Made by a program: the position numbers and the translations under genes | The notes under the pieces: model-generated | Database searches by the model: none | What the model was told of the DNA's origin: nothing | Seen by the model: only the letters and a program-made list of their open reading frames with translations | Part shown: positions 1 to 64,000 of the stretch, one piece after another | How the letters are laid out: each line of letters starts with the position of its first letter | Numbering within the stretch: the stretch's first letter is position 1 | Source: Marinobacterium marinum | GTDB lineage: Bacteria; Pseudomonadota; Gammaproteobacteria; Pseudomonadales; Balneatricaceae | DNA length: 64,000 nt | Direction of reading: 5' to 3' | Assembly (NCBI RefSeq): GCF_013868415.1 | Contig: NZ_JACEMT010000046.1 | Coordinates: 124,001 to 188,000, forward strand

Positions 1-504
1 GACGGCAAGCGTTACCTGACGCTGAGTTTCGGTTTCGGCGACCGTCCCCTGCAGCAGCCGCTGATGGGCTTCTTCGGCTTTACCGACACCGTGGACACTC
101 AGGCCGATACCGAGCGCTTCATGGAGGTCGTGAGCGACTACGCCGAGGCGATGCCGGAAGATAATGCCAAGCGTTACCAGAAGGAAGTCGCCGAGTTCTG
201 CATGGAGCAGTCCAAGGAAGGCGCCGCCGTCAACTATCGCGAGCTGGCCGGCAACGTGGACTCCGTGGCCGAGGTCTCACTCGACGACTTCATCGCCGAG
301 CGTGCGCCCGAGCTGAAGGAGGAGTTCATCCCTGATCGCAGCAGCCTGAAAAAGTACATTCGCTACACCGGGCGCACCAAAGAGGTTTCCATCAGTTTCA
401 GCAACGAGTCGCTGGGCAAGTCGATCACCTTTGACCCGGCCACCGAAACGCTGACACTGAAAGACCTGCCCTCAGCATTGATCAAGCAGCTCAAAGGGGA
501 ATAA
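1..504 (+). CDS. yejK: Nucleoid-associated protein YejK/NdpA, C-terminal part (5' truncated by window edge)
   Basis: The frame is open from base 1 and gives 167 residues before TAA, about half of a family that is usually near 335-345 residues, so the N-terminus lies outside the window. The visible part carries the typical YejK tail: LTLSFGFGDRP, a GFFGF turn, an acidic helical stretch and a closing segment with FIPDRSSLKKY and KSITFDP. Family knowledge: NdpA/YejK proteins bind DNA in the nucleoid and are implicated in chromosome organisation; the mechanism is poorly known. It is followed 47 bp later by rsuA on the same strand. Family assignment is firm, function only as known for the family. 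Confidence 0.85.
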   Translation, partial: DGKRYLTLSFGFGDRPLQQPLMGFFGFTDTVDTQADTERFMEVVSDYAEAMPEDNAKRYQKEVAEFCMEQSKEGAAVNYRELAGNVDSVAEVSLDDFIAERAPELKEEFIPDRSSLKKYIRYTGRTKEVSISFSNESLGKSITFDPATETLTLKDLPSALIKQLKGE

Positions 505-551
505 GCCCCGCTGCCGCCTGCCCTTCACGAGATATTCAAAACGAGACCTGC

Positions 552-1247
552 GTGCGCCTGGATCGCTTTATCTGTAAACATACCGAGCACGGCCACAAAC
601 GCTCGCGCCACCTGATCGCGGGTGGCCGGGTTGAAGTGGATAATCGTGTTGTCACCGACCCTCTTTGCCCGGTCACCCCTTTCAGTACCGTGCGGCTGGA
701 CGATCAACTCCTGCAGCAGCAGCGCGCATACTATCTGATGCTGAATAAACCGTCAGGCTATCTCAGCGCCACCCGCGACCCGCAACATGCGACCGTGCTG
801 GAACTGCTACCGAAGCATCTGCGCACGGAACTGCATCTGGCCGGGCGCCTGGATCGCGCCACCACGGGACTGCTGCTGCTGACCAACGATGGTCATTGGT
901 CACGCCGAATAACCGCGCCAGAACACCGGATTCCCAAAACCTATCGGGTCACCACAGCCGAACGAATACACTCGGATGCAGAAGAACGCTTCACCCAGGG
1001 AATTTGGCTGGCCCGCGAACAGGTCATGACCTCGGCCGCACAACTGGAACGCCTGACCGACAACCAGTGCCGTCTGACTATTTACGAAGGCCGTCACCAT
1101 CAGGTCAAGCGGATGTTTGCAGCCATCAGCAACGAGGTCATCGCGCTGCACCGTGAAAGCATGGGTGACATCCAACTTGACCCGCAACTGCCGCCCGGTG
1201 AATACCGTTCTCTAACGGCGGTCGAACAGCAGTCGATAGCGGTGTAG
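552..1247 (+). CDS. rsuA: 16S rRNA pseudouridine synthase RsuA
   Basis: The 231-residue protein has an N-terminal S4 RNA-binding domain (about residues 1-47) and a pseudouridine synthase domain. The catalytic aspartate is D101 in GRLDRATTGLLLLTNDG, with a second conserved block EGRHHQVKRMFAA near residue 178. RsuA converts U516 (E. coli numbering) of 16S rRNA to pseudouridine during small-subunit assembly in the cytoplasm. Length matches E. coli RsuA. The start is GTG, placed where the S4 motif RLDRFI begins, as in homologues; the upstream GAG is only a weak ribosome-binding site. The closest alternative would be the paralogues RluB/RluE/RluF, but the short N-terminus and compact size favour RsuA. 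Confidence 0.85.
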   Translation: MRLDRFICKHTEHGHKRSRHLIAGGRVEVDNRVVTDPLCPVTPFSTVRLDDQLLQQQRAYYLMLNKPSGYLSATRDPQHATVLELLPKHLRTELHLAGRLDRATTGLLLLTNDGHWSRRITAPEHRIPKTYRVTTAERIHSDAEERFTQGIWLAREQVMTSAAQLERLTDNQCRLTIYEGRHHQVKRMFAAISNEVIALHRESMGDIQLDPQLPPGEYRSLTAVEQQSIAV

Positions 1248-1358
1248 CCCCCTGATCAAACCCTGTGACGGATCAATACACGGCCAAATGGACTGGACTC
1301 AGCCCCGGTGCTCACTTAGTCTGAACAGAACCGGATATAACGGACGCCTATCACGACC

Positions 1359-2195
1359 ATGCCACACTCCGCTTCTGCACACCCTGCTCCAGCCCATGCC
1401 GCACAACCATCTGTCGAGCCTGTCATTCAGCACCCGCCGCGCAAGAGTCTGAACCTGCTCAGTTTCAATATTCAGGTTGGCATCAGAACACAGGCATATC
1501 GACATTACCTGACCCGCAGTTGGCAACACCTGTTACCCCATCGGCACCGTAACCGGACACTGGACCAAATTGGTCGCCTGTTACGTCAGTATGACCTGGT
1601 GGCACTGCAGGAGGTCGATGGCGGCAGCCTGCGCAGCGGCTTTGTGAACCAGGTCGAATATCTGGCCGGAGCGGGCCACTTCCCCTACTGGTACCAACAG
1701 CTCAACCGCAACCTGGGCAAGCTGGCTCAACACAGTAACGGAGTACTGAGCCGCCTGGAGCCCAGCCTGGTTGAAGACCATCCACTCCCCGGCCTGATCC
1801 CCGGCCGGGGCGCCATTCTGATTCGTCTGGGACAGGGGAAGGACGCGCTGTTGATCATCGTGCTCCATCTGGCGCTGGGGGCACGCACTCAGGACCGACA
1901 GCTGCGTTTTATCCGCGAACTGATCGAAGACCACCCTCATGTGGTATTGATGGGCGATATGAACAACCCGCTGGAACACCTGCTCCAGCGACCGGCACTA
2001 CGCGGACTGGATCTTATTTCGGCCGAGGAAACGCTGCACACTTACCCGAGCTGGCAGCCGAAACATGCACTGGACCACATCCTGATCTCACCCAAACTGG
2101 AACTGCGCGGCGCCAAGGTACTGGATTTTTCGATTTCGGATCATCGCCCAATCGCCATGGAGATCGGTCTGCCACCCAACCTGCAGTACCTATAG
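1359..2195 (+). CDS. Endonuclease/exonuclease/phosphatase-fold hydrolase
   Basis: The 278-residue protein shows the metal-dependent EEP (DNase I-like) fold signatures in order: LNLLSFNIQVG (about residue 30), ALQEVDGG, the GDMNNP aspartate-asparagine pair (about residue 197), ALDHILIS and the terminal SDHRP. These residues supply the Mg2+ site and catalytic histidines of the family. The substrate cannot be told from sequence; the family includes nucleases, sphingomyelinases and inositol phosphatases. No signal peptide is obvious; the first 25 residues are Ala/Pro/His-rich and may not be part of the fold, so a later start is possible. It converges with the ABC ATPase gene, with only 27 bp between the stops. 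Confidence 0.75.
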   Translation: MPHSASAHPAPAHAAQPSVEPVIQHPPRKSLNLLSFNIQVGIRTQAYRHYLTRSWQHLLPHRHRNRTLDQIGRLLRQYDLVALQEVDGGSLRSGFVNQVEYLAGAGHFPYWYQQLNRNLGKLAQHSNGVLSRLEPSLVEDHPLPGLIPGRGAILIRLGQGKDALLIIVLHLALGARTQDRQLRFIRELIEDHPHVVLMGDMNNPLEHLLQRPALRGLDLISAEETLHTYPSWQPKHALDHILISPKLELRGAKVLDFSISDHRPIAMEIGLPPNLQYL

Positions 2196-2222
2196 GCACA
2201 GAGCCCCTGCTGCGACCGGTAT

Positions 2223-3281
2223 TCAGTCAGCCGCGGAGGGGGCAGCAAACAGAATCGGGCGATGCGCCGTCACATGCACCTGCAGTTGTTCACCCTCGGC
2301 ATAGCGATGCATGCCCTGCTCAAGCACTTCAATTTCACGCCCCGAGTGCAAACGCACACGGTACAGGACCTGACTGCCCTGAAACTCCGAACTGATGACC
2401 TGTCCGACAATGCCGCCTTCCTGCCCCAGATACAGGTCACCCGGACGCAAAAACAACTGCACGTCCTGACCACAGCCGACGCCCAAAGGCTCGGCAAACT
2501 CAAGCACACCCAGCTCGGTTTCCACTGCCAGATCCTGGTTGATACGCCCTTTGAACAGCTCTCCCTTGCCCACAAACGCTGCAACTTCCGGCGTTGCCGG
2601 GCGATAGTACAGATTTTCCGGCGTATCCCACTGCTGTACCTTACCCGCTGACAGAATTCCGATTTTATCGCTGATGGTAAACGCCTCCTGCTGATCATGT
2701 GTCACCATGATCGCAGCGATGCCTCGTCGCTTGAGAATATCGCGCACCTCCTGTGACAACTGGCGTCTCAGATCGGTATCCAGGTTGGAAAAGGGTTCAT
2801 CCATCAACAGCAGGCGCGGGTCCGGCGCCAAAGCACGGGCCAGGGCTACACGCTGCTGCTGGCCGCCTGACAGTTCGTGAGGATAACGGGCACTCAAGTC
2901 CGGCAGCTCAACAAGGTCCAACACGTCCTGTACCCGACGGCGCTTTTCGGCGCGCCCGAGACCACTCAACCCGAAGGCGATGTTATCGGCAATACTGAGG
3001 TGGGGAAAAAGCGCGTAATCCTGGAACACCATTCCCATGCCGCGCTTTTCCGGCGGTACCACCTGATCAGGACTGCTGATCACCTGCTCTCCCAGGCAGA
3101 CTCGCCCCGCCCGAGGCGTAATAAAACCGGCAATCGCTCTCAGTACCGTGGTCTTGCCACAGCCACTGGGGCCCAGCAGGCACGCGATTTCACCCTGCTC
3201 CATGGACAGTGCGACATCCTCCAGCACCGTCTGTGACTGGTACGCACATTTGAGACCTTCAATACTGAGCAACGCGGCCAT
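2223..3281 (-). CDS. fbpC: FbpC-like ABC transporter ATP-binding protein (ferric/CUT1-type)
   Basis: The 352-residue protein has Walker A GPSGCGKT (residues 37-44), a Q-loop FQDYALF, the signature [14 protein letters not shown] and Walker [13 protein letters not shown], followed by a C-terminal TOBE-like domain. This is the architecture of FbpC/PotA/MalK-type import ATPases; FbpC energises Fe3+ uptake with FbpA and FbpB, neither of which is adjacent here. The ATG at 3281 was chosen because [14 protein letters not shown] starts like FbpC and a GAGGA precedes it; the frame stays open upstream to 3416 but would overlap ampD. A Fur-box-like sequence at 3318-3336 supports an iron role. Substrate assignment is inference from similarity and the operator. 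Confidence 0.75.
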
Positions 3282-3317
3282 GCTGTCCTCGGAAGAAAGA
3301 ATTGCGGGGGCCATATA

Positions 3318-3336
3318 ATAATTGAAAACGATTCTC
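3318..3336 (-). promoter_or_regulatory. Putative Fur box upstream of the fbpC-like gene
   Basis: Read on the minus strand the 19 bp are GAGAATCGTTTTCAATTAT, matching 12 of 19 positions of the canonical Fur box and closely resembling the GAGAATnATTnTCA variant seen in gammaproteobacteria. It lies 37 bp upstream of the fbpC start and just beyond the ampD stop, inside an AT-rich stretch with TATTATATG that could serve as a -10. Iron-dependent repression of this ATPase is the natural inference. Confidence 0.5.
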
Positions 3337-3339
3337 AGA

Positions 3340-3894
3340 TCACCCGAGAGATCGTTGGTAACGCTTCCAATCGAATGCAGGCCCCGGATCAGTCTTGCGC
3401 CCCGGTGCGATATCACTGTGGCCGGTTATCCGCTCCGTCTTCAAATCAGGGTAGGATTTCAGCAAAGCACGCGTCACCGCCGCCAATGTCTGATACTGCA
3501 TATCCGTGTAAGGAAGCTCATCCGTGCCTTCCAGCTCAACCCCGATGGAAAAATCGTTGCAGGCCTCACGCTCCTGAAAACAGGAGCGCCCAGCGTGCCA
3601 GGCCCTGCGATCGAAGGGTACGAACTGCGTCATGCTCCCGTCTCGAGCGATCAGTACATGAGCCGATACTTCCAACCCCTGAATTTCGGCAAAGTAGGGA
3701 TGCGCGTCCGGGTTCAGTCGATTGGTAAACAGCTCGGCAATATGACCTCCGCCAAACCGGCCCGGCGGCAAGCTGATATTGTGAATCACCAGCAGCGACA
3801 CTTCACCGTCAGGGCGCTCGTTACAGTTGGGGGACGGGATGAACTCGGCAGCCGTTAAACGGTGTTCGATAATATCAAGATCGATAGACTTCAA
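3340..3894 (-). CDS. ampD: 1,6-anhydro-N-acetylmuramyl-L-alanine amidase AmpD
   Basis: AmpD is a cytoplasmic zinc amidase that cleaves the stem peptide from anhydro-muropeptides during peptidoglycan recycling; its loss induces AmpC beta-lactamase in many species. The 184-residue protein has the expected zinc ligands H38 (VIHN), H159 and D169 (ITGHSDIAPGRKTDPGPAFDW region), the catalytic E120 (SIGVELEG) and K167. Length matches the family. It is divergent from nadC with an 86-bp shared intergenic region, an arrangement also found in Pseudomonas. The fbpC-like gene follows on the same strand but appears to have its own promoter. Confidence 0.93.
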   Translation of the reverse strand: MKSIDLDIIEHRLTAAEFIPSPNCNERPDGEVSLLVIHNISLPPGRFGGGHIAELFTNRLNPDAHPYFAEIQGLEVSAHVLIARDGSMTQFVPFDRRAWHAGRSCFQEREACNDFSIGVELEGTDELPYTDMQYQTLAAVTRALLKSYPDLKTERITGHSDIAPGRKTDPGPAFDWKRYQRSLG

Positions 3895-3980
3895 GGGGGT
3901 ACTCCGACGGCATACTCAGGCTGTCATATTTCCGTTAAGATAGGCACTCCATAGTACATGATAGGGACAGACCCGCCACC

Positions 3981-4838
3981 ATGCTGACGCTGACCGAACT
4001 CAAACCGATCATTGAAGAGAACGTGCGCACCGCTCTCAAAGAGGATGTGGGCAACGGTGATATCACTGCCGAACTGATCCCGGCCGGCGATCAAAAACAG
4101 GCACGGGTCATCTCCCGCCAAACCGCAGTTATCTGCGGGCGAGCCTGGGTAGATGAAGTCTTCCGCCAGGTTGACCCCGAAGTTCAGCTCGAATGGCTGG
4201 TCGAAGACGGAGACCTGGTCGAACGCGACCAGGTACTGTTTCGGCTGCACGGGTCGGCCCGCTCCCTGCTGACCGGCGAACGTGCCGCCCTGAACTTTCT
4301 GCAAACTCTATCCGGCACTGCAACCGTCAGTCACGAATATGCACAGCGTGTCGCGGATACCCCGGTGACCCTGCTGGATACGCGGAAAACCATTCCCGGC
4401 CTGCGTATGGGCCAAAAATACGCGGTCAGCTGCGGCGGCTGCTCCAACCACCGAATCGGGCTCTATGACGCCTTCCTGATCAAGGAAAACCACATTATGG
4501 CCTGTGGTGGTATTGAGCAGGCTATTGCAACCGCCCGCCGTAACCACCCCGGCAAGCCGGTCGAAATCGAAGTCGAGACCGAAGCGCAACTGGAGCGGGC
4601 TCTGGTTGCCGGTGCCGATATCGTCATGCTAGACAACTTCAGCCCCGAGCGCATGGTCGCCGCTGTAGCTCAGACGGCCGGCCGTGCCAAACTGGAAGCC
4701 TCCGGTAACATTACCGATGCAACACTGCTCGACTATGCCAATACCGGTGTCGACTATATTTCCATCGGCGCACTGACCAAACACTGCCGCGCCGTTGATC
4801 TGTCAATGCGGATTATTGAAGACTCAAGCACCCACTAA
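3981..4838 (+). CDS. nadC: Nicotinate-nucleotide pyrophosphorylase (carboxylating) NadC
   Basis: NadC (quinolinate phosphoribosyltransferase) makes nicotinate mononucleotide from quinolinate and PRPP in de novo NAD synthesis. The 285-residue protein contains the diagnostic blocks [28 protein letters not shown] with the quinolinate-binding arginines, the [21 protein letters not shown] region and [10 protein letters not shown], and ends ISIGALTKH. Length matches the family. The ATG at 3981 follows AGGGAC about 13 bp upstream, a loose spacing; no better in-frame start was seen. A bidirectional hairpin terminator at 4840-4876 ends the transcript. Confidence 0.95.
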
Positions 4839-4839
4839 C

Positions 4840-4876
4840 AAAAAACCGGCACCTCATCACGAGCGTGCCGGCTTTC
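4840..4876. terminator. Bidirectional intrinsic terminator between nadC and the Nudix gene
   Basis: The inverted repeat CCGGCAC (4846-4852) / GTGCCGG (4865-4871) is flanked by AAAAAA on the left and TTT on the right of the stem, so it can terminate both nadC (plus) and the converging Nudix operon (minus), where the run of T is stronger. Confidence 0.75.
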
Positions 4877-4889
4877 TGGATAACGGCTC

Positions 4890-5825
4890 TCACCACCAGG
4901 CCGATATGGCCGCGATACCTTGCGCCCCATACTGCCGGGCAGAGGCCAGATCAGCTTCTCCCAAGCCGCCCAACGCGTAGACAGGAAGCGTACACTCGGC
5001 CACCCGCTCGGCAAATGCCGCCCATCCCAACGCCGGTGTTTCCGGATGTGTAGATGTTGCCAGCACCGGGGACAAAGTGATGAAATCCACCCCTTTGGCC
5101 TGTGCCCATTCCATCTGTTCGAGCGAATGGCAGGACGCACTCAGCCAGCGCCCCTTGAACTCAGTGCGATCAGTCAGCGCCAGCAAACGAGCCGATGTCA
5201 GGTGAAGATGTTCGGCCTCCAGGCTGTTGGCCTGCTTCACCGACGTGTTGACTCCCAAGCGAACGTTTCTGGGTGTGCAGATCACCTGTAGCTGATGGTA
5301 CAGGTGGGCGTACTGCTCGTCGTTCAGGTTCTTGGCACGCAGCATGACCCAGTCGATTCCCTGTGCCAAAGCCGCCAGCAGACGCTCTTCGTATTCGCCA
5401 CAGGATGCGGTTGCGCCGGTTATCAGCAAACGTTCCGGCAATCGGGCAGCAGCCAGAATCGGCGTATTCGCCGCCGGAAAGGCATAGTCATCCAGCACGT
5501 CCGGCATAACCCAGCAAACCGGCTGCCCCTCGGCACCATGCGCTTCGCCTTTGAAGTCGTCTACCTCCCATACATCCAGCAAGACCGACTTGTCCGGGTA
5601 GTGATGAGGAATACGAATCAAGGGGCGTGCCGAGGTCACCTGGATACCCAGCTCCTCTTTCAGCTCCCGCGCCAAGGCATCAGCGACCGGCTCACCGGCC
5701 TCTACCTTGCCGCCCGGAAACTCCCAGAGGCCGCCCTGATGCTTGTCATCAGGACGACGGGCAATAAGAATACGACCGGAGCGGTCACGTATGACGGCTG
5801 CGGCGACATGAATCAGCCTGGCCAT
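4890..5825 (-). CDS. Nudix hydrolase fused to a TenI/thiamine-phosphate-synthase-like domain
   Basis: Residues 1-130 form a MutT-type Nudix domain with a full Nudix box (GGKVEAGEPVADALARELKE then ELGI); MutT sanitises 8-oxo-dGTP by hydrolysis to the monophosphate. Residues 135-311 form a TIM-barrel similar to TenI/ThiE, with CHS, GVDFITLSPVLATSTHP and the terminal GGLGEADL. The ThiE phosphate-acceptor motifs are poorly kept, so real thiamine phosphate synthesis is unlikely. This fusion is common in Pseudomonas-like bacteria next to argJ and secA; the role of the second domain is unknown. The start lies 3 bp past the argJ stop, so the genes are cotranscribed. Confidence 0.85.
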   Translation of the reverse strand: MARLIHVAAAVIRDRSGRILIARRPDDKHQGGLWEFPGGKVEAGEPVADALARELKEELGIQVTSARPLIRIPHHYPDKSVLLDVWEVDDFKGEAHGAEGQPVCWVMPDVLDDYAFPAANTPILAAARLPERLLITGATASCGEYEERLLAALAQGIDWVMLRAKNLNDEQYAHLYHQLQVICTPRNVRLGVNTSVKQANSLEAEHLHLTSARLLALTDRTEFKGRWLSASCHSLEQMEWAQAKGVDFITLSPVLATSTHPETPALGWAAFAERVAECTLPVYALGGLGEADLASARQYGAQGIAAISAWW

Positions 5826-5828
5826 GAA

Positions 5829-7046
5829 TCAGCTGCGGTAGTCCGCATTGATGCTGACATAGTCATGTGACAGGTCCGTGGTCCACACGCGCTCGATGAC
5901 TTGACCACGATTCAGCACCACTCGAATCAGGACCTCTTCCCCATCCATGACGGCCTGTCCCGCCTCTTCGGTATAACTGGCAGCACGACCGCCGTTCTCG
6001 ACGATACAGACATCATTGAGATAGATCTGTAGCGCGTCCAGATCCAGATTGTCGATCCCGGCACGCCCAACGCAAGCCAGAATACGCCCCCAGTTGGGAT
6101 CGCTGGCAAACAGCGCCGTCTTGACCAGCGGCGAATGCGCGATGGTGTACGCCACATCCAGCGCTTCCTGGCTGGTGCCTGCTGACTCGACGCAAACCTC
6201 AACAAACTTGGTCGCACCTTCACCGTCACGCACAATCGCCTGTGCCAAGTTTAGCATGACGCGCTCCAGCGCCTCGGTAAACAGCGCCGCCAGTTCATAG
6301 TCGGAACCGTCGATGCAAACGCCGCTGGCACCGGTCGCTACCAGCATGCAAGAATCGTTGGTCGAGGTATCGCCATCAACCGTAATACGGTTGAAGGAAC
6401 GATCCGCCACGTTGCTCAACCATTGCTGCAGCAACGCTTGCGGCACTTCAGCATCGGTTGCCACATATCCCAGCATGGTTGCCATGTTGGGCATGATCAT
6501 GCCTGATCCCTTGGAAATTCCTGTCAAAGTAATGATTTTACCCTGATAAGAGATCTGTTCACTGGTGGCCTTGGGCCGGGTATCAGTCGTCATGATTCCC
6601 CAGGCTGCCGATTCCCAGTTATCCTCGGACAGATCAGTTTTGGCCGCACCCAGCACGTCGACAATCTTGCCAACCGGCAACGGCTCACCGATTACGCCGG
6701 TGGAGAACGGCAACACCGCTTCAACCGGCACTTCACAGCGTTCGGCCACGGCCTGGCAGCATGCCATGGCATCTACCATGCCCTGCTCGCCGGTACCGGC
6801 GTTGGCATTGCCGGTGTTGACCAGCAGGTAACGCGCCGGCGCCGCCGCCAGATGCTGTTTGCAGACCCGTACCGGCGCGGCGCAGAAGGCGTTCAGGGTG
6901 AACACACCCGCAACCGCGCTGCCTTCAGCCATTTCCATCAGCACCACATCGCGTCGGCCCGGTTTCTTGATCCCCGCCGATGCAATACCGAGACGAAACC
7001 CGTTTACCGGATGTAATTGAGGCAAAGTAGCCGGACCAACTGCCAT
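5829..7046 (-). CDS. argJ: Bifunctional glutamate N-acetyltransferase/amino-acid acetyltransferase ArgJ
   Basis: ArgJ recycles the acetyl group from N-acetylornithine to glutamate (and often also uses acetyl-CoA) in arginine synthesis. The 405-residue precursor carries the self-cleavage site with the nucleophilic threonine T190 in PNMATMLGY, preceded by KGSGMIMP, and the VNTGNANAGTG and DGDTSTNDS blocks. Autoproteolysis before T190 gives the alpha and beta chains. The ATG at 7046 was chosen because MAVGPATLPQLHPVNGFRLG is the usual N-terminus; the open frame further upstream runs into secA. It sits 31 bp after secA and 3 bp before the Nudix gene. Confidence 0.95.
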   Translation of the reverse strand: MAVGPATLPQLHPVNGFRLGIASAGIKKPGRRDVVLMEMAEGSAVAGVFTLNAFCAAPVRVCKQHLAAAPARYLLVNTGNANAGTGEQGMVDAMACCQAVAERCEVPVEAVLPFSTGVIGEPLPVGKIVDVLGAAKTDLSEDNWESAAWGIMTTDTRPKATSEQISYQGKIITLTGISKGSGMIMPNMATMLGYVATDAEVPQALLQQWLSNVADRSFNRITVDGDTSTNDSCMLVATGASGVCIDGSDYELAALFTEALERVMLNLAQAIVRDGEGATKFVEVCVESAGTSQEALDVAYTIAHSPLVKTALFASDPNWGRILACVGRAGIDNLDLDALQIYLNDVCIVENGGRAASYTEEAGQAVMDGEEVLIRVVLNRGQVIERVWTTDLSHDYVSINADYRS

Positions 7047-7077
7047 GATGCTGTTTTCCTTACTTGACTGACAATAA

Positions 7078-9825
7078 TTAACTGAGTTTACCGTGACACT
7101 GTTTGTATTTTTTGCCTGAACCACAGGGGCAGGGTTCGTTGCGGCCGACCTTCGGAGTTTCACGCTTGAAGGGTTCCGCGTTGTCCGCCTGCTCGTCAGC
7201 TTCGCCTTCACTGCTCGACTGCTCGCCCATGGCACTGCCCTGAGCATGCTCGTAGTTCATCTGCTGACGTTCGGCCTGAGCCCTGCGCTCTTCTTCCATA
7301 CGCTCAACCTCTTCCGGCTGACGTACCTGTACATGGCTCAGAATACGTACAATATCATGCTTGATGTGCTCCAGCAGATCCTGGAACAGGGCAAAAGCCT
7401 CACGCTTGTATTCCTGCTTGGGGTTTTTCTGCGCATAGCCACGCAAGTGAATACCCTGACGCAACAAATCCATGGTCTGCAGGTGTTCCTTCCACAGGGT
7501 GTCCAACACCTGCAGCATCACCTGCTTCTCGAACATCCGCAGCGTTTCCGCCCCGACCGCTTCTTCCTTGGCCTGGTAAGCGGTCACGATCTCGCCGCGA
7601 ATTCTGTCGCGCAGGCTTTCTTCGTGAAGGCTGTCATCCGTATCCAGCCATTCGCGGATCGGCAGTTTCAGTGCAAACTCGCTTTCCAGCGCTTTTTCCA
7701 GCCCGGCAACATCCCACATTTCTTCCAGGCTCTGTGGCGGAATATGCTCGCTGATCGTGTTGTCGATGACTTCATTCCGAATCGATTCAACCGCTTCGGA
7801 AATATCATTCGACGCCATCACTTCATTTCGCTGACCGTAAATGACGCTGCGCTGATCGTTGGCGACATCGTCATATTCAAGCAGCGATTTACGGATATCG
7901 AAGTTGCGTCCTTCCACTTTGCGCTGGGCCTTTTCGATGGCATTGGTAACCATCTTGTGCTCGATAGCCTCTCCCTTGTCCATACCCAGTGCCTGCATGA
8001 ACTGGCGCACGCGGTCGGATGCGAAAATGCGCATCAAATCATCTTCCAGAGACAGGAAGAAGCGGGACGAACCAGGGTCTCCCTGACGACCGGCACGACC
8101 ACGCAGCTGGTTGTCGATACGACGTGATTCGTGACGCTCGGTACCGATGATGTGCAGGCCGCCAGCTTCCAGCACCAGCTCGTGACGCTGACGCCACTCT
8201 TCGCGTGCCTGGTCGACTTCCGCATCGCTGACTTCGTCACCCAGCGCGGCGATTTCGGCCTCCAGTTTGCCGCCCAACATGATGTCAGTACCACGACCGG
8301 CCATGTTGGTTGCAATGGTTACGGCGCCGGGGCGGCCCGCCTCAGCAATGATATCAGCCTCACGCCCGTGGTTTTTGGCGTTCAGCGTATTGTGCGGGAT
8401 CTTCTCTTTGTCCAGCAACGCGGACAGCAGTTCCGACGATTCAACCGACGCAGTACCCACAAGGACCGGACGATTATGTTCACGGCAGTAGCGTATCTCT
8501 TTTACGATCGCCTGATACTTTTCTTCCATGGTCAGGAAGATGATGTCGTTGTAGTCCTTACGCTGAATCTGACGGTTGGTCGGAATAACGACCACGTCCA
8601 GACCGTAGATTTGGCGCAGCTCGTACGCTTCGGTGTCCGCAGTACCGGTCATGCCGGACAGTTTTTCATACAGACGGAAGTAGTTCTGGAACGTAGTTGA
8701 AGCCAGTGTCTGGCTTTCCATCTGAATCTGTACACCTTCCTTGGCTTCCACCGCCTGGTGCAGACCCTCTGACCAGCGACGTCCCGGCATGATACGACCG
8801 GTGTGCTCGTCGACGATGACAATCTGACCGTTCTGGATGATGTAATCCTTGTCACGCTGGAACAGGTAGTGCGCACGCAGTCCCGCCAACACATGGTGCA
8901 ACAGATTCAGGTTCTGTGGCGCATAGAGGCTTTCGCCTTCCTGCAGCATGCCATGTTCGATCAACAGATCTTCAACCAGCTGGTGACCGGCTTCGGTGAG
9001 CTCAACAGTGCGGTTTTTCTCGTCAACAACAAAGTGCTCATCAATCACCTGAGAAGCATCCTTGGGATCGATTTCGCCGTGGAACTGCTGCAAGCGCGGA
9101 ATCAGCTGGTTGATCTGATGGTAAGTCGCAGAGCTGTCTTCGGCAGGCCCCGAGATAATCAGCGGCGTACGCGCCTCATCAATCAGGATGGAGTCCACCT
9201 CGTCGACTACCGCAAAGTGGAAATCGCGCTGCACCTTGTCATCGATACTGAAGGCCATGTTGTCGCGCAGGTAGTCAAAGCCAAATTCGTTGTTGGTGCC
9301 GTAGGTAATATCAGCGGCATAGGCGGCACGCTTGGACATGGAGTCCTGTCCGGAGAAGACCACCCCGATACTCAAGCCAAGAGATTCATACAACGGCCGC
9401 ATCCACTCAGCATCACGCTGAGCCAGATAGTCGTTCACAGTCACAACATGCACGCCCTTGCCCGGCAACGCATTCAGGTATACAGCCAGCGTCGCCACCA
9501 GTGTTTTACCCTCACCGGTTTTCATCTCGGACACTTTGCCATCATGCAACACCATCCCGCCGATCAGCTGGACATCAAAGTGACGCATGCCCATGACACG
9601 CTTGGAGGCCTCGCGAACGGTTGCAAAGGCTTCAGGCAACAGTTTCTCCAGCGCTTCACCCTGCTCAAGTCGCGCACGGAAAGCTGCTGTCCGCCCCTTG
9701 AGTTCCGCATCGGAAAGAGCCTCGACATCCGCTTCCAGCCCGTTGATCTGCTTGACGACCTTGCCCAGTCGCTTCAGCTCACGATCGTTTTTACTTCCCA
9801 GTATCTTCTTGAACAGTGACAGCAT
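7078..9825 (-). CDS. secA: Preprotein translocase ATPase SecA
   Basis: SecA is the motor that pushes unfolded preproteins through SecYEG at the inner membrane. The 915-residue protein starts [20 protein letters not shown] and has Walker A MKTGEGKT with K107, the DEAD-type box [16 protein letters not shown], the NMAGRGTDI motif VI region and a C-terminal zinc/SecB-binding tail [16 protein letters not shown] 9825 is the conserved start; an upstream in-frame start at 9891 has no family support. Unlike E. coli there is no secM-like gene between lpxC and secA: the 210-bp gap holds the lpxC terminator and a perfect 9-bp inverted repeat over a TTGACA. Confidence 0.97.
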
Positions 9826-9903
9826 AATTCGACTTTTAACCGGTTGAATGCAAAGGTCTGCCCCCACAGGCGGTGCAGTTCCCTTTGGCAAAAAAATGGA
9901 TAC

Positions 9904-9940
9904 GACATTCTACCTGTATTGGGGCAGATAATAGAATGTC
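9904..9940 (-). promoter_or_regulatory. Inverted repeat over a candidate secA promoter
   Basis: Two perfect 9-bp arms, GACATTCTA (9904-9912) and TAGAATGTC (9932-9940), are separated by 19 bp, 79 bp upstream of secA. On the minus strand a consensus -35 TTGACA (9937-9942) overlaps the upstream arm; the best -10 is poor (TACAGG, 18-bp spacing). It could be an operator, a leader-RNA hairpin or chance; a SecM-type regulatory peptide is not evident. Confidence 0.35.
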
Positions 9941-9999
9941 AACGGCGCGGATTTTTGATCTGCTTCAGACTTCCCGACAAGCTGCCGCCCTGAAACGTG

Positions 10000-10025
10000 A
10001 AAGCCGGCCTTTACAGGCCGGCTTT
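10000..10025 (-). terminator. Hairpin terminator after lpxC
   Basis: A perfect 10-bp stem AAAGCCGGCC (10000-10009) / GGCCGGCTTT (10016-10025) with a 6-nt loop lies 10 bp beyond the lpxC stop. The trailing T run on the minus strand is only TTT, so some read-through into secA is likely. Confidence 0.65.
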
Positions 10026-10035
10026 CAGGGCAGGA

Positions 10036-10950
10036 TCAACCCGCTGCAACAGGGCGGTGATAGGATATGGGCACAGGCGCCCCCTGCTCCTCGAACGTCA
10101 CCGTTTCCCAAGCATCCTCGGTCGCCAGCAACTTGCGCAACAACATGTTATTGAGATAGTGACCGGACTTGTGGCCATAGAATTCGCCGATCAGACTCTT
10201 GCCCAGCAGGTAAAGGTCACCAATGGCGTCCAGCACCTTGTGCTTGACAAACTCGTCCTCATAGCGAAGGCCATCTTCATTAAGGATCTTGAAATCATCA
10301 ACCACAATCGCGTTTTCAAAGCTGCCGCCCAGTACCAGATTCTGGGAACGCAGGTACTCAATATCACGCATGAAACCGAATGTGCGCGCCCGGCTCACTT
10401 CCTTTACAAAGGAAGTACTGGAGAAATCCAGGACGGCTTCCATGTTACGGTTGGCAAAGGCCGGGTGGTCAAATTCGATACAAAAGCCGACCTTGAAACC
10501 GCTGAACGGCTTAAACGTCGCGGTCTTGCCTTCGTGACTGACGGTCACTTCCTGTTTGATGCGGATAAATTCCTTATGCGCATCCTGCTCGGCGATACCC
10601 GCCGACTGAATCAGAAATACGAAAGGCGCGGCACTGCCATCCATAATGGGAACTTCTTCGGCGCTCAACTCGACATAAGCGTTATCGATTCCCAGTCCGG
10701 CCAACGCCGACAGAAGGTGTTCCACCGTCGCCACACGCACACCGTCACGCGCCAGATTGGTCGACAGCGTAGTATCAGCGACATTATCAGCACGGGCTTC
10801 TATTTCAAACACTGGGTCCAGGTCCACTCGGCGGAACACGATACCGGTATTGACCGGTGCCGGCTTCAGCGTCAAGTACACTTTCTGGCCCGTATGAAGA
10901 CCGACGCCAGTGGCCTTGATGCTGTTTTTGAGTGTGCGCTGTTTGATCAT
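10036..10950 (-). CDS. lpxC: UDP-3-O-acyl-N-acetylglucosamine deacetylase LpxC
   Basis: LpxC is the zinc deacetylase that commits UDP-GlcNAc derivatives to lipid A synthesis; it is cytosolic. The 304-residue protein begins [21 protein letters not shown] and shows the zinc-site and catalytic blocks [28 protein letters not shown] and [14 protein letters not shown]. The ATG at 10950 is the family start; a TTG four codons earlier has no ribosome-binding site. LpxC level is normally tuned by FtsH with LapA/LapB, whose genes also lie in this window (58.9-60.4 kb). It follows ftsZ at the end of the division cluster and seems to have its own promoter. Confidence 0.96.
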
Positions 10951-10987
10951 CCGCTGTGCCAACCTGAATTTACAAAAATATCGCGAA

Positions 10988-11017
10988 ATAGTAACAAATT
11001 CGACGCCAATTATTCAA
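10988..11017 (-). promoter_or_regulatory. Candidate sigma-70 promoter for lpxC
   Basis: In the ftsZ-lpxC gap the minus strand has TTGAAT (11012-11017) and, 17-18 bp on, TTACTAT (10988-10994), giving a plausible -35/-10 pair about 38 bp upstream of the lpxC ATG. Confidence 0.5.
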
Positions 11018-11049
11018 TCGGCGCCACCCTTCTTATGGCTGACTATTTT

Positions 11050-12231
11050 TCAGTCAGCCTGACGCCGCAGGAATGTCGGGATATCCAGACTGCCGTAATC
11101 ATCCTTTTGCCCCGGCTTCTCTCCACCCGCTTCCTGTCTGGGCTTATCAACCAGCGCTTCCTCGCGCTGACGACGCAAGATGGTCGGCAGTTCGATTTCA
11201 TCCAGATTCAGCGAACCATCAGGCTTGCGGCTGTTGTTGCTTTTGTTCTGCACCAGATTCAGCTCGGGCTCCCGGGCACGATCAAGACCGGTGGCGACCA
11301 CCGTCACTTTCAACTCTTCACCCAGCGTCGGATCGATAACGGTACCCACAACGATGGTGGCATCGTCATCTGCATACTGCTCAACGATATTACCGACTTC
11401 GGTGAACTCGCCCAGGCTAAGATCTTCACCCGCCGCAATATTCACCAGAATCCCGCTGGCGCCACGCAGATCGATATCTTCCAGCAGCGGGCTGCGAATC
11501 GCTGCTTCAGCCGCCTCTTCGGCACGGCTGTCACCCCGTGCCATCGCGGTTCCCATCATCGCCATACCCATTTCAGACATCACCGTACGTACGTCGGCAA
11601 AGTCCACGTTGATCATGCCCGGACGCGTGATCAGATCGGCAATGCCCTGTACGGCACCCTTGAGCACATTGTTGGCCGCACTGAATGCATTCACCAGGCT
11701 GCAGTTTTTACCCAGCACCTGCATCAGCTTTTCATTCGGTATAATGATCAGGGAGTCCACGGCATCGCGCAGCTCGGCAATGCCGGCTTCGGCAATTTTC
11801 ATCCGCTTGCGCCCTTCAAACGGGAACGGGCGGGTTACGACAGCAACCGTCAGGATTCCCAGTTCACGGGCGACTTCAGCCACGATTGGTGCAGCCCCCG
11901 TCCCTGTGCCGCCCCCCATGCCTGCGGTAATAAACACCATATCCGCGCCGGACAGGGTTTCAGCAATACGTTCGCGATCTTCAATGGCCGCCTGGCGCCC
12001 GACCTCCGGGTTGGCTCCGGCCCCAAGCCCCTTGGTCAACTCACTGCCGATGTGCAGCGCCGTGCGAGCCGCACTACGGCTCAGTGCCTGAGCATCGGTG
12101 TTCGCACAGATGAATTCGACCCCTTCAACTTCGGTATCCACCATGTATTGCACGGCATTGCCACCGCCGCCACCAACACCGATCACCTTGATCAGCGCGC
12201 TCTGGGTTACGCTTTCGACCAGTTCAAACAT
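11050..12231 (-). CDS. ftsZ: Cell division GTPase FtsZ
   Basis: FtsZ is the tubulin homologue that polymerises into the Z-ring at midcell. The 393-residue protein has the glycine-rich N-terminal nucleotide loop (VIGVGGGGGNAV), the tubulin signature GGGTGTG (residues 106-112), the T7 loop NVDFADVRTVM that completes GTP hydrolysis in the next subunit, a variable linker (about 320-380) and the conserved C-terminal peptide LDIPTFLRRQAD that binds FtsA and ZipA. Length and order (ftsQ-ftsA-ftsZ) are typical. It starts 71 bp after ftsA; internal promoters are usual here but none was clear. Confidence 0.98.
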   Translation of the reverse strand: MFELVESVTQSALIKVIGVGGGGGNAVQYMVDTEVEGVEFICANTDAQALSRSAARTALHIGSELTKGLGAGANPEVGRQAAIEDRERIAETLSGADMVFITAGMGGGTGTGAAPIVAEVARELGILTVAVVTRPFPFEGRKRMKIAEAGIAELRDAVDSLIIIPNEKLMQVLGKNCSLVNAFSAANNVLKGAVQGIADLITRPGMINVDFADVRTVMSEMGMAMMGTAMARGDSRAEEAAEAAIRSPLLEDIDLRGASGILVNIAAGEDLSLGEFTEVGNIVEQYADDDATIVVGTVIDPTLGEELKVTVVATGLDRAREPELNLVQNKSNNSRKPDGSLNLDEIELPTILRRQREEALVDKPRQEAGGEKPGQKDDYGSLDIPTFLRRQAD

Positions 12232-12302
12232 TTGTCCCCCTCCTCTCCGGTGCCTGTTACTGCACTATCCGGCACTTCCGGCGATTAACTTGAAATTAAT
12301 TA

Positions 12303-13586
12303 TTAAAAGTTTCTTTGTACCCAGGATTTAAACCGCTGTAGGTGATCCCCCACTCCCTTGCGCGGCTCGCGCTCGACTACCGGTATCAACTCCTTGACAG
12401 GTTCCGCTGCAATGGGGGCCATCGGTACTTCATGATCCTGCCGGGCGTAATGCAGCAAACCGATACTGGTAGCGTAAATCGGATTACCCAACTGGGCTTC
12501 CATGCCTCGAATGCCTTGCGGCTTGGCCAAACGAACCGGCATGTGGAAAATTTCCTCGGCCAGCTCCACTGCTCCTTCCATCTTGGACGTACCACCGGTC
12601 AACACGATACCGGCAGCTACCAGGTCTTCGAAACCGCTGCGGCGCAACTCGGCCTGAACCAGCGTGAACAGTTCTTCGTAACGCGGCTCTACCACTTCAG
12701 CCAACGCCTGTCGTGACAAATCTCGGGCCGGTCGGTCTCCGACGCTGGGCACCTTGATCATCTCATCGGCCTGAGCCAGCTGGGCCAGGGCACAGGCATA
12801 CTTGATCTTGATCTGCTCGGCGTGCTGGGTCGGTGTACGCAACGCCATGGCGATGTCATTGGTGACCTGATCACCGGCGATCGGAATCACTGCCGTATGA
12901 CGAATCGAACCCGCAGTAAAGACCGCCAGATCGGTGGTACCACCACCGATATCCACGATACAAACCCCCAGATCTTTCTCATCTTCGGTCAGTACCGAAT
13001 AACTCGAAGCCAGCTGCTCCAGTACAACCGCATCCACTTCCAGCCCACATCGGCGAATACACTTTTCGATATTCTGGATCGCATTGGTAGCCCCGGTGAC
13101 CAGATGCACCTTGGCCTCCAGGCGCACACCTGACATGCCAAGCGGTTCCTTGATGCCCTCCTGATTGTCAATCAGGTATTCCTGCGGCAGGATATGCAGA
13201 ATTTTCTGGTCGGCCGGGATGGCAACGGCCCGAGCAGCATCAATCACCCGCTCCAGATCGTAATCAGAGACTTCGCGATCACGAACCGCCACGATACCGT
13301 GGGAATTCAGGCTGCTGATATGGCTGCCGGCAATGCCGACAGTGACACCGTGTACCTTACACCCGGCCATCAGCTCGGCTTCTTCCACCGCCCGCTGTAT
13401 GGAGCTTACGGTCGATTCGATATTGACCACGACACCACGCTTAAGCCCTCGTGACGGCTGGGAACCCACGCCTACAATCTCGATCGTCCCCTGGGGCGTG
13501 ACTTCCCCCACCAGGCAGACGACCTTCGAAGTGCCGATATCGAGTGCAACAATCATGTTGCCTGCCATCTCACCCTTAACCTGCAT
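12303..13586 (-). CDS. ftsA: Cell division protein FtsA
   Basis: FtsA is the actin-like ATPase that tethers FtsZ filaments to the inner membrane. Visible are the phosphate-1 motif IVALDIGTSKV near the N-terminus, the SHS2/1C region, the phosphate-2 block VDIGGGTTDLAVF, adenosine motif GIVLTGGTSKMEG, and a C-terminal amphipathic helix HLQRFKSWVQRNF that anchors to the membrane. 427 residues from the ATG at 13586, which has AGGA eight bases upstream and overlaps ftsQ by 11 bp; a second ATG at 13568 (MAGNMIVALD) with AAGGG is nearly as good, so the first six residues are uncertain. Confidence 0.96.
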   Translation of the reverse strand: MQVKGEMAGNMIVALDIGTSKVVCLVGEVTPQGTIEIVGVGSQPSRGLKRGVVVNIESTVSSIQRAVEEAELMAGCKVHGVTVGIAGSHISSLNSHGIVAVRDREVSDYDLERVIDAARAVAIPADQKILHILPQEYLIDNQEGIKEPLGMSGVRLEAKVHLVTGATNAIQNIEKCIRRCGLEVDAVVLEQLASSYSVLTEDEKDLGVCIVDIGGGTTDLAVFTAGSIRHTAVIPIAGDQVTNDIAMALRTPTQHAEQIKIKYACALAQLAQADEMIKVPSVGDRPARDLSRQALAEVVEPRYEELFTLVQAELRRSGFEDLVAAGIVLTGGTSKMEGAVELAEEIFHMPVRLAKPQGIRGMEAQLGNPIYATSIGLLHYARQDHEVPMAPIAAEPVKELIPVVEREPRKGVGDHLQRFKSWVQRNF

Positions 13587-14334
13587 TATCCTGTCCTGTT
13601 TCTGCGCGCCAACTCACAGCGGCACCATTGGTATAGCGAATATCAACCTGCTCGATCTGCTCTGCTCGAGCCGCCAGCCTTTGCTGATAGATATCTATAA
13701 ACCGCTTCAATCGCGGCACCAGTTCTTCACGACCGACAACCACTCGAATGCCGTTGTCCAACTCCAGTGTCCAGGCCCCTCGTGACTCCAGCACCAGCCC
13801 CGTCAACCGCAGCCCTGATGCCGAGAACATCCGGTTCAGGTCATGGTATTGTTGCATGATTCTGATGGTTTCATGTGCCGGCCCCGTCAGCTTCGGCAAG
13901 GCCGCATACTCCGGTTTCAACTCGGGCCAAAAGATGTCACCCTGGTGGTTGAGCAATCCCTTGTCTCCCCAGCGTGCCACCGGCACTTCTTCCTCCAGCT
14001 GCACACCAATCGCTGGCGGCCACTGACGGCGTACGCTGGCACTGTGTACCCAGGGCTCCTGAACCAATTGCTCCTGCAAGGCTTTCAGGTCCAGCTGCAG
14101 CAATGGCCGGTTCATCCGTGTCGCCAGTGCCTGCGCCAATGCTTCCTTGTCCAGGTGGCGAGTCGCTCCCGCCACTGTCACCACTCCCACCGGCTGATTC
14201 AACCACTGCCAGAGTTCTCTCAGGAGCGAGCTGCTCACGCCGGTGAATATCACCAGCAGCGTCAGAATCACCACCATACGCCACTGGCGATCCTGATTAT
14301 TGCCTACAACCCCCTGCTCTCCGGCCTGTGCCAT
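13576..14334 (-). CDS. ftsQ: Cell division protein FtsQ
   Basis: FtsQ is a bitopic inner-membrane protein of the divisome that links FtsB/FtsL with the ring. The 252-residue protein has a short cytoplasmic N-terminus, one membrane segment (about residues 20-40), a POTRA domain beginning at VTVAGATRHLDKEAL with EPWVHSASVRRQWPPAIGV, and the FtsQ beta domain with GLVLESRGAWTLEL. It starts 2 bp past ddl and overlaps ftsA, consistent with tight translational coupling in the cluster. Confidence 0.94.
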   Translation of the reverse strand: MAQAGEQGVVGNNQDRQWRMVVILTLLVIFTGVSSSLLRELWQWLNQPVGVVTVAGATRHLDKEALAQALATRMNRPLLQLDLKALQEQLVQEPWVHSASVRRQWPPAIGVQLEEEVPVARWGDKGLLNHQGDIFWPELKPEYAALPKLTGPAHETIRIMQQYHDLNRMFSASGLRLTGLVLESRGAWTLELDNGIRVVVGREELVPRLKRFIDIYQQRLAARAEQIEQVDIRYTNGAAVSWRAETGQDNAG

Positions 14335-14336
14335 GC

Positions 14337-15290
14337 TTACGCCTCAGCGCTACTCAAGCTCAAAATACCCACAACCAACTGTTCAAAGCTGATCCCGGCC
14401 TCCCCGGCAGCCATAGGCACCAGGCTGTGGTCCGTCATTCCCGGCGCGGTATTGACCTCAAGCAACTGAAAGCTGCCATTGGCATCCATCATCGCATCGA
14501 TACGTCCCCAACCACGACATCCCACGGTATTGAATGCCTGCAGAGCCAGCAGTTGAAGGGCTTCGGCCTGTGCAGACGTCAACCGGGTATCAAAATGATA
14601 ATGCGTATCAGCTGCTGAATATTTGGCTTCAAAGTCGTAAAAGTCATGCGGTGTTTCCAGCCGGATAACCGGCAGGGCCTGATCATTCAAAACGGCAATC
14701 GTAAACTCGGGACCATTAACCCACTGCTCGGCAATCACACTGCTGTCATACCGGCTTGCCGCAGCATAGGCGCTTTCCAGTTCGGCCCGGTTATTCACCT
14801 TGCTCATCCCGATACTGGAGCCCTCGTGTACAGGTTTGACCATGACCGGATAGCCAAGTCTGGCCTCGACCCTGTCCAAGTCAGTTTCGGCATCCAGCAC
14901 CGAAAACAGGGGAGTCGGCAGCCCGGCTCCCTGCCACAGTTGCTTGCAGCGCAACTTATCCATGCCCAGGGCCGAAGCGGCAACACCGCTGCCGGTATAG
15001 GGCTTGCCCATCATTTCCAGAACACCCTGAATCGTACCGTCTTCCCCACCACGGCCATGCAGAATCAGGAAGGCGCGATCAAACTCACTATCCAGAAGCT
15101 GGGCCACAGGGTTGGCGCCCTCTGCTCCCAGATCGATGGCAAAGGCGTCCACTCCGGCATTCTGCAACCCTTTCAGCACGGCTCGACCGCTGCGCAGAGA
15201 GATCTCGCGCTCGGCCGAGGTTCCACCCATCACGACGGCGACCCGCCCCAGAGCTGCTACTTCCGCTGCTTGTATCTGCTTGCTCATCAT
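14337..15290 (-). CDS. ddl: D-alanine--D-alanine ligase Ddl
   Basis: Ddl joins two D-alanines with ATP to make the dipeptide added by MurF. The 317-residue ATP-grasp enzyme has [19 protein letters not shown] at the N-terminus, the [15 protein letters not shown] loop, and the metal/active-site segments [10 protein letters not shown] and [14 protein letters not shown]. The chosen ATG (15290) forms an ATGA overlap with the murC stop; a second ATG follows immediately at 15287. DdlB is the usual isozyme in this cluster position. Confidence 0.96.
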
Positions 15291-16738
15291 TCCTGTTCCT
15301 TGACCGCACTCACCAGGGACTCCTTAGTCAGCTGATGAGCCAGACTGGTAATATTGCCGGCTCCCTGGGTCAGCAGAAGGTCACCTGGCTGCAATACATT
15401 ACGCAATATCTCCGCCACGCCGTCCGGCCCCTCGACATACACGGGTTCAACACCCCGCTGACGAATGCTGCGGCACAAACTGCGCGAATCCGCGCCCGGA
15501 ATGGGCTCTTCCCCGGCCGGGTAGACTTCCATCAGCAGCAACAGGTCAACTTCCGACAATACCTTGACGAAGTCTTCATACAGATCGCGGGTACGGGTAT
15601 AGCGGTGAGGCTGATGAATCATCACCAAACGACGCTCCGGCCAGCCCTCGCGAATGGCTCGGATGACCGCCTGTACTTCGGTCGGATGATGACCGTAATC
15701 ATCCACCAATGTCACTTCGCCCCCAGCAACCGGCAATTCACCCAGTACCTGGAACCGCCGACCCACACCTTCAAAACGGTCCAACGCACGCACGATGGCG
15801 CCTTCATCAATACCTTCATCCAACGCAACGGCAATACACGCCAGCGCATTCAGGACATTGTGCCGCCCCGGCATATTGACACAGACTTCCAGCGGCGACT
15901 GATTGCCCGGGCGCTGAACCGTAAAGCAGGTACGCATGCCCTGTTGACGGATGTCCACCGCCTGGTAATCCGCCCCCTCGTGGAAGCCGTATGTCAGCAC
16001 TGGACGACTGACCTCGGGCAGAATTTCCCGCACCACCGGATCCTCGGTACACAAAACGGCCAGACCATAAAACGGCAGATTGTGCAAAAAACTGATAAAC
16101 GTTTGTTTGAGTTTACCAAAATCGCCGCCATAGGTATCCATATGATCGGCATCAATATTGGTAACAATGGCCACCATCGGCTGCAGGTGCAGAAAGGAAG
16201 CGTCACTTTCATCAGCCTCGGCCACCAGGTAACGACTGCCCCCCAGCTGAGCATTGGTGCCGGCACTGTTCAGGCGACCACCAATCACGAAAGTCGGGTC
16301 CAGACCGGCTTCAGCCATGATGGAGGCCATCAGGCTGGTCGTCGTTGTTTTGCCGTGGGTGCCGGCAACCGCAATACCGTGACGGTAACGCATCAGCTCA
16401 GCCAGCATTTCGGCACGACGGACCACCGGAATGCGCAGCTCTCTTGCCGCCGCCACTTCCGCGTTATCGGACTTGACCGCCGTCGAAATCACCACCACAT
16501 TGGCCTGACTGACGTTGCTGGCAGCGTGACCGATAAAAATCTCGGCACCCAGAGCTTCCAGGCGCATCGTCGTCGCGGTCGGACGGATATCCGAACCACT
16601 GATGTCATACCCCTGGTTCAACAATACTTCGGCAATACCACACATGCCGACGCCACCAATACCGACGAAATGAATTCTGCGGATACGACGCATTTCGGGC
16701 ACTTCATACACTTTTACACTGCGGTTCACCGCTTTCAC
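15287..16738 (-). CDS. murC: UDP-N-acetylmuramate--L-alanine ligase MurC
   Basis: MurC adds L-alanine to UDP-MurNAc, the first stem-peptide step. The 483-residue protein has the UDP-binding start [19 protein letters not shown], the ATP P-loop [11 protein letters not shown], the [11 protein letters not shown] block, the [10 protein letters not shown] catalytic segment and the C-terminal [10 protein letters not shown] and HQPHRYTR motifs. The 15-residue stretch before MRRIRRIHF is rather long but the ATG at 16738 gives a perfect ATGA overlap with murG. Confidence 0.97.
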
Positions 16739-17817
16739 TTCATCACCTCCAGGCAGACCCTTGCCACTCTGTCGCTGGCATCGGGACGCGCCTGCTGTCG
16801 CGCTCGCTCGGCCATTTTCAATAAATTGTCTCGTTCGCTCATCTCGGCCAGCAAAGCAGCCAGTCGCTCCGCATCCAGATCGACTTGCTGAATCAGCTGT
16901 GCAGCTCCGGCCTGCTGCAAATGTTTCGCATTGGCAGTCTGGTGATCATCAACCGCATACGGAAAGGGCACAAAAACAGCCGCAACACCCGCTATTTCAA
17001 TTTCGCTGACGGTCAGCGCTCCGGCACGGCACAACACCAGGTCCGCCCAACCATAAGCCTTGTCCATACGCTCGATAAAGGGCACGACACTGGCCTCGAC
17101 ACCGGCTTCGGCATAAGCTTCGCGCGTTACTTCCAAGTGACGCTTGCCGGTCTGATGCCAAACCTGAGGGCGCTGTGCCGACGGAAGCTGTGCCAGTGCT
17201 TGCGGCACTATCCGGTTGATTGCCAAAGCGCCCAGGCTGCCCCCGACGATCAGTAGGCGCAGCGGCCCGTCACGCTCAGCCCAGCGCTGTTCGGGAGCAG
17301 CCAGTTCGAGAATCGGGCCCCGGACCGGGTTACCGGTCGTCTCGACACCCTGACGGTCGGCAAAGGCTTCCGGAAACGCCTGCAGTACACGCGTTGCAAG
17401 CCGTGCCAACGTCTTGTTGGTCATCCCCGGAATCGCATTCTGCTCATGAACAACCAGTGGCCGTCGCAAAAGCCAGGCCGCCAGGCCGCCAGGCCCCGAG
17501 GCAAAGCCACCCATTCCCAGTACCGCATCGGGCCGCACCCGGCGCAGAACGGCCAGCGCCTGTCCCAGCGCATTGGCGAGGCGGAAGGGTGCCAGCAGTA
17601 AGCTTAACCGTCCCTTGCCACGCAGCCCTGCTACCGAAATTCGATGCAATGGAATACCCGCTGCAGGCACCACATCATTTTCAATCCCTGTACGACTGCC
17701 CAACCATTCGACTTCGACCCCCTGCTGCTGCAGCTTCTCGGCGGTCGCAAGCGCCGGAAAAACATGCCCCCCCGTACCACCGGCCATGATCAACACTTTT
17801 CGTGCCCGGGTGCTCAT
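16735..17817 (-). CDS. murG: UDP-GlcNAc:lipid I N-acetylglucosaminyltransferase MurG
   Basis: MurG converts lipid I to lipid II on the cytoplasmic face of the inner membrane. The 360-residue GT-B glycosyltransferase has the glycine-rich loop [14 protein letters not shown], the [12 protein letters not shown] loop, a second glycine loop [11 protein letters not shown] and the donor-binding region [14 protein letters not shown] with [14 protein letters not shown]. It overlaps ftsW and murC by ATGA junctions. Confidence 0.97.
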
Positions 17818-19046
17818 TTCACCTTCTCCTCAAGCCTTAACAGGCGTCGTAACCAGGGCAACTCTCGTGGCTGCATCTTCAGGCGCTGGCATTTCAGTTC
17901 ATAATCGACCCGCAAGACAATCGCGATCATCGTTGCGCACACCAGCAAACTGGAGCCGCCGTAACTCAACAGAGGCAAGGTCAACCCCTTGGTCGGCAAG
18001 GCCCCCACGTTAACGCCAATATTGATCAATGCCTGCCCCGCGATGGTAAACCCGAACCCATAGGTCAGGTACGCCATATAAAAACGCTGCTGCTTTTCGG
18101 CCTGCCGTCCAATACTGAAGATCCGCGCAACCATCAACACGTACAACGCGATAATCAGCAAGGCACCAATCAGCCCCAGCTCTTCGGCAAGCACGGAGTA
18201 AACAAAATCCGTATGCGCCTCCGGCAGATAAAACAGTTTCTGCACACTGTTACCCAGGCCGGTGCCGAACCAGTCACCGCGCCCGAAAGCAATCTGTGCC
18301 TGAGACAACTGGTACCCGGCCCCATAAGGGTCAGCCCAAGGGTCGGTAAAGCTTTTCAGACGCTCCAGACGGTATGACTGGGAAAAGGCCAGCATGGCTA
18401 CAAGACTGCCCCCCACGACAACCACCAACACCAGCTGCACAAATCTCATACCACCCAGAAATACGATGCCGGCCACGGTGCCGACCATAACCACCAGCGC
18501 TCCGTAATCCGGCTCCATCAGCAGTAACCAGCCATACACCCCCATCGGCAGCGCAGGTTTGACCACCCCCCAGAAACTGTTTCTCACCTCATCCAGCCGT
18601 CTCACCAGATAGCCACTGATAAAGATCACCATGCAGGCCTTGGCAATCTCCGATGCCTGCAGGTTGAGAGGCCCCAGGCCTATCCAGCGCCGCGATCCGT
18701 TCACCTCACGACCAATGCCGGGAATCAGCACCAGAATCAGCAGCAGCAGTCCGAACAGTAACAGGACAAAACTGTATTTCTCCCAGGTCCGCACAGGGAT
18801 AAACGCCGCGCAGGATGCACACAACAGCGCCATAAAGACGAAGCTGCCGTGCCGCACTATAAAATGGGCCGGAGAGCCGAAATCCCGTGCTGCCACATCC
18901 ATGGAGGCCGATGTAATCATCACCAGCCCTATCAACATCAATGCCAGCGCACTGCATAACAGCAACGGGTCCAGCGGTGCCATGCCGGCAGGCACGCGCA
19001 GCCGCTCCGGCAGTGCCGGTGTTGGCAGCCTCAGCCCCGCCTTCAC
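17814..19046 (-). CDS. ftsW: SEDS-family septal peptidoglycan polymerase FtsW
   Basis: FtsW polymerises lipid II for septal wall synthesis together with FtsI. The 410-residue protein is almost entirely membrane helices and has the SEDS signatures GRWIG-like NGSRRWIGLGPLNLQASEIAK, the periplasmic loop with EAHTDFVYSVLAEELGLIG and the end block GLTLPLLSYGGSSL. The N-terminal segment before the first helix is about 25 residues. It overlaps murD and murG by ATGA junctions. Confidence 0.96.
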   Translation of the reverse strand: MKAGLRLPTPALPERLRVPAGMAPLDPLLLCSALALMLIGLVMITSASMDVAARDFGSPAHFIVRHGSFVFMALLCASCAAFIPVRTWEKYSFVLLLFGLLLLILVLIPGIGREVNGSRRWIGLGPLNLQASEIAKACMVIFISGYLVRRLDEVRNSFWGVVKPALPMGVYGWLLLMEPDYGALVVMVGTVAGIVFLGGMRFVQLVLVVVVGGSLVAMLAFSQSYRLERLKSFTDPWADPYGAGYQLSQAQIAFGRGDWFGTGLGNSVQKLFYLPEAHTDFVYSVLAEELGLIGALLIIALYVLMVARIFSIGRQAEKQQRFYMAYLTYGFGFTIAGQALINIGVNVGALPTKGLTLPLLSYGGSSLLVCATMIAIVLRVDYELKCQRLKMQPRELPWLRRLLRLEEKVK

Positions 19047-20392
19047 GTCAACGCCTCCACCGCCCGAACGAAGCAGTCGCCACGTTCGGCATAACCTGAA
19101 AACATGTCAAAACTGGCACAAGCCGGTGACAGCAGCACAATGTCGCCCGGACGTGCCAACGCCTGCGCACGGTTGACAGCCGCCTGCAATGTCGCCTCAA
19201 AGTGGGGTCTGACCGATGTCACTTCGGTCGCGATTTGCCTTGCATCACGCCCGATCAAAACCACGTCCCGACTGAAGCGCTGCAATGGTTCGTTCAAAGC
19301 AGCAAAAGACTGATCCTTGCCAACGCCTCCGGCAATCAAAATCAACCGAGCCTGCTCCGGCAGCGTGGCCCCCAGCCCTTCCAGCGCCGCCAGCGTTGCC
19401 CCCACATTAGTGCCCTTGGAGTCATTGAAATAGCTGACGCCCTGCAGCTCAGCCACCCACTGGCAGCGATGCTTCAGTCCGGCAAAATCCTGCAATGCCG
19501 CCAGAGCCGCCTCGCGCGGAATCGCTACGGCATCGGCCAGTGCCAGAGCCGCCAGCCCATTGGCCAGGTTATGACGCCCACGTATTTTGAGGTCTGATGC
19601 GGGCAACAACGGCTCCCGGCCACAGCACAGCCACAGCTTTCCCTGACAATGGCGCAGCCCGTATTGCTTCAAATCAGGTTCATCCAGTCCAAAACTGCGC
19701 AGCTCCACACCCTGCGCCAACAAAGGCTGGGTCAGGGCATCCTGACGATTGGCCACAACCACCGCCGCACCACGATAGATTCGCTGCTTGGTGAGTGTGT
19801 AGTCCTGCATGCCGGCATAACGATCCAGATGATCGGGACTGACATTGAGCACGGTTGCCGCAGCTGCTCTCAATTCATGAGTCGTTTCCAACTGGAAGCT
19901 GGACAACTCAAGCACATACAGTTCGGCCGGCTGCTGCAGCAAATCCAGCGTCGGGGTGCCGATATTGCCCCCTACACCAACCGAGATACCGGCCCGGTCG
20001 GCCATCAGCCCCACCAGGGTGGTCACGGTGCTTTTTGCGTTGGAGCCGGTAATGGCGACAATAGGAGCCTGAGCTTCCCGGCAAAACAGATCGATATCGC
20101 CTATCAGGGCAGCGCCGGCTGCTACGGCCTGCTCGATTGCCGGATGACGCTTATCGATACCCGGACTGATCACCAGCTCCTGTGCCTGCGAGAGCCAATC
20201 GCCGTCCAGCTCTCCCAAACGCAGCTCCACGGCTGGAAACTCGGTGCTGAACGCACCGGCGGCCGCAGGAGCCTGACGGGTATCACACATCGCAAACTCA
20301 ATCCCGCGGCGACGAAAATACCGCGCACAGGAGAGCCCGGTCTGGCCCAGACCGATAATGATGCGCCGTTTGTCAGTCGTGATCAGGCTCAC
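19043..20392 (-). CDS. murD: UDP-N-acetylmuramoyl-L-alanine--D-glutamate ligase MurD
   Basis: MurD adds D-glutamate to UDP-MurNAc-L-Ala. The 449-residue Mur ligase has IIGLGQTGLSCARYF at the N-terminus, the P-loop GSNAKSTVTTLVG (the NAK form is also usual in Pseudomonas), LELSSFQLE, NVSPDHLDRY, and the C-terminal FNDSKGTNVGAT and LLSPACASFDMF blocks. There are 27 bp between mraY and murD, one of the few looser junctions in the cluster. Confidence 0.97.
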   Translation of the reverse strand: MSLITTDKRRIIIGLGQTGLSCARYFRRRGIEFAMCDTRQAPAAAGAFSTEFPAVELRLGELDGDWLSQAQELVISPGIDKRHPAIEQAVAAGAALIGDIDLFCREAQAPIVAITGSNAKSTVTTLVGLMADRAGISVGVGGNIGTPTLDLLQQPAELYVLELSSFQLETTHELRAAAATVLNVSPDHLDRYAGMQDYTLTKQRIYRGAAVVVANRQDALTQPLLAQGVELRSFGLDEPDLKQYGLRHCQGKLWLCCGREPLLPASDLKIRGRHNLANGLAALALADAVAIPREAALAALQDFAGLKHRCQWVAELQGVSYFNDSKGTNVGATLAALEGLGATLPEQARLILIAGGVGKDQSFAALNEPLQRFSRDVVLIGRDARQIATEVTSVRPHFEATLQAAVNRAQALARPGDIVLLSPACASFDMFSGYAERGDCFVRAVEALT

Positions 20393-20419
20393 CCCTGCTC
20401 TCCTTTATCCATCGCTTTG

Positions 20420-21502
20420 TTAACGTATTTTCAGGGTCGCCAGCCCGATCAGTACCAGCACCACGGTGATAATCCAGAAGCGCACAATAACGCGCGGTTC
20501 CGGCCAGCCTTTTAATTCAAAATGATGATGAATCGGCGCCATGCGGAAGATGCGGCGCCCGGTCAGCTTGAAAGAAGCAACCTGCAGAATCACCGACACG
20601 GTTTCCATCACGAACACACCGCCCATAATCACCAGCACCAGCTCCTGACGTACGATGACCGCAATAATGCCCAGAGCGGCACCCAGCGACAGGGCGCCTA
20701 CATCACCCATGAATACTTGCGCCGGATAGGTGTTGAACCAGAGGAAACCCAGCCCGGCCCCCACAATGGCACCACAGAAGATGATCAGTTCGCCGGAGCC
20801 TGCCACATAGGGAATTTGCAAATAGCTGGCAAACTGCACATGACCGCTCAGGTAAGCGAACACCGCCAGAGCTGCCGCCACCATGACTGTGGGCATGATG
20901 GCAAGACCATCCAGGCCGTCAGTCAGGTTAACGGCATTGGAGCTGCCGACGATCACGAAATAGGTAAAGACAATGAAGAAAATGCCCAGATCGATCGCCA
21001 CATCCTTGAAGAACGGCAGTATCAGCTGAGTTTCCACCGGTGACTGTGCGGTCACATACAGCACGACAGCCGCTCCGATTCCGCCAATCGACTGCCAAAA
21101 GTACTTCCAGCGCGCAGGCAGGCCACGCGGATTCTTTTCCACCACCTTGCGCCAGTCATCCACCCAGCCAACGGCACCAAAAATCAGGGTCACGATCAGA
21201 GTCACCCAAACATAGCGGCTGCTCAGATCACTCCACAGCAACGTGCTGATCGCGATGGACAACAGAATCAGTGCGCCCCCCATCGTCGGCGTACCGGCCT
21301 TGCTCAGGTGAGATTGAGGACCATCGTCACGCACGGCCTGCCCAATCTGCTTTTCTTTCAGGCGACGAATCAGCCAGGGCCCCATAAACAGCGAAATGCC
21401 CAAAGCTGTCAGAATTCCCATAATCCCGCGCAGCGTGATATAACGAAACACCCCAAATCCGGAATAATACTGGGACAGGTAGTCGGCAAGTAACAAAAGC
21501 AT
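20420..21502 (-). CDS. mraY: Phospho-MurNAc-pentapeptide translocase MraY
   Basis: MraY transfers phospho-MurNAc-pentapeptide to undecaprenyl phosphate, making lipid I in the inner membrane. The 360-residue protein is polytopic and contains the catalytic aspartate-rich DDWRK motif, [14 protein letters not shown], the [11 protein letters not shown] loop and the [19 protein letters not shown] region. The ATG at 21502 is the family start (MLLLLADYL); the frame extends to a TTG at 21523 that would overlap murF and was rejected. Confidence 0.97.
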
Positions 21503-21506
21503 AGTA

Positions 21507-22880
21507 TCAGTGTTCCCCTTCAAGCAGGGCAGTAACGACCCTGTCCATCTGCGCGCTGCGCGAGCCCTTGACCAGAACAGTCGTTTCGGGCGACAGCAGT
21601 GTTTTCAATCGTTCAATCAATGTCTGTTGTTCCTTGAAATGTTCCGCACCCGACTTGAGAGAGGCAAAAGCATCAGCGGCCGCCTGCATTCTGGGTCCAG
21701 TAACCAGTAGCCGCTCAACGCCCCGCTCAGCAGCATAACGCCCCACTTCGGCATGCAGACGCGGGGAATCCTCGCCCAGTTCAGCCATATCGCCCAACAC
21801 CAGAATCCGCTCTCCCGACAACTGCGCCAGCAAATCTGTCGCAGCCTTGATGGCATCGGCATTGGCGTTATAGCTGTCATCGATCACCAGCGCTTTTGAA
21901 TGCAAGCGATGAGGACTCAAGCGCCCCGCAACCGGCGTAAACCGATCCAGTACACCCGCGATCTGCGGCAGTCGTTGTCCGGCCGCCACCCAGGCAGCTG
22001 CAGCCGCCGTCGCATTAGCCACGTTGTGACGCCCCAGTATCTTCAGGTTAACCGGCAACTGATCGGTGCCATCATCCAGGACAAAGCGCCAGCTGCCATC
22101 CGTGTTCATCTGTAAGCGCCCGGCACTGATATCGGCCGCACCGTTCTCCACCCCGAAGGTAAATACACGGCGCTTCAAGCGGTGCAAACGCTCGATCCAG
22201 GCCGACGCATGAGGAGAGTCCAGGTTGACCACACCAACGCCGCCTTCACGCAGTCCGCTGAATATTTCGCCCTTGGCACTCACCACTCCCTGAAGACCGC
22301 CAAAGCCCTCAAGATGTGCCCCCATGGCATTATTCAACACAGCTACGTCCGGTTGAGTAAACGCCGCTGTGCGCGCAATTTCACCCTGCGCACTGGCGCC
22401 CAGTTCGATCACGGCCGAACGATGCTCGGCCGACAGGCGCAATAGCGTCAAAGGCGCCCCGATTTCGTTATTCAGGTTACCCTCGGTCGCCAGCACCTCC
22501 CCTCGGGTGGCCAACAGGCCCGCCAACATTTCTTTGACCGTGGTTTTGCCACCACTGCCGGTAACGGCAAAGACCGGTGCCCGGAACAGCGAGCGGTTAT
22601 ACCCGCCCAACTGTCCGAGTGCCTTTAAGGTGTCGGTGACAACCAGCTGAGGCAATCGGGTTTCGATCCTGTGATCGACCACAACTGCCGCAGCCCCCTT
22701 CAACTCGGCAGCACCGACAAAATCGTGCCCGTCGAAACTCGGGCCTTTCAGCGCCACAAAGAGATCACCCGGCGCCAAAATACGGCTATCAGTGACGACC
22801 CTTTGCAGCGTGCAATTTTCACCTGGCTGTTGCGCACCCAACACTTGCTGGAGCTCACTCAGCTTGAAGGCGCGCATCAT
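21507..22880 (-). CDS. murF: UDP-MurNAc-tripeptide--D-alanyl-D-alanine ligase MurF
   Basis: MurF adds the D-Ala-D-Ala dipeptide, finishing the cytoplasmic pentapeptide precursor. The 457-residue protein shows [17 protein letters not shown], the P-loop [23 protein letters not shown], the [11 protein letters not shown] catalytic segment, and [13 protein letters not shown] with [11 protein letters not shown] near the end. ATG 22880 forms an ATGA overlap with murE; a second ATG follows at once (MM). Confidence 0.97.
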
Positions 22881-24391
22881 ACATCAGCTCCTTCTTGCAA
22901 TACATGCAAAGCCTGTTGACTGTCATCAAAAGGCTCTTTGACCCCGTTTACTTCCTGCCAGCGCTCATGCCCCTTGCCGGCAATCAACACCAGATCGTCA
23001 GCAGACGCCTGTTCGATCGCCCACCGAATCGCCGCCGCACGATCCGCTTCGACATGCATATCCACCTCGGGCACTACACCTGCCAGAATGTCGGCGATAA
23101 TAGCCTCCGGCGATTCTGAACGAGGGTTGTCGCTGGTCACAATCACCTGATCTGCCAGTGTTGACGCAATACGCCCCATGTCCGGCCGCTTGCCAACATC
23201 ACGGTCACCACCACAGCCGAACACGCACACCAAACGTCCACGTCCGGAACGATGCAAGCGCAGCGCCTGCAGTGTTTGAGCAAGCGCATCGGACGTATGG
23301 GCAAAATCCACGACAACAGCAGGCTTGCCAGAAACCAGCGGCAGTGTCTGCATGCGCCCGGCGACCGGTTGTACGGATTCCAGTGCCGCCGCGACCTGCG
23401 CTGGCGTACACGTCAGCAACTGCAACAGACCGGCGCACAGCAGCAGATTGCTGACGTTGAAACTTCCCATCAGCGCCGTTGCAACCCTGTGGCGTTCTTG
23501 TCCGGCGCTCAACACAAAACGGCAGCCCTCTGCCGTAAACTCCAGTTCTTCAACGCCCAGATCCGCTCCCGGTTCACTCAACGCGAAGCCCAGCACACGG
23601 GCCTCTTCAGGGCACAGTCGCTGCCACAGAGTGCGCCCGAATACGTCATCCAGATTGATGACCTGCAAGGCAGGCGTATAGTCGACAAATAGCCGTGCCT
23701 TGGCATCCCCGTACTGCGCCATGTCGCCGTGATAGTCCAGATGATCGCGCGTCAAGTTGGTAAACCCGGCTGCCGCAAACTGCATTCCGGCCACTCGCTG
23801 CTGATCCAGCGCATGACTGGACACCTCCATAACCACGTATTCGGCTCCGGCCCGTTTCAATTCAGCCAGCAGCCCCTGCAGCGCTATGGCATCGGGCGTC
23901 GTATGGGTTGCCGGCTGAAGGTTATCCAAAAAACCGTTACCCAGCGTTCCGATCACGGCAGTACGGTGGCCCAGATATTCCAGCGCCTGAGCCAGATAAT
24001 TGCTGCAGGACGTTTTCCCGTTGGTTCCGGTGATGCCGATCACCTTCAACTCACGACTGGGGTGATCATAAAAACGGCTGGCCACCTGCCCCACAACCGC
24101 GTCCAAATCATCGACCCCCAGCACCGGAACCGGCAGTCGAGCACACTCTTCCTCGCTCAACTCCCCCTGCTCAACCACAACCGCAACCGCCCCCCGCTGC
24201 AGGGCATCAGCAATAAAGTCGACCCCTCGGCACGCGACGCCATTACGGGCAAAAAACAGATATCCGGAACCGACCTTGCGACTGTCCAGCGCCAGGCCCG
24301 ACACCTGCACAGAGCCATCAACGGGCAAAGCCGCAGGCACTGTCAGCGCCTGCGGCAAAAGTGTTTGTAAAGACCGGGTATATAAACTCAT
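22877..24391 (-). CDS. murE: UDP-MurNAc-L-Ala-D-Glu:meso-diaminopimelate ligase MurE
   Basis: MurE adds the third stem residue. The 504-residue protein has LALDSRKVGSGYLFFA, the P-loop GTNGKTSCSNYL, EVSSHALDQQRV, NLTRDHLDYHGD and DFAHTSDAL. The specificity motif SDNPRSESP near the C-terminus is the DNPR form that selects meso-diaminopimelate, so the wall is of the standard Gram-negative type. ATG 24391 was chosen because it makes an ATGA overlap with ftsI; the frame is open further upstream inside ftsI. Confidence 0.97.
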   Translation of the reverse strand: MSLYTRSLQTLLPQALTVPAALPVDGSVQVSGLALDSRKVGSGYLFFARNGVACRGVDFIADALQRGAVAVVVEQGELSEEECARLPVPVLGVDDLDAVVGQVASRFYDHPSRELKVIGITGTNGKTSCSNYLAQALEYLGHRTAVIGTLGNGFLDNLQPATHTTPDAIALQGLLAELKRAGAEYVVMEVSSHALDQQRVAGMQFAAAGFTNLTRDHLDYHGDMAQYGDAKARLFVDYTPALQVINLDDVFGRTLWQRLCPEEARVLGFALSEPGADLGVEELEFTAEGCRFVLSAGQERHRVATALMGSFNVSNLLLCAGLLQLLTCTPAQVAAALESVQPVAGRMQTLPLVSGKPAVVVDFAHTSDALAQTLQALRLHRSGRGRLVCVFGCGGDRDVGKRPDMGRIASTLADQVIVTSDNPRSESPEAIIADILAGVVPEVDMHVEADRAAAIRWAIEQASADDLVLIAGKGHERWQEVNGVKEPFDDSQQALHVLQEGADV

Positions 24392-26082
24392 TGCATTGCC
24401 ACCCGTGAAGATGAGGACTCGGGCCACTTGTCCGGCGGCACGTTTAACAACCGCAGCGCCCCTCCCGCGACTCGGGAAAAGATGGGGGCCGCGACCAACC
24501 CTCCGTAATATTCCTGCCCCTTGGGATTATCGACCATGACTGCAATCACCAGGCGCGGGTTACTAACGGGCACGACGCCGGCAAAAACCGACACATATTT
24601 GTCTGCGGCATACCCTCCGCCACTGGCCTTGTGCACCGTGCCGGTTTTGCCACCTACCCGGTACCCCTCTACAGCAGCACGACGCCCTGTTCCCGTTGGC
24701 CCAATCACGGTTTCCATCATATCCAGAATCTGCGGAGCAACCCCCGGCGGCATTACCCGTGTACCGGCAGTCGGCTGCGTCTGCTTCAGCAACGTGGCCG
24801 GACGAAACACGCCATCCGCCGCCAAAGGCACATAAGACTGCGCCAGCTGCAGCAACGTCGTGGATAACCCGTAACCGTAGGACATGGTGGCCCGCTCTAC
24901 GCGTTGACGTTCGTTCAGATACGGCAGCACGCCGGTGCGCTCTCCCGGAAAGCCGGTCCCACTATCACGCCCCATACCGACATTGGACAACATGTTGCGT
25001 ACACTGTCCGGCTCCATTGCCAGCGCCAGCTTGGTCACACCGACGTTGCTCGACTTGGTAATGATACCGGTCAGGCTCAATTCGCCGTAATTGCGGTGAT
25101 CCTTGATTGTGGCACCCGATACACGGATATAGCCCGGCGAGGTATCAATGATGGAATCGCGGGTATACTTGCCACTCATCATAGCCGCCGCCACAGTGAA
25201 AGGCTTGGTGGTAGAACCGGGCTCGAACAGGTCAGTCAGCGCCCGGTTACGCAGTGCCGACGTGTTCAGGCCGGAGCGCTCATTCGGGTTATAGGATGGC
25301 TGATTGACCAGTGCCAGCACTTCACCGGTGCGTGCATCCAGTACGACGGCCGAGCCGGAGTCGGCCTTGTGTACATCGACCGCTGCTTTCATTTCACGAT
25401 AAGCCATATACTGAACGCGCAGATCGATACTGAGCTGAAGATCATCGCCCGGATCGGCATCCTGCAAGGATCGAATGTGCTTGATGGTACGCCCGACCCG
25501 GTCTTTCAAAACCAGCTTGCGGCCCGGTTCGCCACGCAGGCTGTGGTTATAGGCCAGCTCCAGACCTTCCTGCCCCTCGCCATCCACATTGGTAAAACCG
25601 ACCAGGTGAGTGCTCACCTCGCCGGAAGGGTAATAGCGCTTGTATTCTCGATCGACATGGATGCCGGTCACGCCCAAGGCCTCGACTTTTTCAGCCAGCT
25701 CCGGGGTCACCTGACGTTTCAAATACAGAAAACGACGCTCTCGGTTCGCGGACAGTTCGGCCTTGAGGTCATGCGGGCGCATTTCCAGCAACTGAGCGAG
25801 TCGCGTCAGGCCTGCATGCTGCAAATCGGATTTGAGAGGATCCGCCCAGATCGTTGCAACCGGCGCACTCACCGCCAAAGGCTCGCCATTGCGATCGCTG
25901 ATGACACCCCTGTGTGCCGGAATCAGCATGGTACGCAACGACCGGGCATCCCCTTGGCTACGCAGGAATTCCTGCTCATTGGTATACAGTGAAAACAGTT
26001 TTGAGGTGATCGCAGCCACAATCAGGGCGAGCAGCACCAGAACCAGCCAGATCCGCCAGCCTCGCGCCGCTTGATTCTGCAT
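24388..26082 (-). CDS. ftsI: Septal peptidoglycan transpeptidase FtsI (PBP3)
   Basis: FtsI cross-links septal peptidoglycan in the periplasm and is a main beta-lactam target. The 564-residue class B PBP has a membrane anchor (about residues 8-32), the PBP dimer domain starting RGVISDRNGEPLAVS, and the transpeptidase motifs S290-T-T-K293 (EPGSTTKPF), S344-S-N346 (KSSNVG) and K479-T-G (GGKTGTVHK). The ATG at 26082 has AAAGAGAG just upstream; an ATG at 26106 would overlap ftsL by 14 bp with no ribosome-binding site. Works with FtsW. Confidence 0.96.
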   Translation of the reverse strand: MQNQAARGWRIWLVLVLLALIVAAITSKLFSLYTNEQEFLRSQGDARSLRTMLIPAHRGVISDRNGEPLAVSAPVATIWADPLKSDLQHAGLTRLAQLLEMRPHDLKAELSANRERRFLYLKRQVTPELAEKVEALGVTGIHVDREYKRYYPSGEVSTHLVGFTNVDGEGQEGLELAYNHSLRGEPGRKLVLKDRVGRTIKHIRSLQDADPGDDLQLSIDLRVQYMAYREMKAAVDVHKADSGSAVVLDARTGEVLALVNQPSYNPNERSGLNTSALRNRALTDLFEPGSTTKPFTVAAAMMSGKYTRDSIIDTSPGYIRVSGATIKDHRNYGELSLTGIITKSSNVGVTKLALAMEPDSVRNMLSNVGMGRDSGTGFPGERTGVLPYLNERQRVERATMSYGYGLSTTLLQLAQSYVPLAADGVFRPATLLKQTQPTAGTRVMPPGVAPQILDMMETVIGPTGTGRRAAVEGYRVGGKTGTVHKASGGGYAADKYVSVFAGVVPVSNPRLVIAVMVDNPKGQEYYGGLVAAPIFSRVAGGALRLLNVPPDKWPESSSSRVAMQ

Positions 26083-26092
26083 ATCGCTCTCT

Positions 26093-26512
26093 TTATTGCT
26101 GCTCATTGCGCACGATCTCGATGGCTTCGACTGCCGGTACTACCATGTTCATTTGATCTGCGGCCAGGGCTTCTACCCGATGGTGCGCCGACCAGACACT
26201 CTGTTCCAGCAGGTACTGCCCCCACTCCACCTGAATTTCATCCCACTGCTGTACCAGTATTTGGTGCTGGTTAAACAGGCGACGATATTCATAGGCCGAA
26301 AAAATCACGGCCATGGCGCTGCCCATTACTGCCAGTGTCAACACCACACTGATCAACACCGGCGCAAACAGTTCACCGCCACTGAGCATCCGAGCAGGCA
26401 ACTCTGGAGCCGTCCGCGACCGCGCCAGCCAATGCAGAGGCAAACGCGCCTTGATGCTTTCCACCCAGACCTCAAAATCCGGATGCTTCACGGTGAACTT
26501 GAACCGCTTCAT
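26093..26512 (-). CDS. ftsL: Cell division protein FtsL
   Basis: FtsL is a small bitopic protein that with FtsB and FtsQ controls FtsWI activity. The 139-residue protein has one membrane helix (about residues 50-72, PVLISVVLTLAVMGSAMAVIF) and a C-terminal periplasmic heptad region YEYRRLFNQHQILVQQWDEI. The cytoplasmic N-terminus (about 48 residues) is longer than in E. coli (about 35). It is assigned by position between rsmH and ftsI as much as by sequence. ATGA overlap with rsmH. Confidence 0.9.
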   Translation of the reverse strand: MKRFKFTVKHPDFEVWVESIKARLPLHWLARSRTAPELPARMLSGGELFAPVLISVVLTLAVMGSAMAVIFSAYEYRRLFNQHQILVQQWDEIQVEWGQYLLEQSVWSAHHRVEALAADQMNMVVPAVEAIEIVRNEQQ

Positions 26513-27447
26513 GCCAGCTTGATGGCTGCCCGCATGACAGCACTACGTGCTCGCGGATTCTGGTTCAACTCATCCTTACCCGCCTTCACAGCCTTCCCTG
26601 CAGACTTCAAGCGCCGCTTCAGCATCGCATCCGTGACCGGAACCCCGGGCGGCAAATGCTCGTCTCCTTTAACGTGACGACGAATAAAACGCTTAACGAT
26701 GCGGTCTTCCAGCGAGTGGAAGCTGATCACGACCAGGCGGCCACCCGGAGCCAACACTTCCAGCGCCTGATCCAGACAATCTTCCACATCCGCCAGTTCG
26801 CGGTTAATGTGAATTCGGATTCCCTGAAAAGCTCGCGTTGCCGGGTGCTTGCCCTTTTCCCAACGCGGATTGGCTTCGGCAATAATCCTGGCCAACCGTG
26901 CCGTGGTGACGATAGGCTCTTCTTCACGCTCGGCAATAACTGCGCGCGCCATGCGGCGAGAGAAGCGCTCCTCACCGTACTGGTAAAGCACATCGGCGAT
27001 CTCGGTTTCGGAGGCGCGATTGATCCAGTCCGCCGCACTTTCCCCGGACGTGGTATCCATCCGCATATCCAGCGGGCCATCGTTAAGGAAACTGAAACCA
27101 CGCTCGGGGTCATCCAGCTGCGGCGAGCTGACCCCCAGGTCCAGCAAAACGCCACTGACTTTCCCCACCAGACCTCGCTGCTCGACAAATGTCTGCAGCT
27201 GAGCAAAGGAACCATGTTCAATACTGAATCTCGGCTCGTCGGCAAAACGCTCATGAGCGTGACGGATAGCCTCAGGGTCCTTATCAATCGCCATCAGGTG
27301 CCCCTGCGGCGATAGCTGCTCCAGCACCAGCGCACTGTGTCCGCCTCGACCAAAGGTGCCATCGATGTAAAATCCATCGGGCTCCTGGACCAGCTCTTTG
27401 ACCGCCTCGTCGAGCAGCACGGTAATATGACTGAATGTTTGACTCAT
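26509..27447 (-). CDS. rsmH: 16S rRNA m4C1402 methyltransferase RsmH
   Basis: RsmH methylates N4 of C1402 in the ribosomal P site using S-adenosylmethionine. The 312-residue protein has the N-terminal HITVLLDEAV, the SAM loop DGTFGRGGHS, LMAIDKDPEA, GVLLDLGVSSPQLDDPERGFSF and the C-terminal ISFHSLEDRIVKRF block; NPRARSAVMR closes it. It lies 21 bp downstream of mraZ, the standard position as second gene of the dcw cluster. Confidence 0.97.
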   Translation of the reverse strand: MSQTFSHITVLLDEAVKELVQEPDGFYIDGTFGRGGHSALVLEQLSPQGHLMAIDKDPEAIRHAHERFADEPRFSIEHGSFAQLQTFVEQRGLVGKVSGVLLDLGVSSPQLDDPERGFSFLNDGPLDMRMDTTSGESAADWINRASETEIADVLYQYGEERFSRRMARAVIAEREEEPIVTTARLARIIAEANPRWEKGKHPATRAFQGIRIHINRELADVEDCLDQALEVLAPGGRLVVISFHSLEDRIVKRFIRRHVKGDEHLPPGVPVTDAMLKRRLKSAGKAVKAGKDELNQNPRARSAVMRAAIKLA

Positions 27448-27468
27448 GTTGTTCCGTCGTTGTGTCTG

Positions 27469-27924
27469 TTAAAGCGACAGGCTTTGCAGTTCAATCGGGA
27501 TTTCACCCTCGTCCTCCGCCTGCAGATACTCATCGCGTGTACTGTTCCAGAGCGCCTCGCTCCATATTTCGAACTTGTTGCCCTGGCCAAGCAGAATGAT
27601 TTTCTTGTCCAGCTCGGCATAGTCACGCAAGGGTGCCGGCAATAACATGCGTCCATTCGCATCCAGCTCCAGGTCCGTTGCATGGCCGGTCAGCAGACGC
27701 TGAATGCGTCGCACGGCCTTATTGAAGCTGGGCAAGGCGTCAATTTTCGCCTGAATTTCGTCCCATTCGGGTTGCGGATAAAGCAACAGGCACTGATCTT
27801 CGGTATCAATCGTCACCACCATTCGGCCTTCGCAATGAGCATGAACAGTCTCGCGATAGCGCGCCGGCAGGGCCATACGTCCTTTGGCATCGAGATTGAT
27901 CGGATTGACTCCGCGAAATTTCAC
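27469..27924 (-). CDS. mraZ: Transcriptional regulator MraZ
   Basis: MraZ is an AbrB-fold, ring-forming DNA-binding protein that represses its own promoter and the division cluster. It contains two repeats, each with a DxKGR-type motif: NLDAKGRMALPARYR near residue 10 and ELDANGRMLLPAPLR near residue 95. The GTG at 27924 was selected: it yields 151 residues starting MKFRGVNPINLD, matches E. coli MraZ (152), and follows GGGGAG by eight bases. The longer frame to 27960 would run through the operator repeats. First gene of the cluster. Confidence 0.94.
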   Translation of the reverse strand: MKFRGVNPINLDAKGRMALPARYRETVHAHCEGRMVVTIDTEDQCLLLYPQPEWDEIQAKIDALPSFNKAVRRIQRLLTGHATDLELDANGRMLLPAPLRDYAELDKKIILLGQGNKFEIWSEALWNSTRDEYLQAEDEGEIPIELQSLSL

Positions 27925-27935
27925 GTCCGTCACTC

Positions 27936-27970
27936 CCCAATTTAACCCACTTTTATCCACTTTTTCCCAC
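27936..27970 (-). promoter_or_regulatory. MraZ operator: four direct repeats with 10-bp period
   Basis: Directly upstream of mraZ the minus strand reads GTGGGAAAAA, GTGGATAAAA, GTGGGTTAAA, TTGGGG, that is TGGGN-type boxes starting every 10 bp (forward complements at 27966-27970, 27956-27960, 27946-27950, 27936-27940). This is the arrangement known for MraZ-binding regions (TGGGN repeats spaced by five bases). The last box merges with the mraZ ribosome-binding site, so MraZ bound here would block both promoter clearance and translation start. Confidence 0.85.
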
Positions 27971-27978
27971 TAGGCGAC

Positions 27979-28007
27979 ACTATAGGTAGTAAGCCCAGTA
28001 GATGCAA
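27979..28007 (-). promoter_or_regulatory. Sigma-70 promoter of the mraZ/dcw cluster
   Basis: On the minus strand TTGCAT (28002-28007) and TATAGT (27979-27984) are separated by exactly 17 bp. Transcription would start near 27972, immediately ahead of the first MraZ box, leaving about 48 nt of leader. Confidence 0.7.
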
Positions 28008-28444
28008 GGTGGTGTACCATCGGTATAACAATTTCAACCCTTGCTTCATCCGGCCAAAAAATTCGAAAATAATCTTATTTAACAAACACTTAATAAAACT
28101 CAAAAAATGCATAGGAGTGGCATCCTGAGGGGAATCCACCCCCTGATCGACTTGAGTTTCATTAATGCAACAAGAGGCTGTTTCATCGATGAATCAACCT
28201 GACTGCCGGAAAATCAAGCATTTAAAAATGACCTTAAAAAAATGCGTGAAAATACACTTCATAAAATTCATGCGGCCCCAAAATAAAACACGGCAGGAAA
28301 AGGCCCTGCTGTCCACACTCGCCCTCATTCAGCCCTCCATAACGGATTCGCTGCACATCGCATGACAAGATCTGGTATCGTTGCTCCCCCCGGCGCTCGA
28401 TCACATCAGCCCAGCTCCCGGTCCAACAACCGCAGAACTCTTGA
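28008..28444. other. AT-rich divergent intergenic region with a long imperfect inverted repeat
   Basis: The region between the dcw promoter and the histidine kinase gene is clearly AT-richer than its surroundings. It contains TTAATAAAACTCAA (28090-28103) and its near-complement TTGAGTTTCATTAA (28152-28165), 13 of 14 pairing, with a smaller GGGG/CCCC hairpin between them. No convincing promoter for the kinase was found. A 66-codon frame at 28165-28365 has no ribosome-binding site and is not called. Confidence 0.5.
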
Positions 28445-30148
28445 ATGGCCGCCTACCCTCAGCAAAAACAGCTCAGCTCCCAGTACCTCTGGCTCTCCCT
28501 GATCGTCGCACTGGTCCCGCTACTGTCATTTACCGCCCTGTACGACAGCTACTTCGCGCAATTGGTGACCCGTATTACGGATGGGCGCCTGGCCACCCAT
28601 CTGGCTGCTACCCGCAATGAATTCCGTACCCACTTGCGCGAACGCCAGTACGAACTGGAAGCCCTCACCGACCAGCTCGACAGGAGTGAACTGTTTACTC
28701 GAGAGGGCTACCATGCTCTATCACCCGAATTGAAAAGCCTGCTGCGGCTACAGCTGGATGATCAGGCCGTCTACGGCATCGCTTTCTTCGACGCTCAGGA
28801 CAATCTGTTATGGAGCTTTCCCTCCCAGACCCTGACTCAAACCCGATATCAACAGATGCAACAAAGCCCCACATCCACTTTCGAAAGCGTCGACCTCATC
28901 GGCCCCGGCGAACACTCATGGAACACCCCTCCCGCACTTCTGATGCGCAAGAAGGTCACATTCAGCGCCCTGACGCCGGCAGAAAACGCTCCATCCATCG
29001 CGCTGATTCTTCGTTTCAATACCCTTGCCGGTATTCCCCGAAACCTGCAACTGGGTGGCGTTTACAAAGCACTTTTGCGTACCCCGGACGGCCATAGTTA
29101 CGATACTGTCGGACAACCCGCCTCCCCCGGCGACACCTCCCACCATCATGAACTCATCCCCGGCTGGACACTGCAGCTGGTACAAAATACCGAACTCATA
29201 GAGCCGCCCAGCGCCGGGATGCGCTACTGGCTGATCACACTGGTTGCCGGCACCGCCGTGTCCCTGCTACTGCTGCACTGGTACCTGTCTCGCCGCCTCA
29301 AACACCAAGTTGACGTACTGATCCAGAGCGTCGAACAGGTTGCGAACGGTGATCTTGAAACCCCGGTCAAGCTGCTCAACAGCGCCGAAATGGGGCGCCT
29401 GACACAGGCCATCGAACGCATGCGCACACAGCTTAAACAGGTCATCAGTTCCACAGTCGACATGGAGCGCCAGGCGTCTCTGGGCCAACTGGCCGCCGGA
29501 CTTGCGCATGATATTCGCAACCCTCTGACCACCATTCGCACCACCATTCAGGCACTGGCCCGACGTGAACAGAACGCCATGCACAAAGACATGCTGAACA
29601 TGGTTGAAGAGGAGATCGAACGGGTCAACGAGGTGATTGCCAACCTGCTCAATTTTGCCCGGCCGCGCCCACCCCAGGCCGAACTCATTCGCGTCTGCGA
29701 GCTGTATGAAGGACTGATCGCACTGGTCAGTGCGTCGGCGCGGCATCAGCAGGTCACGCTGGCAATGAGCTGTGATCGTGCTCTGTTCATTCGTGCCGAT
29801 GCCGGTCACATGCGACAAATATTGATGAACCTTATTCTGAATGCCTTGCAAAGCCTGGAGGGCAGTGGGGGGCATATCCGACTGACAGCAGTCACAGAGC
29901 AGAAAACGGGGGCCATTCTACTCACGGTTACCGACGACGGTCCGGGCATTTCCGACACGCTGCTGCCCCGCATTACCGAACCCTTCTTCACAACCCGGGA
30001 AACCGGCACCGGTCTGGGGCTGGCAATCTGCCAGGTATTGGCGGCCAGTAATGACGCCAGGCTGCATATCCGCAGCCAGGTCAACCGGGGGACCAGCGTT
30101 GAACTGCGCTGCCCGGCCCCAGGACACAACGAGGCGAATAATGACTAA
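28445..30148 (+). CDS. Membrane sensor histidine kinase
   Basis: The 567-residue protein has a first membrane segment (about residues 15-33), a large periplasmic sensor region (about 34-258, possibly a Cache-type fold, by architecture only), a second membrane segment (about 261-279), a HAMP domain (about 280-335), the HisKA domain with phospho-acceptor H355 in GLAHDIRNPLTTIR, and an ATPase domain with N box NLILNAL (N466), G1 DDGPGI (497-502) and G2 GTGLGLAI (521-528). The HisKA type resembles NtrB/DctB-like kinases that pair with sigma-54 regulators. Its stop overlaps the regulator gene by 8 bp. The ligand is unknown; the neighbouring binding protein may deliver it. Confidence 0.9.
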   Translation: MAAYPQQKQLSSQYLWLSLIVALVPLLSFTALYDSYFAQLVTRITDGRLATHLAATRNEFRTHLRERQYELEALTDQLDRSELFTREGYHALSPELKSLLRLQLDDQAVYGIAFFDAQDNLLWSFPSQTLTQTRYQQMQQSPTSTFESVDLIGPGEHSWNTPPALLMRKKVTFSALTPAENAPSIALILRFNTLAGIPRNLQLGGVYKALLRTPDGHSYDTVGQPASPGDTSHHHELIPGWTLQLVQNTELIEPPSAGMRYWLITLVAGTAVSLLLLHWYLSRRLKHQVDVLIQSVEQVANGDLETPVKLLNSAEMGRLTQAIERMRTQLKQVISSTVDMERQASLGQLAAGLAHDIRNPLTTIRTTIQALARREQNAMHKDMLNMVEEEIERVNEVIANLLNFARPRPPQAELIRVCELYEGLIALVSASARHQQVTLAMSCDRALFIRADAGHMRQILMNLILNALQSLEGSGGHIRLTAVTEQKTGAILLTVTDDGPGISDTLLPRITEPFFTTRETGTGLGLAICQVLAASNDARLHIRSQVNRGTSVELRCPAPGHNEANND

Positions 30149-31478
30149 TCTGACCGCTCTGGTTATCGACGATGAACGCAATCTGATCCGCAGCATTCGC
30201 TTTGCCCTGATGGACCAGGGAATCGAGGTCCTCGGCGCCGGTACTGCGCGTGAAGGGCTTGAACTGGCGACCTCCGAGCAACCGGACGTAATCCTGCTGG
30301 ACCTGGGATTGCCAGACCTTTCAGGGCTTGAGCTTCTGCCTCGTTTGCGCCAGACACTACCGGAAATCCCCGTAATCATGATCTCGGCTCATGGCGACAC
30401 TCGCTCTGCCGTTCGAGCCGTAAAAGAAGGAGCACTCGACTACATCACCAAGCCATTCGAATGGGATGAACTGGTCGTGCTGATCCGGCGCAGCAGCGAG
30501 CACTCACGCATGGCGCGAGAACTCAGCTTTCACCGCCAACGTCACAGACATACACACCGCTTGGTCGGCAACAGTCCACAGATGGAACGGCTGCGCCAGA
30601 CACTGGAGCAGATCGGTCGCAGCTCCGGCAAGACGGTTCTGATCTCGGGCCCCTCAGGTACCGGCAAGGCGCTGGTCGCACGCAGCCTGCACGACGTACG
30701 CTTCGCGGATGCTCCCTTCATCGAAATCAACTGCGCCGCCCTGCCCGAACAATTGATTGAGGCCGAACTGTTCGGTGCCGAGCGTGGCGCCTACACCGGC
30801 GCAACGCAACACCGCAACGGCCTGATCGCCCTGGCCGATGGCGGCACCCTGTTTCTGGATGAGGTCGGCGAACTGCCTCTGCCCCTACAGGCCAAGCTAC
30901 TGAGCTTTCTCGAGAACCGCAGCTACCGCCCGATCGGCAGCAGCCGTGAAGTTCAGGCTGATGTGGTCGTGATGGCCGCCACCAATCGCGATCTCAAGTC
31001 CGAAGTGGAACACGGAACCTTTCGTTCCGATCTCTACTACCGCCTCAACATCCTGCCCATCAGCGCCCCGCCCCTGGCCGAACGCAGCGATGACATCCCG
31101 CTGCTGATGCACCACTTCAGCCAGCAGTTTGCCGCCCAGGAAGGTTGTGAGCCGCCAGCCTGGAGCCCGGAAGCACTACAACTGCTGCACCACTATGACT
31201 GGCCCGGCAATGTGCGGGAACTAAGAAACCTGGTTGAGCGCATCACCATCCTGCACCCCGGACAGAATATCCTGCCCCGACACCTGCCGGATGAACTCCA
31301 GACCGACACGGACGCAGCGCCTCAACCTGCCGCTTATACAGAGGCGGTCGAGGACAAGGAACGCCAACTGATCCTTGCCGCCCTGCAGGAAACAGGAGGA
31401 CACAAAGGACTGGCAGCCGAGCGCCTGGGTATTTCCCGCCATGCTCTCAAGCGTCGCATTCAACGCCTGGGGCTTTAA
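30141..31478 (+). CDS. Sigma-54-dependent response regulator (NtrC family)
   Basis: The 445-residue protein has a receiver domain (1-120) with acidic D10/D11, phospho-acceptor D54 and K104; an AAA+ domain (about 142-372) with Walker A GPSGTGK (170-176), Walker B LADGGTLFLDE (231-241) and the sigma-54 contact loop in the form GAYTGA (216-221) rather than GAFTGA; and a Fis-type helix-turn-helix (about 408-445, HKGLAAERLGISRHALKRRI). It remodels sigma-54 polymerase at -24/-12 promoters. ATG 30141 has GAGG upstream and overlaps the kinase stop. The aligned target is the -24/-12 promoter at 32871. Confidence 0.93.
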   Translation: MTNLTALVIDDERNLIRSIRFALMDQGIEVLGAGTAREGLELATSEQPDVILLDLGLPDLSGLELLPRLRQTLPEIPVIMISAHGDTRSAVRAVKEGALDYITKPFEWDELVVLIRRSSEHSRMARELSFHRQRHRHTHRLVGNSPQMERLRQTLEQIGRSSGKTVLISGPSGTGKALVARSLHDVRFADAPFIEINCAALPEQLIEAELFGAERGAYTGATQHRNGLIALADGGTLFLDEVGELPLPLQAKLLSFLENRSYRPIGSSREVQADVVVMAATNRDLKSEVEHGTFRSDLYYRLNILPISAPPLAERSDDIPLLMHHFSQQFAAQEGCEPPAWSPEALQLLHHYDWPGNVRELRNLVERITILHPGQNILPRHLPDELQTDTDAAPQPAAYTEAVEDKERQLILAALQETGGHKGLAAERLGISRHALKRRIQRLGL

Positions 31479-31499
31479 ACCCCGCTACAGAGAATCATA

Positions 31500-32786
31500 A
31501 TGTTCAGACTCAGCTTTCTCGCCTCTCTCATACGCCGACTGATCCTGCTGCCCCTCACTTTTGCAGTCCTGCCCGCACAGGCCGAGATCACGCTCGGCGC
31601 TGAGGATGCTGAAGCCCAGGTACGCGTCGGCTGCCTGTTCCCGCTCAGCGGGCGTGGCGGGCTCTATGGTCGCGACAGTGCCGTGGGTATTCAGCTGGCA
31701 CTGGAATGGCTGCAACAGCAGCCGATCCAATACCCGCACCTGCAAATATTCATTGCCGACAGCCGCTCAAAGGCTTCTCGGACAACTCGCCTGGCGCGCG
31801 AGTTTGTGCGCGACCGAGGTACCCGATTCATCTGTGGCGTGGTCAATTCCGCCGTTGCCTGGCAGGTCGCCCAGGTCGCGGAATCCGAACGCGCCTTTTT
31901 CATCGGCACCGACCATGCTTCCCCCCGCCTGACCGAAACGGATGTCTCTCCCTACTACTTCAGGGTCAACAACAATAGCCGCCAGTCCATGTATGCCGCC
32001 GCACGCTATATTCAGGATTCCTTTCAGCGGCCCGGAAAAAGACCTCTGCGCATCTCCTATCTGGGACCGGATTACGATTATGGCTACCAAATGTGGCAAG
32101 ACCTGCAGCAGGCTCTGCGGCAGGCTGACGTTCCCTTCGAAATCGTGACCGCTCTCTGGCCTCGCCTCTACGAGCCTGATTACACCCCCTATATAGAAGC
32201 CCTGAAGCAGCAACCGACCGACCTGATCATCAATTCGCTGTGGGGCGGCGACCTCGTAGCCTTCATCGAACAGGCCAACCAGGCCAATCTGTTCCGGCAC
32301 GCCGAATTTGCCAACTTCGACACCGGTGGCAACTACGAAGTTCTCGCAGCCTTGGCGGATGACATGCCGAGCGGGCTCATTCTTTCTTCCCGCCACCACA
32401 ATAACTGGCCCCAAACCGACTACAACCGCTGGTTCGTACAGCGCTTTCATGCACTGAGCGGTCGCTACCCCTCCTATGCGGCAGAAGGCGCTTACGCCGG
32501 CATTCTCGCCATCGCCGAAGCCATCCGTATTGCAGGCGTTGATGCCGACGATACCGAAATTCGCACGACCCTGGAGGGGCTCCGCCTGAAACTGCCGGAA
32601 GATCCGCCCGGATTCACCTCTTACATGGACCCGGTTACGCATCAATTACAGCAGGTCATCGCCATCGGCCGCAGCCTGCCCGCTTCCGACCACCCGCCTG
32701 CCAGCAAACTGCTGGGCGAATGGAAAATCTACCCGCCCCACCCCTCATCCCGAGCGAAAACCGCCCGCGCTGCCGATCATGAATGA
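31500..32786 (+). CDS. Orphan periplasmic substrate-binding protein (type 1 PBP, AmiC/UrtA-like)
   Basis: The 428-residue protein has a signal peptide (about 1-28, cleavage after LPAQA) and a two-lobed type 1 periplasmic binding fold starting VGCLFPLSGRGGLYGRDSAVGIQLA, with DSRSKASRTTRLAREFV, GTDHASPRLTE and LSSRHHNNWPQTDY. This family covers branched-chain amino-acid, amide and urea binding proteins. There are no ABC permease or ATPase genes beside it; it follows the regulator by 21 bp. The inference is that it serves as the periplasmic ligand receptor for the kinase rather than as a transport subunit. Ligand unknown. Confidence 0.85.
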   Translation: MFRLSFLASLIRRLILLPLTFAVLPAQAEITLGAEDAEAQVRVGCLFPLSGRGGLYGRDSAVGIQLALEWLQQQPIQYPHLQIFIADSRSKASRTTRLAREFVRDRGTRFICGVVNSAVAWQVAQVAESERAFFIGTDHASPRLTETDVSPYYFRVNNNSRQSMYAAARYIQDSFQRPGKRPLRISYLGPDYDYGYQMWQDLQQALRQADVPFEIVTALWPRLYEPDYTPYIEALKQQPTDLIINSLWGGDLVAFIEQANQANLFRHAEFANFDTGGNYEVLAALADDMPSGLILSSRHHNNWPQTDYNRWFVQRFHALSGRYPSYAAEGAYAGILAIAEAIRIAGVDADDTEIRTTLEGLRLKLPEDPPGFTSYMDPVTHQLQQVIAIGRSLPASDHPPASKLLGEWKIYPPHPSSRAKTARAADHE

Positions 32787-32803
32787 GCGAATCCCGCTCA
32801 TTC
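32781..32803 (+). promoter_or_regulatory. Perfect inverted repeat: terminator or upstream activator site
   Basis: GAATGAGCG (32781-32789) and CGCTCATTC (32795-32803) are perfect 9-bp arms around AATCC, overlapping the stop codon of the binding-protein gene. A T-rich tail (TTCATTTTCATTGCGTTT) allows a weak terminator. It also lies 68 bp before the -24 element, within the usual distance of an enhancer for an NtrC-type regulator. Confidence 0.45.
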
Positions 32804-32870
32804 ATTTTCATTGCGTTTCCAGATCAAACAAAAACCCTTAATAAACAATTAGTTACAAGATAGTAAAAAC

Positions 32871-32886
32871 TGGCATCCGTTTTGCT
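32871..32886 (+). promoter_or_regulatory. Sigma-54 (-24/-12) promoter
   Basis: TGGCATCCGTTTTGCT matches the RpoN consensus TGGCAC-N5-TTGCW with the invariant GG and GC at the right spacing and one change (T for C). It sits between a sigma-54 regulator operon and a catabolic operon on the same strand. Transcription would start near 32897, giving a leader of about 360 nt before the aldehyde dehydrogenase. Confidence 0.85.
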
Positions 32887-32945
32887 TTAGCACCTTTGCA
32901 GTTCTGCCCGCGTGACGCAGAAGAACAACAAAGAGGCAAACCGGT

Positions 32946-33173
32946 ATGCGAATGCTGTCAAACAGTCATTGTTGCAGCCCCTTTCAAGGTGCTGCCCTCA
33001 AGACCTTCTCGTGGTTACACCCTGGCGCCACGAGCCCCTCATGGCTTGGCAACACCGCACTCAGGCCGGCTTCCCGTTCGCTGCACCGGACGGAGTCCAA
33101 GTCCACTCTTCTGCCCGACGTCGAGCGCTTGACGCTCGGCGTTCAAACGCGCCTCTGCATGTACAACGTTTAG
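32946..33173 (+). CDS. Possible 75-codon leader ORF
   Basis: An ATG at 32946 preceded by AAAGAGG nine bases upstream opens a 75-codon frame inside the long sigma-54 leader, ending 80 bp before the dehydrogenase start. The product (MRMLSNSHCCSPFQ start, Ser/Leu/Arg-rich) resembles no family I recognise. Stable hairpins lie under it: CTCGTGG/CCACGAG (about 33008-33034) and CGAGCG/CGCTCG (about 33120-33136). It may be a leader peptide, or non-coding structured leader with a chance ORF; there is no homology support. Confidence 0.25.
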   Translation: MRMLSNSHCCSPFQGAALKTFSWLHPGATSPSWLGNTALRPASRSLHRTESKSTLLPDVERLTLGVQTRLCMYNV

Positions 33174-33255
33174 TTAATCGACGCCTTTTCAGTGCTGTTC
33201 GCGCCCTTAACTCGGCGGGAACAGCCATGGCCACACAACCTGAATGGAGATGGTT

Positions 33256-34701
33256 ATGACCACACTCAAGGATGCGTCCTTGCTGAAAGACCTTTGCCTG
33301 ATCAATGGCACCTGGGTCGCTGCAGCATCGCAAGCCACCATCAACGTGACCAATCCGGCCACCGGTGAACCCCTGGCGACCGTGCCTCACCTGGCCCCGG
33401 AAGAAATCCCGGCCGTTATCGAAGCCTCCCGAGTCGCGCAGAAAACCTGGGCAGCCCGCCCAGCCAAGGAACGCGCAGCCATCCTGCGCCGCTGGTTCGA
33501 GCTGATGCTGGAAAACGTCGATGATCTTGCCCTGATCATGACCCGCGAACAGGGCAAGCCGCTGGCCGAAGCCAAGGGCGAAATCGCCTACGCGGCCTCT
33601 TTCATCGAATGGTTTGCCGAAGAGGCCAAACGCGTGTACGGCGACACCATCCCTGCACCCCGTGCAGACCAGCGTATTACCGTGCTGCGCCAGCCCATTG
33701 GCGTTACTGCCGCCATCACGCCCTGGAACTTCCCGGCTGCCATGATCACCCGCAAGGTTGCACCAGCCCTGGCCGCCGGCTGCTCCATGATCGTCCGCCC
33801 CGCGGACCTGACCCCGCTGACGGCTCTGGCACTGGGCGAACTGGCACAGCGGGCCGGCGTACCGGCCGGTGTATTCCAGATCGTCACCGGCTCCGCCAGC
33901 AAGATCGGCAAAGTGCTGACCGACAGCGAAGTCGTCAGCAAGCTGTCCTTCACCGGCTCTACCGAAGTCGGCCGACTGTTGATGGCCCAGTGCGCAGACA
34001 CTATCAAGAAAGTTTCCCTGGAGCTGGGTGGCAACGCCCCCTTCATCGTGTTCGATGATGCCGACCTGGATCAGGCCATTGAAGGTGCCATGGCCTCCAA
34101 GTACCGCAACGCCGGCCAGACCTGCGTATGCGCCAACCGCATCCTGGTACAACGCGGCGTCTACGATGCCTTCGCTGAAAAGCTGACCGAACGGGTACGT
34201 GCGCTGAAAGTCGGTGACGGCACCAAGGCCGGTACCGATATCGGTCCGATGATCGAGGAAAAGGCGATCACCAAGGTGGAAGAACACATTCAGGATGCCG
34301 TTGCCAAGGGCGCCACCCTGCTACACGGTGGCGAGCGCCTGGGCGGCCTCTACTTCCAGCCCGCCATTCTCACCGGTGTCACCACCGAGATGAAAGTGGC
34401 CCGGGAAGAAACCTTCGGCCCCATGGCCCCCCTGTTCGTGTTCGACACCGAAGAGGAAGCCATTGCCATGGCCAATGACACCATTTTCGGTTTGGCCGCC
34501 TATTTCTACACCCGCGATCACGCACGCACCATCCGCGTTTCCGAAGCTCTGGAATACGGCATGGTCGGCCACAACACCGGCCTGATTTCCAACGAAGTCG
34601 CACCCTTTGGTGGCGTCAAACAGTCCGGGCTCGGCCGAGAAGGTTCGAAGTACGGCATCGATGAATACCTGGAACTCAAGTACGTCTGCAGCGCGCTGTA
34701 A
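33256..34701 (+). CDS. NAD(P)-dependent aldehyde dehydrogenase, GabD (succinate-semialdehyde dehydrogenase)-like
   Basis: Aldehyde dehydrogenases oxidise aldehydes to acids; the closest recognisable subfamily is GabD. The 481-residue protein has N158 (PWNFP), the general base E256 (LELGGN), the nucleophile C290 (AGQTC) and the C-terminal [17 protein letters not shown] and LELKYVC typical of GabD. Odd point: the cofactor-binding lysine of the usual KPA/S motif is arginine ([10 protein letters not shown]181). ATG 33256 has GGAG seven bases upstream; two earlier ATGs (33244, 33250) overlap that site. First enzyme gene after the sigma-54 promoter; succinate semialdehyde as substrate is only a guess. 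Confidence 0.88.
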
Positions 34702-34761
34702 GACTCAACCGGCGAGCAGGCCTTGTGCCGCTCGCCTCTGGAATGGAGGAGGAATCCAACC

Positions 34762-35928
34762 ATGACTGAAGAACTCAAGCCCTTTACCTTCGACACCCCC
34801 GGGTCGATGCATCTGGAATGGGGCGGCGCCGCGCGCATGGGCGAACTGCTCGGCGAATGGTTCGAACAGCGCAACCTGCTGATCGTCACCGACAAGTTCC
34901 TGCACGAAAACGGCCTGCTGGATGCTGCCAAGGCATCACTGGCCGCCTGTGGCTTTAGCGTTGTCGTCTTCGATGATGTCGTCGCCGACCCACCCGAGTC
35001 AGTACTGCTGGCCTGTGTCGAACAGGGTAAGACTGCAGGTGCCGATATTGTGCTGGGGCTGGGTGGTGGCTCGTCCATGGACATCGCCAAGCTGGTTGCC
35101 GTCATGCTGAAATCCGACCAGTCTCTGGCCGACATGTATGGCATCGGCAACATCAAGGGTGATCGTGCCCCGCTGGTACAGGTACCGACCACGGCCGGTA
35201 CCGGCTCCGAAGTGACCAACATCACCATCCTGACCACCGGTGAAACCACCAAGATGGGGGTTGTTGCCCAACAACTGTACGCCGACCGCGTCCTGCTGGA
35301 TGCAGAGCTGACTATTGGTCTGCCGGCCGCCGCCACCGCCGCGACCGGTATCGACGCCATGGTTCATGCCATTGAAGCCTACACCTCGGCTCACCGCAAG
35401 AATCCCCTGTCCGACGTGCTGGCCAGGGAAGCCCTGCGTCTGCTGTGCGGCAATCTGGTGACGGCCTGTCAGGAAGGCTCTAACCGAGCCGCTCGTGAAG
35501 CCATGCTGCTGGGCTCCAATCTAGCCGGCCAGGCGTTCTCTAACAGCCCCGTTGCAGCCGTACACGCCCTCGCCTACCCGCTGGGTGGTCACTACCACCT
35601 GCCGCACGGCCTGACCAATGCGCTGATGCTGGGTCCGGTTCTGCGTTTCAACATGGCCGCTGCGGCACCGCTGTATGCGGAGCTGGCCGACGTTGTCTTG
35701 GGCCCGAGCGATGCGGATGTCCAGACCCGCTCGGCACGCTTTGTCGAACACATGCAGGCACTGATGAACCAGTCCGGTGCCCCTCAGCGCCTGCGCGACG
35801 TCAACATCAGCGAAGACAGCCTGCCGACGCTGGCCAGAGACGCCATGTTGCAAAGCCGATTGCTGATGAACAACCCGGTTGAAGTGACCGAGGCCGACGC
35901 TCTGGCGCTGTACCAGGAAGCTTACTGA
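34762..35928 (+). CDS. Iron-containing (group III) alcohol dehydrogenase
   Basis: The 388-residue protein belongs to the Fe-ADH family: NAD loop GGGSSMD (101-107), TTAGTGSE, and the four metal ligands D198 and H202 (GIDAMVHAIEAY), H268 (AVHALAYPLG) and H282 (LPHGLTNALML). Such enzymes interconvert alcohols and aldehydes, including 4-hydroxybutyrate, 1,3-propanediol and long-chain alcohols. Directly after a GabD-like gene it suggests a two-step route from alcohol to aldehyde to acid. ATG 34762 follows GGAGGAGG, a very strong ribosome-binding site. A hairpin (34711-34736) lies in the 60-bp gap before it. Confidence 0.92.
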   Translation: MTEELKPFTFDTPGSMHLEWGGAARMGELLGEWFEQRNLLIVTDKFLHENGLLDAAKASLAACGFSVVVFDDVVADPPESVLLACVEQGKTAGADIVLGLGGGSSMDIAKLVAVMLKSDQSLADMYGIGNIKGDRAPLVQVPTTAGTGSEVTNITILTTGETTKMGVVAQQLYADRVLLDAELTIGLPAAATAATGIDAMVHAIEAYTSAHRKNPLSDVLAREALRLLCGNLVTACQEGSNRAAREAMLLGSNLAGQAFSNSPVAAVHALAYPLGGHYHLPHGLTNALMLGPVLRFNMAAAAPLYAELADVVLGPSDADVQTRSARFVEHMQALMNQSGAPQRLRDVNISEDSLPTLARDAMLQSRLLMNNPVEVTEADALALYQEAY

Positions 35929-35940
35929 TCCCCAACCCAT

Positions 35941-35965
35941 GCCCGCCCTGCCCGACAGGACGGGC
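35941..35965 (+). repeat. Intercistronic GC-rich hairpin
   Basis: GCCCGCCCTG (35941-35950) pairs with CAGGACGGGC (35956-35965), nine of ten positions, around CCCGA. It sits between the alcohol dehydrogenase and permease genes and has no T tail, so it more likely tunes mRNA stability or relative expression than terminates. Confidence 0.45.
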
Positions 35966-35997
35966 TCAACATTCATACAACAACAAAGAGTACAACT

Positions 35998-37365
35998 ATG
36001 CTAAAACAGCGAGTTGACGGACAGGAAACACCTTACTGGCCCGCCGGGCCATTCAAGATCCGCCTGCCCTTTATTCACTACAAGATCGAGTGGCCGGACT
36101 ACTTTCAGGGCCTGCTGATGTGTGCCGTAGACCTGGCGGCTATTCCCCTGATGACCGAACTGCTGGGCATGCCGTTTGAAGTTGCGCTGGCAGTTGTGAT
36201 GCTGAACGGCCTGTTCTACCTGCTGCACCACCTGCTGGGCGACCCCGTCATCCCGGGCTGGATCACCCCCGCCATTCCACTGCTGATGGCCTACTGCGCC
36301 AGCTTCCCCGAAGGCCCGGAGCGAATACATGCGCTTATATCCTTCCAGCTGCTATTAGGGTTATTTGCCATTGGCATTGGCGCTTCGGGATTGGCGCACC
36401 GCGTAGTGGCGGCAATCCCGCAGGCCATAAAATCAGGCGTCATCATTGGTGCCGGCATCGCAGCCGTCATGACCGTATTCAAGGTCGACGGACGCTTTGA
36501 TACTTACCCGATCACCATCTCCGTGGCCGTCGGTATTGCCTTCTACGTTATTTTTTCACGTCATTTCGCACGCCTGAAAGCCAGCAACACCCTGTTCAAT
36601 ATGATCGGCAAACTGGGTGTATTCCCCATCGTGGTGTTGGCCATTGTCATCGCGCCTACCGTGGGGGAAACCTCCTGGCCTGAAATCGAGTGGGGCTTTT
36701 CGTCACCCGACTTCGCCACTCTCTGGTCCGAGTACACCGTATTCGGCCTGGGCATGCCGCCACTGGAAATGTTCATCAGCTGTATTCCAACCGTACTGGC
36801 CGCCTACATCGTACTATTCGGCGATGTGCTGCAGAGTCGTGCCATTCTGAAGGAAGCCGACCACGAACGCCCGGATGAAGTGGTTGAGTACAACCCGGAC
36901 CGCGCCCACATGATCTTCGGTGCTCGCAACTCCGTCATGTCGATCATCGGCCCCGATGTCGCCATGTGTGGTCCGCTCTGGGCTGCCATGCACGTTGTGA
37001 TCGTAGAACGCTTCAGTCAGGGCAAGAAGGCCATGTACTCCATTTTCGGTGGTGCAGGCTCCTTCCGCTGGGGTACCAACACCGGCCTGCTGTTCATGCC
37101 GATCGTGACTCTGGTACAGCCGATTCTGGGCGTAGCCCTGGCTCTGACCCTGCTGATTCAGGGCTATGTATCGGTACGTATCGGCGTTATGGAAGCGCGC
37201 TCCCAGCGTGACCTGGGCATCGCGGGTATTGTTGCAGCAGTGCTGGCAACCCGTGGCGCTACCTGGGCCTTTGCCGTCGGCGTCGTACTCTGCCTGCTGG
37301 TCTACGGACGCGACTTCTTCAAGGGTGAAAAGGACGCGACTTTCGTGAAGGATCAGGAAAGCTGA
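35998..37365 (+). CDS. Multi-pass permease, distant NCS2/SLC23-like
   Basis: The 455-residue protein is highly hydrophobic with roughly 11-13 predicted membrane segments and short loops. The GDPVIPGWITPAIPLL segment and the overall pattern recall the nucleobase-ascorbate/SLC23-SLC26 fold, but the sequence is far from the standard uracil/xanthine permeases, so the transported compound is unknown. An AAAGAG precedes the ATG. It ends the sigma-54-driven operon, before a hairpin at 37372-37403, so it probably imports the substrate handled by the two dehydrogenases. Confidence 0.75.
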   Translation: MLKQRVDGQETPYWPAGPFKIRLPFIHYKIEWPDYFQGLLMCAVDLAAIPLMTELLGMPFEVALAVVMLNGLFYLLHHLLGDPVIPGWITPAIPLLMAYCASFPEGPERIHALISFQLLLGLFAIGIGASGLAHRVVAAIPQAIKSGVIIGAGIAAVMTVFKVDGRFDTYPITISVAVGIAFYVIFSRHFARLKASNTLFNMIGKLGVFPIVVLAIVIAPTVGETSWPEIEWGFSSPDFATLWSEYTVFGLGMPPLEMFISCIPTVLAAYIVLFGDVLQSRAILKEADHERPDEVVEYNPDRAHMIFGARNSVMSIIGPDVAMCGPLWAAMHVVIVERFSQGKKAMYSIFGGAGSFRWGTNTGLLFMPIVTLVQPILGVALALTLLIQGYVSVRIGVMEARSQRDLGIAGIVAAVLATRGATWAFAVGVVLCLLVYGRDFFKGEKDATFVKDQES

Positions 37366-37371
37366 CCATTT

Positions 37372-37410
37372 CGCTGCAGCCTCCTCTCCGGGGGCCTGCA
37401 GCGACTTTCT
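37372..37410 (+). terminator. Probable terminator after the permease gene
   Basis: A perfect 8-bp stem CGCTGCAG (37372-37379) / CTGCAGCG (37396-37403) followed by ACTTTCTC lies 7 bp beyond the permease stop. The T run is interrupted, so strength is uncertain. Confidence 0.5.
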
Positions 37411-37596
37411 CAAGCCATAAAACGATACCCGCCGCAACACCTCTCCAATATGCCCGCCGGGCATACCGACAACTCACCCGTACTCATAATCGAGACACGC
37501 CTGTCCTGAACGGCCAACGTGTGCCCATGGCTTGCAGATCGAAAGAATCTGCACCGTCACGAAAGCAACATGTGGATGTGGATACAACAAGAAGGG

Positions 37597-37953
37597 AAGT
37601 GAGAGTCTGCCGATAAGCCGGGTTTTGTCGTGGACAATCATTCATCTAGGACCAGCGTCGCCACTGGTCTCAAGCGACCTACCCGGACCCGGCGCGGGCC
37701 ACGCCTTAATGGGTCCCTATTTGGTCTTGCTCCGGGTGGGGTTTACCATCGCCGTGGAATGTTGCCACCCACGCGGTGCGCTCTTACCGCACCATTTCAA
37801 CCTTACCGGCATCCGAAGATGCTTAGGCGGTATACTTTCTGTTGCACTTTCCGTCGGCTCGCGCCGCCCAGACGTTATCTGGCACCTTGCCCAATGGAGC
37901 CCGGACTTTCCTCCCCTGCGCGAACGCAGCGACGATTGCCTGGCAGACTCTCG
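37597..37953 (-). ncRNA. rnpB: RNase P RNA (type A)
   Basis: The catalytic RNA of RNase P, which trims the 5' leader of pre-tRNAs. On the minus strand the universal blocks appear in order: GAGGAAAGTCCGGGCTC near the 5' end, GGTGCGGTAAGAGCGCACCG, GGTAAACCCCACCCGGAGCA, AAATAGGGACCC, GATGAATGATTGTCC and ACAAAACCCGGCTTATCGG. Helix P1 is formed by GAGAGTCTGCC (37942-37952) and GGCAGACTCTC (37601-37611). About 357 nt; both ends are estimates from P1 and the E. coli RNA. It lies just downstream of rsmI as in Pseudomonas. Confidence 0.96.
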
Positions 37954-37959
37954 GCGCGA

Positions 37960-37987
37960 AGTATATAGGTCTGCGCCGGTTACGCAA
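37960..37987 (-). promoter_or_regulatory. Promoter of rnpB
   Basis: On the minus strand TTGCGT (37982-37987) and TATACT (37960-37965) are 16 bp apart and predict a start near 37953, precisely at the P1 helix of RNase P RNA. It begins only 6 bp beyond the rsmI stop codon. Confidence 0.65.
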
Positions 37988-37992
37988 GTCAT

Positions 37993-38826
37993 TCAGTCGA
38001 TCAGCAATTGATAAAGACGGTTTTTCTTGTAACCGGTGATTTCGGCCGCCACGCCCGCCGCCTTTTTCGGTGGCAGCTCTTGTGCCAGGATGCGCAAAAT
38101 CCGCTCGGATTCAGGATCGATGGCATCCTCATCCTGAGACTTCTCGGCCCCCTGCACCAGCACCACGAATTCGCCTCGCTGCTGGTTGGCATCGGCCTCC
38201 ATCCAGTCAATCAGGCCCGCCAGACTGTCGCCATGAATGGTCTCGAAGGTCTTGGTCAGTTCACGCGCCACAACGGCATAGCGCCCGGCACCGAACACTT
38301 CTCGCATGGCCTTGAGACTGTCGAGAATGCGATGCGTTGATTCATAAAATACCAGCGTTTCAGCGTTGTCGGACAAGACTTCCAGCGCCTGACTGCGAGC
38401 ACCACTTTTGGAAGGCAGAAAGCCAATGAATTGAAATCGGTCCGACGGCAGCCCCGATGCCGATAATGCCGCTATAAAAGCGCAGCAACCCGGTACCGGC
38501 GAAACCCGATAACCCGCTTCACGCACCGCACGGACCAGATGAAAGCCCGGGTCGGAAATCAACGGCGTGCCGGCATCGCTGACCAGCGCAATGGAATGCC
38601 CACTGCTCAACAGATTAATAATGTGCTCACAACGTTGACGTTCATTGTGATCATGCACTGAAATCATCTGACCTTTAATGTTAAAGTGTGCCAGCAAGCG
38701 CCCACTGTGGCGGGTGTCCTCGGCGGCGATGTAATCCACGCCAGCCAGCACCTCCCTCGCGCGCTCCGACAGGTCCGCCAGATTACCAATCGGCGTAGCT
38801 ACGATATAAAGAACAGGTTCTGACAT
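37993..38826 (-). CDS. rsmI: 16S rRNA 2'-O-methyltransferase RsmI
   Basis: RsmI methylates the ribose of C1402 of 16S rRNA, the same nucleotide that RsmH (26.5 kb) methylates on the base. The 277-residue protein has LYIVATPIGNLADLSERA, AAEDTRHSGRLL, SDAGTPLISDPGF and VSPVPGCCAFIAALSASGLPSDRF, all diagnostic. ATG 38826 gives the usual MSEPVLYIVATP start; another ATG four codons earlier lacks a ribosome-binding site. It is divergent from lpoA with only 35 bp between starts. Confidence 0.95.
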   Translation of the reverse strand: MSEPVLYIVATPIGNLADLSERAREVLAGVDYIAAEDTRHSGRLLAHFNIKGQMISVHDHNERQRCEHIINLLSSGHSIALVSDAGTPLISDPGFHLVRAVREAGYRVSPVPGCCAFIAALSASGLPSDRFQFIGFLPSKSGARSQALEVLSDNAETLVFYESTHRILDSLKAMREVFGAGRYAVVARELTKTFETIHGDSLAGLIDWMEADANQQRGEFVVLVQGAEKSQDEDAIDPESERILRILAQELPPKKAAGVAAEITGYKKNRLYQLLID

Positions 38827-38861
38827 TAGGACATCCATCTGTTGGCAAGGATTGGGATTAT

Positions 38862-40682
38862 ATGACGATTTTACACCGACTGTCTTTCAGCCTCCTGCTG
38901 GCCACAACGCTTTTGGCAGGCTGCTCCAGTCACACAACATCTCCAGAGGTCGTTGACAGGACAGCAACGACTTCGCAAAACATTGAAGGTCTGCTGCGCA
39001 AGGCTGAGACACTGCCTGCAACCCCCGCTGCCGATCTGAAGCTGCAGGCTGCTCGCATGCTAGCCCAGAACGGCGATGAAACGCGAGCCGTCGACATCCT
39101 CGACAGCATCAATCTGGCCCAGATCCCCCCAACACTTGCCTTCGAAGTGGCCAAACTGAAAACACTTTTGGTGTCAGGCTCAGAGGACCCGGCGGAAGCG
39201 CTAAAATTGCTTGATCCGAACCGCTTGGGAGCACTCCCGGTGGCACAACAGGCTGAACTGGGGCAACTGCGTGCCGATATCTGGCTCCAGCAGAACAACA
39301 GCATTGCCGCTGTGCGCGAGCTGATTGTCAGCAGTCTGCTGACACTGGACCCCACCGAACAGCAGCACTACCATAACCGTATCTGGCAAGTACTGCAGCA
39401 GACGCCACTCAACGGCATCAAATCGGCAACCTCGGCCAACAACAATTATCAGGAACAGGGCTGGTTCGAACTGGCCATGATGCTGCGATCAAGTACTGAT
39501 ATGGCGGGCCGCCAACAGGCACTGGAAAACTGGAGCGTGCTGTGGGAATCACACCCTGCGCTGACACTCCCTCCGGCCGGCCTGATGGGTCTGGAGTTTG
39601 ATGGTGAACAGCTGTTCGCTCAACGCATCGGCGTTATCCTGCCGCTTAGCGGCGATCTGGCCAAGCCTGCCTCCGCCATCCGCAAGGGCATGGAAGCCCA
39701 GATCGAAGTCATGCGCCGCGAAGGCAAACCGGTTCCTCAGCTGATCATGTTCGACTCAACCGGTGTCACTGATGTCACGCCCTTGCTGCAACAGGCCCGG
39801 CAACAGGCTGTCGACTTTCTGCTCGGCCCGCTGACGCCCAGCCTGATCAATCAGCTTTCTTCCCTGCCCGAACAGAACATTCCGGTCCTGGCACTGAATT
39901 CGGCCGAAGCAGGCCCTTCCCGCCCCTGGCAGCTGGAGCTGTCTTCCGAGCATGAAGCCCGCATGGTGGTCCGCCGCGCCCTGGCCGACGGCCACCGAAA
40001 CCTGCTGATTATCAGCCCTGCTGCTGAATGGGGCGACCGAATTGCCGATGTCATGAAAGAAGAGCTTGAGTCCGCCGGCGGCCAGGTCACTGGTAATATG
40101 CGCTATGAAGCGAGCGGCAATTACAGCGATCAGATCGCCGAACTCCTGCAAATACGAGGCAGCGCCGAGCGTAAAAAGAAACTGCGCCACCCGTCCCAGT
40201 TCAAGCAATATAGACGCCAGGACGCCGATGCTATCCTGATGACGGCCCAGCCAGACCCCGCACGCCTGATCAAGCCCATGCTGAATTACCACTTCGCATC
40301 CGATATGCCGATTTATGCCACATCACACCTATATCCGGGGTCGCCAAACCCGGTCCGCGACGTTGATATGGACGGCATTACATTCTGTGACCTGCCCTGG
40401 CTACTCCAGCCACCCAGCGAGACTCATCGCCTGCTGAACAGCAAGGGAGAAGATACCCTCTCCCGCTTTGGCCGCCTGTTTGCCTTGGGCGCGGATGCCA
40501 TCAAAGCCTATCCCTGGCTCCCCCAGCTGGAACAGAATCCCGGCAGCTTCCTGCTTGGCGAAACCGGCCGACTGGCCATGGATAGCAACAAGCGCCTGTT
40601 GCGTGAATTGAGCTGCACAACGTTCACGTCAGGTACCCCGGCCAGCCTGACCTCGTCTCAGGCGGCTACCAATAAGAACTAA
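38862..40682 (+). CDS. lpoA: Outer-membrane lipoprotein activator of PBP1A, LpoA
   Basis: LpoA reaches from the outer membrane through the wall to stimulate the synthase PBP1A (MrcA). The 606-residue protein has a lipoprotein signal peptide with lipobox LLAGC (about residue 20), an N-terminal helical TPR-like half (about 30-240) and a C-terminal half with the type 1 periplasmic-binding fold starting RIGVILPLSGDLAKPASAIRKGMEAQ. It is adjacent to yraN, diaA and dolP, the same order as yraMNOP in E. coli. Confidence 0.92.
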   Translation: MTILHRLSFSLLLATTLLAGCSSHTTSPEVVDRTATTSQNIEGLLRKAETLPATPAADLKLQAARMLAQNGDETRAVDILDSINLAQIPPTLAFEVAKLKTLLVSGSEDPAEALKLLDPNRLGALPVAQQAELGQLRADIWLQQNNSIAAVRELIVSSLLTLDPTEQQHYHNRIWQVLQQTPLNGIKSATSANNNYQEQGWFELAMMLRSSTDMAGRQQALENWSVLWESHPALTLPPAGLMGLEFDGEQLFAQRIGVILPLSGDLAKPASAIRKGMEAQIEVMRREGKPVPQLIMFDSTGVTDVTPLLQQARQQAVDFLLGPLTPSLINQLSSLPEQNIPVLALNSAEAGPSRPWQLELSSEHEARMVVRRALADGHRNLLIISPAAEWGDRIADVMKEELESAGGQVTGNMRYEASGNYSDQIAELLQIRGSAERKKKLRHPSQFKQYRRQDADAILMTAQPDPARLIKPMLNYHFASDMPIYATSHLYPGSPNPVRDVDMDGITFCDLPWLLQPPSETHRLLNSKGEDTLSRFGRLFALGADAIKAYPWLPQLEQNPGSFLLGETGRLAMDSNKRLLRELSCTTFTSGTPASLTSSQAATNKN

Positions 40683-40694
40683 GAGGATAATGCG

Positions 40695-41054
40695 ATGGAT
40701 CGCAACCGTATCGGCATGGATGCCGAGCAACAGGCCGAACATTGGCTCCTTCAGCAGGGACTGACTCTGTTACAGCGCAATGCCCGGTGTCGACTGGGTG
40801 AAATCGATCTGATCATGCAGGATCATGAACAGATCGTCTTTGTAGAGGTACGCAGCCGTTCAAGCCGTCAGTATGGCGGAGCTGCAGCTTCTGTAGACTG
40901 GCGCAAACAACAGAAACTGATCCGAGCCGCTCGTTTCATGCTCAGCCGCAACCCTCACTGGAGCCGGTACCCCTGTCGTTTTGACGTACTGGCTTTTGAA
41001 GGAGACTCGGAGAGCGCCCCACCAATATGGTATAAAGATGCCTTTCGTCCCTGA
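40695..41054 (+). CDS. yraN: UPF0102 family protein YraN (putative endonuclease fold)
   Basis: The 119-residue protein has the UPF0102 signatures GMDAEQQAEHWL, LLQRNARCRLGEIDLIMQDHEQIVFVEVRSR, with the E-x-D and E-x-R residues of a restriction-endonuclease-like core, and YPCRFDVLAFEG near the end. The biological role is not established. It lies 12 bp after lpoA and 19 bp before diaA, so it is cotranscribed. Confidence 0.92.
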   Translation: MDRNRIGMDAEQQAEHWLLQQGLTLLQRNARCRLGEIDLIMQDHEQIVFVEVRSRSSRQYGGAAASVDWRKQQKLIRAARFMLSRNPHWSRYPCRFDVLAFEGDSESAPPIWYKDAFRP

Positions 41055-41073
41055 ACACCGGAAACGCTTTTAA

Positions 41074-41658
41074 ATGGAACTCGAAGACCGCATTGTCAGT
41101 CAGTTTCACAACACCATGGAGATCAATGCGCTCACCATCGAGCAGCATACTCCCCTGATCGCTGAAGCCGGTGAACTCCTGCTGCAATGCCTTGTCAGTG
41201 AACAGAAGATACTGTGTGTTGGCAACGGAGGCTCGACTGCACTCGCGCAGCATTTTTCCTCGCTGCTGCTGAATCGCTTTCGTCACGAACGCCCCGGCCT
41301 CCCCGCCATGACACTCAGCGATGCCGCCGCCATGAGCGGCATCAGTGAGGAAACAGGGTTCGCCGATGTCTACTCCAAACAGATACGTGCACTGGGACAG
41401 CCAGGCGACATCCTGCTGCTGATCTCAACACATGGCCGCGCCAATAGCCTGGTACAAGCCATTCAGGCGGCCCATGATCGCGAGATGATGGTCATTGCGC
41501 TTAGCGGAGGTGACGGCGGCAACATGGCAGCCCTGCTGTTGCCTGATGAAATTGAAATCTGCATCCCGGGCACCGAGGATGCTCTGATTCACGGTGCTCA
41601 CCTGCTGGTTTTGCACTGTTTGTGCGACCTGATTGAATACCAACTCTTTGGAGGCTGA
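41074..41658 (+). CDS. diaA: SIS-domain DnaA initiator-associating protein DiaA
   Basis: DiaA tetramers bind DnaA and promote its ordered assembly at oriC in E. coli. The 194-residue SIS-domain protein has CVGNGGSTALAQHFSSLLLNRF, LISTHGRANSLVQAI and the end LVLHCLCDLIEYQLFG. It resembles phosphoheptose isomerase GmhA, and many databases name it so; its place between yraN and dolP favours DiaA. The ISTHGR in place of the usual ISTSGR is a small deviation in the sugar-phosphate loop. Confidence 0.85.
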   Translation: MELEDRIVSQFHNTMEINALTIEQHTPLIAEAGELLLQCLVSEQKILCVGNGGSTALAQHFSSLLLNRFRHERPGLPAMTLSDAAAMSGISEETGFADVYSKQIRALGQPGDILLLISTHGRANSLVQAIQAAHDREMMVIALSGGDGGNMAALLLPDEIEICIPGTEDALIHGAHLLVLHCLCDLIEYQLFGG

Positions 41659-41663
41659 TCAAC

Positions 41664-42245
41664 ATGCTAAAACGCCCCATGATCGCAATGATACTGGCAT
41701 CCACCGTTCTGACCGGCTGTTCCAGCATTATCAGCGCTACCCGGGAAGAACCGATTCAGGAAGATCAAAGTAGCCGCACCCTGGGCAGCTACCTGGAAGA
41801 TGAATCGATCGAAACCAAAACGCTGGTCAACCTCAGCAAGGGCTCTCAGGCTCTGGCGGGATCACATGTCAACGTGGTCAGCTACAACGGTCAGGTTCTG
41901 CTGATTGGACAGGTCCCGGAAGAGCAGGTCAAACGAGAAGCCGGCGAAATTGCCAGCCAGGTTCGTCACGTCCGCAAGGTGCATAACGAACTTGAGGTTG
42001 CCGGCCCGACCTCAGCCATTGTCCGCAGTAATGACGCTTACCTGACCAGCCGCATCAAGGTCCAGATGATGGCCGACAAGCGTATTGCCAGTGGCCGAAT
42101 CAAGGTAGTGACCGAAAACGGAGTGGTTTATCTGATGGGACTGGTCGCGCCCTCGGAGGCCGACCTGGCCGTGGACGTGACACGCTCCGTGACTGGCGTG
42201 CGCAAGATCGTCAAGGTATTCGAATACGTTGGCGGCCAGGGCTGA
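41664..42245 (+). CDS. dolP: BON-domain outer-membrane lipoprotein DolP (YraP)
   Basis: DolP supports outer-membrane integrity and BAM function at division sites in E. coli. The 193-residue protein has a lipoprotein signal peptide with lipobox VLTGC (about residue 19) and two BON domains (about 50-115 and 125-190), each with the VKVV/VxxxxGxVYLxG-type strand (NVVSYNGQVLLIGQV and KVVTENGVVYLMGLV). It is last of the lpoA run and is followed by a terminator. Confidence 0.92.
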   Translation: MLKRPMIAMILASTVLTGCSSIISATREEPIQEDQSSRTLGSYLEDESIETKTLVNLSKGSQALAGSHVNVVSYNGQVLLIGQVPEEQVKREAGEIASQVRHVRKVHNELEVAGPTSAIVRSNDAYLTSRIKVQMMADKRIASGRIKVVTENGVVYLMGLVAPSEADLAVDVTRSVTGVRKIVKVFEYVGGQG

Positions 42246-42258
42246 CCTGCGCCATAAA

Positions 42259-42295
42259 ACAGAGGGCAGCCATGGCGGCCCTCTGTCCTTTGCCT
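42259..42295. terminator. Bidirectional terminator between dolP and sspB
   Basis: ACAGAGGGC (42259-42267) pairs with GCCCTCTGT (42278-42286). CCTTT follows on the plus strand and TTTTAT on the minus strand, so it can end both dolP and sspB transcripts. Confidence 0.7.
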
Positions 42296-42310
42296 TCACT
42301 GACGAGGGAA

Positions 42311-42733
42311 CTACTTCACCACTCGCAGCGCCGGTCGGCCACCACTCGGCGCAGGCGGCTCGTCATCCGGCGGCTCAACACCTCGTTCTGCTTGCGCATG
42401 CAGCTCTTCCACCCCCGGCTCCATACCAAAGCCCATTCCCATGCCGTTCTCCCGAGTAAAAATTGCCAGAACGGCAACGATCGGTACATACACCTGCATC
42501 GGTACACCACCAAAGCGAGCACTGAAACTAATTCCCTGGTCATCAAGCAACAACGACTGCACGGCACCAGGGGCTATGTTCAGGGTGATTTGACCATCGT
42601 TCACGAACTGCTCGGGCACCTGTACGCCCTGTACAGTTGCATCCACCACAACATGAGGGGTCATATTGTTGTCCAGCACCCACTCATACAGCGCTCTCAG
42701 CAAGTACGGACGACTGGGTTTGATATCACTCAT
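42311..42733 (-). CDS. sspB: ClpXP protease specificity-enhancing factor SspB
   Basis: SspB tethers ssrA-tagged proteins to ClpXP. The 140-residue protein has the dimeric tag-binding domain (about 1-105: RPYLLRALYEWVLDN, TPHVVVDA, NIAPGAVQSL, FSARFGG), then an acidic flexible linker and the terminal ClpX-binding peptide RPALRVVK. The order sspA-sspB is conserved, but here a strong terminator lies between the two genes. Confidence 0.96.
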   Translation of the reverse strand: MSDIKPSRPYLLRALYEWVLDNNMTPHVVVDATVQGVQVPEQFVNDGQITLNIAPGAVQSLLLDDQGISFSARFGGVPMQVYVPIVAVLAIFTRENGMGMGFGMEPGVEELHAQAERGVEPPDDEPPAPSGGRPALRVVK

Positions 42734-42830
42734 AACAGCTCCTCAGGCCCATCCCGGTGTCTTGGTACGGAGCCTGTTTTGATAACGTCACCACAGCGGC
42801 CTCGCCACAGTGACCTCTATATTTATGGAT

Positions 42831-42860
42831 AAAAAAAGGGATGAAGTCACCTTCATCCCT
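42831..42860 (-). terminator. Intrinsic terminator after sspA
   Basis: On the minus strand AGGGATGAAG-gtga-CTTCATCCCT is followed by seven T: a perfect 10-bp stem with a 4-nt loop. It sits in the 155-bp sspA-sspB gap. Confidence 0.9.
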
Positions 42861-42888
42861 GCACGATCATACCAAACAAACAGCCGAA

Positions 42889-43521
42889 TCAGTCGCGAAT
42901 CTCGCGCTCATACTCGGACAGGCTGGCCTGGAATGATTCACGTTCAAACAGGCGCTGCATGTACGCCTGCAGCGGCTTGGTTTGCGCTTCAGGCAGTTCA
43001 ATGCCCATCTGCGGCAAGCGCCACAGAATCGGAGCCAGACAACAATCCACCAGCGTGAATTCATCGCTCATGAAAAACGGTTTTTCAGCAAAGATCGGTG
43101 AAATCGTCACCAGGCTGTCACGCAGATCCTTGCGCGCAGCATCCAGCTCTGCGTCAGTACCTTCATCGGCCAGAATGCGATCAACCAGCACACACCAGTC
43201 ACGCTGGATACGATGCATGAACAGGCGACTCTCAGCTCGGGCAACCGGGTAGACCGGCAACAGGGGCGGATGAGGGAAACGCTCATCGAGGTATTCCATC
43301 ATCACATTGGGTTCGTACAATACCAGCTCGCGATCCAGCAGGGTCGGCAGGCTGTTGTAGGGGTTCTGCGCCGCGACATCCTCCGGCAGCTCGCTTGCTT
43401 TACACTCAACAATATCAACCGCCACGCCTTTTTCACACAGCACAATACGTACTCTGTGGCTGTAATGGTCGGAACCATCCGAGTAAAAGGTCATGGAAGA
43501 ACGTTTGGCTACTACACCCAT
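42889..43521 (-). CDS. sspA: Stringent starvation protein A
   Basis: SspA is a GST-fold protein that binds RNA polymerase and shapes stress and virulence gene expression. The 210-residue protein has an N-terminal thioredoxin-like part ([60 protein letters not shown]) and a C-terminal helical part ending [12 protein letters not shown] 43521 ([10 protein letters not shown]) follows GGGG eight bases upstream; the longer frame to 43557 runs into the pet terminator. Confidence 0.95.
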
Positions 43522-43553
43522 CGCACTATCCCCATCAAAAGTATACTGCTGAA

Positions 43554-43586
43554 ACAAAAAATCTACGCGGCCTCACGACCGCGTAG
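43554..43586 (-). terminator. Intrinsic terminator of the petABC operon
   Basis: On the minus strand CTACGCGG (43579-43586) pairs with CCGCGTAG (43563-43570) and is followed by ATTTTTTG. It separates petC from sspA. Confidence 0.85.
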
Positions 43587-43612
43587 CTTCGGACTCAATC
43601 ACCCGTCGGCAA

Positions 43613-44380
43613 TCAGTGTACGTCTTTCCAGTACTCTTTTTTCAGAGCAAAGGCAAAGACGAACAGGATCGCCAGGAAGATCAGGACCTTGGTACCCAGT
43701 CTTTCAGACTCGAGACGAGATGGCTCGCCCATATAGGTCATGAAGTTAACCAGGTCGTAGACGGTCTTGTCGAACTCTTCCGCAGACTGGCTGCCTGCTT
43801 CATCAACTGTCAGACAGCCACCCATGGTTTTGCCGGTCAGCGGATCGATTTCGTCCTGGCTGTGCGCAAGCTCTTCCGGAGTACAGTGGTTGACCACCTT
43901 GCCCTGAAGATCTTCCAACACGTTCGGCATACCCACATCCGGGAAGACCGCGTTGTTGACACCCCAAGGACGGCTTTCATCCTTATAGAAGCTGCGCAGG
44001 TATGTGTACAGCCAGTCGGAGCCACGCAGACGCGCTTCAAGCGTCAGATCGGGCGGAGGCGCACCAAACCAGGTCGCGGCATCATCTTTCGCCATCGCAC
44101 TTTTCATGTGCTCGCCGATTTTAGCGGCGGGGTCAAGAATCAGATACTCCTCGACCAGCGCATTGGGCATACCCAAGTCCTGAGCAGCACGCTCAAAACG
44201 CTGGTAACCCGCTTCGTGACAACCCATACAACGGTTTACAAAGGTCTGCATACCGCGTTGCAGGGAGGCCTGATCAGTCAGATCACCCTCGAACGAGTCC
44301 AGCGGCACACCGGCACCGCCGGCTGCACTGGCGGTCATCGGCGCCAGTGCCATCATCAATGTGATAAGGAACTTTTTCAT
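43613..44380 (-). CDS. petC: Ubiquinol-cytochrome c reductase, cytochrome c1
   Basis: Cytochrome c1 carries electrons from the Rieske centre to cytochrome c on the periplasmic side of complex III. The 255-residue protein has a signal peptide (1-19, ASA), the haem motif C51-M-G-C54-H55, a conserved region YTYLRSFYKDESRPWGVNNAVFPDVGMPNVL, and a C-terminal membrane anchor (about 232-248). Its start is directly at the petB stop (1-bp overlap). Confidence 0.96.
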   Translation of the reverse strand: MKKFLITLMMALAPMTASAAGGAGVPLDSFEGDLTDQASLQRGMQTFVNRCMGCHEAGYQRFERAAQDLGMPNALVEEYLILDPAAKIGEHMKSAMAKDDAATWFGAPPPDLTLEARLRGSDWLYTYLRSFYKDESRPWGVNNAVFPDVGMPNVLEDLQGKVVNHCTPEELAHSQDEIDPLTGKTMGGCLTVDEAGSQSAEEFDKTVYDLVNFMTYMGEPSRLESERLGTKVLIFLAILFVFAFALKKEYWKDVH

Positions 44381-45636
44381 TAGCCTGTTACCCTCTCCGG
44401 AACCGGTTTAGTGCGCTCCATGCGTGTGTAGAACGGCATCAGCAGGAAGAATGCGAAGTACAGTGCTGTGCAGACCTGAGACAGGAGGGTACGGCCTTCT
44501 GTTGCCGGCAGCACACCCAACACACCCAGTACAACAAAGCTCACGGCAAAGATAACCAGCCAGATTTTGCTCAACCAGCCTTTGTAACGGATCGATTTAA
44601 CCGGGCTGCGATCCAGCCAGGGCAATACAAACAGGATGGCAATTGCAGCACCCATTACCACCACACCCCAGAATTTGGCGTCCAGACCAAACATCGGGAA
44701 GGTGATCGCACGCAACATGGCGTAGAACGGCGTGAAGTACCATACCGGCGCAATGTGGTTAGGCGTTTTCAGCGCGTTGGCAGCCTCAAAGTTCGGTTTC
44801 TCAATGAAGTAACCGCCGCCTTCCGGGAAGAAGAAGACAACCGTACAGAACACGAACAGGAAGACAACAACCCCAACAATATCTTTAACGGTGTAGTACG
44901 GGTGGAACGGAATACCATCCAACGGCACACCGTTTTCATCTTTCTTGTCCTTGATTTCGATACCGTCCGGGTTGTTGGAACCGACTTCATGCAACGCAAT
45001 GATGTGCAGTACAACCAGCGCCAAGATCACGATCGGCAGGGCAATGACATGCAATGCAAAGAAACGGTTCAGCGTGATGCCGGAGATCAGGAAGTCACCA
45101 CGAATCCACTGCTGCAGGTCGGGGCCGATAACCGGAATCGCACCGAACAGGGAGATGATAACCTGAGCCCCCCAATAGGACATCTGTCCCCAAGGCAGCA
45201 GGTAGCCCATGAAGGCCTCGGCCATCAGCGCCAGATAAATGGTCATACCGAAGATCCACACCAGCTCGCGCGGCTTGCGGTAGGAACCGTACATGATGCC
45301 ACGCAGCATGTGCAGATAAACCACCACGAAGAAGGCCGACGCACCCGTGGAGTGCATGTAGCGCAATAACCAACCGTATTCCACATCTCGCATGATGTAT
45401 TCAACGGATGCGAACGCACCTTCGGCGCTCGGGTTGTAGCTCATGGTCAGCCAGATACCGGTCAGGATCTGGTTAACCAGCACCAGCAGTGCCAAGGAAC
45501 CGAAAAAGTACCAGAAGTTGAAGTTCTTCGGCGCGTAGTATTTGGAAAGGTGATCTTCCCACATGGCAGTTGCCGGGAAACGATCGTCAATCCAGCCCAT
45601 CAGGCCCGGATTACCTTTATTGCGTGTACCAGCCAT
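44380..45636 (-). CDS. petB: Ubiquinol-cytochrome c reductase, cytochrome b
   Basis: Cytochrome b holds the low- and high-potential haems and both quinone sites of complex III. The 418-residue protein has about eight membrane helices, haem-ligand histidines in YMHSTGASAFF-VVYLHM and ALHVIALP-VVLHIIALHEVGSNNP, the GYLLPWGQMSYWGAQV segment and the PEGGG(Y)FIEKPNFEAAN Qo-site region. Length is typical. It overlaps petA and petC by one base each. Confidence 0.97.
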   Translation of the reverse strand: MAGTRNKGNPGLMGWIDDRFPATAMWEDHLSKYYAPKNFNFWYFFGSLALLVLVNQILTGIWLTMSYNPSAEGAFASVEYIMRDVEYGWLLRYMHSTGASAFFVVVYLHMLRGIMYGSYRKPRELVWIFGMTIYLALMAEAFMGYLLPWGQMSYWGAQVIISLFGAIPVIGPDLQQWIRGDFLISGITLNRFFALHVIALPIVILALVVLHIIALHEVGSNNPDGIEIKDKKDENGVPLDGIPFHPYYTVKDIVGVVVFLFVFCTVVFFFPEGGGYFIEKPNFEAANALKTPNHIAPVWYFTPFYAMLRAITFPMFGLDAKFWGVVVMGAAIAILFVLPWLDRSPVKSIRYKGWLSKIWLVIFAVSFVVLGVLGVLPATEGRTLLSQVCTALYFAFFLLMPFYTRMERTKPVPERVTG

Positions 45637-46232
45637 TATGCAGTCTCCGGATCAACACCGATAATCAGTGTATTGTCATCTTCATACATGTGCGGCGGGA
45701 TAACCAGGTTGGTTGGTGCCGGCACAGACTTGTATACACGACCGGAGAGGTCAAAACGGGAGCCATGACAAGGACAGAAGAAGCCGCCCAGCCAGTCTTT
45801 ACCCAGATCTTCCGGTGCCACTTCCGGGCGATAGGTCGGAGAACAGCCCAAGTGAGTACAAATACCGACCATAACAGCGATTTCCGGACGGATAGCACGA
45901 GCCGCATTCTTGGGAATGTAATCCGGCTGCTGAGGTTTTTCAGACATCGGGTCAGCGACACGATCGTTCAGTTTTTCCAGATTAGCCAGTGCTTCCTCGC
46001 CACGGCGCACAACCCATACGGGTTTGCCTCGCCATTCAACGATCATCTGCTGACCGGGCTCCAGCTTGCTGATATCCGCCTTGGCAGGTGCACCTGCGGC
46101 TTTCGCCTTGGCACTCGGATTCCAGGAAGCCACGAACGGGACGGCCACTCCTACGATACCCACTGCACCTACTGCAGATGTGGCACCGATCAGGAGACGA
46201 CGTCGCCCCTTATTCACGCCGTCATTGCTCAT
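45636..46232 (-). CDS. petA: Ubiquinol-cytochrome c reductase, Rieske iron-sulfur subunit
   Basis: The Rieske subunit shuttles an electron from quinol to cytochrome c1. The 198-residue protein has a Tat-type N-terminus (NKGRRRLLIGATSAVG) that doubles as membrane anchor, and the 2Fe-2S ligands in CTHLGC and CPCHGS. ATG 46232 follows GGGGAG by nine bases; an ATG three codons upstream at 46241 touches that site and is less likely. First gene of petABC. Confidence 0.96.
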   Translation of the reverse strand: MSNDGVNKGRRRLLIGATSAVGAVGIVGVAVPFVASWNPSAKAKAAGAPAKADISKLEPGQQMIVEWRGKPVWVVRRGEEALANLEKLNDRVADPMSEKPQQPDYIPKNAARAIRPEIAVMVGICTHLGCSPTYRPEVAPEDLGKDWLGGFFCPCHGSRFDLSGRVYKSVPAPTNLVIPPHMYEDDNTLIIGVDPETA

Positions 46233-46338
46233 TAACTTCATCTCCCCTCAATCGACCCGCCACATTTTGCAAAAACACAAAAAGCTGACGAGGCGCTCAG
46301 TCATGAAAACACAAAACCGGTTTGTTCAAATGCGCCGA

Positions 46339-46367
46339 ATGTTAAAGAAAATACCCTTTTTTTACAA
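46339..46367 (-). promoter_or_regulatory. Candidate promoter of petABC
   Basis: On the minus strand TTGTAA (46362-46367) and TAACAT (46339-46344) are 17 bp apart, about 107 bp upstream of petA and downstream of the rpsI terminator. Confidence 0.5.
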
Positions 46368-46424
46368 GGTATAAAGCCCTCTCCATTAGGCGAACACCCA
46401 TTTTATTGACTTAACCCCATAGAC

Positions 46425-46450
46425 AAAAAAAGCCCACAACCACGTGGGCT
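46425..46450 (-). terminator. Intrinsic terminator of the rplM-rpsI operon
   Basis: On the minus strand AGCCCAC (46444-46450) pairs with GTGGGCT (46431-46437), followed by TTTTTT. A second GC-rich hairpin without T tail (46474-46490, AGGCGGC/GCCGCCT) lies directly after the rpsI stop and may protect the mRNA end. Confidence 0.85.
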
Positions 46451-46494
46451 GCAGGCTTTTTTGAATTGCCGTAAGGCGGCTTCGCCGCCTGCAA

Positions 46495-46887
46495 TTAACG
46501 CTTGGAGAACTGCGGACGCTTACGTGCTTTACGCAGACCCACTTTCTTACGCTCAACCATACGAGCGTCACGGGTTACGTAGCCAGCTTCACGCAGAGCA
46601 CCACGCAGAGTCTCGTCGTATTCCATCAGCGCACGGGTGATACCGTGACGGATAGCACCAGCCTGACCGAAGCCGCCACCGCCTTTAACGGTGATGTGGG
46701 CATCGAACTTCTCGACATTGTCGGTCAGTTCCAGCGGCTGCTTAACGATCATACGCGCGGTTTCACGACCGAAGTACTCTTCCAGAGTACGGTTGTTGAT
46801 CATGATTTTGCCAGTACCCGCACGCAGGAAAACGCGAGCAGTAGAGGTTTTACGACGGCCGGTACCGTAATACTGAGTAGTAGACAT
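46495..46887 (-). CDS. rpsI: Ribosomal protein S9 (uS9)
   Basis: Small-subunit protein whose C-terminal tail reaches the P-site tRNA. 130 residues, with [17 protein letters not shown] at the start, [21 protein letters not shown] in the middle and the basic end [16 protein letters not shown] typical of S9. It is cotranscribed 13 bp after rplM, the universal bacterial arrangement. Confidence 0.98.
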
Positions 46888-46900
46888 ATTCGCCTTCCCC

Positions 46901-47329
46901 TTAGATGTTCAGTTCTTTCGGTTGCTGAGCCTGATGCGGATGTTCTGCACCGGCATATACTTTCAGCTTGCTGTACATGGAGCGACCCAGCGGACCCTTC
47001 GGCAGCATGCCTTTAACAGCCAGCTCGATTGTACGCTCAGGGAAGGTCTGTACCATCTTGTTGAAGTTCGCTTCCTTCAGACCACCCGGGAAACCGGAGT
47101 GGCGATAGTACATCTTGTCGTTGCGCTTATTGCCGGTCACGTTCACTTTCTCGGCGTTGACTACAACGATGTAGTCGCCAGTATCAACGTGCGGAGTGTA
47201 TTCCGGCTTGTGCTTGCCACGCAGACGACGGGCAATTTCAGTAGCCAGGCGACCCAGAGTTTTACCCTCTGCGTCCACAACATACCAGTCGCGTTTTACT
47301 TCGGCCGGTTTGGCGGTAAAAGTTTTCAT
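46901..47329 (-). CDS. rplM: Ribosomal protein L13 (uL13)
   Basis: Early-assembling large-subunit protein. 142 residues: [72 protein letters not shown] and the terminal [16 protein letters not shown] are all diagnostic. In E. coli L13 represses its own mRNA; the 120-nt leader here has two hairpins but no regulatory motif that I can prove. Confidence 0.98.
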
Positions 47330-47451
47330 GGATTTTTCACCTTACAGTTTAAGTCTCGAATACGAGATTCCGACTTACCTTATAGTTATTGGTTAGCAGC
47401 ACGCGGCCACTAACTTACACTTATTCGGCACCCTGTTTTCAGGGAGCGCGC

Positions 47452-47480
47452 ATTATACCCGCACCTCCCTCATATTGGAA
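47452..47480 (-). promoter_or_regulatory. Promoter of rplM-rpsI
   Basis: On the minus strand a perfect TATAAT (47452-47457) with GCGCGC discriminator follows TTCCAA (47475-47480) by 17 bp. A GC-rich discriminator is typical of stringently controlled ribosomal promoters. Confidence 0.7.
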
Positions 47481-47498
47481 GGGCTGCAGGTATGTCTT

Positions 47499-48608
47499 TC
47501 AGGCCGAACGGTGCTCGCGAGCCAGATACTCATGCGACTGCATCTCCAGCAATCGACTCTGCGTACGCTCTATCTCGAAACTCAAGCGCCCTTCCGTATA
47601 AATTTCATGAATCGGCACTGCAGCCGAAATAATCAGCTTGACCCCCGAATCATAGAACTCATCGACAAGGTTGATAAAACGTCGAGCCGCATCGTCATTC
47701 TTGCGCCCCAACTGCGGCACATTGCTCAACAGTACCGCATGGTACAGCTTACCCAGTTCGATATAGTCATTCTGCGAACGCGCACCTTCGCACAGGGCAC
47801 TGAAGTCAAACCAGGCCACATCCTCACAAACACGACGCGCTTTCAAGTTACGTCCGTTCACCTCAATCAGGACATCACGCTCTTCAGCTTCACAGTCCGG
47901 CACCAGGCTCTCGAAACTACGAGCCAGACTGCCGTCCGCTTCGGCATCCAGAGGCCAGTGATACAGTTCGGCCTGCTCAAGGGTACGCAGACGATAATCG
48001 ATCCCCCCGTCCACATTGACCACTTCGGTATACCGCTTGAGCATATCGATTGCCGGCAGGAAGCGCTGTCGCTGCAAGCCATCCTTATACAAACCGTCCG
48101 GAACGATGTTGGAGGTCGCCACCAGAGCAACGCCGTTATTGAACAACTCCTGCATCAGCCCGCCCAGGATCATGGCATCCGTAATATCGGAGACGAAAAA
48201 CTCGTCGAAGCAGATAATACTGGCCTCGTCAGCATACTTGCGCCCAATTTCGACCAGTGGGTTCTTGGTTCCGTCCAGCTCTTTCAATTCCTGATGCACA
48301 CGCTGCATGAACCGGTGAAAATGGGTTCTCATCTTGCGCTCGAACGGCAGGCTGTCGTAGAAGGTGTCCATCAGGTAGGTTTTGCCCCGGCCGACACCGC
48401 CCCAGAAATACAGCCCCTTGATCGGCTCCTGAGACTGTCGCTTGATCCGGCTGCCCAAGCGCTGCATCAGGCTCGGCTTGGGTGCACGCTCGGCGGCCAC
48501 CAGGTCATCATACAGGCGCTGCAGGTGCCCCACAGCCATTTCCTGGGTCGGATCATAGGAAAAGTCATCACGTTTCAGATCCTGCTGGTATCGCTCAAGC
48601 GGAGTCAT
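47499..48608 (-). CDS. zapE: Cell division AFG1-like ATPase ZapE
   Basis: ZapE is an AAA-type ATPase that associates with the Z-ring late in division under stress in E. coli. The 369-residue protein has Walker A GGVGRGKT (about residue 71), HFHRFMQRVH, the Walker B region IICFDEFFVSDITDAM, TSNIVPDGLYKDGLQR and the closing SFEIERTQSRLLEMQS. Length and position upstream of rplM are as in Pseudomonas and E. coli. Confidence 0.95.
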   Translation of the reverse strand: MTPLERYQQDLKRDDFSYDPTQEMAVGHLQRLYDDLVAAERAPKPSLMQRLGSRIKRQSQEPIKGLYFWGGVGRGKTYLMDTFYDSLPFERKMRTHFHRFMQRVHQELKELDGTKNPLVEIGRKYADEASIICFDEFFVSDITDAMILGGLMQELFNNGVALVATSNIVPDGLYKDGLQRQRFLPAIDMLKRYTEVVNVDGGIDYRLRTLEQAELYHWPLDAEADGSLARSFESLVPDCEAEERDVLIEVNGRNLKARRVCEDVAWFDFSALCEGARSQNDYIELGKLYHAVLLSNVPQLGRKNDDAARRFINLVDEFYDSGVKLIISAAVPIHEIYTEGRLSFEIERTQSRLLEMQSHEYLAREHRSA

Positions 48609-48722
48609 CTTCAGTCTGTACCTCTGGTCGGTTTATGCACACACCACAATGGGGGCGAACTTTACTGCCGAACACACGTTTGCGCAAATCCGGCTTCCGC
48701 TCGCCCCTCCCATCAACCAGCT

Positions 48723-49433
48723 CTATAAACCAAGCAAACGTATCAGCACCGGCACCAGGAACGCCGTAACCAGTCCGGTAAGCCCCATGGCAAGCCCCGA
48801 AAAGGCGCCAGCCAGAGTACTGAACTCGAAAGCGAATGCGGTCCCAAAGCCATGAGATGACAGACCCAGAGCAAATCCCTTGTGCGCATCGTCTTCAATT
48901 TTTAGCCAGCGAAACAGCATTGGTGCCGTAAGACAGCCGATAGCCCCGGTAATCAATGCAAATCCGGCCGCCAACGAGGGATACCCACCGATTTTTTCCG
49001 CGATCCCGATCGCAATTGGCGAGGTAACCGATTTGGGTGCCAGTGACAGCAACGTACTCTCCGATGCTCCCAATGCCCAGGCAACCGCGATCACCGACAA
49101 CGCAGCTGTCACGGCTCCGCAGGCACAGGCGATCAGCAACGGCACCAACATCTTCCGAATTCGCTCAAGGTGGTCATATAACGGAACGGCAAGCGCAACC
49201 GTCGCGGGCCCCAACAGGAAATGGATGAACTGAGCCCCTTCGAAATAGGTATCGTAGTCGGTACCGGTCAGCTGCAGCAGCACGATGATCAGTGACAATG
49301 CCACCAGCACAGGATGCAGCAACGGAGTCCCTCCGACACGGCGATTCAGCCAGGTCGTGAAGATGAAAGTGGCAATGGTAACGATGATCCACCACAGCGG
49401 CTTGGCCGCAAAATACACCCAAAAACTCGTCAT
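48723..49433 (-). CDS. lrgB: LrgB/CidB family membrane protein
   Basis: The 236-residue protein has about six to seven membrane segments and the family blocks LGPATVALAVPLY, LAPKSVTSPIAIGIAEKIGG, LTGAIGC and GLSSHGFGTAFAFE. LrgB works with LrgA; the pair was first described as an antiholin-like system, and a homologous pair in Bacillus subtilis (PftAB) moves pyruvate. ATG 49433 overlaps the lrgA stop by one base; the open frame further upstream is the lrgA region in another frame. Confidence 0.9.
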   Translation of the reverse strand: MTSFWVYFAAKPLWWIIVTIATFIFTTWLNRRVGGTPLLHPVLVALSLIIVLLQLTGTDYDTYFEGAQFIHFLLGPATVALAVPLYDHLERIRKMLVPLLIACACGAVTAALSVIAVAWALGASESTLLSLAPKSVTSPIAIGIAEKIGGYPSLAAGFALITGAIGCLTAPMLFRWLKIEDDAHKGFALGLSSHGFGTAFAFEFSTLAGAFSGLAMGLTGLVTAFLVPVLIRLLGL

Positions 49434-49789
49434 CACTTGCCCCCCGACATATCCATGTTGCGCGTTAAATACTTCAGCACCAGAGCAGTCACCACAATAG
49501 TGACAACCGTACTGACAACCAGCGCCAACAGGATGACCAGCCATTCGGCCGCTATCAACTCGGCATGTACCATCAGCCCGACACCGGCCGGCACAAACAG
49601 TAGAGCCAAGTGGCGCAAGAGCCCTTCGGCCGACATTCGAACTGCCTCCGGTACCCGCTTTGCCACGATCAAGGCAATCAGTAACAGCACCATTCCCATC
49701 ACGGGGCCGGGTACGGGCAACGCCAGTGCAAGCACGATCCACTCACCCAGCAACTGGCATACCAGCAACAACAACAGACCTGCCAACAT
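49433..49789 (-). CDS. lrgA: LrgA/CidA family holin-like protein
   Basis: The 118-residue protein has four predicted membrane helices and the family signature GEWIVLALALPVPGPVMGM followed by LLRHLALLFVPAGVGLM. A strong AGGAGAAGAGGG lies just upstream of the ATG. It is coupled to lrgB. Either osmotic/lysis control or small-organic-acid transport is possible. Confidence 0.9.
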   Translation of the reverse strand: MLAGLLLLLVCQLLGEWIVLALALPVPGPVMGMVLLLIALIVAKRVPEAVRMSAEGLLRHLALLFVPAGVGLMVHAELIAAEWLVILLALVVSTVVTIVVTALVLKYLTRNMDMSGGK

Positions 49790-49865
49790 CCCTCTTCTCC
49801 TGCGGTCATCTTTGTGGGAAAAAACTGGAGTGTACTTATTTTCTTAACATTTTTCTCTTCGACTC

Positions 49866-49894
49866 TTGGCAAATGCCCTCTGTCTCTCTATAAT
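49866..49894 (+). promoter_or_regulatory. Strong sigma-70 promoter of the tRNA-Pro pair
   Basis: TTGGCA (49866-49871) and a perfect TATAAT (49889-49894) are 17 bp apart, with the GC-rich discriminator GCGCTCCG behind, as expected for a stringently controlled stable-RNA promoter. Start near 49901, about 67 bp before the first tRNA. Confidence 0.88.
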
Positions 49895-49967
49895 GCGCTC
49901 CGTTCCTGATTGAGGCGCTCCCTTCGCCATTCTACCAATCAGAACAAACACTTAGCTTCAGCTTTGT

Positions 49968-50044
49968 CGGGGTGTAGCTCAGCCTGGTAGAGCACTGTCT
50001 TCGGGAGGCAGGGGTCGTAGGTTCAAATCCTGTCACCCCGACCA
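49968..50044 (+). tRNA. tRNA-Pro (anticodon CGG), copy 1
   Basis: 77-nt cloverleaf including the encoded CCA. Acceptor CGGGGTG pairs with CACCCCG; anticodon stem CTGTC/GGCAG encloses TTCGGGA, giving anticodon CGG, which reads CCG codons; T arm holds GTTCAAAT. It has the C1-G72 pair typical of bacterial tRNA-Pro. Confidence 0.97.
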
Positions 50045-50067
50045 TTCGCTGAATCTAAGTATTGCGT

Positions 50068-50144
50068 CGGGATGTAGCTCAGCCTGGTAGAGCACTGTCT
50101 TCGGGAGGCAGGGGTCGTAGGTTCAAATCCTGTCATCCCGACCA
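50068..50144 (+). tRNA. tRNA-Pro (anticodon CGG), copy 2
   Basis: Identical to copy 1 except for one acceptor-stem pair: CGGGATG/CATCCCG in place of CGGGGTG/CACCCCG, so G-C became A-T with pairing kept. It starts exactly 100 bp after copy 1 and shares its promoter; CCA is encoded. Confidence 0.97.
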
Positions 50145-50237
50145 ATTTCCTTTCCCTCTGTCCTGTTATTTCCCACTGAAGAAACATATCAGACTAAGGT
50201 AGAATACCGCCTTTCCTGTAATCAGTGGATCACTTCA

Positions 50238-51530
50238 ATGCTGGACAAGCTCTTCAAGCTCTCCGAGCACCAAACCAATATCAAGACCGAAGTCATTGCA
50301 GGCCTGACCACCTTCCTGACTATGGCCTATGTCATTTTCATCAACCCTTCGATGCTGTCAGCAAGCGGCATGGATTCCGGTGCCGTTTTCGTTGCCACCT
50401 GCCTGGCTGCCGCCATTGGCTGTTTTGTTATGGGATTCTGGGCCAACTACCCGATCGCCCTGGCTCCCGGCATGGGACTGAACGCCTTTTTCAGCGTCAC
50501 CGTGGTCGGGCAGATGGGGTACAGCTGGGAAACCGCACTGGGAGCCGTCTTCATCTCGGGTGTCTGCTTTTTCCTGCTATCGGTATTTCGCATTCGTGAG
50601 TGGATTATCAATAGCATTCCACTGTCACTTAAGGGCGGTATCGGCGCCGGCATTGGCCTTTTCCTCGGTTTTATCGGCCTTAAGAATGCTGGCATCGTCA
50701 TCAATGAAGACTCCACACTGGTCACTCTTGGCGACATGAGCCAGTGGAGTGCCATCATGGCATGCCTGGGCTTTGTTATCATCGCAACCCTTTACTACCG
50801 ACGCATGACCGGCTCGGTGATGATCGGAATCCTGGCCATCACTCTGGTAAGCCTCGCCACCGGACATGTTGAATTTAACGGCATAGTATCATCCCCCCCC
50901 TCTCTGGCACCGACCTTTGCAAAACTGGATATTATTGGTGCCCTGAACATCGGCTTGGTCAGCGTTGTATTCTCGTTTCTGTTTGTCGACCTTTTTGACA
51001 CCTCGGGCACACTGATCGCCGTGGCACAAAAGGGCAAGATGCTGACCAGCGACGGCAAGCTGCCACGTTTGGGACGCGCACTGATGGCCGACTCCACCGC
51101 CACCATGGCCGGCTCCGTGATGGGTACCTCAACCACCACCAGCTATATAGAATCCGGCGCCGGCATTGCCGCCGGTGGACGTACGGGACTGACCGCCATT
51201 GTAGTCGGCGCCCTCTTCCTGGCCAGCCTGTTCCTGTCGCCACTGGCCAGTACCATTCCGCTTTATGCGACAGCTCCTGCCCTGCTGTTCGTAGCCGTAC
51301 TAATGACACACAGCCTGGTCAAGATCGACTGGGACGATATCACCGAAGCCGCACCAGTGGTCATTGCAACCGTCAGCATGCCGCTGACTTTTTCCATCAC
51401 CACCGGCATCGCATTTGGCATTATCTCCTACACGGCCATCAAGGCATTGAGCGGTCGCTTTGATCAACTCAATCCGGCGCTTTGGATCCTGTCGGCGCTG
51501 TTTATCGTCAAGATGGCATTTTACGGCTGA
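50238..51530 (+). CDS. AzgA-type (NCS2) purine base permease
   Basis: The 430-residue protein has about 12-14 membrane segments and the AzgA/GhxP signatures AGLTTFLTMAYVIFINP, LAPGMGLNAFF, FVDLFDTSGTLI and STTTSYIESGAGIAAGGRTGL. Such permeases bring in adenine, guanine or hypoxanthine with protons; which base cannot be told. It lies 93 bp after the second tRNA and may have its own weak promoter (TAGAAT at about 50203). A strong bidirectional terminator follows. Confidence 0.92.
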   Translation: MLDKLFKLSEHQTNIKTEVIAGLTTFLTMAYVIFINPSMLSASGMDSGAVFVATCLAAAIGCFVMGFWANYPIALAPGMGLNAFFSVTVVGQMGYSWETALGAVFISGVCFFLLSVFRIREWIINSIPLSLKGGIGAGIGLFLGFIGLKNAGIVINEDSTLVTLGDMSQWSAIMACLGFVIIATLYYRRMTGSVMIGILAITLVSLATGHVEFNGIVSSPPSLAPTFAKLDIIGALNIGLVSVVFSFLFVDLFDTSGTLIAVAQKGKMLTSDGKLPRLGRALMADSTATMAGSVMGTSTTTSYIESGAGIAAGGRTGLTAIVVGALFLASLFLSPLASTIPLYATAPALLFVAVLMTHSLVKIDWDDITEAAPVVIATVSMPLTFSITTGIAFGIISYTAIKALSGRFDQLNPALWILSALFIVKMAFYG

Positions 51531-51601
51531 ACCATAACGGCGAGACTCCTCCTTGAGCTCGTCACCACCGACCCGACAGCCTGCCGGTTTAAGACAGATA
51601 C

Positions 51602-51640
51602 AAAAAAGGGGTGAAGACCAACGGCCTTCACCCCTTTTTT
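51602..51640. terminator. Bidirectional terminator between the purine permease and aceF
   Basis: AAAAAAGGGGTGAAG (51602-51616) is perfectly complementary to CTTCACCCCTTTTTT (51626-51640) around a 9-nt loop: a textbook intrinsic terminator in both directions, ending the permease gene and the aceEF operon. Confidence 0.95.
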
Positions 51641-51660
51641 CATATCACCCGGATACCTGC

Positions 51661-53592
51661 CTACAGTACCAGACGACGAATATCGCTGAGCAGACCATTC
51701 AGATCAGTCAGGAAACGACCCGCATCACCGCCATTGATGGCGCGATGATCATAGGACAGGCACAGCGGCAGCATCATGCGCGGCTCGAACTCTTTGCCAT
51801 TCCAGCGCGGCTTGATGTCCGCCTTGGAGATACCCAGAATCGCCACTTCCGGCGCATTGACGATCGGTGTAAAGCCGGTGCCGCCAATCCCGCCGAGGCT
51901 GGAGATGGTGAAGCATGCACCTTGCATTTCGTTCGGCTTCAGCTTGCGATCCTTGGCCTTGCCGGCCAATTCAATTGCTTCGCGCGCCAACTCGTAAATG
52001 CTTTTCTGATCCGCATCCTTGATCACCGGCACCATCAGGCCGTTCGGCGTATCCACCGCAATGCCGATGTTAACGTATTTCTTGTATACGATATGCTCGC
52101 CATCGTGATGCAGAGAAGCGTTGAACTTCTGGTGACGCTTGAGTGCAATCGCAGCCGCCTTGATCATGAACGGCAGCGGGGTCAACTTGACGCCCTCTTT
52201 CGCCGCCGCATCTTTCATTTCCTTGCGGAAGGCTTCCAGCTCGGTGATATCAGCCTCGTCGAACTGGGTCACATGCGGCACGTTCAGCCAGCATCGGGAC
52301 ATGTTGTCACGTGTGATTTTGTCGACCTTGCTCAGCTTGACCATCTCGGTTTCACCGAACTTGCTGAAGTCCACCGCAGGAATCACCGGAATGCCGCTGC
52401 CACCGGTCACGGTCGCCGGCCCCTTCTCGGCCAGCTGCTTGAGCGCCGACTTCACATAGGCCTGGACATCTTCCTTCAGGATACGTCCCTTGCGACCGCT
52501 GCCGGATACATTGGCCAGCTCGACACCAAATTCACGCGCCAGCGCACGTACCGCCGGACCGGCATGAACCTTGCGGTTTTTCTGCTCCAGTACATTCAAG
52601 TCAACAGACGTACCCGCGGCAGGCCCAGTCGCCTTGACTGGCACAGTCGGTGCCGGTGTGGTGGGCGCCTCTGCAGCCGGGGCAGAAGGTGCAGCAGCCG
52701 GTGCACCCGCCACTTCCAGTTCCAGAATCAGGTCACCTTCATTGACCTGAGCACCTTCCGTAATCTTCACGGATACAACCTTACCCCCCTTGGGTGCAGG
52801 CACTTCCATGGAGGCCTTGTCAGTCTCCAGCGTGATCAGGCTGTCACCTTCGGCGATTTCGTCACCGACAGACACCAGTACTTCGATCACATCCACATCA
52901 CTGGCGCCGGACAGGTCCGGTACGGTCACCGGCTCGACACCACCGGCCTGGACCGATGCTGCAGCAGGCGCAGGCGACGCTTCAGCAGCGGGAGCGGGAG
53001 CGGGAGCTACAGCATCACCACTGACTTCCAGTTCCAGCAGCACATCACCTTCACTGGCCTGGTCGCCCTCCTTAATTCTCATGGAAACAACCTTGCCACC
53101 CTTCGGAGCCGGTACTTCCATGGAGGCCTTGTCAGTCTCCAGCGTGATCAGACTGTCACCTTCGGCGATCTCGTCACCAGCCTTCACCAGCACTTCAATC
53201 ACATCCACATTGTCGGCACCGGACAAGTCCGGCACCAACACCTGCTCAATGCCACCAGAGGCTGCTACAGCCGGAGTCGGCTCTGCCGCAGGCACCGGCT
53301 CGACTGAAGCGACATCCGCCGGAGCTGTAGCCACGGCCTCTGCCTCGACGGCTCCCGCAACTTCCAGCTCCAGAATCGCATCACCTTCGCTGCAGGTTCC
53401 GCCTTCAGCCACAATAATGCTCTTCACCACCCCCGTATGAGTGGATGGAACCTCCATGGACGCCTTGTCGGTTTCAAGCACGATCAGGGAATCACCTTCT
53501 GCAATGCTGTCACCCACGCTGACACACACTTCAACGATGTCGACGTTTTCGCTACCGCCGATATCAGGCACTGTAATGGTAGTCGTAGTCAC
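51661..53592 (-). CDS. aceF: Pyruvate dehydrogenase E2, dihydrolipoyllysine acetyltransferase AceF
   Basis: E2 core of the pyruvate dehydrogenase complex, passing acetyl groups from E1 to CoA. The 643-residue protein has three lipoyl domains with lipoyl-lysines K43, K155 and K259 (each in ETDKASMEVP), Ala/Pro-rich linkers, a peripheral-subunit-binding domain (about 343-380) and the catalytic domain (about 400-643) with H616 and N620 in DHRAINGG. The Asn in place of the more common Asp is also found in Azotobacter E2p. The second and third lipoyl domains share a 30-residue identical block. No lpd gene follows. Confidence 0.97.
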   Translation of the reverse strand: MTTTTITVPDIGGSENVDIVEVCVSVGDSIAEGDSLIVLETDKASMEVPSTHTGVVKSIIVAEGGTCSEGDAILELEVAGAVEAEAVATAPADVASVEPVPAAEPTPAVAASGGIEQVLVPDLSGADNVDVIEVLVKAGDEIAEGDSLITLETDKASMEVPAPKGGKVVSMRIKEGDQASEGDVLLELEVSGDAVAPAPAPAAEASPAPAAASVQAGGVEPVTVPDLSGASDVDVIEVLVSVGDEIAEGDSLITLETDKASMEVPAPKGGKVVSVKITEGAQVNEGDLILELEVAGAPAAAPSAPAAEAPTTPAPTVPVKATGPAAGTSVDLNVLEQKNRKVHAGPAVRALAREFGVELANVSGSGRKGRILKEDVQAYVKSALKQLAEKGPATVTGGSGIPVIPAVDFSKFGETEMVKLSKVDKITRDNMSRCWLNVPHVTQFDEADITELEAFRKEMKDAAAKEGVKLTPLPFMIKAAAIALKRHQKFNASLHHDGEHIVYKKYVNIGIAVDTPNGLMVPVIKDADQKSIYELAREAIELAGKAKDRKLKPNEMQGACFTISSLGGIGGTGFTPIVNAPEVAILGISKADIKPRWNGKEFEPRMMLPLCLSYDHRAINGGDAGRFLTDLNGLLSDIRRLVL

Positions 53593-53640
53593 AATAAATC
53601 CTCTCGCAATAAACCAGTCAGATGTTCACTCGCCTGCCAC

Positions 53641-56289
53641 TTACAGTGTCCAGGGGGCCGGCTTGTCCGGGTTGATGTTGAACTTCTGAATGGCCTTGGC
53701 GACAACCGCAGCCTCCAGCTTGCCCTCTTCCTGCAACGCCTTCAGCGCCGCTACGGTGACGTAATAACGGTTTACTTCGAAGAATTCACGCAGCTTGTTT
53801 CGGCTATCGGAACGACCGAAACCATCGGTACCCAAGACCTTGTAGCGACGCGGGATATATTCACGCAACTGATCAGCATACATTCTCATGTAATCGGTAG
53901 AAGCCACCACAGGCCCCTCGCGGCCTTCCAGGCAGGCCTCGACATAGGACTGACGCGCATCCTGTTCAGGGTGCAGCAGATTCCAGCGAGCAGCCGACTG
54001 GGCTTCACGGCGCAACTCGTTGATGGAGGTCATGCTCCAGACATCAGCCTCAATACCGAACTCTTCACGCAGAATAACGGCCGCCTCACGCACTTCACGC
54101 AGAATGGAACCACAGCCCATCAACTGCACTTTAAGCTCGGCAGGCTTACCCTCTTCCAGCAAGTACATGCCCTTAATGATGCCCTCTTCGGCACCCTGCG
54201 GCATTTCCGGATGCTGATAGTTTTCATTCAGCGTGGTGATGTAATAGAACTTGTTTTCCTGCTCCGCATACATCCGACGCAGGCCATCCTGTACGATCAC
54301 CGCCAGCTCATAGCCATAGGTTGGATCGTAGGAGATACAGTTCGGGATCATCTGCGCCATCAGATGGCTGTGCCCATCCTGGTGCTGCAGGCCCTCACCA
54401 TTCAGCGTAGTACGGCCGGAGGTCGCACCAATCAGGAAGCCGCGCGCCTGAGAGTCACCGGCCGCCCAAGCCAGGTCCATGATGCGCTGGAAACCGAACA
54501 TGGAATAGAAAATGTAAAACGGCACCATGGTGCAGCCATTGTTGGCGTAGGAAGTCGCCGCCGCAATCCAGGCCGACATGGCACCCGCCTCGTTGATCCC
54601 TTCCTGCAGGATCTGGCCGTTTTTCGACTCCTTGTAGTACATGATCTGGTCGGAGTCATGGGGCACATAACGCTGTCCGGCAGACGAATAAATGCTCAGC
54701 TGACGGAACATGCCCTCCATACCGAACGTACGCGCCTCGTCCGGCACGATCGGCACGACTCGCTCACCCATCTGCTTATCCTTGACCAGGGTGCTGAGTA
54801 CTCGGTTCAGCGCCATCTGAGTCGACAGGGTACGCTCACCGCTGGACTTGAGCTGTCCCTTGAAAGCATCCAGTTCAGGCACCTGCAGCTGCTCGAATTC
54901 TGTGCGGCGTGCCGGGTAGAAACCACCCAACTGCTTGCGACGCTCAAACATGTACTTCATTTCCGGCGAATCCGGAGACGGGCGGTAGTAGGGGACGCTC
55001 TTGAGCTGTTCATCGGACAATGGAATATTGAAGTTGTCGCGGAACGCCATCAGGTCGTCCATCGCCACCTTTTTCATCGAGTGCGTATCGTTTTTCGCCT
55101 GCCCCGACTGGCCGGTGCCGTACCCTTTCACGGTCTGCGCCAGAATGACGGTCGGCTGCCCCTTGTGATGGAACGCCTGATGATACGCCGTGTATACCTT
55201 GTACGGATCATGCCCGCCACGGTTCAGATTCATGATCTCGTCGTCTGACATATCCTTGACCATCTCGGCCAGTTCAGGATATTTGCCGAAGAAATGTTCA
55301 CGGGTATAGGCGCCGCCATTGGCCTTGTAGTTCTGCAATTCACCATCACAGACTTCATCCATGCGCTTGCGCAGCAGACCTTTCTCGTCCTTTTCAAACA
55401 GCGGATCCCAGTGGCGTCCCCACAGGACCTTGATCACGTTCCAGCCGGCACCACGGAAAATGCCTTCCAGCTCCTGAACGATCTTGCCGTTACCACGTAC
55501 CGGGCCGTCCAGACGCTGCAGGTTACAGTTGATGACAAAGATCAGGTTTTCCAGCTGTTCGCGCCCAGCCAGAGAGATTGCACCCAGAGTTTCCGGCTCA
55601 TCACATTCGCCGTCACCCAGAAACGCCCATACCTTGCGATCACCACGCTTGACCAAATCACGCGCCGAGAGGTAACGCATGACATGTGCCTGGTAGATTG
55701 CCTGGATCGGCCCCAGCCCCATGGAAACGGTCGGGAACTGCCAGAAGTCCGGCATCAGCCAGGGGTGCGGATAGGAGGACAGACCGTTGCCATCTACTTC
55801 ACGACGGAAGTTATCCAGCTGTTCTTCGGTCAGTCGACCTTCCAGATAGGCGCGCGCATAAATCCCCGGAGAAATATGTCCCTGGAAGAAGACCATATCG
55901 GACTCGCGATCCCCTTCGGGACCATGGAAAAAGTAGTTAAAACCGATGTCGTAAAGTGTTGCAGAAGAAGAGAAGCTGGAGATATGACCGCCGAGTGCAT
56001 CTTCGTTATCGTTGGCTCGCATGACCATTGCCATTGCGTTCCAGCGAATAAAGGAGCGGATACGACGCTCGATGAACAGGTCACCCGGCATGCGCACTTC
56101 GTCACGAGGTGTAATGGTGTTGACGTAAGAGGTATTGAGGGTCGCTCCCGAGTCAACGCCCATATCGGATGCCTTGGCACCCAGTTCGCGCAGCAGGTAG
56201 CGCGCGCGCTCATCTCCATCGTTTTTGGCGACGGATTCAAGAGCATCCATCCATTCCTGAGTTTCGATTGGATCGATATCTTCAATCAT
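53641..56289 (-). CDS. aceE: Pyruvate dehydrogenase E1 component AceE
   Basis: Thiamine-diphosphate-dependent decarboxylase of the pyruvate dehydrogenase complex (homodimeric type). 882 residues, the length of the Pseudomonas enzyme. Visible: DPIETQEWMDALESV at the start, YFQGHISPGIYARA, the ThDP motif GDGECDEPE...INCNLQRLDGPV, ADEARTFGMEGMFRQL, SGRTTLNGEGLQHQDGHSH and GTDGFGRSDSR. ATG 56289 was preferred; a GTG at 56298 with GGAG eight bases upstream is a real alternative adding three residues. aceF follows after 48 bp. Confidence 0.97.
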   Translation of the reverse strand: MIEDIDPIETQEWMDALESVAKNDGDERARYLLRELGAKASDMGVDSGATLNTSYVNTITPRDEVRMPGDLFIERRIRSFIRWNAMAMVMRANDNEDALGGHISSFSSSATLYDIGFNYFFHGPEGDRESDMVFFQGHISPGIYARAYLEGRLTEEQLDNFRREVDGNGLSSYPHPWLMPDFWQFPTVSMGLGPIQAIYQAHVMRYLSARDLVKRGDRKVWAFLGDGECDEPETLGAISLAGREQLENLIFVINCNLQRLDGPVRGNGKIVQELEGIFRGAGWNVIKVLWGRHWDPLFEKDEKGLLRKRMDEVCDGELQNYKANGGAYTREHFFGKYPELAEMVKDMSDDEIMNLNRGGHDPYKVYTAYHQAFHHKGQPTVILAQTVKGYGTGQSGQAKNDTHSMKKVAMDDLMAFRDNFNIPLSDEQLKSVPYYRPSPDSPEMKYMFERRKQLGGFYPARRTEFEQLQVPELDAFKGQLKSSGERTLSTQMALNRVLSTLVKDKQMGERVVPIVPDEARTFGMEGMFRQLSIYSSAGQRYVPHDSDQIMYYKESKNGQILQEGINEAGAMSAWIAAATSYANNGCTMVPFYIFYSMFGFQRIMDLAWAAGDSQARGFLIGATSGRTTLNGEGLQHQDGHSHLMAQMIPNCISYDPTYGYELAVIVQDGLRRMYAEQENKFYYITTLNENYQHPEMPQGAEEGIIKGMYLLEEGKPAELKVQLMGCGSILREVREAAVILREEFGIEADVWSMTSINELRREAQSAARWNLLHPEQDARQSYVEACLEGREGPVVASTDYMRMYADQLREYIPRRYKVLGTDGFGRSDSRNKLREFFEVNRYYVTVAALKALQEEGKLEAAVVAKAIQKFNINPDKPAPWTL

Positions 56290-56799
56290 GTCTCGCACTT
56301 TGCCTTCTCCGATCACTTGTAAGCGTGGACGTGCCGGAATCGACCGATATCCTGCATGGATTGCACGCAAGGCACCTGTAAGCCGTCCCGGTTATTGTGG
56401 TTTTATATGTAGTAATACTACATTTGACTCATACTTTTGTCTATTACCAACCCTGACGTGCAGGCTGCATCTATAAAGCCCTTTTAGACTGTAGTATTTT
56501 GACACTTTTCGAGCACCGTACTGACTCTAGACTAGACCTCTACCGCAGTTATTCCAAGCATTCCACGTGCTGGCCTGTTGCAAAAATACCCGCCCACAGC
56601 GGCCCTGAAAAACACACGTATGCGGGACAGACTCAAAACCGGTGACTGATGTTATCATCACGGGCGCAGAACACAGGTTCCGCTATTACCGTCAGACAGA
56701 ATAAGTGCGCCCTTCGCTGGGGGCCGCTCTGACTGCCTGTCGAAGACACTAATAAAAACTACTACTGACCCAACGGGCGGGCCAGCCAAAGGATTTTTC
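56290..56799. other. Divergent aceE / AEC-carrier intergenic region
   Basis: About 510 bp without a gene. It contains the GntR-type operator at 56407-56423, a nearby AT-rich TATAAA on the minus strand, and a second partial TGTAGTAT half-site near 56490. No ORF with a credible ribosome-binding site was seen. Promoters for both divergent genes should lie here, but I could not fix their positions. Confidence 0.5.
56407..56423. promoter_or_regulatory. Palindromic operator of GntR/FadR-PdhR type upstream of aceE
   Basis: ATGTAGT-AAT-ACTACAT is a perfect 7-bp inverted repeat with 3-bp spacer. Its core TAGTAATACTA fits TNGTNNNACNA, the consensus of FadR-subfamily GntR repressors, which includes the pyruvate-responsive PdhR (TGGTNNNACCA). 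It lies 118 bp upstream of aceE. The repressor gene is not in this window. Confidence 0.55.
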
Positions 56800-57702
56800 A
56801 TGGACAGCACCACCCTGGCGCTACTGGAGCGCATTTTTCTCACGGTTTTACCTCTGGTTGCCATTGTCAGCGTCGGCTTTTTTTATGCTCGCGCGCAACA
56901 CACTGACATGACAATCGCCAACCGCTTGAATATCGATGTTTTTTGCCCTGCACTGATTTTTTCGGTCATGTCGGCAAAGTCCTTCGACCTCCCGACCTAT
57001 TCCAGCCTGGCCATCGGCGCCCTGATCGTCGTACTGGGCTCCGGCCTGCTGCTATGGCCCATCAGCCGTCTTCTGGGCGTACAGAGCAAAACCTTTTTGC
57101 CACCTATCATGTTCAATAACAGTGGCAACCTCGGCATCCCTCTGCTGGTACTGGCCTTCGGGGAACAGGCCTTGCCCGCAGCCGTCGTGCTGTTTCTGGT
57201 TGAGAACCTGCTCCACTTCACCGTCGGTATTTATATGCTCGACCACCGCACCAACCCGTTCAATGTCCTGCGCATGCCGATGATTATCGCCACCATCGCA
57301 GGGCTGGTAGTCAGTACCTTTGAATGGACGCTGCCTGCAGCGGCACAGGTGCCCATTGACATGCTGGGACAAATTGCCATTCCGCTGATGCTGTTTGCGC
57401 TGGGCGTACGTATGACCGATGTGGATTTTTCCAACTGGAAAATCGGTGCCTGGGGAAGTTTGCTGACCCCTCTCAGCGGAGTCGTCATTGCACTGGCTCT
57501 GCAACCCATCCTGCAATTGGAGCCGGTACAGTTCAGCTATCTGCTGATTTTCGGTGCACTGCCACCCGCCGTACTCAACTACATGATGGCCGAACGCTAC
57601 AATCAGGAACCACAGCAAGTGGCCTCGATCGTCCTACTGGGTAATATCAGCAGCCTGGTCGTGATTCCGGTCGCACTCGCCTTTGCACTGCAGATCGGTT
57701 GA
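56800..57702 (+). CDS. AEC (auxin efflux carrier) family transporter
   Basis: The 300-residue protein has about ten membrane helices in two inverted halves. Family motifs include VSVGFFYAR, NRLNIDVFCPALIFSVM, FNNSGNLGIPLLVLAFG and IPLMLFALGVRM. Bacterial AEC carriers move organic acids such as malate or malonate; substrate unknown here. It is divergent from aceE and shares its regulatory region, which hints at a carboxylate linked to pyruvate metabolism. A GC hairpin at 57712-57736 follows the stop. Confidence 0.9.
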   Translation: MDSTTLALLERIFLTVLPLVAIVSVGFFYARAQHTDMTIANRLNIDVFCPALIFSVMSAKSFDLPTYSSLAIGALIVVLGSGLLLWPISRLLGVQSKTFLPPIMFNNSGNLGIPLLVLAFGEQALPAAVVLFLVENLLHFTVGIYMLDHRTNPFNVLRMPMIIATIAGLVVSTFEWTLPAAAQVPIDMLGQIAIPLMLFALGVRMTDVDFSNWKIGAWGSLLTPLSGVVIALALQPILQLEPVQFSYLLIFGALPPAVLNYMMAERYNQEPQQVASIVLLGNISSLVVIPVALAFALQIG

Positions 57703-57711
57703 GCCTAAACG

Positions 57712-57736
57712 GCCGGACCGGCGCAACCGGTCCGGC
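57712..57736. terminator. GC-rich hairpin between converging genes
   Basis: GCCGGACCGG (57712-57721) and CCGGTCCGGC (57727-57736) form a perfect 10-bp stem with a 5-nt loop, between the stops of the AEC carrier and the ComEA-like gene. There is no T tail, so termination is likely but not certain. Confidence 0.5.
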
Positions 57737-57743
57737 TAAAGTG

Positions 57744-58028
57744 CTACTCGGCCTGCCCCGCTTCCAGCAAAATCAGGGTGCGATTTTTGTCCACGGTTGC
57801 CGGGCCAATGCCCTTCACATCCGTTAACTGCTCAACGGCTACAAAAGGCCCATGGGCTTCACGATAGGCCACTATGGCTTCAGCCTTGGCTGCACCCACG
57901 CCATTCAACGCAGACGCTATCTGTTCAGCCGTTGCAGTATTGATATCGACAGGTTCTGCCGCCAGAGAAAAAGGCGAAAACAGCAGGGTTGAAGAGAGCA
58001 GCATACTGCTCAATAGACGTTTGATCAT
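57744..58028 (-). CDS. ComEA-like secreted helix-hairpin-helix protein
   Basis: The 94-residue protein has a signal peptide (about 1-24, FSLAA) and a double helix-hairpin-helix domain: VDINTATAEQIASALNGVGAAKAEAIVAYREAHGPF then LTDVKGIGPATVDKN. This is the DNA-binding part of ComEA, which in competent bacteria pulls DNA into the periplasm. It stands alone here; whether the cell is competent cannot be judged. E. coli YbaV is a similar lone protein. Confidence 0.88.
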   Translation of the reverse strand: MIKRLLSSMLLSSTLLFSPFSLAAEPVDINTATAEQIASALNGVGAAKAEAIVAYREAHGPFVAVEQLTDVKGIGPATVDKNRTLILLEAGQAE

Positions 58029-58100
58029 GATTGCTTCCTTTCAGTCAGGGTCAATGCGTCAGCCATCCTGGCCGACACAAATCATCATAGGCAGACCGGC

Positions 58101-58124
58101 GCCGAACCTGAAGCAGGGTTCGGC
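58101..58124 (-). terminator. Hairpin after pyrF
   Basis: GCCGAACC (58101-58108) pairs with GGTTCGGC (58117-58124), 22 bp beyond the pyrF stop on the minus strand. No T run follows. Confidence 0.45.
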
Positions 58125-58146
58125 CTTGCCTTGACCCTGATCAGTT

Positions 58147-58866
58147 TTACAAAGCAGAAAGCGCCTGCGCTACCTCCTGCTGTATGCGTTCCGCAACGAC
58201 TGATGGCTCGCGGGTCTGCGTAATCGGTCGCCCGATTACCAGATAATCACTTCCCGTGCGAATTGCTTCGCTCGGTGTCATGATGCGACGCTGATCGCCC
58301 TGTTCGGCATCAGCCGGACGAATTCCCGGCGTCACCAGCGTAAACGGCTGCTTCAGAGCAGCTCGAATCGCAGACACTTCCTGCGCGGAGCAGACAATGC
58401 CATCAAGGCCCGAGTCCTGCGTCAGTTTGGCCAGACGCACAACCTGCTCCATGGGATCAAGATCCAGCCCGATTTCAGCCAGGTCGGAGCGCTCCATACT
58501 GGTCAAAACGGTTACCGCGATCAGCAGCGTGCGGTTGCCCTGAACCTGCTCCAACTGCTCACGCGCCGCTTCCATCATCCGGCGACCGCCCGATGCATGC
58601 ACATTGACCATCCATACTCCCATCTCCGCTGCAGCACGCACGGCACGTGCCGTCGTATTGGGGATGTCATGGAATTTCAGGTCCAGGAAAACATCAAACC
58701 CCAACTGATGCAGTGCTTCAACCACTGCAGGTCCACAGCGGGTAAACAGCTCCTTGCCTACTTTGACCCGGCAAAGGGCCGGGTCCAGCTGCCGCGCCAT
58801 CTGCAAGGCCGAGTTCAGGTCCGGGTAGTCCAGGGCAACAATAATACGGTTGGTATCTGTGGTCAT
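58147..58866 (-). CDS. pyrF: Orotidine 5'-phosphate decarboxylase PyrF
   Basis: PyrF makes UMP from OMP, the last step of pyrimidine synthesis. The 239-residue TIM barrel has [16 protein letters not shown] and the catalytic triad D62-x-K64-x-x-D67 in [11 protein letters not shown], with [17 protein letters not shown] and YLVIGRPIT closing the phosphate site. It follows lapB by 12 bp, the order also found in E. coli (yciM-pyrF). Confidence 0.96.
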
Positions 58867-58878
58867 GTATAGTATCTC

Positions 58879-60066
58879 TTACTCGCCTTCAAGCCCCTGA
58901 ATCGGGCCTGTCGTACCCCACTGCTTGCAGGACGGACATTGCCAATGCAAGGCGCGTCCCGCAAAGCCACAGTGGTTACACTGATAAATGGGCTTGTTCT
59001 GTTCCAGCTGTCCGGTCAAGCCTCGCAATACACTGAGACTCTGACGTGCGCTACGGGAACCATAATCAATATGCATGTCGATCAGCCGATTAAATCCCCG
59101 GACAGATGGACGCTTCTTCAATTCTTCCGTGAGAAACTTGCCGGCGGCATACACATCCTTTCGCCGCCAGATGACCTCGGCCAGGGCCATGATCACCGTT
59201 GTCGATGAAGCCTGCTGCAGGCACTGACGCAAATAGCTCTCCAGTGCGTATTCGTCCCCCAGAGCGGTATAACACTCGGTCAGAGGCGCAATGGTTTCCG
59301 GCACCAGTAGCGGATCTTGCTCCAACACCTGCTTGAGCGTTTTGATCGCAGAATTCCAGCGCGACGCTGCCATCTGCACTCGGGCTCGGATCAGAGTTGC
59401 CCGGCAGCACTGTCGGTCATACTGCAATGCCTGCCGCAGGTAATGCTCGGCAGCGGCAGCGCCCTCGGCTCGCAAGACCACTTCCGCACGCTCACAGCAA
59501 TAATGCGCCAGCTCATGCCGAATATCGCTCAGGTCACCGCTCTGCAGCTGCGCAGCCATATCCAGCGCCTGCTGCCACTCGCTCTCTTTTTCGTAAAGCT
59601 TGATCAGTAACAACTGGGCCTTGCGACGGGCCACCGTATCGGTTGTTCGCTGAATAATGTCCAGCAACAGTTTTTCGGCTCGATCCAGCAGCCCCGAGGC
59701 CTCATAGTCCCGAGCCAAGGCCATCTGAATACGCAGAAAGTCGGATTCCGGCAAGTCAGGCCGCGCCAGCAGTTTCTGATGGATGGCAACGGCACGCTCA
59801 ACCTCGCCCTTGCGGCGAAACAACTTCGCCAAGGTCAGGTGGGCGGGGATGGTCTCGGAGTTGATTTCCAGCGCGCGAATCAGGCTTTCGATCGCTTCAT
59901 CGGTGTTTTCATTGATCAGGTGATCAAGACCGATGAAGTACTCCCTGCTCAATTCAGCGACCGCAGGCTCCGCTGACTGACGCCCCTGGACCTGGCTCCT
60001 GCCCAGCCACCAGCCGGCGCCCACCGCCAGAAACAGCGGGACAATCAGCAGGTAATCCGACAGCAT
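58879..60066 (-). CDS. lapB: Lipopolysaccharide assembly protein LapB (YciM)
   Basis: LapB is an inner-membrane protein facing the cytoplasm that directs FtsH to degrade LpxC and so limits lipid A synthesis. The 395-residue protein has an N-terminal membrane helix (about 4-22), roughly nine TPR-like repeats (about 40-355) and a C-terminal rubredoxin-type zinc site with two CxxC pairs (YQCNHCGF and WQCPSCKQWG). Its target gene lpxC is at 10.0-10.9 kb of this window. Confidence 0.95.
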   Translation of the reverse strand: MLSDYLLIVPLFLAVGAGWWLGRSQVQGRQSAEPAVAELSREYFIGLDHLINENTDEAIESLIRALEINSETIPAHLTLAKLFRRKGEVERAVAIHQKLLARPDLPESDFLRIQMALARDYEASGLLDRAEKLLLDIIQRTTDTVARRKAQLLLIKLYEKESEWQQALDMAAQLQSGDLSDIRHELAHYCCERAEVVLRAEGAAAAEHYLRQALQYDRQCCRATLIRARVQMAASRWNSAIKTLKQVLEQDPLLVPETIAPLTECYTALGDEYALESYLRQCLQQASSTTVIMALAEVIWRRKDVYAAGKFLTEELKKRPSVRGFNRLIDMHIDYGSRSARQSLSVLRGLTGQLEQNKPIYQCNHCGFAGRALHWQCPSCKQWGTTGPIQGLEGE

Positions 60067-60067
60067 T

Positions 60068-60373
60068 TCAGTTGGCGTTTTTCAGGCCGGCCGTACGCAG
60101 CTGGTCAAGCTCCTTGCGGAAGGCCTGCTCTTTACGACGAGATGAACTCAGGCGAGTTTTCAGCGCCAACAGCGTGAAGGCACTCAGGAACATGCCGCAG
60201 GCACCACCCAATACGAAGACGGCGATCAGCCAAAGGGAAAGGCTGGCTTCCGGTAATACAAAAAATACCAGATCAATACTGACCGGTTGAGTATTGTGGA
60301 TGGTAAACAGAATGCCGATGCCAATAACAATCAGCGCCAGCAGGGTCAGGATCAGTTTTTTCAGCCAGTTCAC
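60068..60373 (-). CDS. lapA: Lipopolysaccharide assembly protein LapA (DUF1049)
   Basis: The 101-residue protein has two membrane helices (about 6-24 and 43-65: LILTLLALIVIGIGILFTIHN and SLWLIAVFVLGGACGMFLSAF) and a basic coiled C-terminal tail, the LapA/YciS layout. It associates with LapB. Stop and lapB start are adjacent (1 bp between). Confidence 0.92.
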   Translation of the reverse strand: MNWLKKLILTLLALIVIGIGILFTIHNTQPVSIDLVFFVLPEASLSLWLIAVFVLGGACGMFLSAFTLLALKTRLSSSRRKEQAFRKELDQLRTAGLKNAN

Positions 60374-60417
60374 GCTTTCTTCCTCTGCAGTTGACCGGCA
60401 TTGTCATGGCAGGTAAA

Positions 60418-60714
60418 TCAATAGCCGGCTTTTAGCCCTTCATTCACTTGGTCGCGCAGTTCCTTACCGGGTTTAAAGTGAGGAACATGCTTTGCGGCCA
60501 GGGGAACAGCCTCTCCCGTTTTCGGGTTGCGCCCCATACGAGGCGCCCGATAGTGTAACGAGAAGCTGCCAAAACCGCGAATTTCAATGCGGTCGCCCGT
60601 GGACAGAGCATCCGTCATATGATCAAGCATGGTCTTAACGGCCAGCTCCACATCCTTGACTGACAGCTCCGGGTGGGCATCGATCAAACGCTCGATTAAC
60701 TCTGATTTGGTCAT
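60418..60714 (-). CDS. ihfB: Integration host factor beta subunit
   Basis: IHF binds and sharply bends DNA and supports sigma-54 promoters, replication and recombination. The 98-residue protein has [40 protein letters not shown] (the DNA-intercalating arm with the proline) and [12 protein letters not shown], which identify the beta rather than alpha subunit. It lies between rpsA and lapA, the usual place. It is relevant to the sigma-54 promoter at 32.9 kb. Confidence 0.97.
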
Positions 60715-60735
60715 AACACCTCCGGTTCGGACCGA

Positions 60736-60757
60736 AGACCCTGTGTCAACAGGGTCT
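60736..60757 (-). other. Hairpin in the rpsA-ihfB gap
   Basis: AGACCCTGT (60736-60744) and ACAGGGTCT (60749-60757) form a perfect 9-bp stem with a 4-nt loop. On the minus strand only TCTTC follows, so it may attenuate rather than terminate read-through from rpsA into ihfB. Confidence 0.5.
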
Positions 60758-60778
60758 CAGACTAGAGCAAAGCGGATA

Positions 60779-62461
60779 TCAGGAATCCTGCTTTTTCATC
60801 TGCTGCTTGATCAGGTCACCAATCGTAGTCGGTCCCTGTTCTTGCCCTGGCTGTTCCTGTACCGACTGCATCGCCTGTTTCACTTGAGCACGCTCCATCT
60901 GACGAACAGACAGATTCAAGGCTCGGTTACGACGATCAACACTTTGTACAGCTGCTTCCAGCTCATCACCGGACTTAAGTTCGGTGGTAAGATCTGCCAC
61001 ATGCGCCTCGGACAGCTCAGAAACCTTGAGCACGCCCTCCACGCCTTCCGCCAAAGCAACCGTTGCCTGGCGCGGGGTAACATCCTGCACCCTTCCCTGT
61101 ACAATGCTGCCCTTCGGGTGCTGATCGGCATAGAGCGAGAAGGGATCGGAATTCAACTGTTTGATGCCCAGCGCAATACGTTCGCGCTCAGGATCAACGG
61201 AGAGCACCAGTGCCTCAACCTCATCCCCTTTGTTGTAGGCCTTCATCGCCTCCTCTCCCGGCACATCCCAGGACAGGTCAGACAGATGAACAAGCCCATC
61301 GATACCACCGTCCAGACCGATAAACACCCCGAAGTCGGTGATTGAGCGCACACGCCCCTTCAACACGTCACCTTTGGCATGCTGACTGGAGAACTGTTCC
61401 CAGGGATTCATCTGGCACTGCTTCATGCCTAGAGAGATACGGCGTCGCTGCTGGTCGATATCGAGAATCATGACCTCGACTTCATCGCCCAGCTGCACCA
61501 CTTTGGAAGGATGGATATTCTTGTTGGTCCAATCCATTTCGGACACGTGCACCAATCCTTCGATACCCGGCGCAATTTCGGCAAAACAGCCATAATCTGC
61601 CAGATTGGTTACTCTGGCCTTGACTCGACTCCCCACCGCGTACTCGGCCGCCAACTTGTTCCAGGGATCATCCTGCAACTGTTTCAGACCCAGCGAAACA
61701 CGCTTGCGTTCGGCATCATACTTCAGAACCTTGACGTCGATTTCATCGCCAACGGTCAGCACCTCGCTCGGATGCTTGACCCGTTTCCAGGCAATATCGG
61801 TGATATGCAGCAGGCCGTCGATACCGCCCAAGTCGATGAAGGCACCATAGTCGGTCAGGTTCTTGACCACGCCCTTGATAACCAGGCCCTCTTCCATTTT
61901 TTCCAGCAGCTTTTCTCGCTCCTGGCTATAGGCCTCTTCAAGCACTGCACGGCGGGATACAACCAGGTTATTGCTGCGCGCATCCAATTTGACGATGCGC
62001 ATCTCCAATTCCTGACCTTCCAGGTGAGTGGTATCGCGCAAAGGACGGATGTCCACCAGGGAGCCGGGCATAAAGGCATTAAGGCCATTGACGTTGATTG
62101 TCAGGCCACCCCGAACACGGCCAACGATATGCCCCTGCACATTGCTGCCGGCAGCAAAAGCCTCTTCGAGCACGGCCCAAGCTTCAATGCGCTTGGCGCG
62201 CTCACGGGATAGAACGGTAGAGCCAAAGCCATCTTCCAGCGACTCCAGTGCAACCCGCACCTCGTCACCAACCTGAAGGTGGCATTCCCCCCTGTCATCA
62301 CGGAACTGTTCCAGAGGAATCACCCCCTCCGATTTGAGTCCTGCATTGACGATCACAAAGTCGTTATCAATCGCCACAACGGTACCGGTCACTATCGACC
62401 CCGGCGCCATATCCAGCTCTTTCAAACTCTCTTCAAACAGCTCCGCAAAACTTTCGCTCAT
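60779..62461 (-). CDS. rpsA: Ribosomal protein S1 (bS1)
   Basis: S1 unfolds mRNA at the 30S platform and helps start translation on weak ribosome-binding sites. The 560-residue protein has six S1 repeats; the third to sixth carry [56 protein letters not shown] and the more diverged last repeat. Length is as in E. coli (557). It follows cmk by 27 bp. Confidence 0.98.
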
Positions 62462-62488
62462 TACCGTTCCTTCCCAAATTTGGCTACA

Positions 62489-63184
62489 TCAACGCAGCCC
62501 TCTGTGTCTGGCTTCATCCAGTACAGCCTGCAACACCTCGTCTATGGTCATGGCCGTGGTGTCGAGCCTCACTGCGTCCGGTGCTGGTTTCAACGGCGCG
62601 ATTGTGCGATTCATGTCCCGCGCATCACGTGCCTTGATATCGTTCAATATATCATCAAGGCTAGCACCGGGTTCCTTGCTAATCAACTGCTTATAACGGC
62701 GTCGTGCACGCTCTTCCGCACTGGCATCCAAATAGATTTTCAGCTCCGCTTCAGGGAACACCACGGTGCCCATGTCACGACCGTCCGCAATCAATCCGGG
62801 CGCCCGCGCAAAATCACGCTGCCGGTTCAACAGCGCTTCCCGCACCGGCCCCAGGGCCGCGATAACCGAAGCATCCTCACCCACCCGTTCATTACGAATG
62901 GCCTGAGTCACTTCCTCTCCTTCCAGTACGATTTGCACACCCTTCTCACTGTCCGATGCCTTGAACTGCACATCCAAATGCGCCGCCAGCACTTCCAGTG
63001 CTTCCACGTCATCCAGCGCTACACCATGGTGGCGGGCCGCCAATGCCGTAAGGCGATACAGTGCGCCACTATCAAGCAAGTGCCAGCCCAGCTCCGTTGC
63101 CAATAACTGGCAAATCGTGCCTTTACCTGATCCTCCCGGACCATCAACGGTGATGACCGCTACCTGCTTTTTCTCAGTGGACAT
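62489..63184 (-). CDS. cmk: Cytidylate kinase
   Basis: Cmk phosphorylates CMP and dCMP with ATP. The 231-residue protein has the P-loop GPGGSGKG (15-22), [45 protein letters not shown] and [24 protein letters not shown]. It begins at the last base of the aroA stop (TGATG overlap). Confidence 0.97.
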
Positions 63185-64000
63185 CAGTCCTCCTCCTTAT
63201 GAACGTTCAGACCCACTCGTTGCGCCTGCTCAACAAAATCCGGGTAGGCCGCCAACAGCGCCCCCCGCTGAGACACCGTCACTGTTTCTGTGCAGCACAA
63301 GCCTGCGGCAAGGGCTGCCATTGCCAGGCGCAGACTATCCTGAGTCTCGATAACACCCCCTTGCAGAGTGCCACCTGTCACCTGGATATAATCGTCGCCC
63401 TGCTCAACCGCGATGCCCAAGTCGATCAACATGGCGACGGTTTTATGCACCGGATCATCTTCCTTGTGCTTCAAGCGTGCCAAATCCGTAAAGCGACTCG
63501 GCCCTTCGGCCACGGCGGCCGCAACCAGCAACAGCGGCAATTCATCCACCGCAGCCGCCAGCAAGGCTGCATCCGCATCAATACCTTTCAGACGGGCACC
63601 TGCAGTCACAACCAGATCGGCGACCGGCTCACCCAACTGCTCCCTTTGTCGCTCAAACCGAATATCGGCTCCCATTTGCTGCAAAACCTGCAACGCACCA
63701 ATACGACTGGGGTTAATGCCTGCCGACCGCAAACAATAGCTGCCTTGGCTGCCGCGGTCTCCGGCGGCCACCAAAAACAGTGTCGCCCAGGAAATATCGC
63801 CGGGCACCTCTATATTCGTTGCTTCCAGATGCGGCCCCGACACCAGCCGAACGCCATCTTCTGATGCACGAATATCGGCCCCCAAAGCCGCCAACATGCG
63901 CTCCGTATGATCTCGCGTCGCGACTTTTTCTCGGATACAGGTCGTACCCTCGGCCCAGAGCCCCGCTAACAGCAACGACGATTTCACCTGTGCACTGGGC
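63184..64000 (-). CDS. aroA: 3-phosphoshikimate 1-carboxyvinyltransferase AroA, C-terminal part (5' truncated by window edge)
   Basis: AroA (EPSP synthase) joins PEP and shikimate 3-phosphate on the way to aromatic amino acids. At least 271 C-terminal residues are present; the frame runs off the window at 64000 with [14 protein letters not shown], a substrate-binding block of the family. Others are [33 protein letters not shown] (for the usual R.KE.DR) and MALAALAAG-like AMAALAAGL. Whether it is fused to prephenate dehydrogenase, as in Pseudomonas, cannot be seen. Confidence 0.93.

What the first reader, a model, noticed from the sequence alone, without database searches (positions are those of the whole stretch)
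32871..32886. Near-perfect sigma-54 promoter linking the regulator to the dehydrogenase operon
TGGCATCCGTTTTGCT has the invariant GG and GC at exact RpoN spacing and lies between an NtrC-type regulator operon and a same-strand catabolic operon. It makes the regulatory wiring readable from sequence alone.
Basis: seen in the sequence. Interest (0 to 1): 0.55.

Follow-up and report, generated by a model that had tools for sequence, protein, structure and literature searches.

The report
Conserved sigma-54 promoter, hydroxybutyrate-type operon
A short DNA switch in front of a small catabolic operon is very probably a real, evolutionarily conserved sigma-54 promoter with paired activator sites, tying a neighbouring sensor and regulator to genes that probably burn 4-hydroxybutyrate; its parts are of well-known kinds.

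Summary
The 16-mer TGGCATCCGTTTTGCT is at 32871-32886 (+), once in the genome. As a lone motif it is not above chance (14 sites at 2 mismatches or fewer, 15.4 expected). Conservation makes the case. Among 26 distinct loci with the same kinase-regulator-binding-protein module, 22 carry TGGYAY-N5-TTGCW just behind the binding-protein gene, including 14 of 14 followed by the same dehydrogenase-permease operon. Upstream lie two tandem dyads, GAGCG-N4-CCGCTC, 30-34 bp apart in 20 of those 22, the likely binding sites of the NtrC-type regulator, and an IHF-like element. In the genome the tandem pair is found once, here. rpoN is present. The dehydrogenases are 69-71% identical to the pair beside blcR and attM in Agrobacterium, whose operon passes 4-hydroxybutyrate to succinate (PMC3907764, passages). 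In Thioclava the same trio lies beside an IclR-type regulator. Best reading: a dCache-like kinase, perhaps with the binding protein, senses the substrate, and the regulator activates sigma-54 polymerase. New member of a known kind; substrate, transcription start and activation remain untested.

The parts
28445..30148 (+). Sensor histidine kinase: periplasmic dCache-like domain (membrane helices by eye), HAMP, HisKA, HATPase
   Evidence: Pfam HisKA/HATPase_c/HAMP; AlphaFold model of residues 1-340, pLDDT 77.9, matches dCache sensor domains
30141..31478 (+). NtrC-family response regulator / enhancer-binding protein (receiver, AAA+ with GAYTGA, Fis-type HTH)
   Evidence: Pfam Response_reg, Sigma54_activat, HTH_8; D54 and G-A-Y-T-G invariant in the 17 sequences aligned
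31500..32786 (+). Periplasmic solute-binding protein (type I fold), last gene of the regulator group; possible co-sensor
   Evidence: Pfam Peripla_BP_6; model matches type I binding proteins; beside the regulator in all 26 distinct modules
32752..32766 (.). Upstream activator site 1 (GAGCGAAAACCGCCC), overlapping the 3' end of the binding-protein gene
   Evidence: conserved dyad in relatives; pair found once in the genome
32785..32799 (.). Upstream activator site 2 (GAGCGAATCCCGCTC), core of the inverted repeat 32779-32805 (11-bp arms)
   Evidence: starts 86 bp upstream of the -24 element
32843..32855 (+). IHF-like element (AAACAATTAGTTA), one mismatch to the recalled consensus WATCAANNNNTTR
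   Evidence: same position within one base in 13 of 17 non-redundant loci; at most 3 in 200 mononucleotide shuffles
32871..32886 (+). Sigma-54 -24/-12 promoter TGGCATCCGTTTTGCT
32897..33255 (+). Predicted untranslated leader (start about 12 bases after the -12 GC, inferred); not conserved in relatives
   Evidence: alignment; RNA fold z = -1.6, 8 of 100 shuffles as stable; no Rfam match there at gathering score
33256..34701 (+). Succinate-semialdehyde dehydrogenase (BlcA/GabD-like); start set at the third in-frame ATG, after GGAG
   Evidence: TIGR01780 723 bits over cut-off 646; under the GabD equivalog cut-off, 783 of 828; 71% identical to the SSADH beside blcR in A. fabrum
34762..35928 (+). 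Iron-containing alcohol dehydrogenase, BlcB-like; probable 4-hydroxybutyrate dehydrogenase
   Evidence: Pfam Fe-ADH; 69% identical to the ADH between SSADH and attM in A. fabrum
35998..37365 (+). Permease, no Pfam or NCBIfam hit; relative of PDB 7tak 'PurT'; probable importer of the substrate
   Evidence: 85% identical copy in the Thioclava gene row

Best explanation
The site is the -24/-12 element of a sigma-54 promoter that drives a three-gene operon: succinate-semialdehyde dehydrogenase, iron alcohol dehydrogenase, permease. The neighbouring NtrC-family regulator, phosphorylated by its dCache-type kinase (perhaps with the co-encoded periplasmic binding protein presenting the ligand), binds two tandem dyads that start about 86 and 119 bp upstream of the -24 element, oligomerises, and contacts sigma-54 polymerase across a loop that IHF may bend at the element next to the promoter; ATP hydrolysis by its AAA+ domain opens the promoter. 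The operon imports an alcohol, most likely 4-hydroxybutyrate, oxidises it to succinate semialdehyde and then to succinate. Shown here: the site, its conservation with the dyads, their association with this module, presence of rpoN, gene content, similarity to the blc pair. Inferred: binding, IHF, phosphorelay, co-sensing, ligand, transport substrate, transcription start. The confidence given is for promoter and wiring; the substrate alone stands at about 0.65.
For: Strict site TGGYAY-N5-TTGCW behind the binding-protein gene in 22 of 26 distinct modules; only 25 such sites in all 944,290 strand-bases of 27 module sequences (26 plus one cut short), 22 of them in this gap. 14 of 14 loci with the same operon have it. 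Tandem dyads at 3 mismatches or fewer, 30-34 bp apart, in 20 of 22; the nearer dyad starts 83-90 bp before the -24 T in 19 of 22, 100-101 bp in three. Tandem pair (33-bp spacing) at 2 mismatches or fewer: 7 of 116 family genomes, all 7 among the 13 with a close regulator, always at the module; once in the own genome. In five loci of the ABC-transporter branch the same dyad pair plus a weaker -24/-12 precedes the kinase gene, so the dyad follows the regulator and not the enzymes. Regulator has the sigma-54 loop and HTH. rpoN, 510 bits. Five active-site positions of E. coli GabD (R164, R282, S445, C288, E254; PMC2823781 section 8) are identical in the aligned window protein.
Against: No transcript, footprint or mutant data. 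The lone motif is at chance level. The loci are related by descent, so counts are not independent events. Four of 26 modules (L077, L104-L106, all in one other family; regulators 52-56%) lack the strict site and a close dyad pair. The single dyad at one mismatch is not enriched in the genome (86 hits against 87 for the control). At 3 mismatches the tandem pattern also hits 9 places away from modules, and the reversed control gives 18 hits; 3 of 13 close-regulator genomes lack a pair at exactly 33 bp. The 34-bp-spaced pair over 390 order genomes hit no module. The window's first dyad is degraded in its right half (CGCCC). The alcohol dehydrogenase meets no NCBIfam cut-off (best ErcA 273 of 550, 4-hydroxybutyrate dehydrogenase 215 of 500). 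The permease's only solved relative found is named PurT, which suggests purines.
Confidence: 0.88

Rival explanations
1. The inverted repeat 32779-32805 is simply the intrinsic terminator of the regulator genes, and the downstream operon is read from an ordinary promoter; the -24/-12 match is chance.
For: The scan lists it as terminator-like, stem 11, tail TTTCATTGCG; the plain consensus is at chance frequency in the window.
Against: No sigma-70-type match in 32500-33400. Relatives keep the dyad core, its tandem copy and distance, but mostly neither the long stem nor a T tract (by eye); 22 of 26 modules keep the -24/-12. The repeat may still end some transcripts.
Confidence: 0.05
2. The promoter is sigma-54 dependent but is fired mainly by another enhancer-binding protein of the genome, with the local regulator serving other targets.
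For: The own genome holds five further matches to the regulator at E below 1e-80.
Against: At 2 mismatches or fewer the dyad pair is confined to genomes and loci with the close regulator, and it recurs before the kinase gene in five loci of a related branch.
Confidence: 0.06
3. The wiring is right but the substrate is not 4-hydroxybutyrate; a different hydroxy acid, a diol or a purine-derived alcohol is imported and oxidised. (This shares the wiring with the best explanation.)
For: Permease related to PurT; one ABC-branch locus (L075) carries an added thioesterase-like gene, by eye; one distant module stands before an ABC transporter with hydrolases, by eye; alcohol dehydrogenase under all family cut-offs.
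Against: Both dehydrogenases match the Agrobacterium pair beside blcR and attM and the SSA-binding residues are kept.
Confidence: 0.3

Closest known systems
blcABC operon of Agrobacterium (gamma-butyrolactone / 4-hydroxybutyrate catabolism)
   Same: Succinate-semialdehyde dehydrogenase and iron alcohol dehydrogenase in the same order, 71% and 69% identical; pathway per PMC3907764 passages.
   Different: Controlled by the repressor BlcR (IclR family) in Agrobacterium; here by a sigma-54 two-component system. A permease stands where the lactonase is.
Thioclava plasmid gene row (SSADH, iron ADH, 455-aa 'hypothetical protein')
   Same: Same three genes in the same order, 84%, 78% and 85% identical.
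   Different: Beside an IclR-family regulator 42% identical to BlcR; no kinase, NtrC-type regulator or binding protein annotated in the 13-kb stretch.
Sigma-54 promoters with tandem enhancer sites and IHF (NtrC/AtoC-type systems; recalled)
   Same: -24/-12, paired dyads, intervening IHF-like element, adjacent two-component genes.
   Different: Dyad GAGCG-N4-CCGCTC is not one I recall for a characterised regulator; regulator is under the NtrC (414 of 559 bits) and AtoC (402 of 714) cut-offs.
LuxP-LuxQ (binding protein plus kinase)
   Same: Kinase sensor domain matches LuxQ among many dCache-like folds (ranks 41 and 48); a periplasmic binding protein is co-encoded.
   Different: Downstream is an NtrC-type regulator and catabolic genes; the binding protein groups with amino-acid/urea/amide type I proteins. 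Interaction untested.

Membership tests
Sigma-54 (RpoN) promoter | GG-N10-GC with TGGCAC..TTGC-like flanks | tested here: met
Sigma-54 (RpoN) promoter | element conserved before orthologous operons | tested here: met
   14 of 14 same-operon loci
Sigma-54 (RpoN) promoter | genome encodes RpoN | tested here: met
   TIGR02395, 509.7 bits over cut-off 277
Sigma-54 (RpoN) promoter | transcription starts about 12 bases after the GC and needs rpoN | not testable with these tools
   no transcript or mutant data
NtrC-type enhancer-binding regulator with upstream activator sites | receiver + AAA+ with GAFTGA-type loop + Fis HTH | tested here: met
   (loop reads GAYTGA)
NtrC-type enhancer-binding regulator with upstream activator sites | conserved dyads upstream at a steady distance, following the regulator | tested here: met
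   absent in 4 of 26 more distant modules
NtrC-type enhancer-binding regulator with upstream activator sites | regulator binds these dyads | not testable with these tools
   -
NtrC / AtoC equivalog | score over the curated cut-off | tested here: not met
   414.3 of 558.6; 401.8 of 714
Succinate-semialdehyde dehydrogenase | subfamily score and SSA-binding residues | tested here: met
   TIGR01780 723 of 646 bits; R164, R282, S445, C288, E254 of E. coli GabD identical (PMC2823781 section 8). The narrower GabD equivalog is not met (783 of 828)
4-hydroxybutyrate dehydrogenase | curated family cut-off | tested here: not met
   215 of 500 bits for the Cupriavidus-type model; 69% identity to the enzyme in the BlcB place speaks for function only
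blcABC operon | lactonase BlcC/AttM and repressor BlcR adjacent | tested here: not met
   none of the seven products scanned between 28445 and 37365 is of either kind
IHF site | WATCAANNNNTTR | tested here: inconclusive
   one mismatch in the window; position kept in 13 of 17; consensus recalled

The most novel reading that the evidence does not exclude
A portable three-part sensor (dCache kinase, sigma-54 regulator, periplasmic binding-protein co-receptor) with its own dyad and promoter has taken over a BlcAB-type 4-hydroxybutyrate operon from IclR-type repression in marine gammaproteobacteria. In sister loci the same module and sites are joined to an ABC importer, so permease and ABC transporter would be interchangeable importers of one ligand, and the Pfam-less PurT-like permease would be a hydroxy-acid importer and not a purine carrier.
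Probability: 0.35. Interest if true: 0.55.

Novelty: new member of a known kind. Interest (0 to 1): 0.42.

Why it matters
It turns a single-sequence guess into a testable regulatory circuit: regulator, two activator sites, promoter, and a probable pathway. It also gives a concrete substrate hypothesis for a permease without a Pfam match and shows the same catabolic gene pair beside two unrelated kinds of regulator (IclR-type and sigma-54 two-component) in different bacteria. The pairing of binding protein and kinase is a ready case for asking how periplasmic binding proteins feed sigma-54 systems.

Tried and rejected
Terminator-only reading of the repeat 32779-32805: rejected because relatives keep the dyad and its tandem copy, mostly not the terminator features. 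A structured or coding leader between promoter and first gene: fold z = -1.6, 8 of 100 shuffles as stable, no Rfam match there, no conservation, and the 115-aa GTG frame at 32912-33259 has no Pfam or NCBIfam hit. A wider regulon: single dyad not enriched; the other exact dyad (contig 22) lies inside a long open frame, with only a weak -24/-12 match (9 of 12) about 190 bp away; tandem pair only here. Autoregulation in the window: no site or dyad found in the 500 bases before the kinase gene, unlike five related loci.

Literature: eight searches. Among the titles listed I saw none on sigma-54 control of 4-hydroxybutyrate catabolism and none on PurT of entry 7tak; three lists were capped (15 of 26, 12 of 498, 10 of 76) and the library holds open-licence papers only, so this is weak evidence of absence. 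Papers seen: PMC3907764 and PMC4641369 as passages, PMC2823781 as passages and section 8; all others as search listings with abstract starts only. Recalled, from no call: the IHF consensus, the meaning of GAFTGA and D54, transcription start about 12 bases after the GC, loop activation by enhancer-binding proteins beyond the PMC4641369 passage.

For the IHF position test 17 of 22 promoters were used (near-duplicates L039, L040, L094, L097, L099 left out). L041-L043 and L045-L048 carry the permease relative but no such module in the stretch held. ABC-transporter genes were read in L075 only; in the other six loci of that branch they are inferred from the second binding-protein match and both dehydrogenases at like spacing.

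Full report
Observation. TGGCATCCGTTTTGCT lies at 32871-32886, + strand, once in the 3.28-Mb genome. GG and GC have RpoN spacing. On its own the motif is weak evidence: 14 sites at two mismatches or fewer in the window against 15.4 expected; the tighter TGGCAY-N5-TTGCW is found 16 times in the genome against 7 for the reversed pattern. The consensus of -24 and -12 elements in Desulfovibrio, called similar to other groups, is tGGcacg and tTGCt (PMC4641369, passages).

Surroundings. On the + strand, in order: histidine kinase 28445-30148, NtrC-family regulator 30141-31478, periplasmic binding protein 31500-32786, a gap, succinate-semialdehyde dehydrogenase 33256-34701 (the third in-frame ATG, which follows GGAG and is the start seen in relatives), iron alcohol dehydrogenase 34762-35928, and a permease without Pfam or NCBIfam hit 35998-37365. 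The regulator has receiver, AAA+ with GAYTGA, and Fis-type HTH. One full-length rpoN is present.

Comparative test. A search of genome contigs with the permease gave 18 loci; 11 of them (Oceanimonas, nine Marinomonas, Marinobacterium) have the identical six-gene order. Searching the regulator in 57, 116 and 390 genomes, sets that overlap, and fetching the stretches gave, after dropping three duplicates and one truncated contig, 26 distinct modules including the window. In 22 of 26 the strict site TGGYAY-N5-TTGCW lies behind the binding-protein gene; the 27 module sequences together (26 plus the truncated one) hold only 25 such sites in 944,290 strand-bases. It is present in 14 of 14 modules followed by dehydrogenase-dehydrogenase-permease; in 7 of 7 followed by a second binding protein and both dehydrogenases (ABC-transporter genes read in L075, inferred in the other six); and in L101, which stands before an ABC transporter and hydrolases by eye. 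The four without it (L077, L104-L106) belong to one other family, with regulators 52-56% identical to the window's.

Activator sites. Alignment shows two dyads, GAGCG-N4-CCGCTC (or GATCG/CGATC halves), upstream of the promoter. At three mismatches or fewer both are present, 30-34 bp apart, in 20 of 22 promoters, one only in L096 and L097; the nearer dyad starts 83-90 bp before the -24 T in 19 of 22 and 100-101 bp in three. In the window they are 32752-32766 and 32785-32799. The tandem pair with 33-bp spacing was searched in 116 family genomes: at two mismatches or fewer it is found in 7, all among the 13 genomes with a close regulator and always at the module; in the own genome it is found once, here. 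At exactly three mismatches it appears in 3 more module genomes and at 9 places away from modules; the reversed control gives 18 hits; 3 of the 13 close-regulator genomes have no such pair at this exact spacing. With 34-bp spacing over 390 order genomes no module was hit. In five loci of the ABC-transporter branch the same pair, with a weaker -24/-12, also precedes the kinase gene: the dyad goes with the regulator. An IHF-like element sits at the same distance from the -24, within one base, in 13 of 17 non-redundant promoters (at most 3 in 200 mononucleotide shuffles); the loci share ancestry, so this is suggestive.

Pathway. The SSADH passes its subfamily cut-off, not that of the GabD equivalog, and keeps five active-site residues named for E. 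coli GabD (PMC2823781 section 8). A tblastn of the alcohol dehydrogenase over plasmids found 221 records. Of these I opened four. In Agrobacterium fabrum the match (69% identity) lies between an SSADH (71%) and attM, with blcR next to the SSADH; that operon turns gamma-butyrolactone through 4-hydroxybutyrate and succinic semialdehyde into succinate (PMC3907764, passages). In Thioclava the three window genes recur at 84%, 78% and 85% beside an IclR-family regulator 42% identical to BlcR. In Paracoccus and Sulfitobacter the SSADH-ADH pair recurs in other settings. Hence 4-hydroxybutyrate is the best substrate guess. Against it: the alcohol dehydrogenase is below every listed family cut-off and the permease's solved relative is called PurT.

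Sensing. A model of the kinase's first 340 residues (pLDDT 77.9) matches dCache sensor domains, among them KinD and, further down, LuxQ. The binding protein is modelled well (pLDDT 86.9) and matches type I binding proteins such as AmiC and UrtA. That it presents ligand to the kinase is inference from co-occurrence (26 of 26 modules, a set gathered by regulator or permease).

Mechanism and confidence. Ligand, perhaps through the binding protein, makes the kinase phosphorylate the regulator, which binds the dyads and activates sigma-54 polymerase through a loop that IHF may assist. Promoter identity and wiring: 0.88. Substrate: about 0.65. Experiments are listed under next steps.

Novelty. Every component kind is known. 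The specific circuit, its dyad and the link of this permease to a BlcAB-type pathway were not seen among the titles listed in eight literature searches of an open-licence library, three of them with capped lists. I file it as a new member of a known kind.

Noticed in passing
32741-32805: In Oceanimonas the binding-protein gene ends with a TGA that is part of the first dyad (TGAGCG); the window has CGA there, so the frame runs on over dyad 1 and stops inside the repeat around dyad 2, adding a C-terminal tail, and dyad 1's right half is degraded.
   Followed up: partly
28445-37365: Possibly horizontally acquired: 0 of 7 other genomes of the genus have a close regulator, while Oceanimonas (named) has SSADH and permease 98% identical. 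DNA identity to it is 88.9% over 33214-37359 but 73.6% over 28466-32940, with the break just behind the promoter.
   Followed up: partly
L049 5342-6577: The binding-protein gene of Marinobacterium mangrovicola has an in-frame stop about 68 codons into the matched stretch; the close relative L094 is open there. Decay or sequencing error.
   Followed up: no
35998-37365: Permease with no Pfam or NCBIfam match though a solved relative exists (7tak); relatives occur near an SSADH relative also in L045 and L046, and near a regulator relative in L047 and L048.
   Followed up: partly
L101 3365-10805: A regulator orthologue at 51% identity with the same dyads and promoter stands before a branched-chain-type ABC transporter and two hydrolase genes (amidase and N-carbamoyl-hydrolase-like, by eye), so the module family is not tied to hydroxy acids.
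   Followed up: no
37598-37951: Bacterial RNase P RNA, class A, on the - strand just behind the operon.
   Followed up: no
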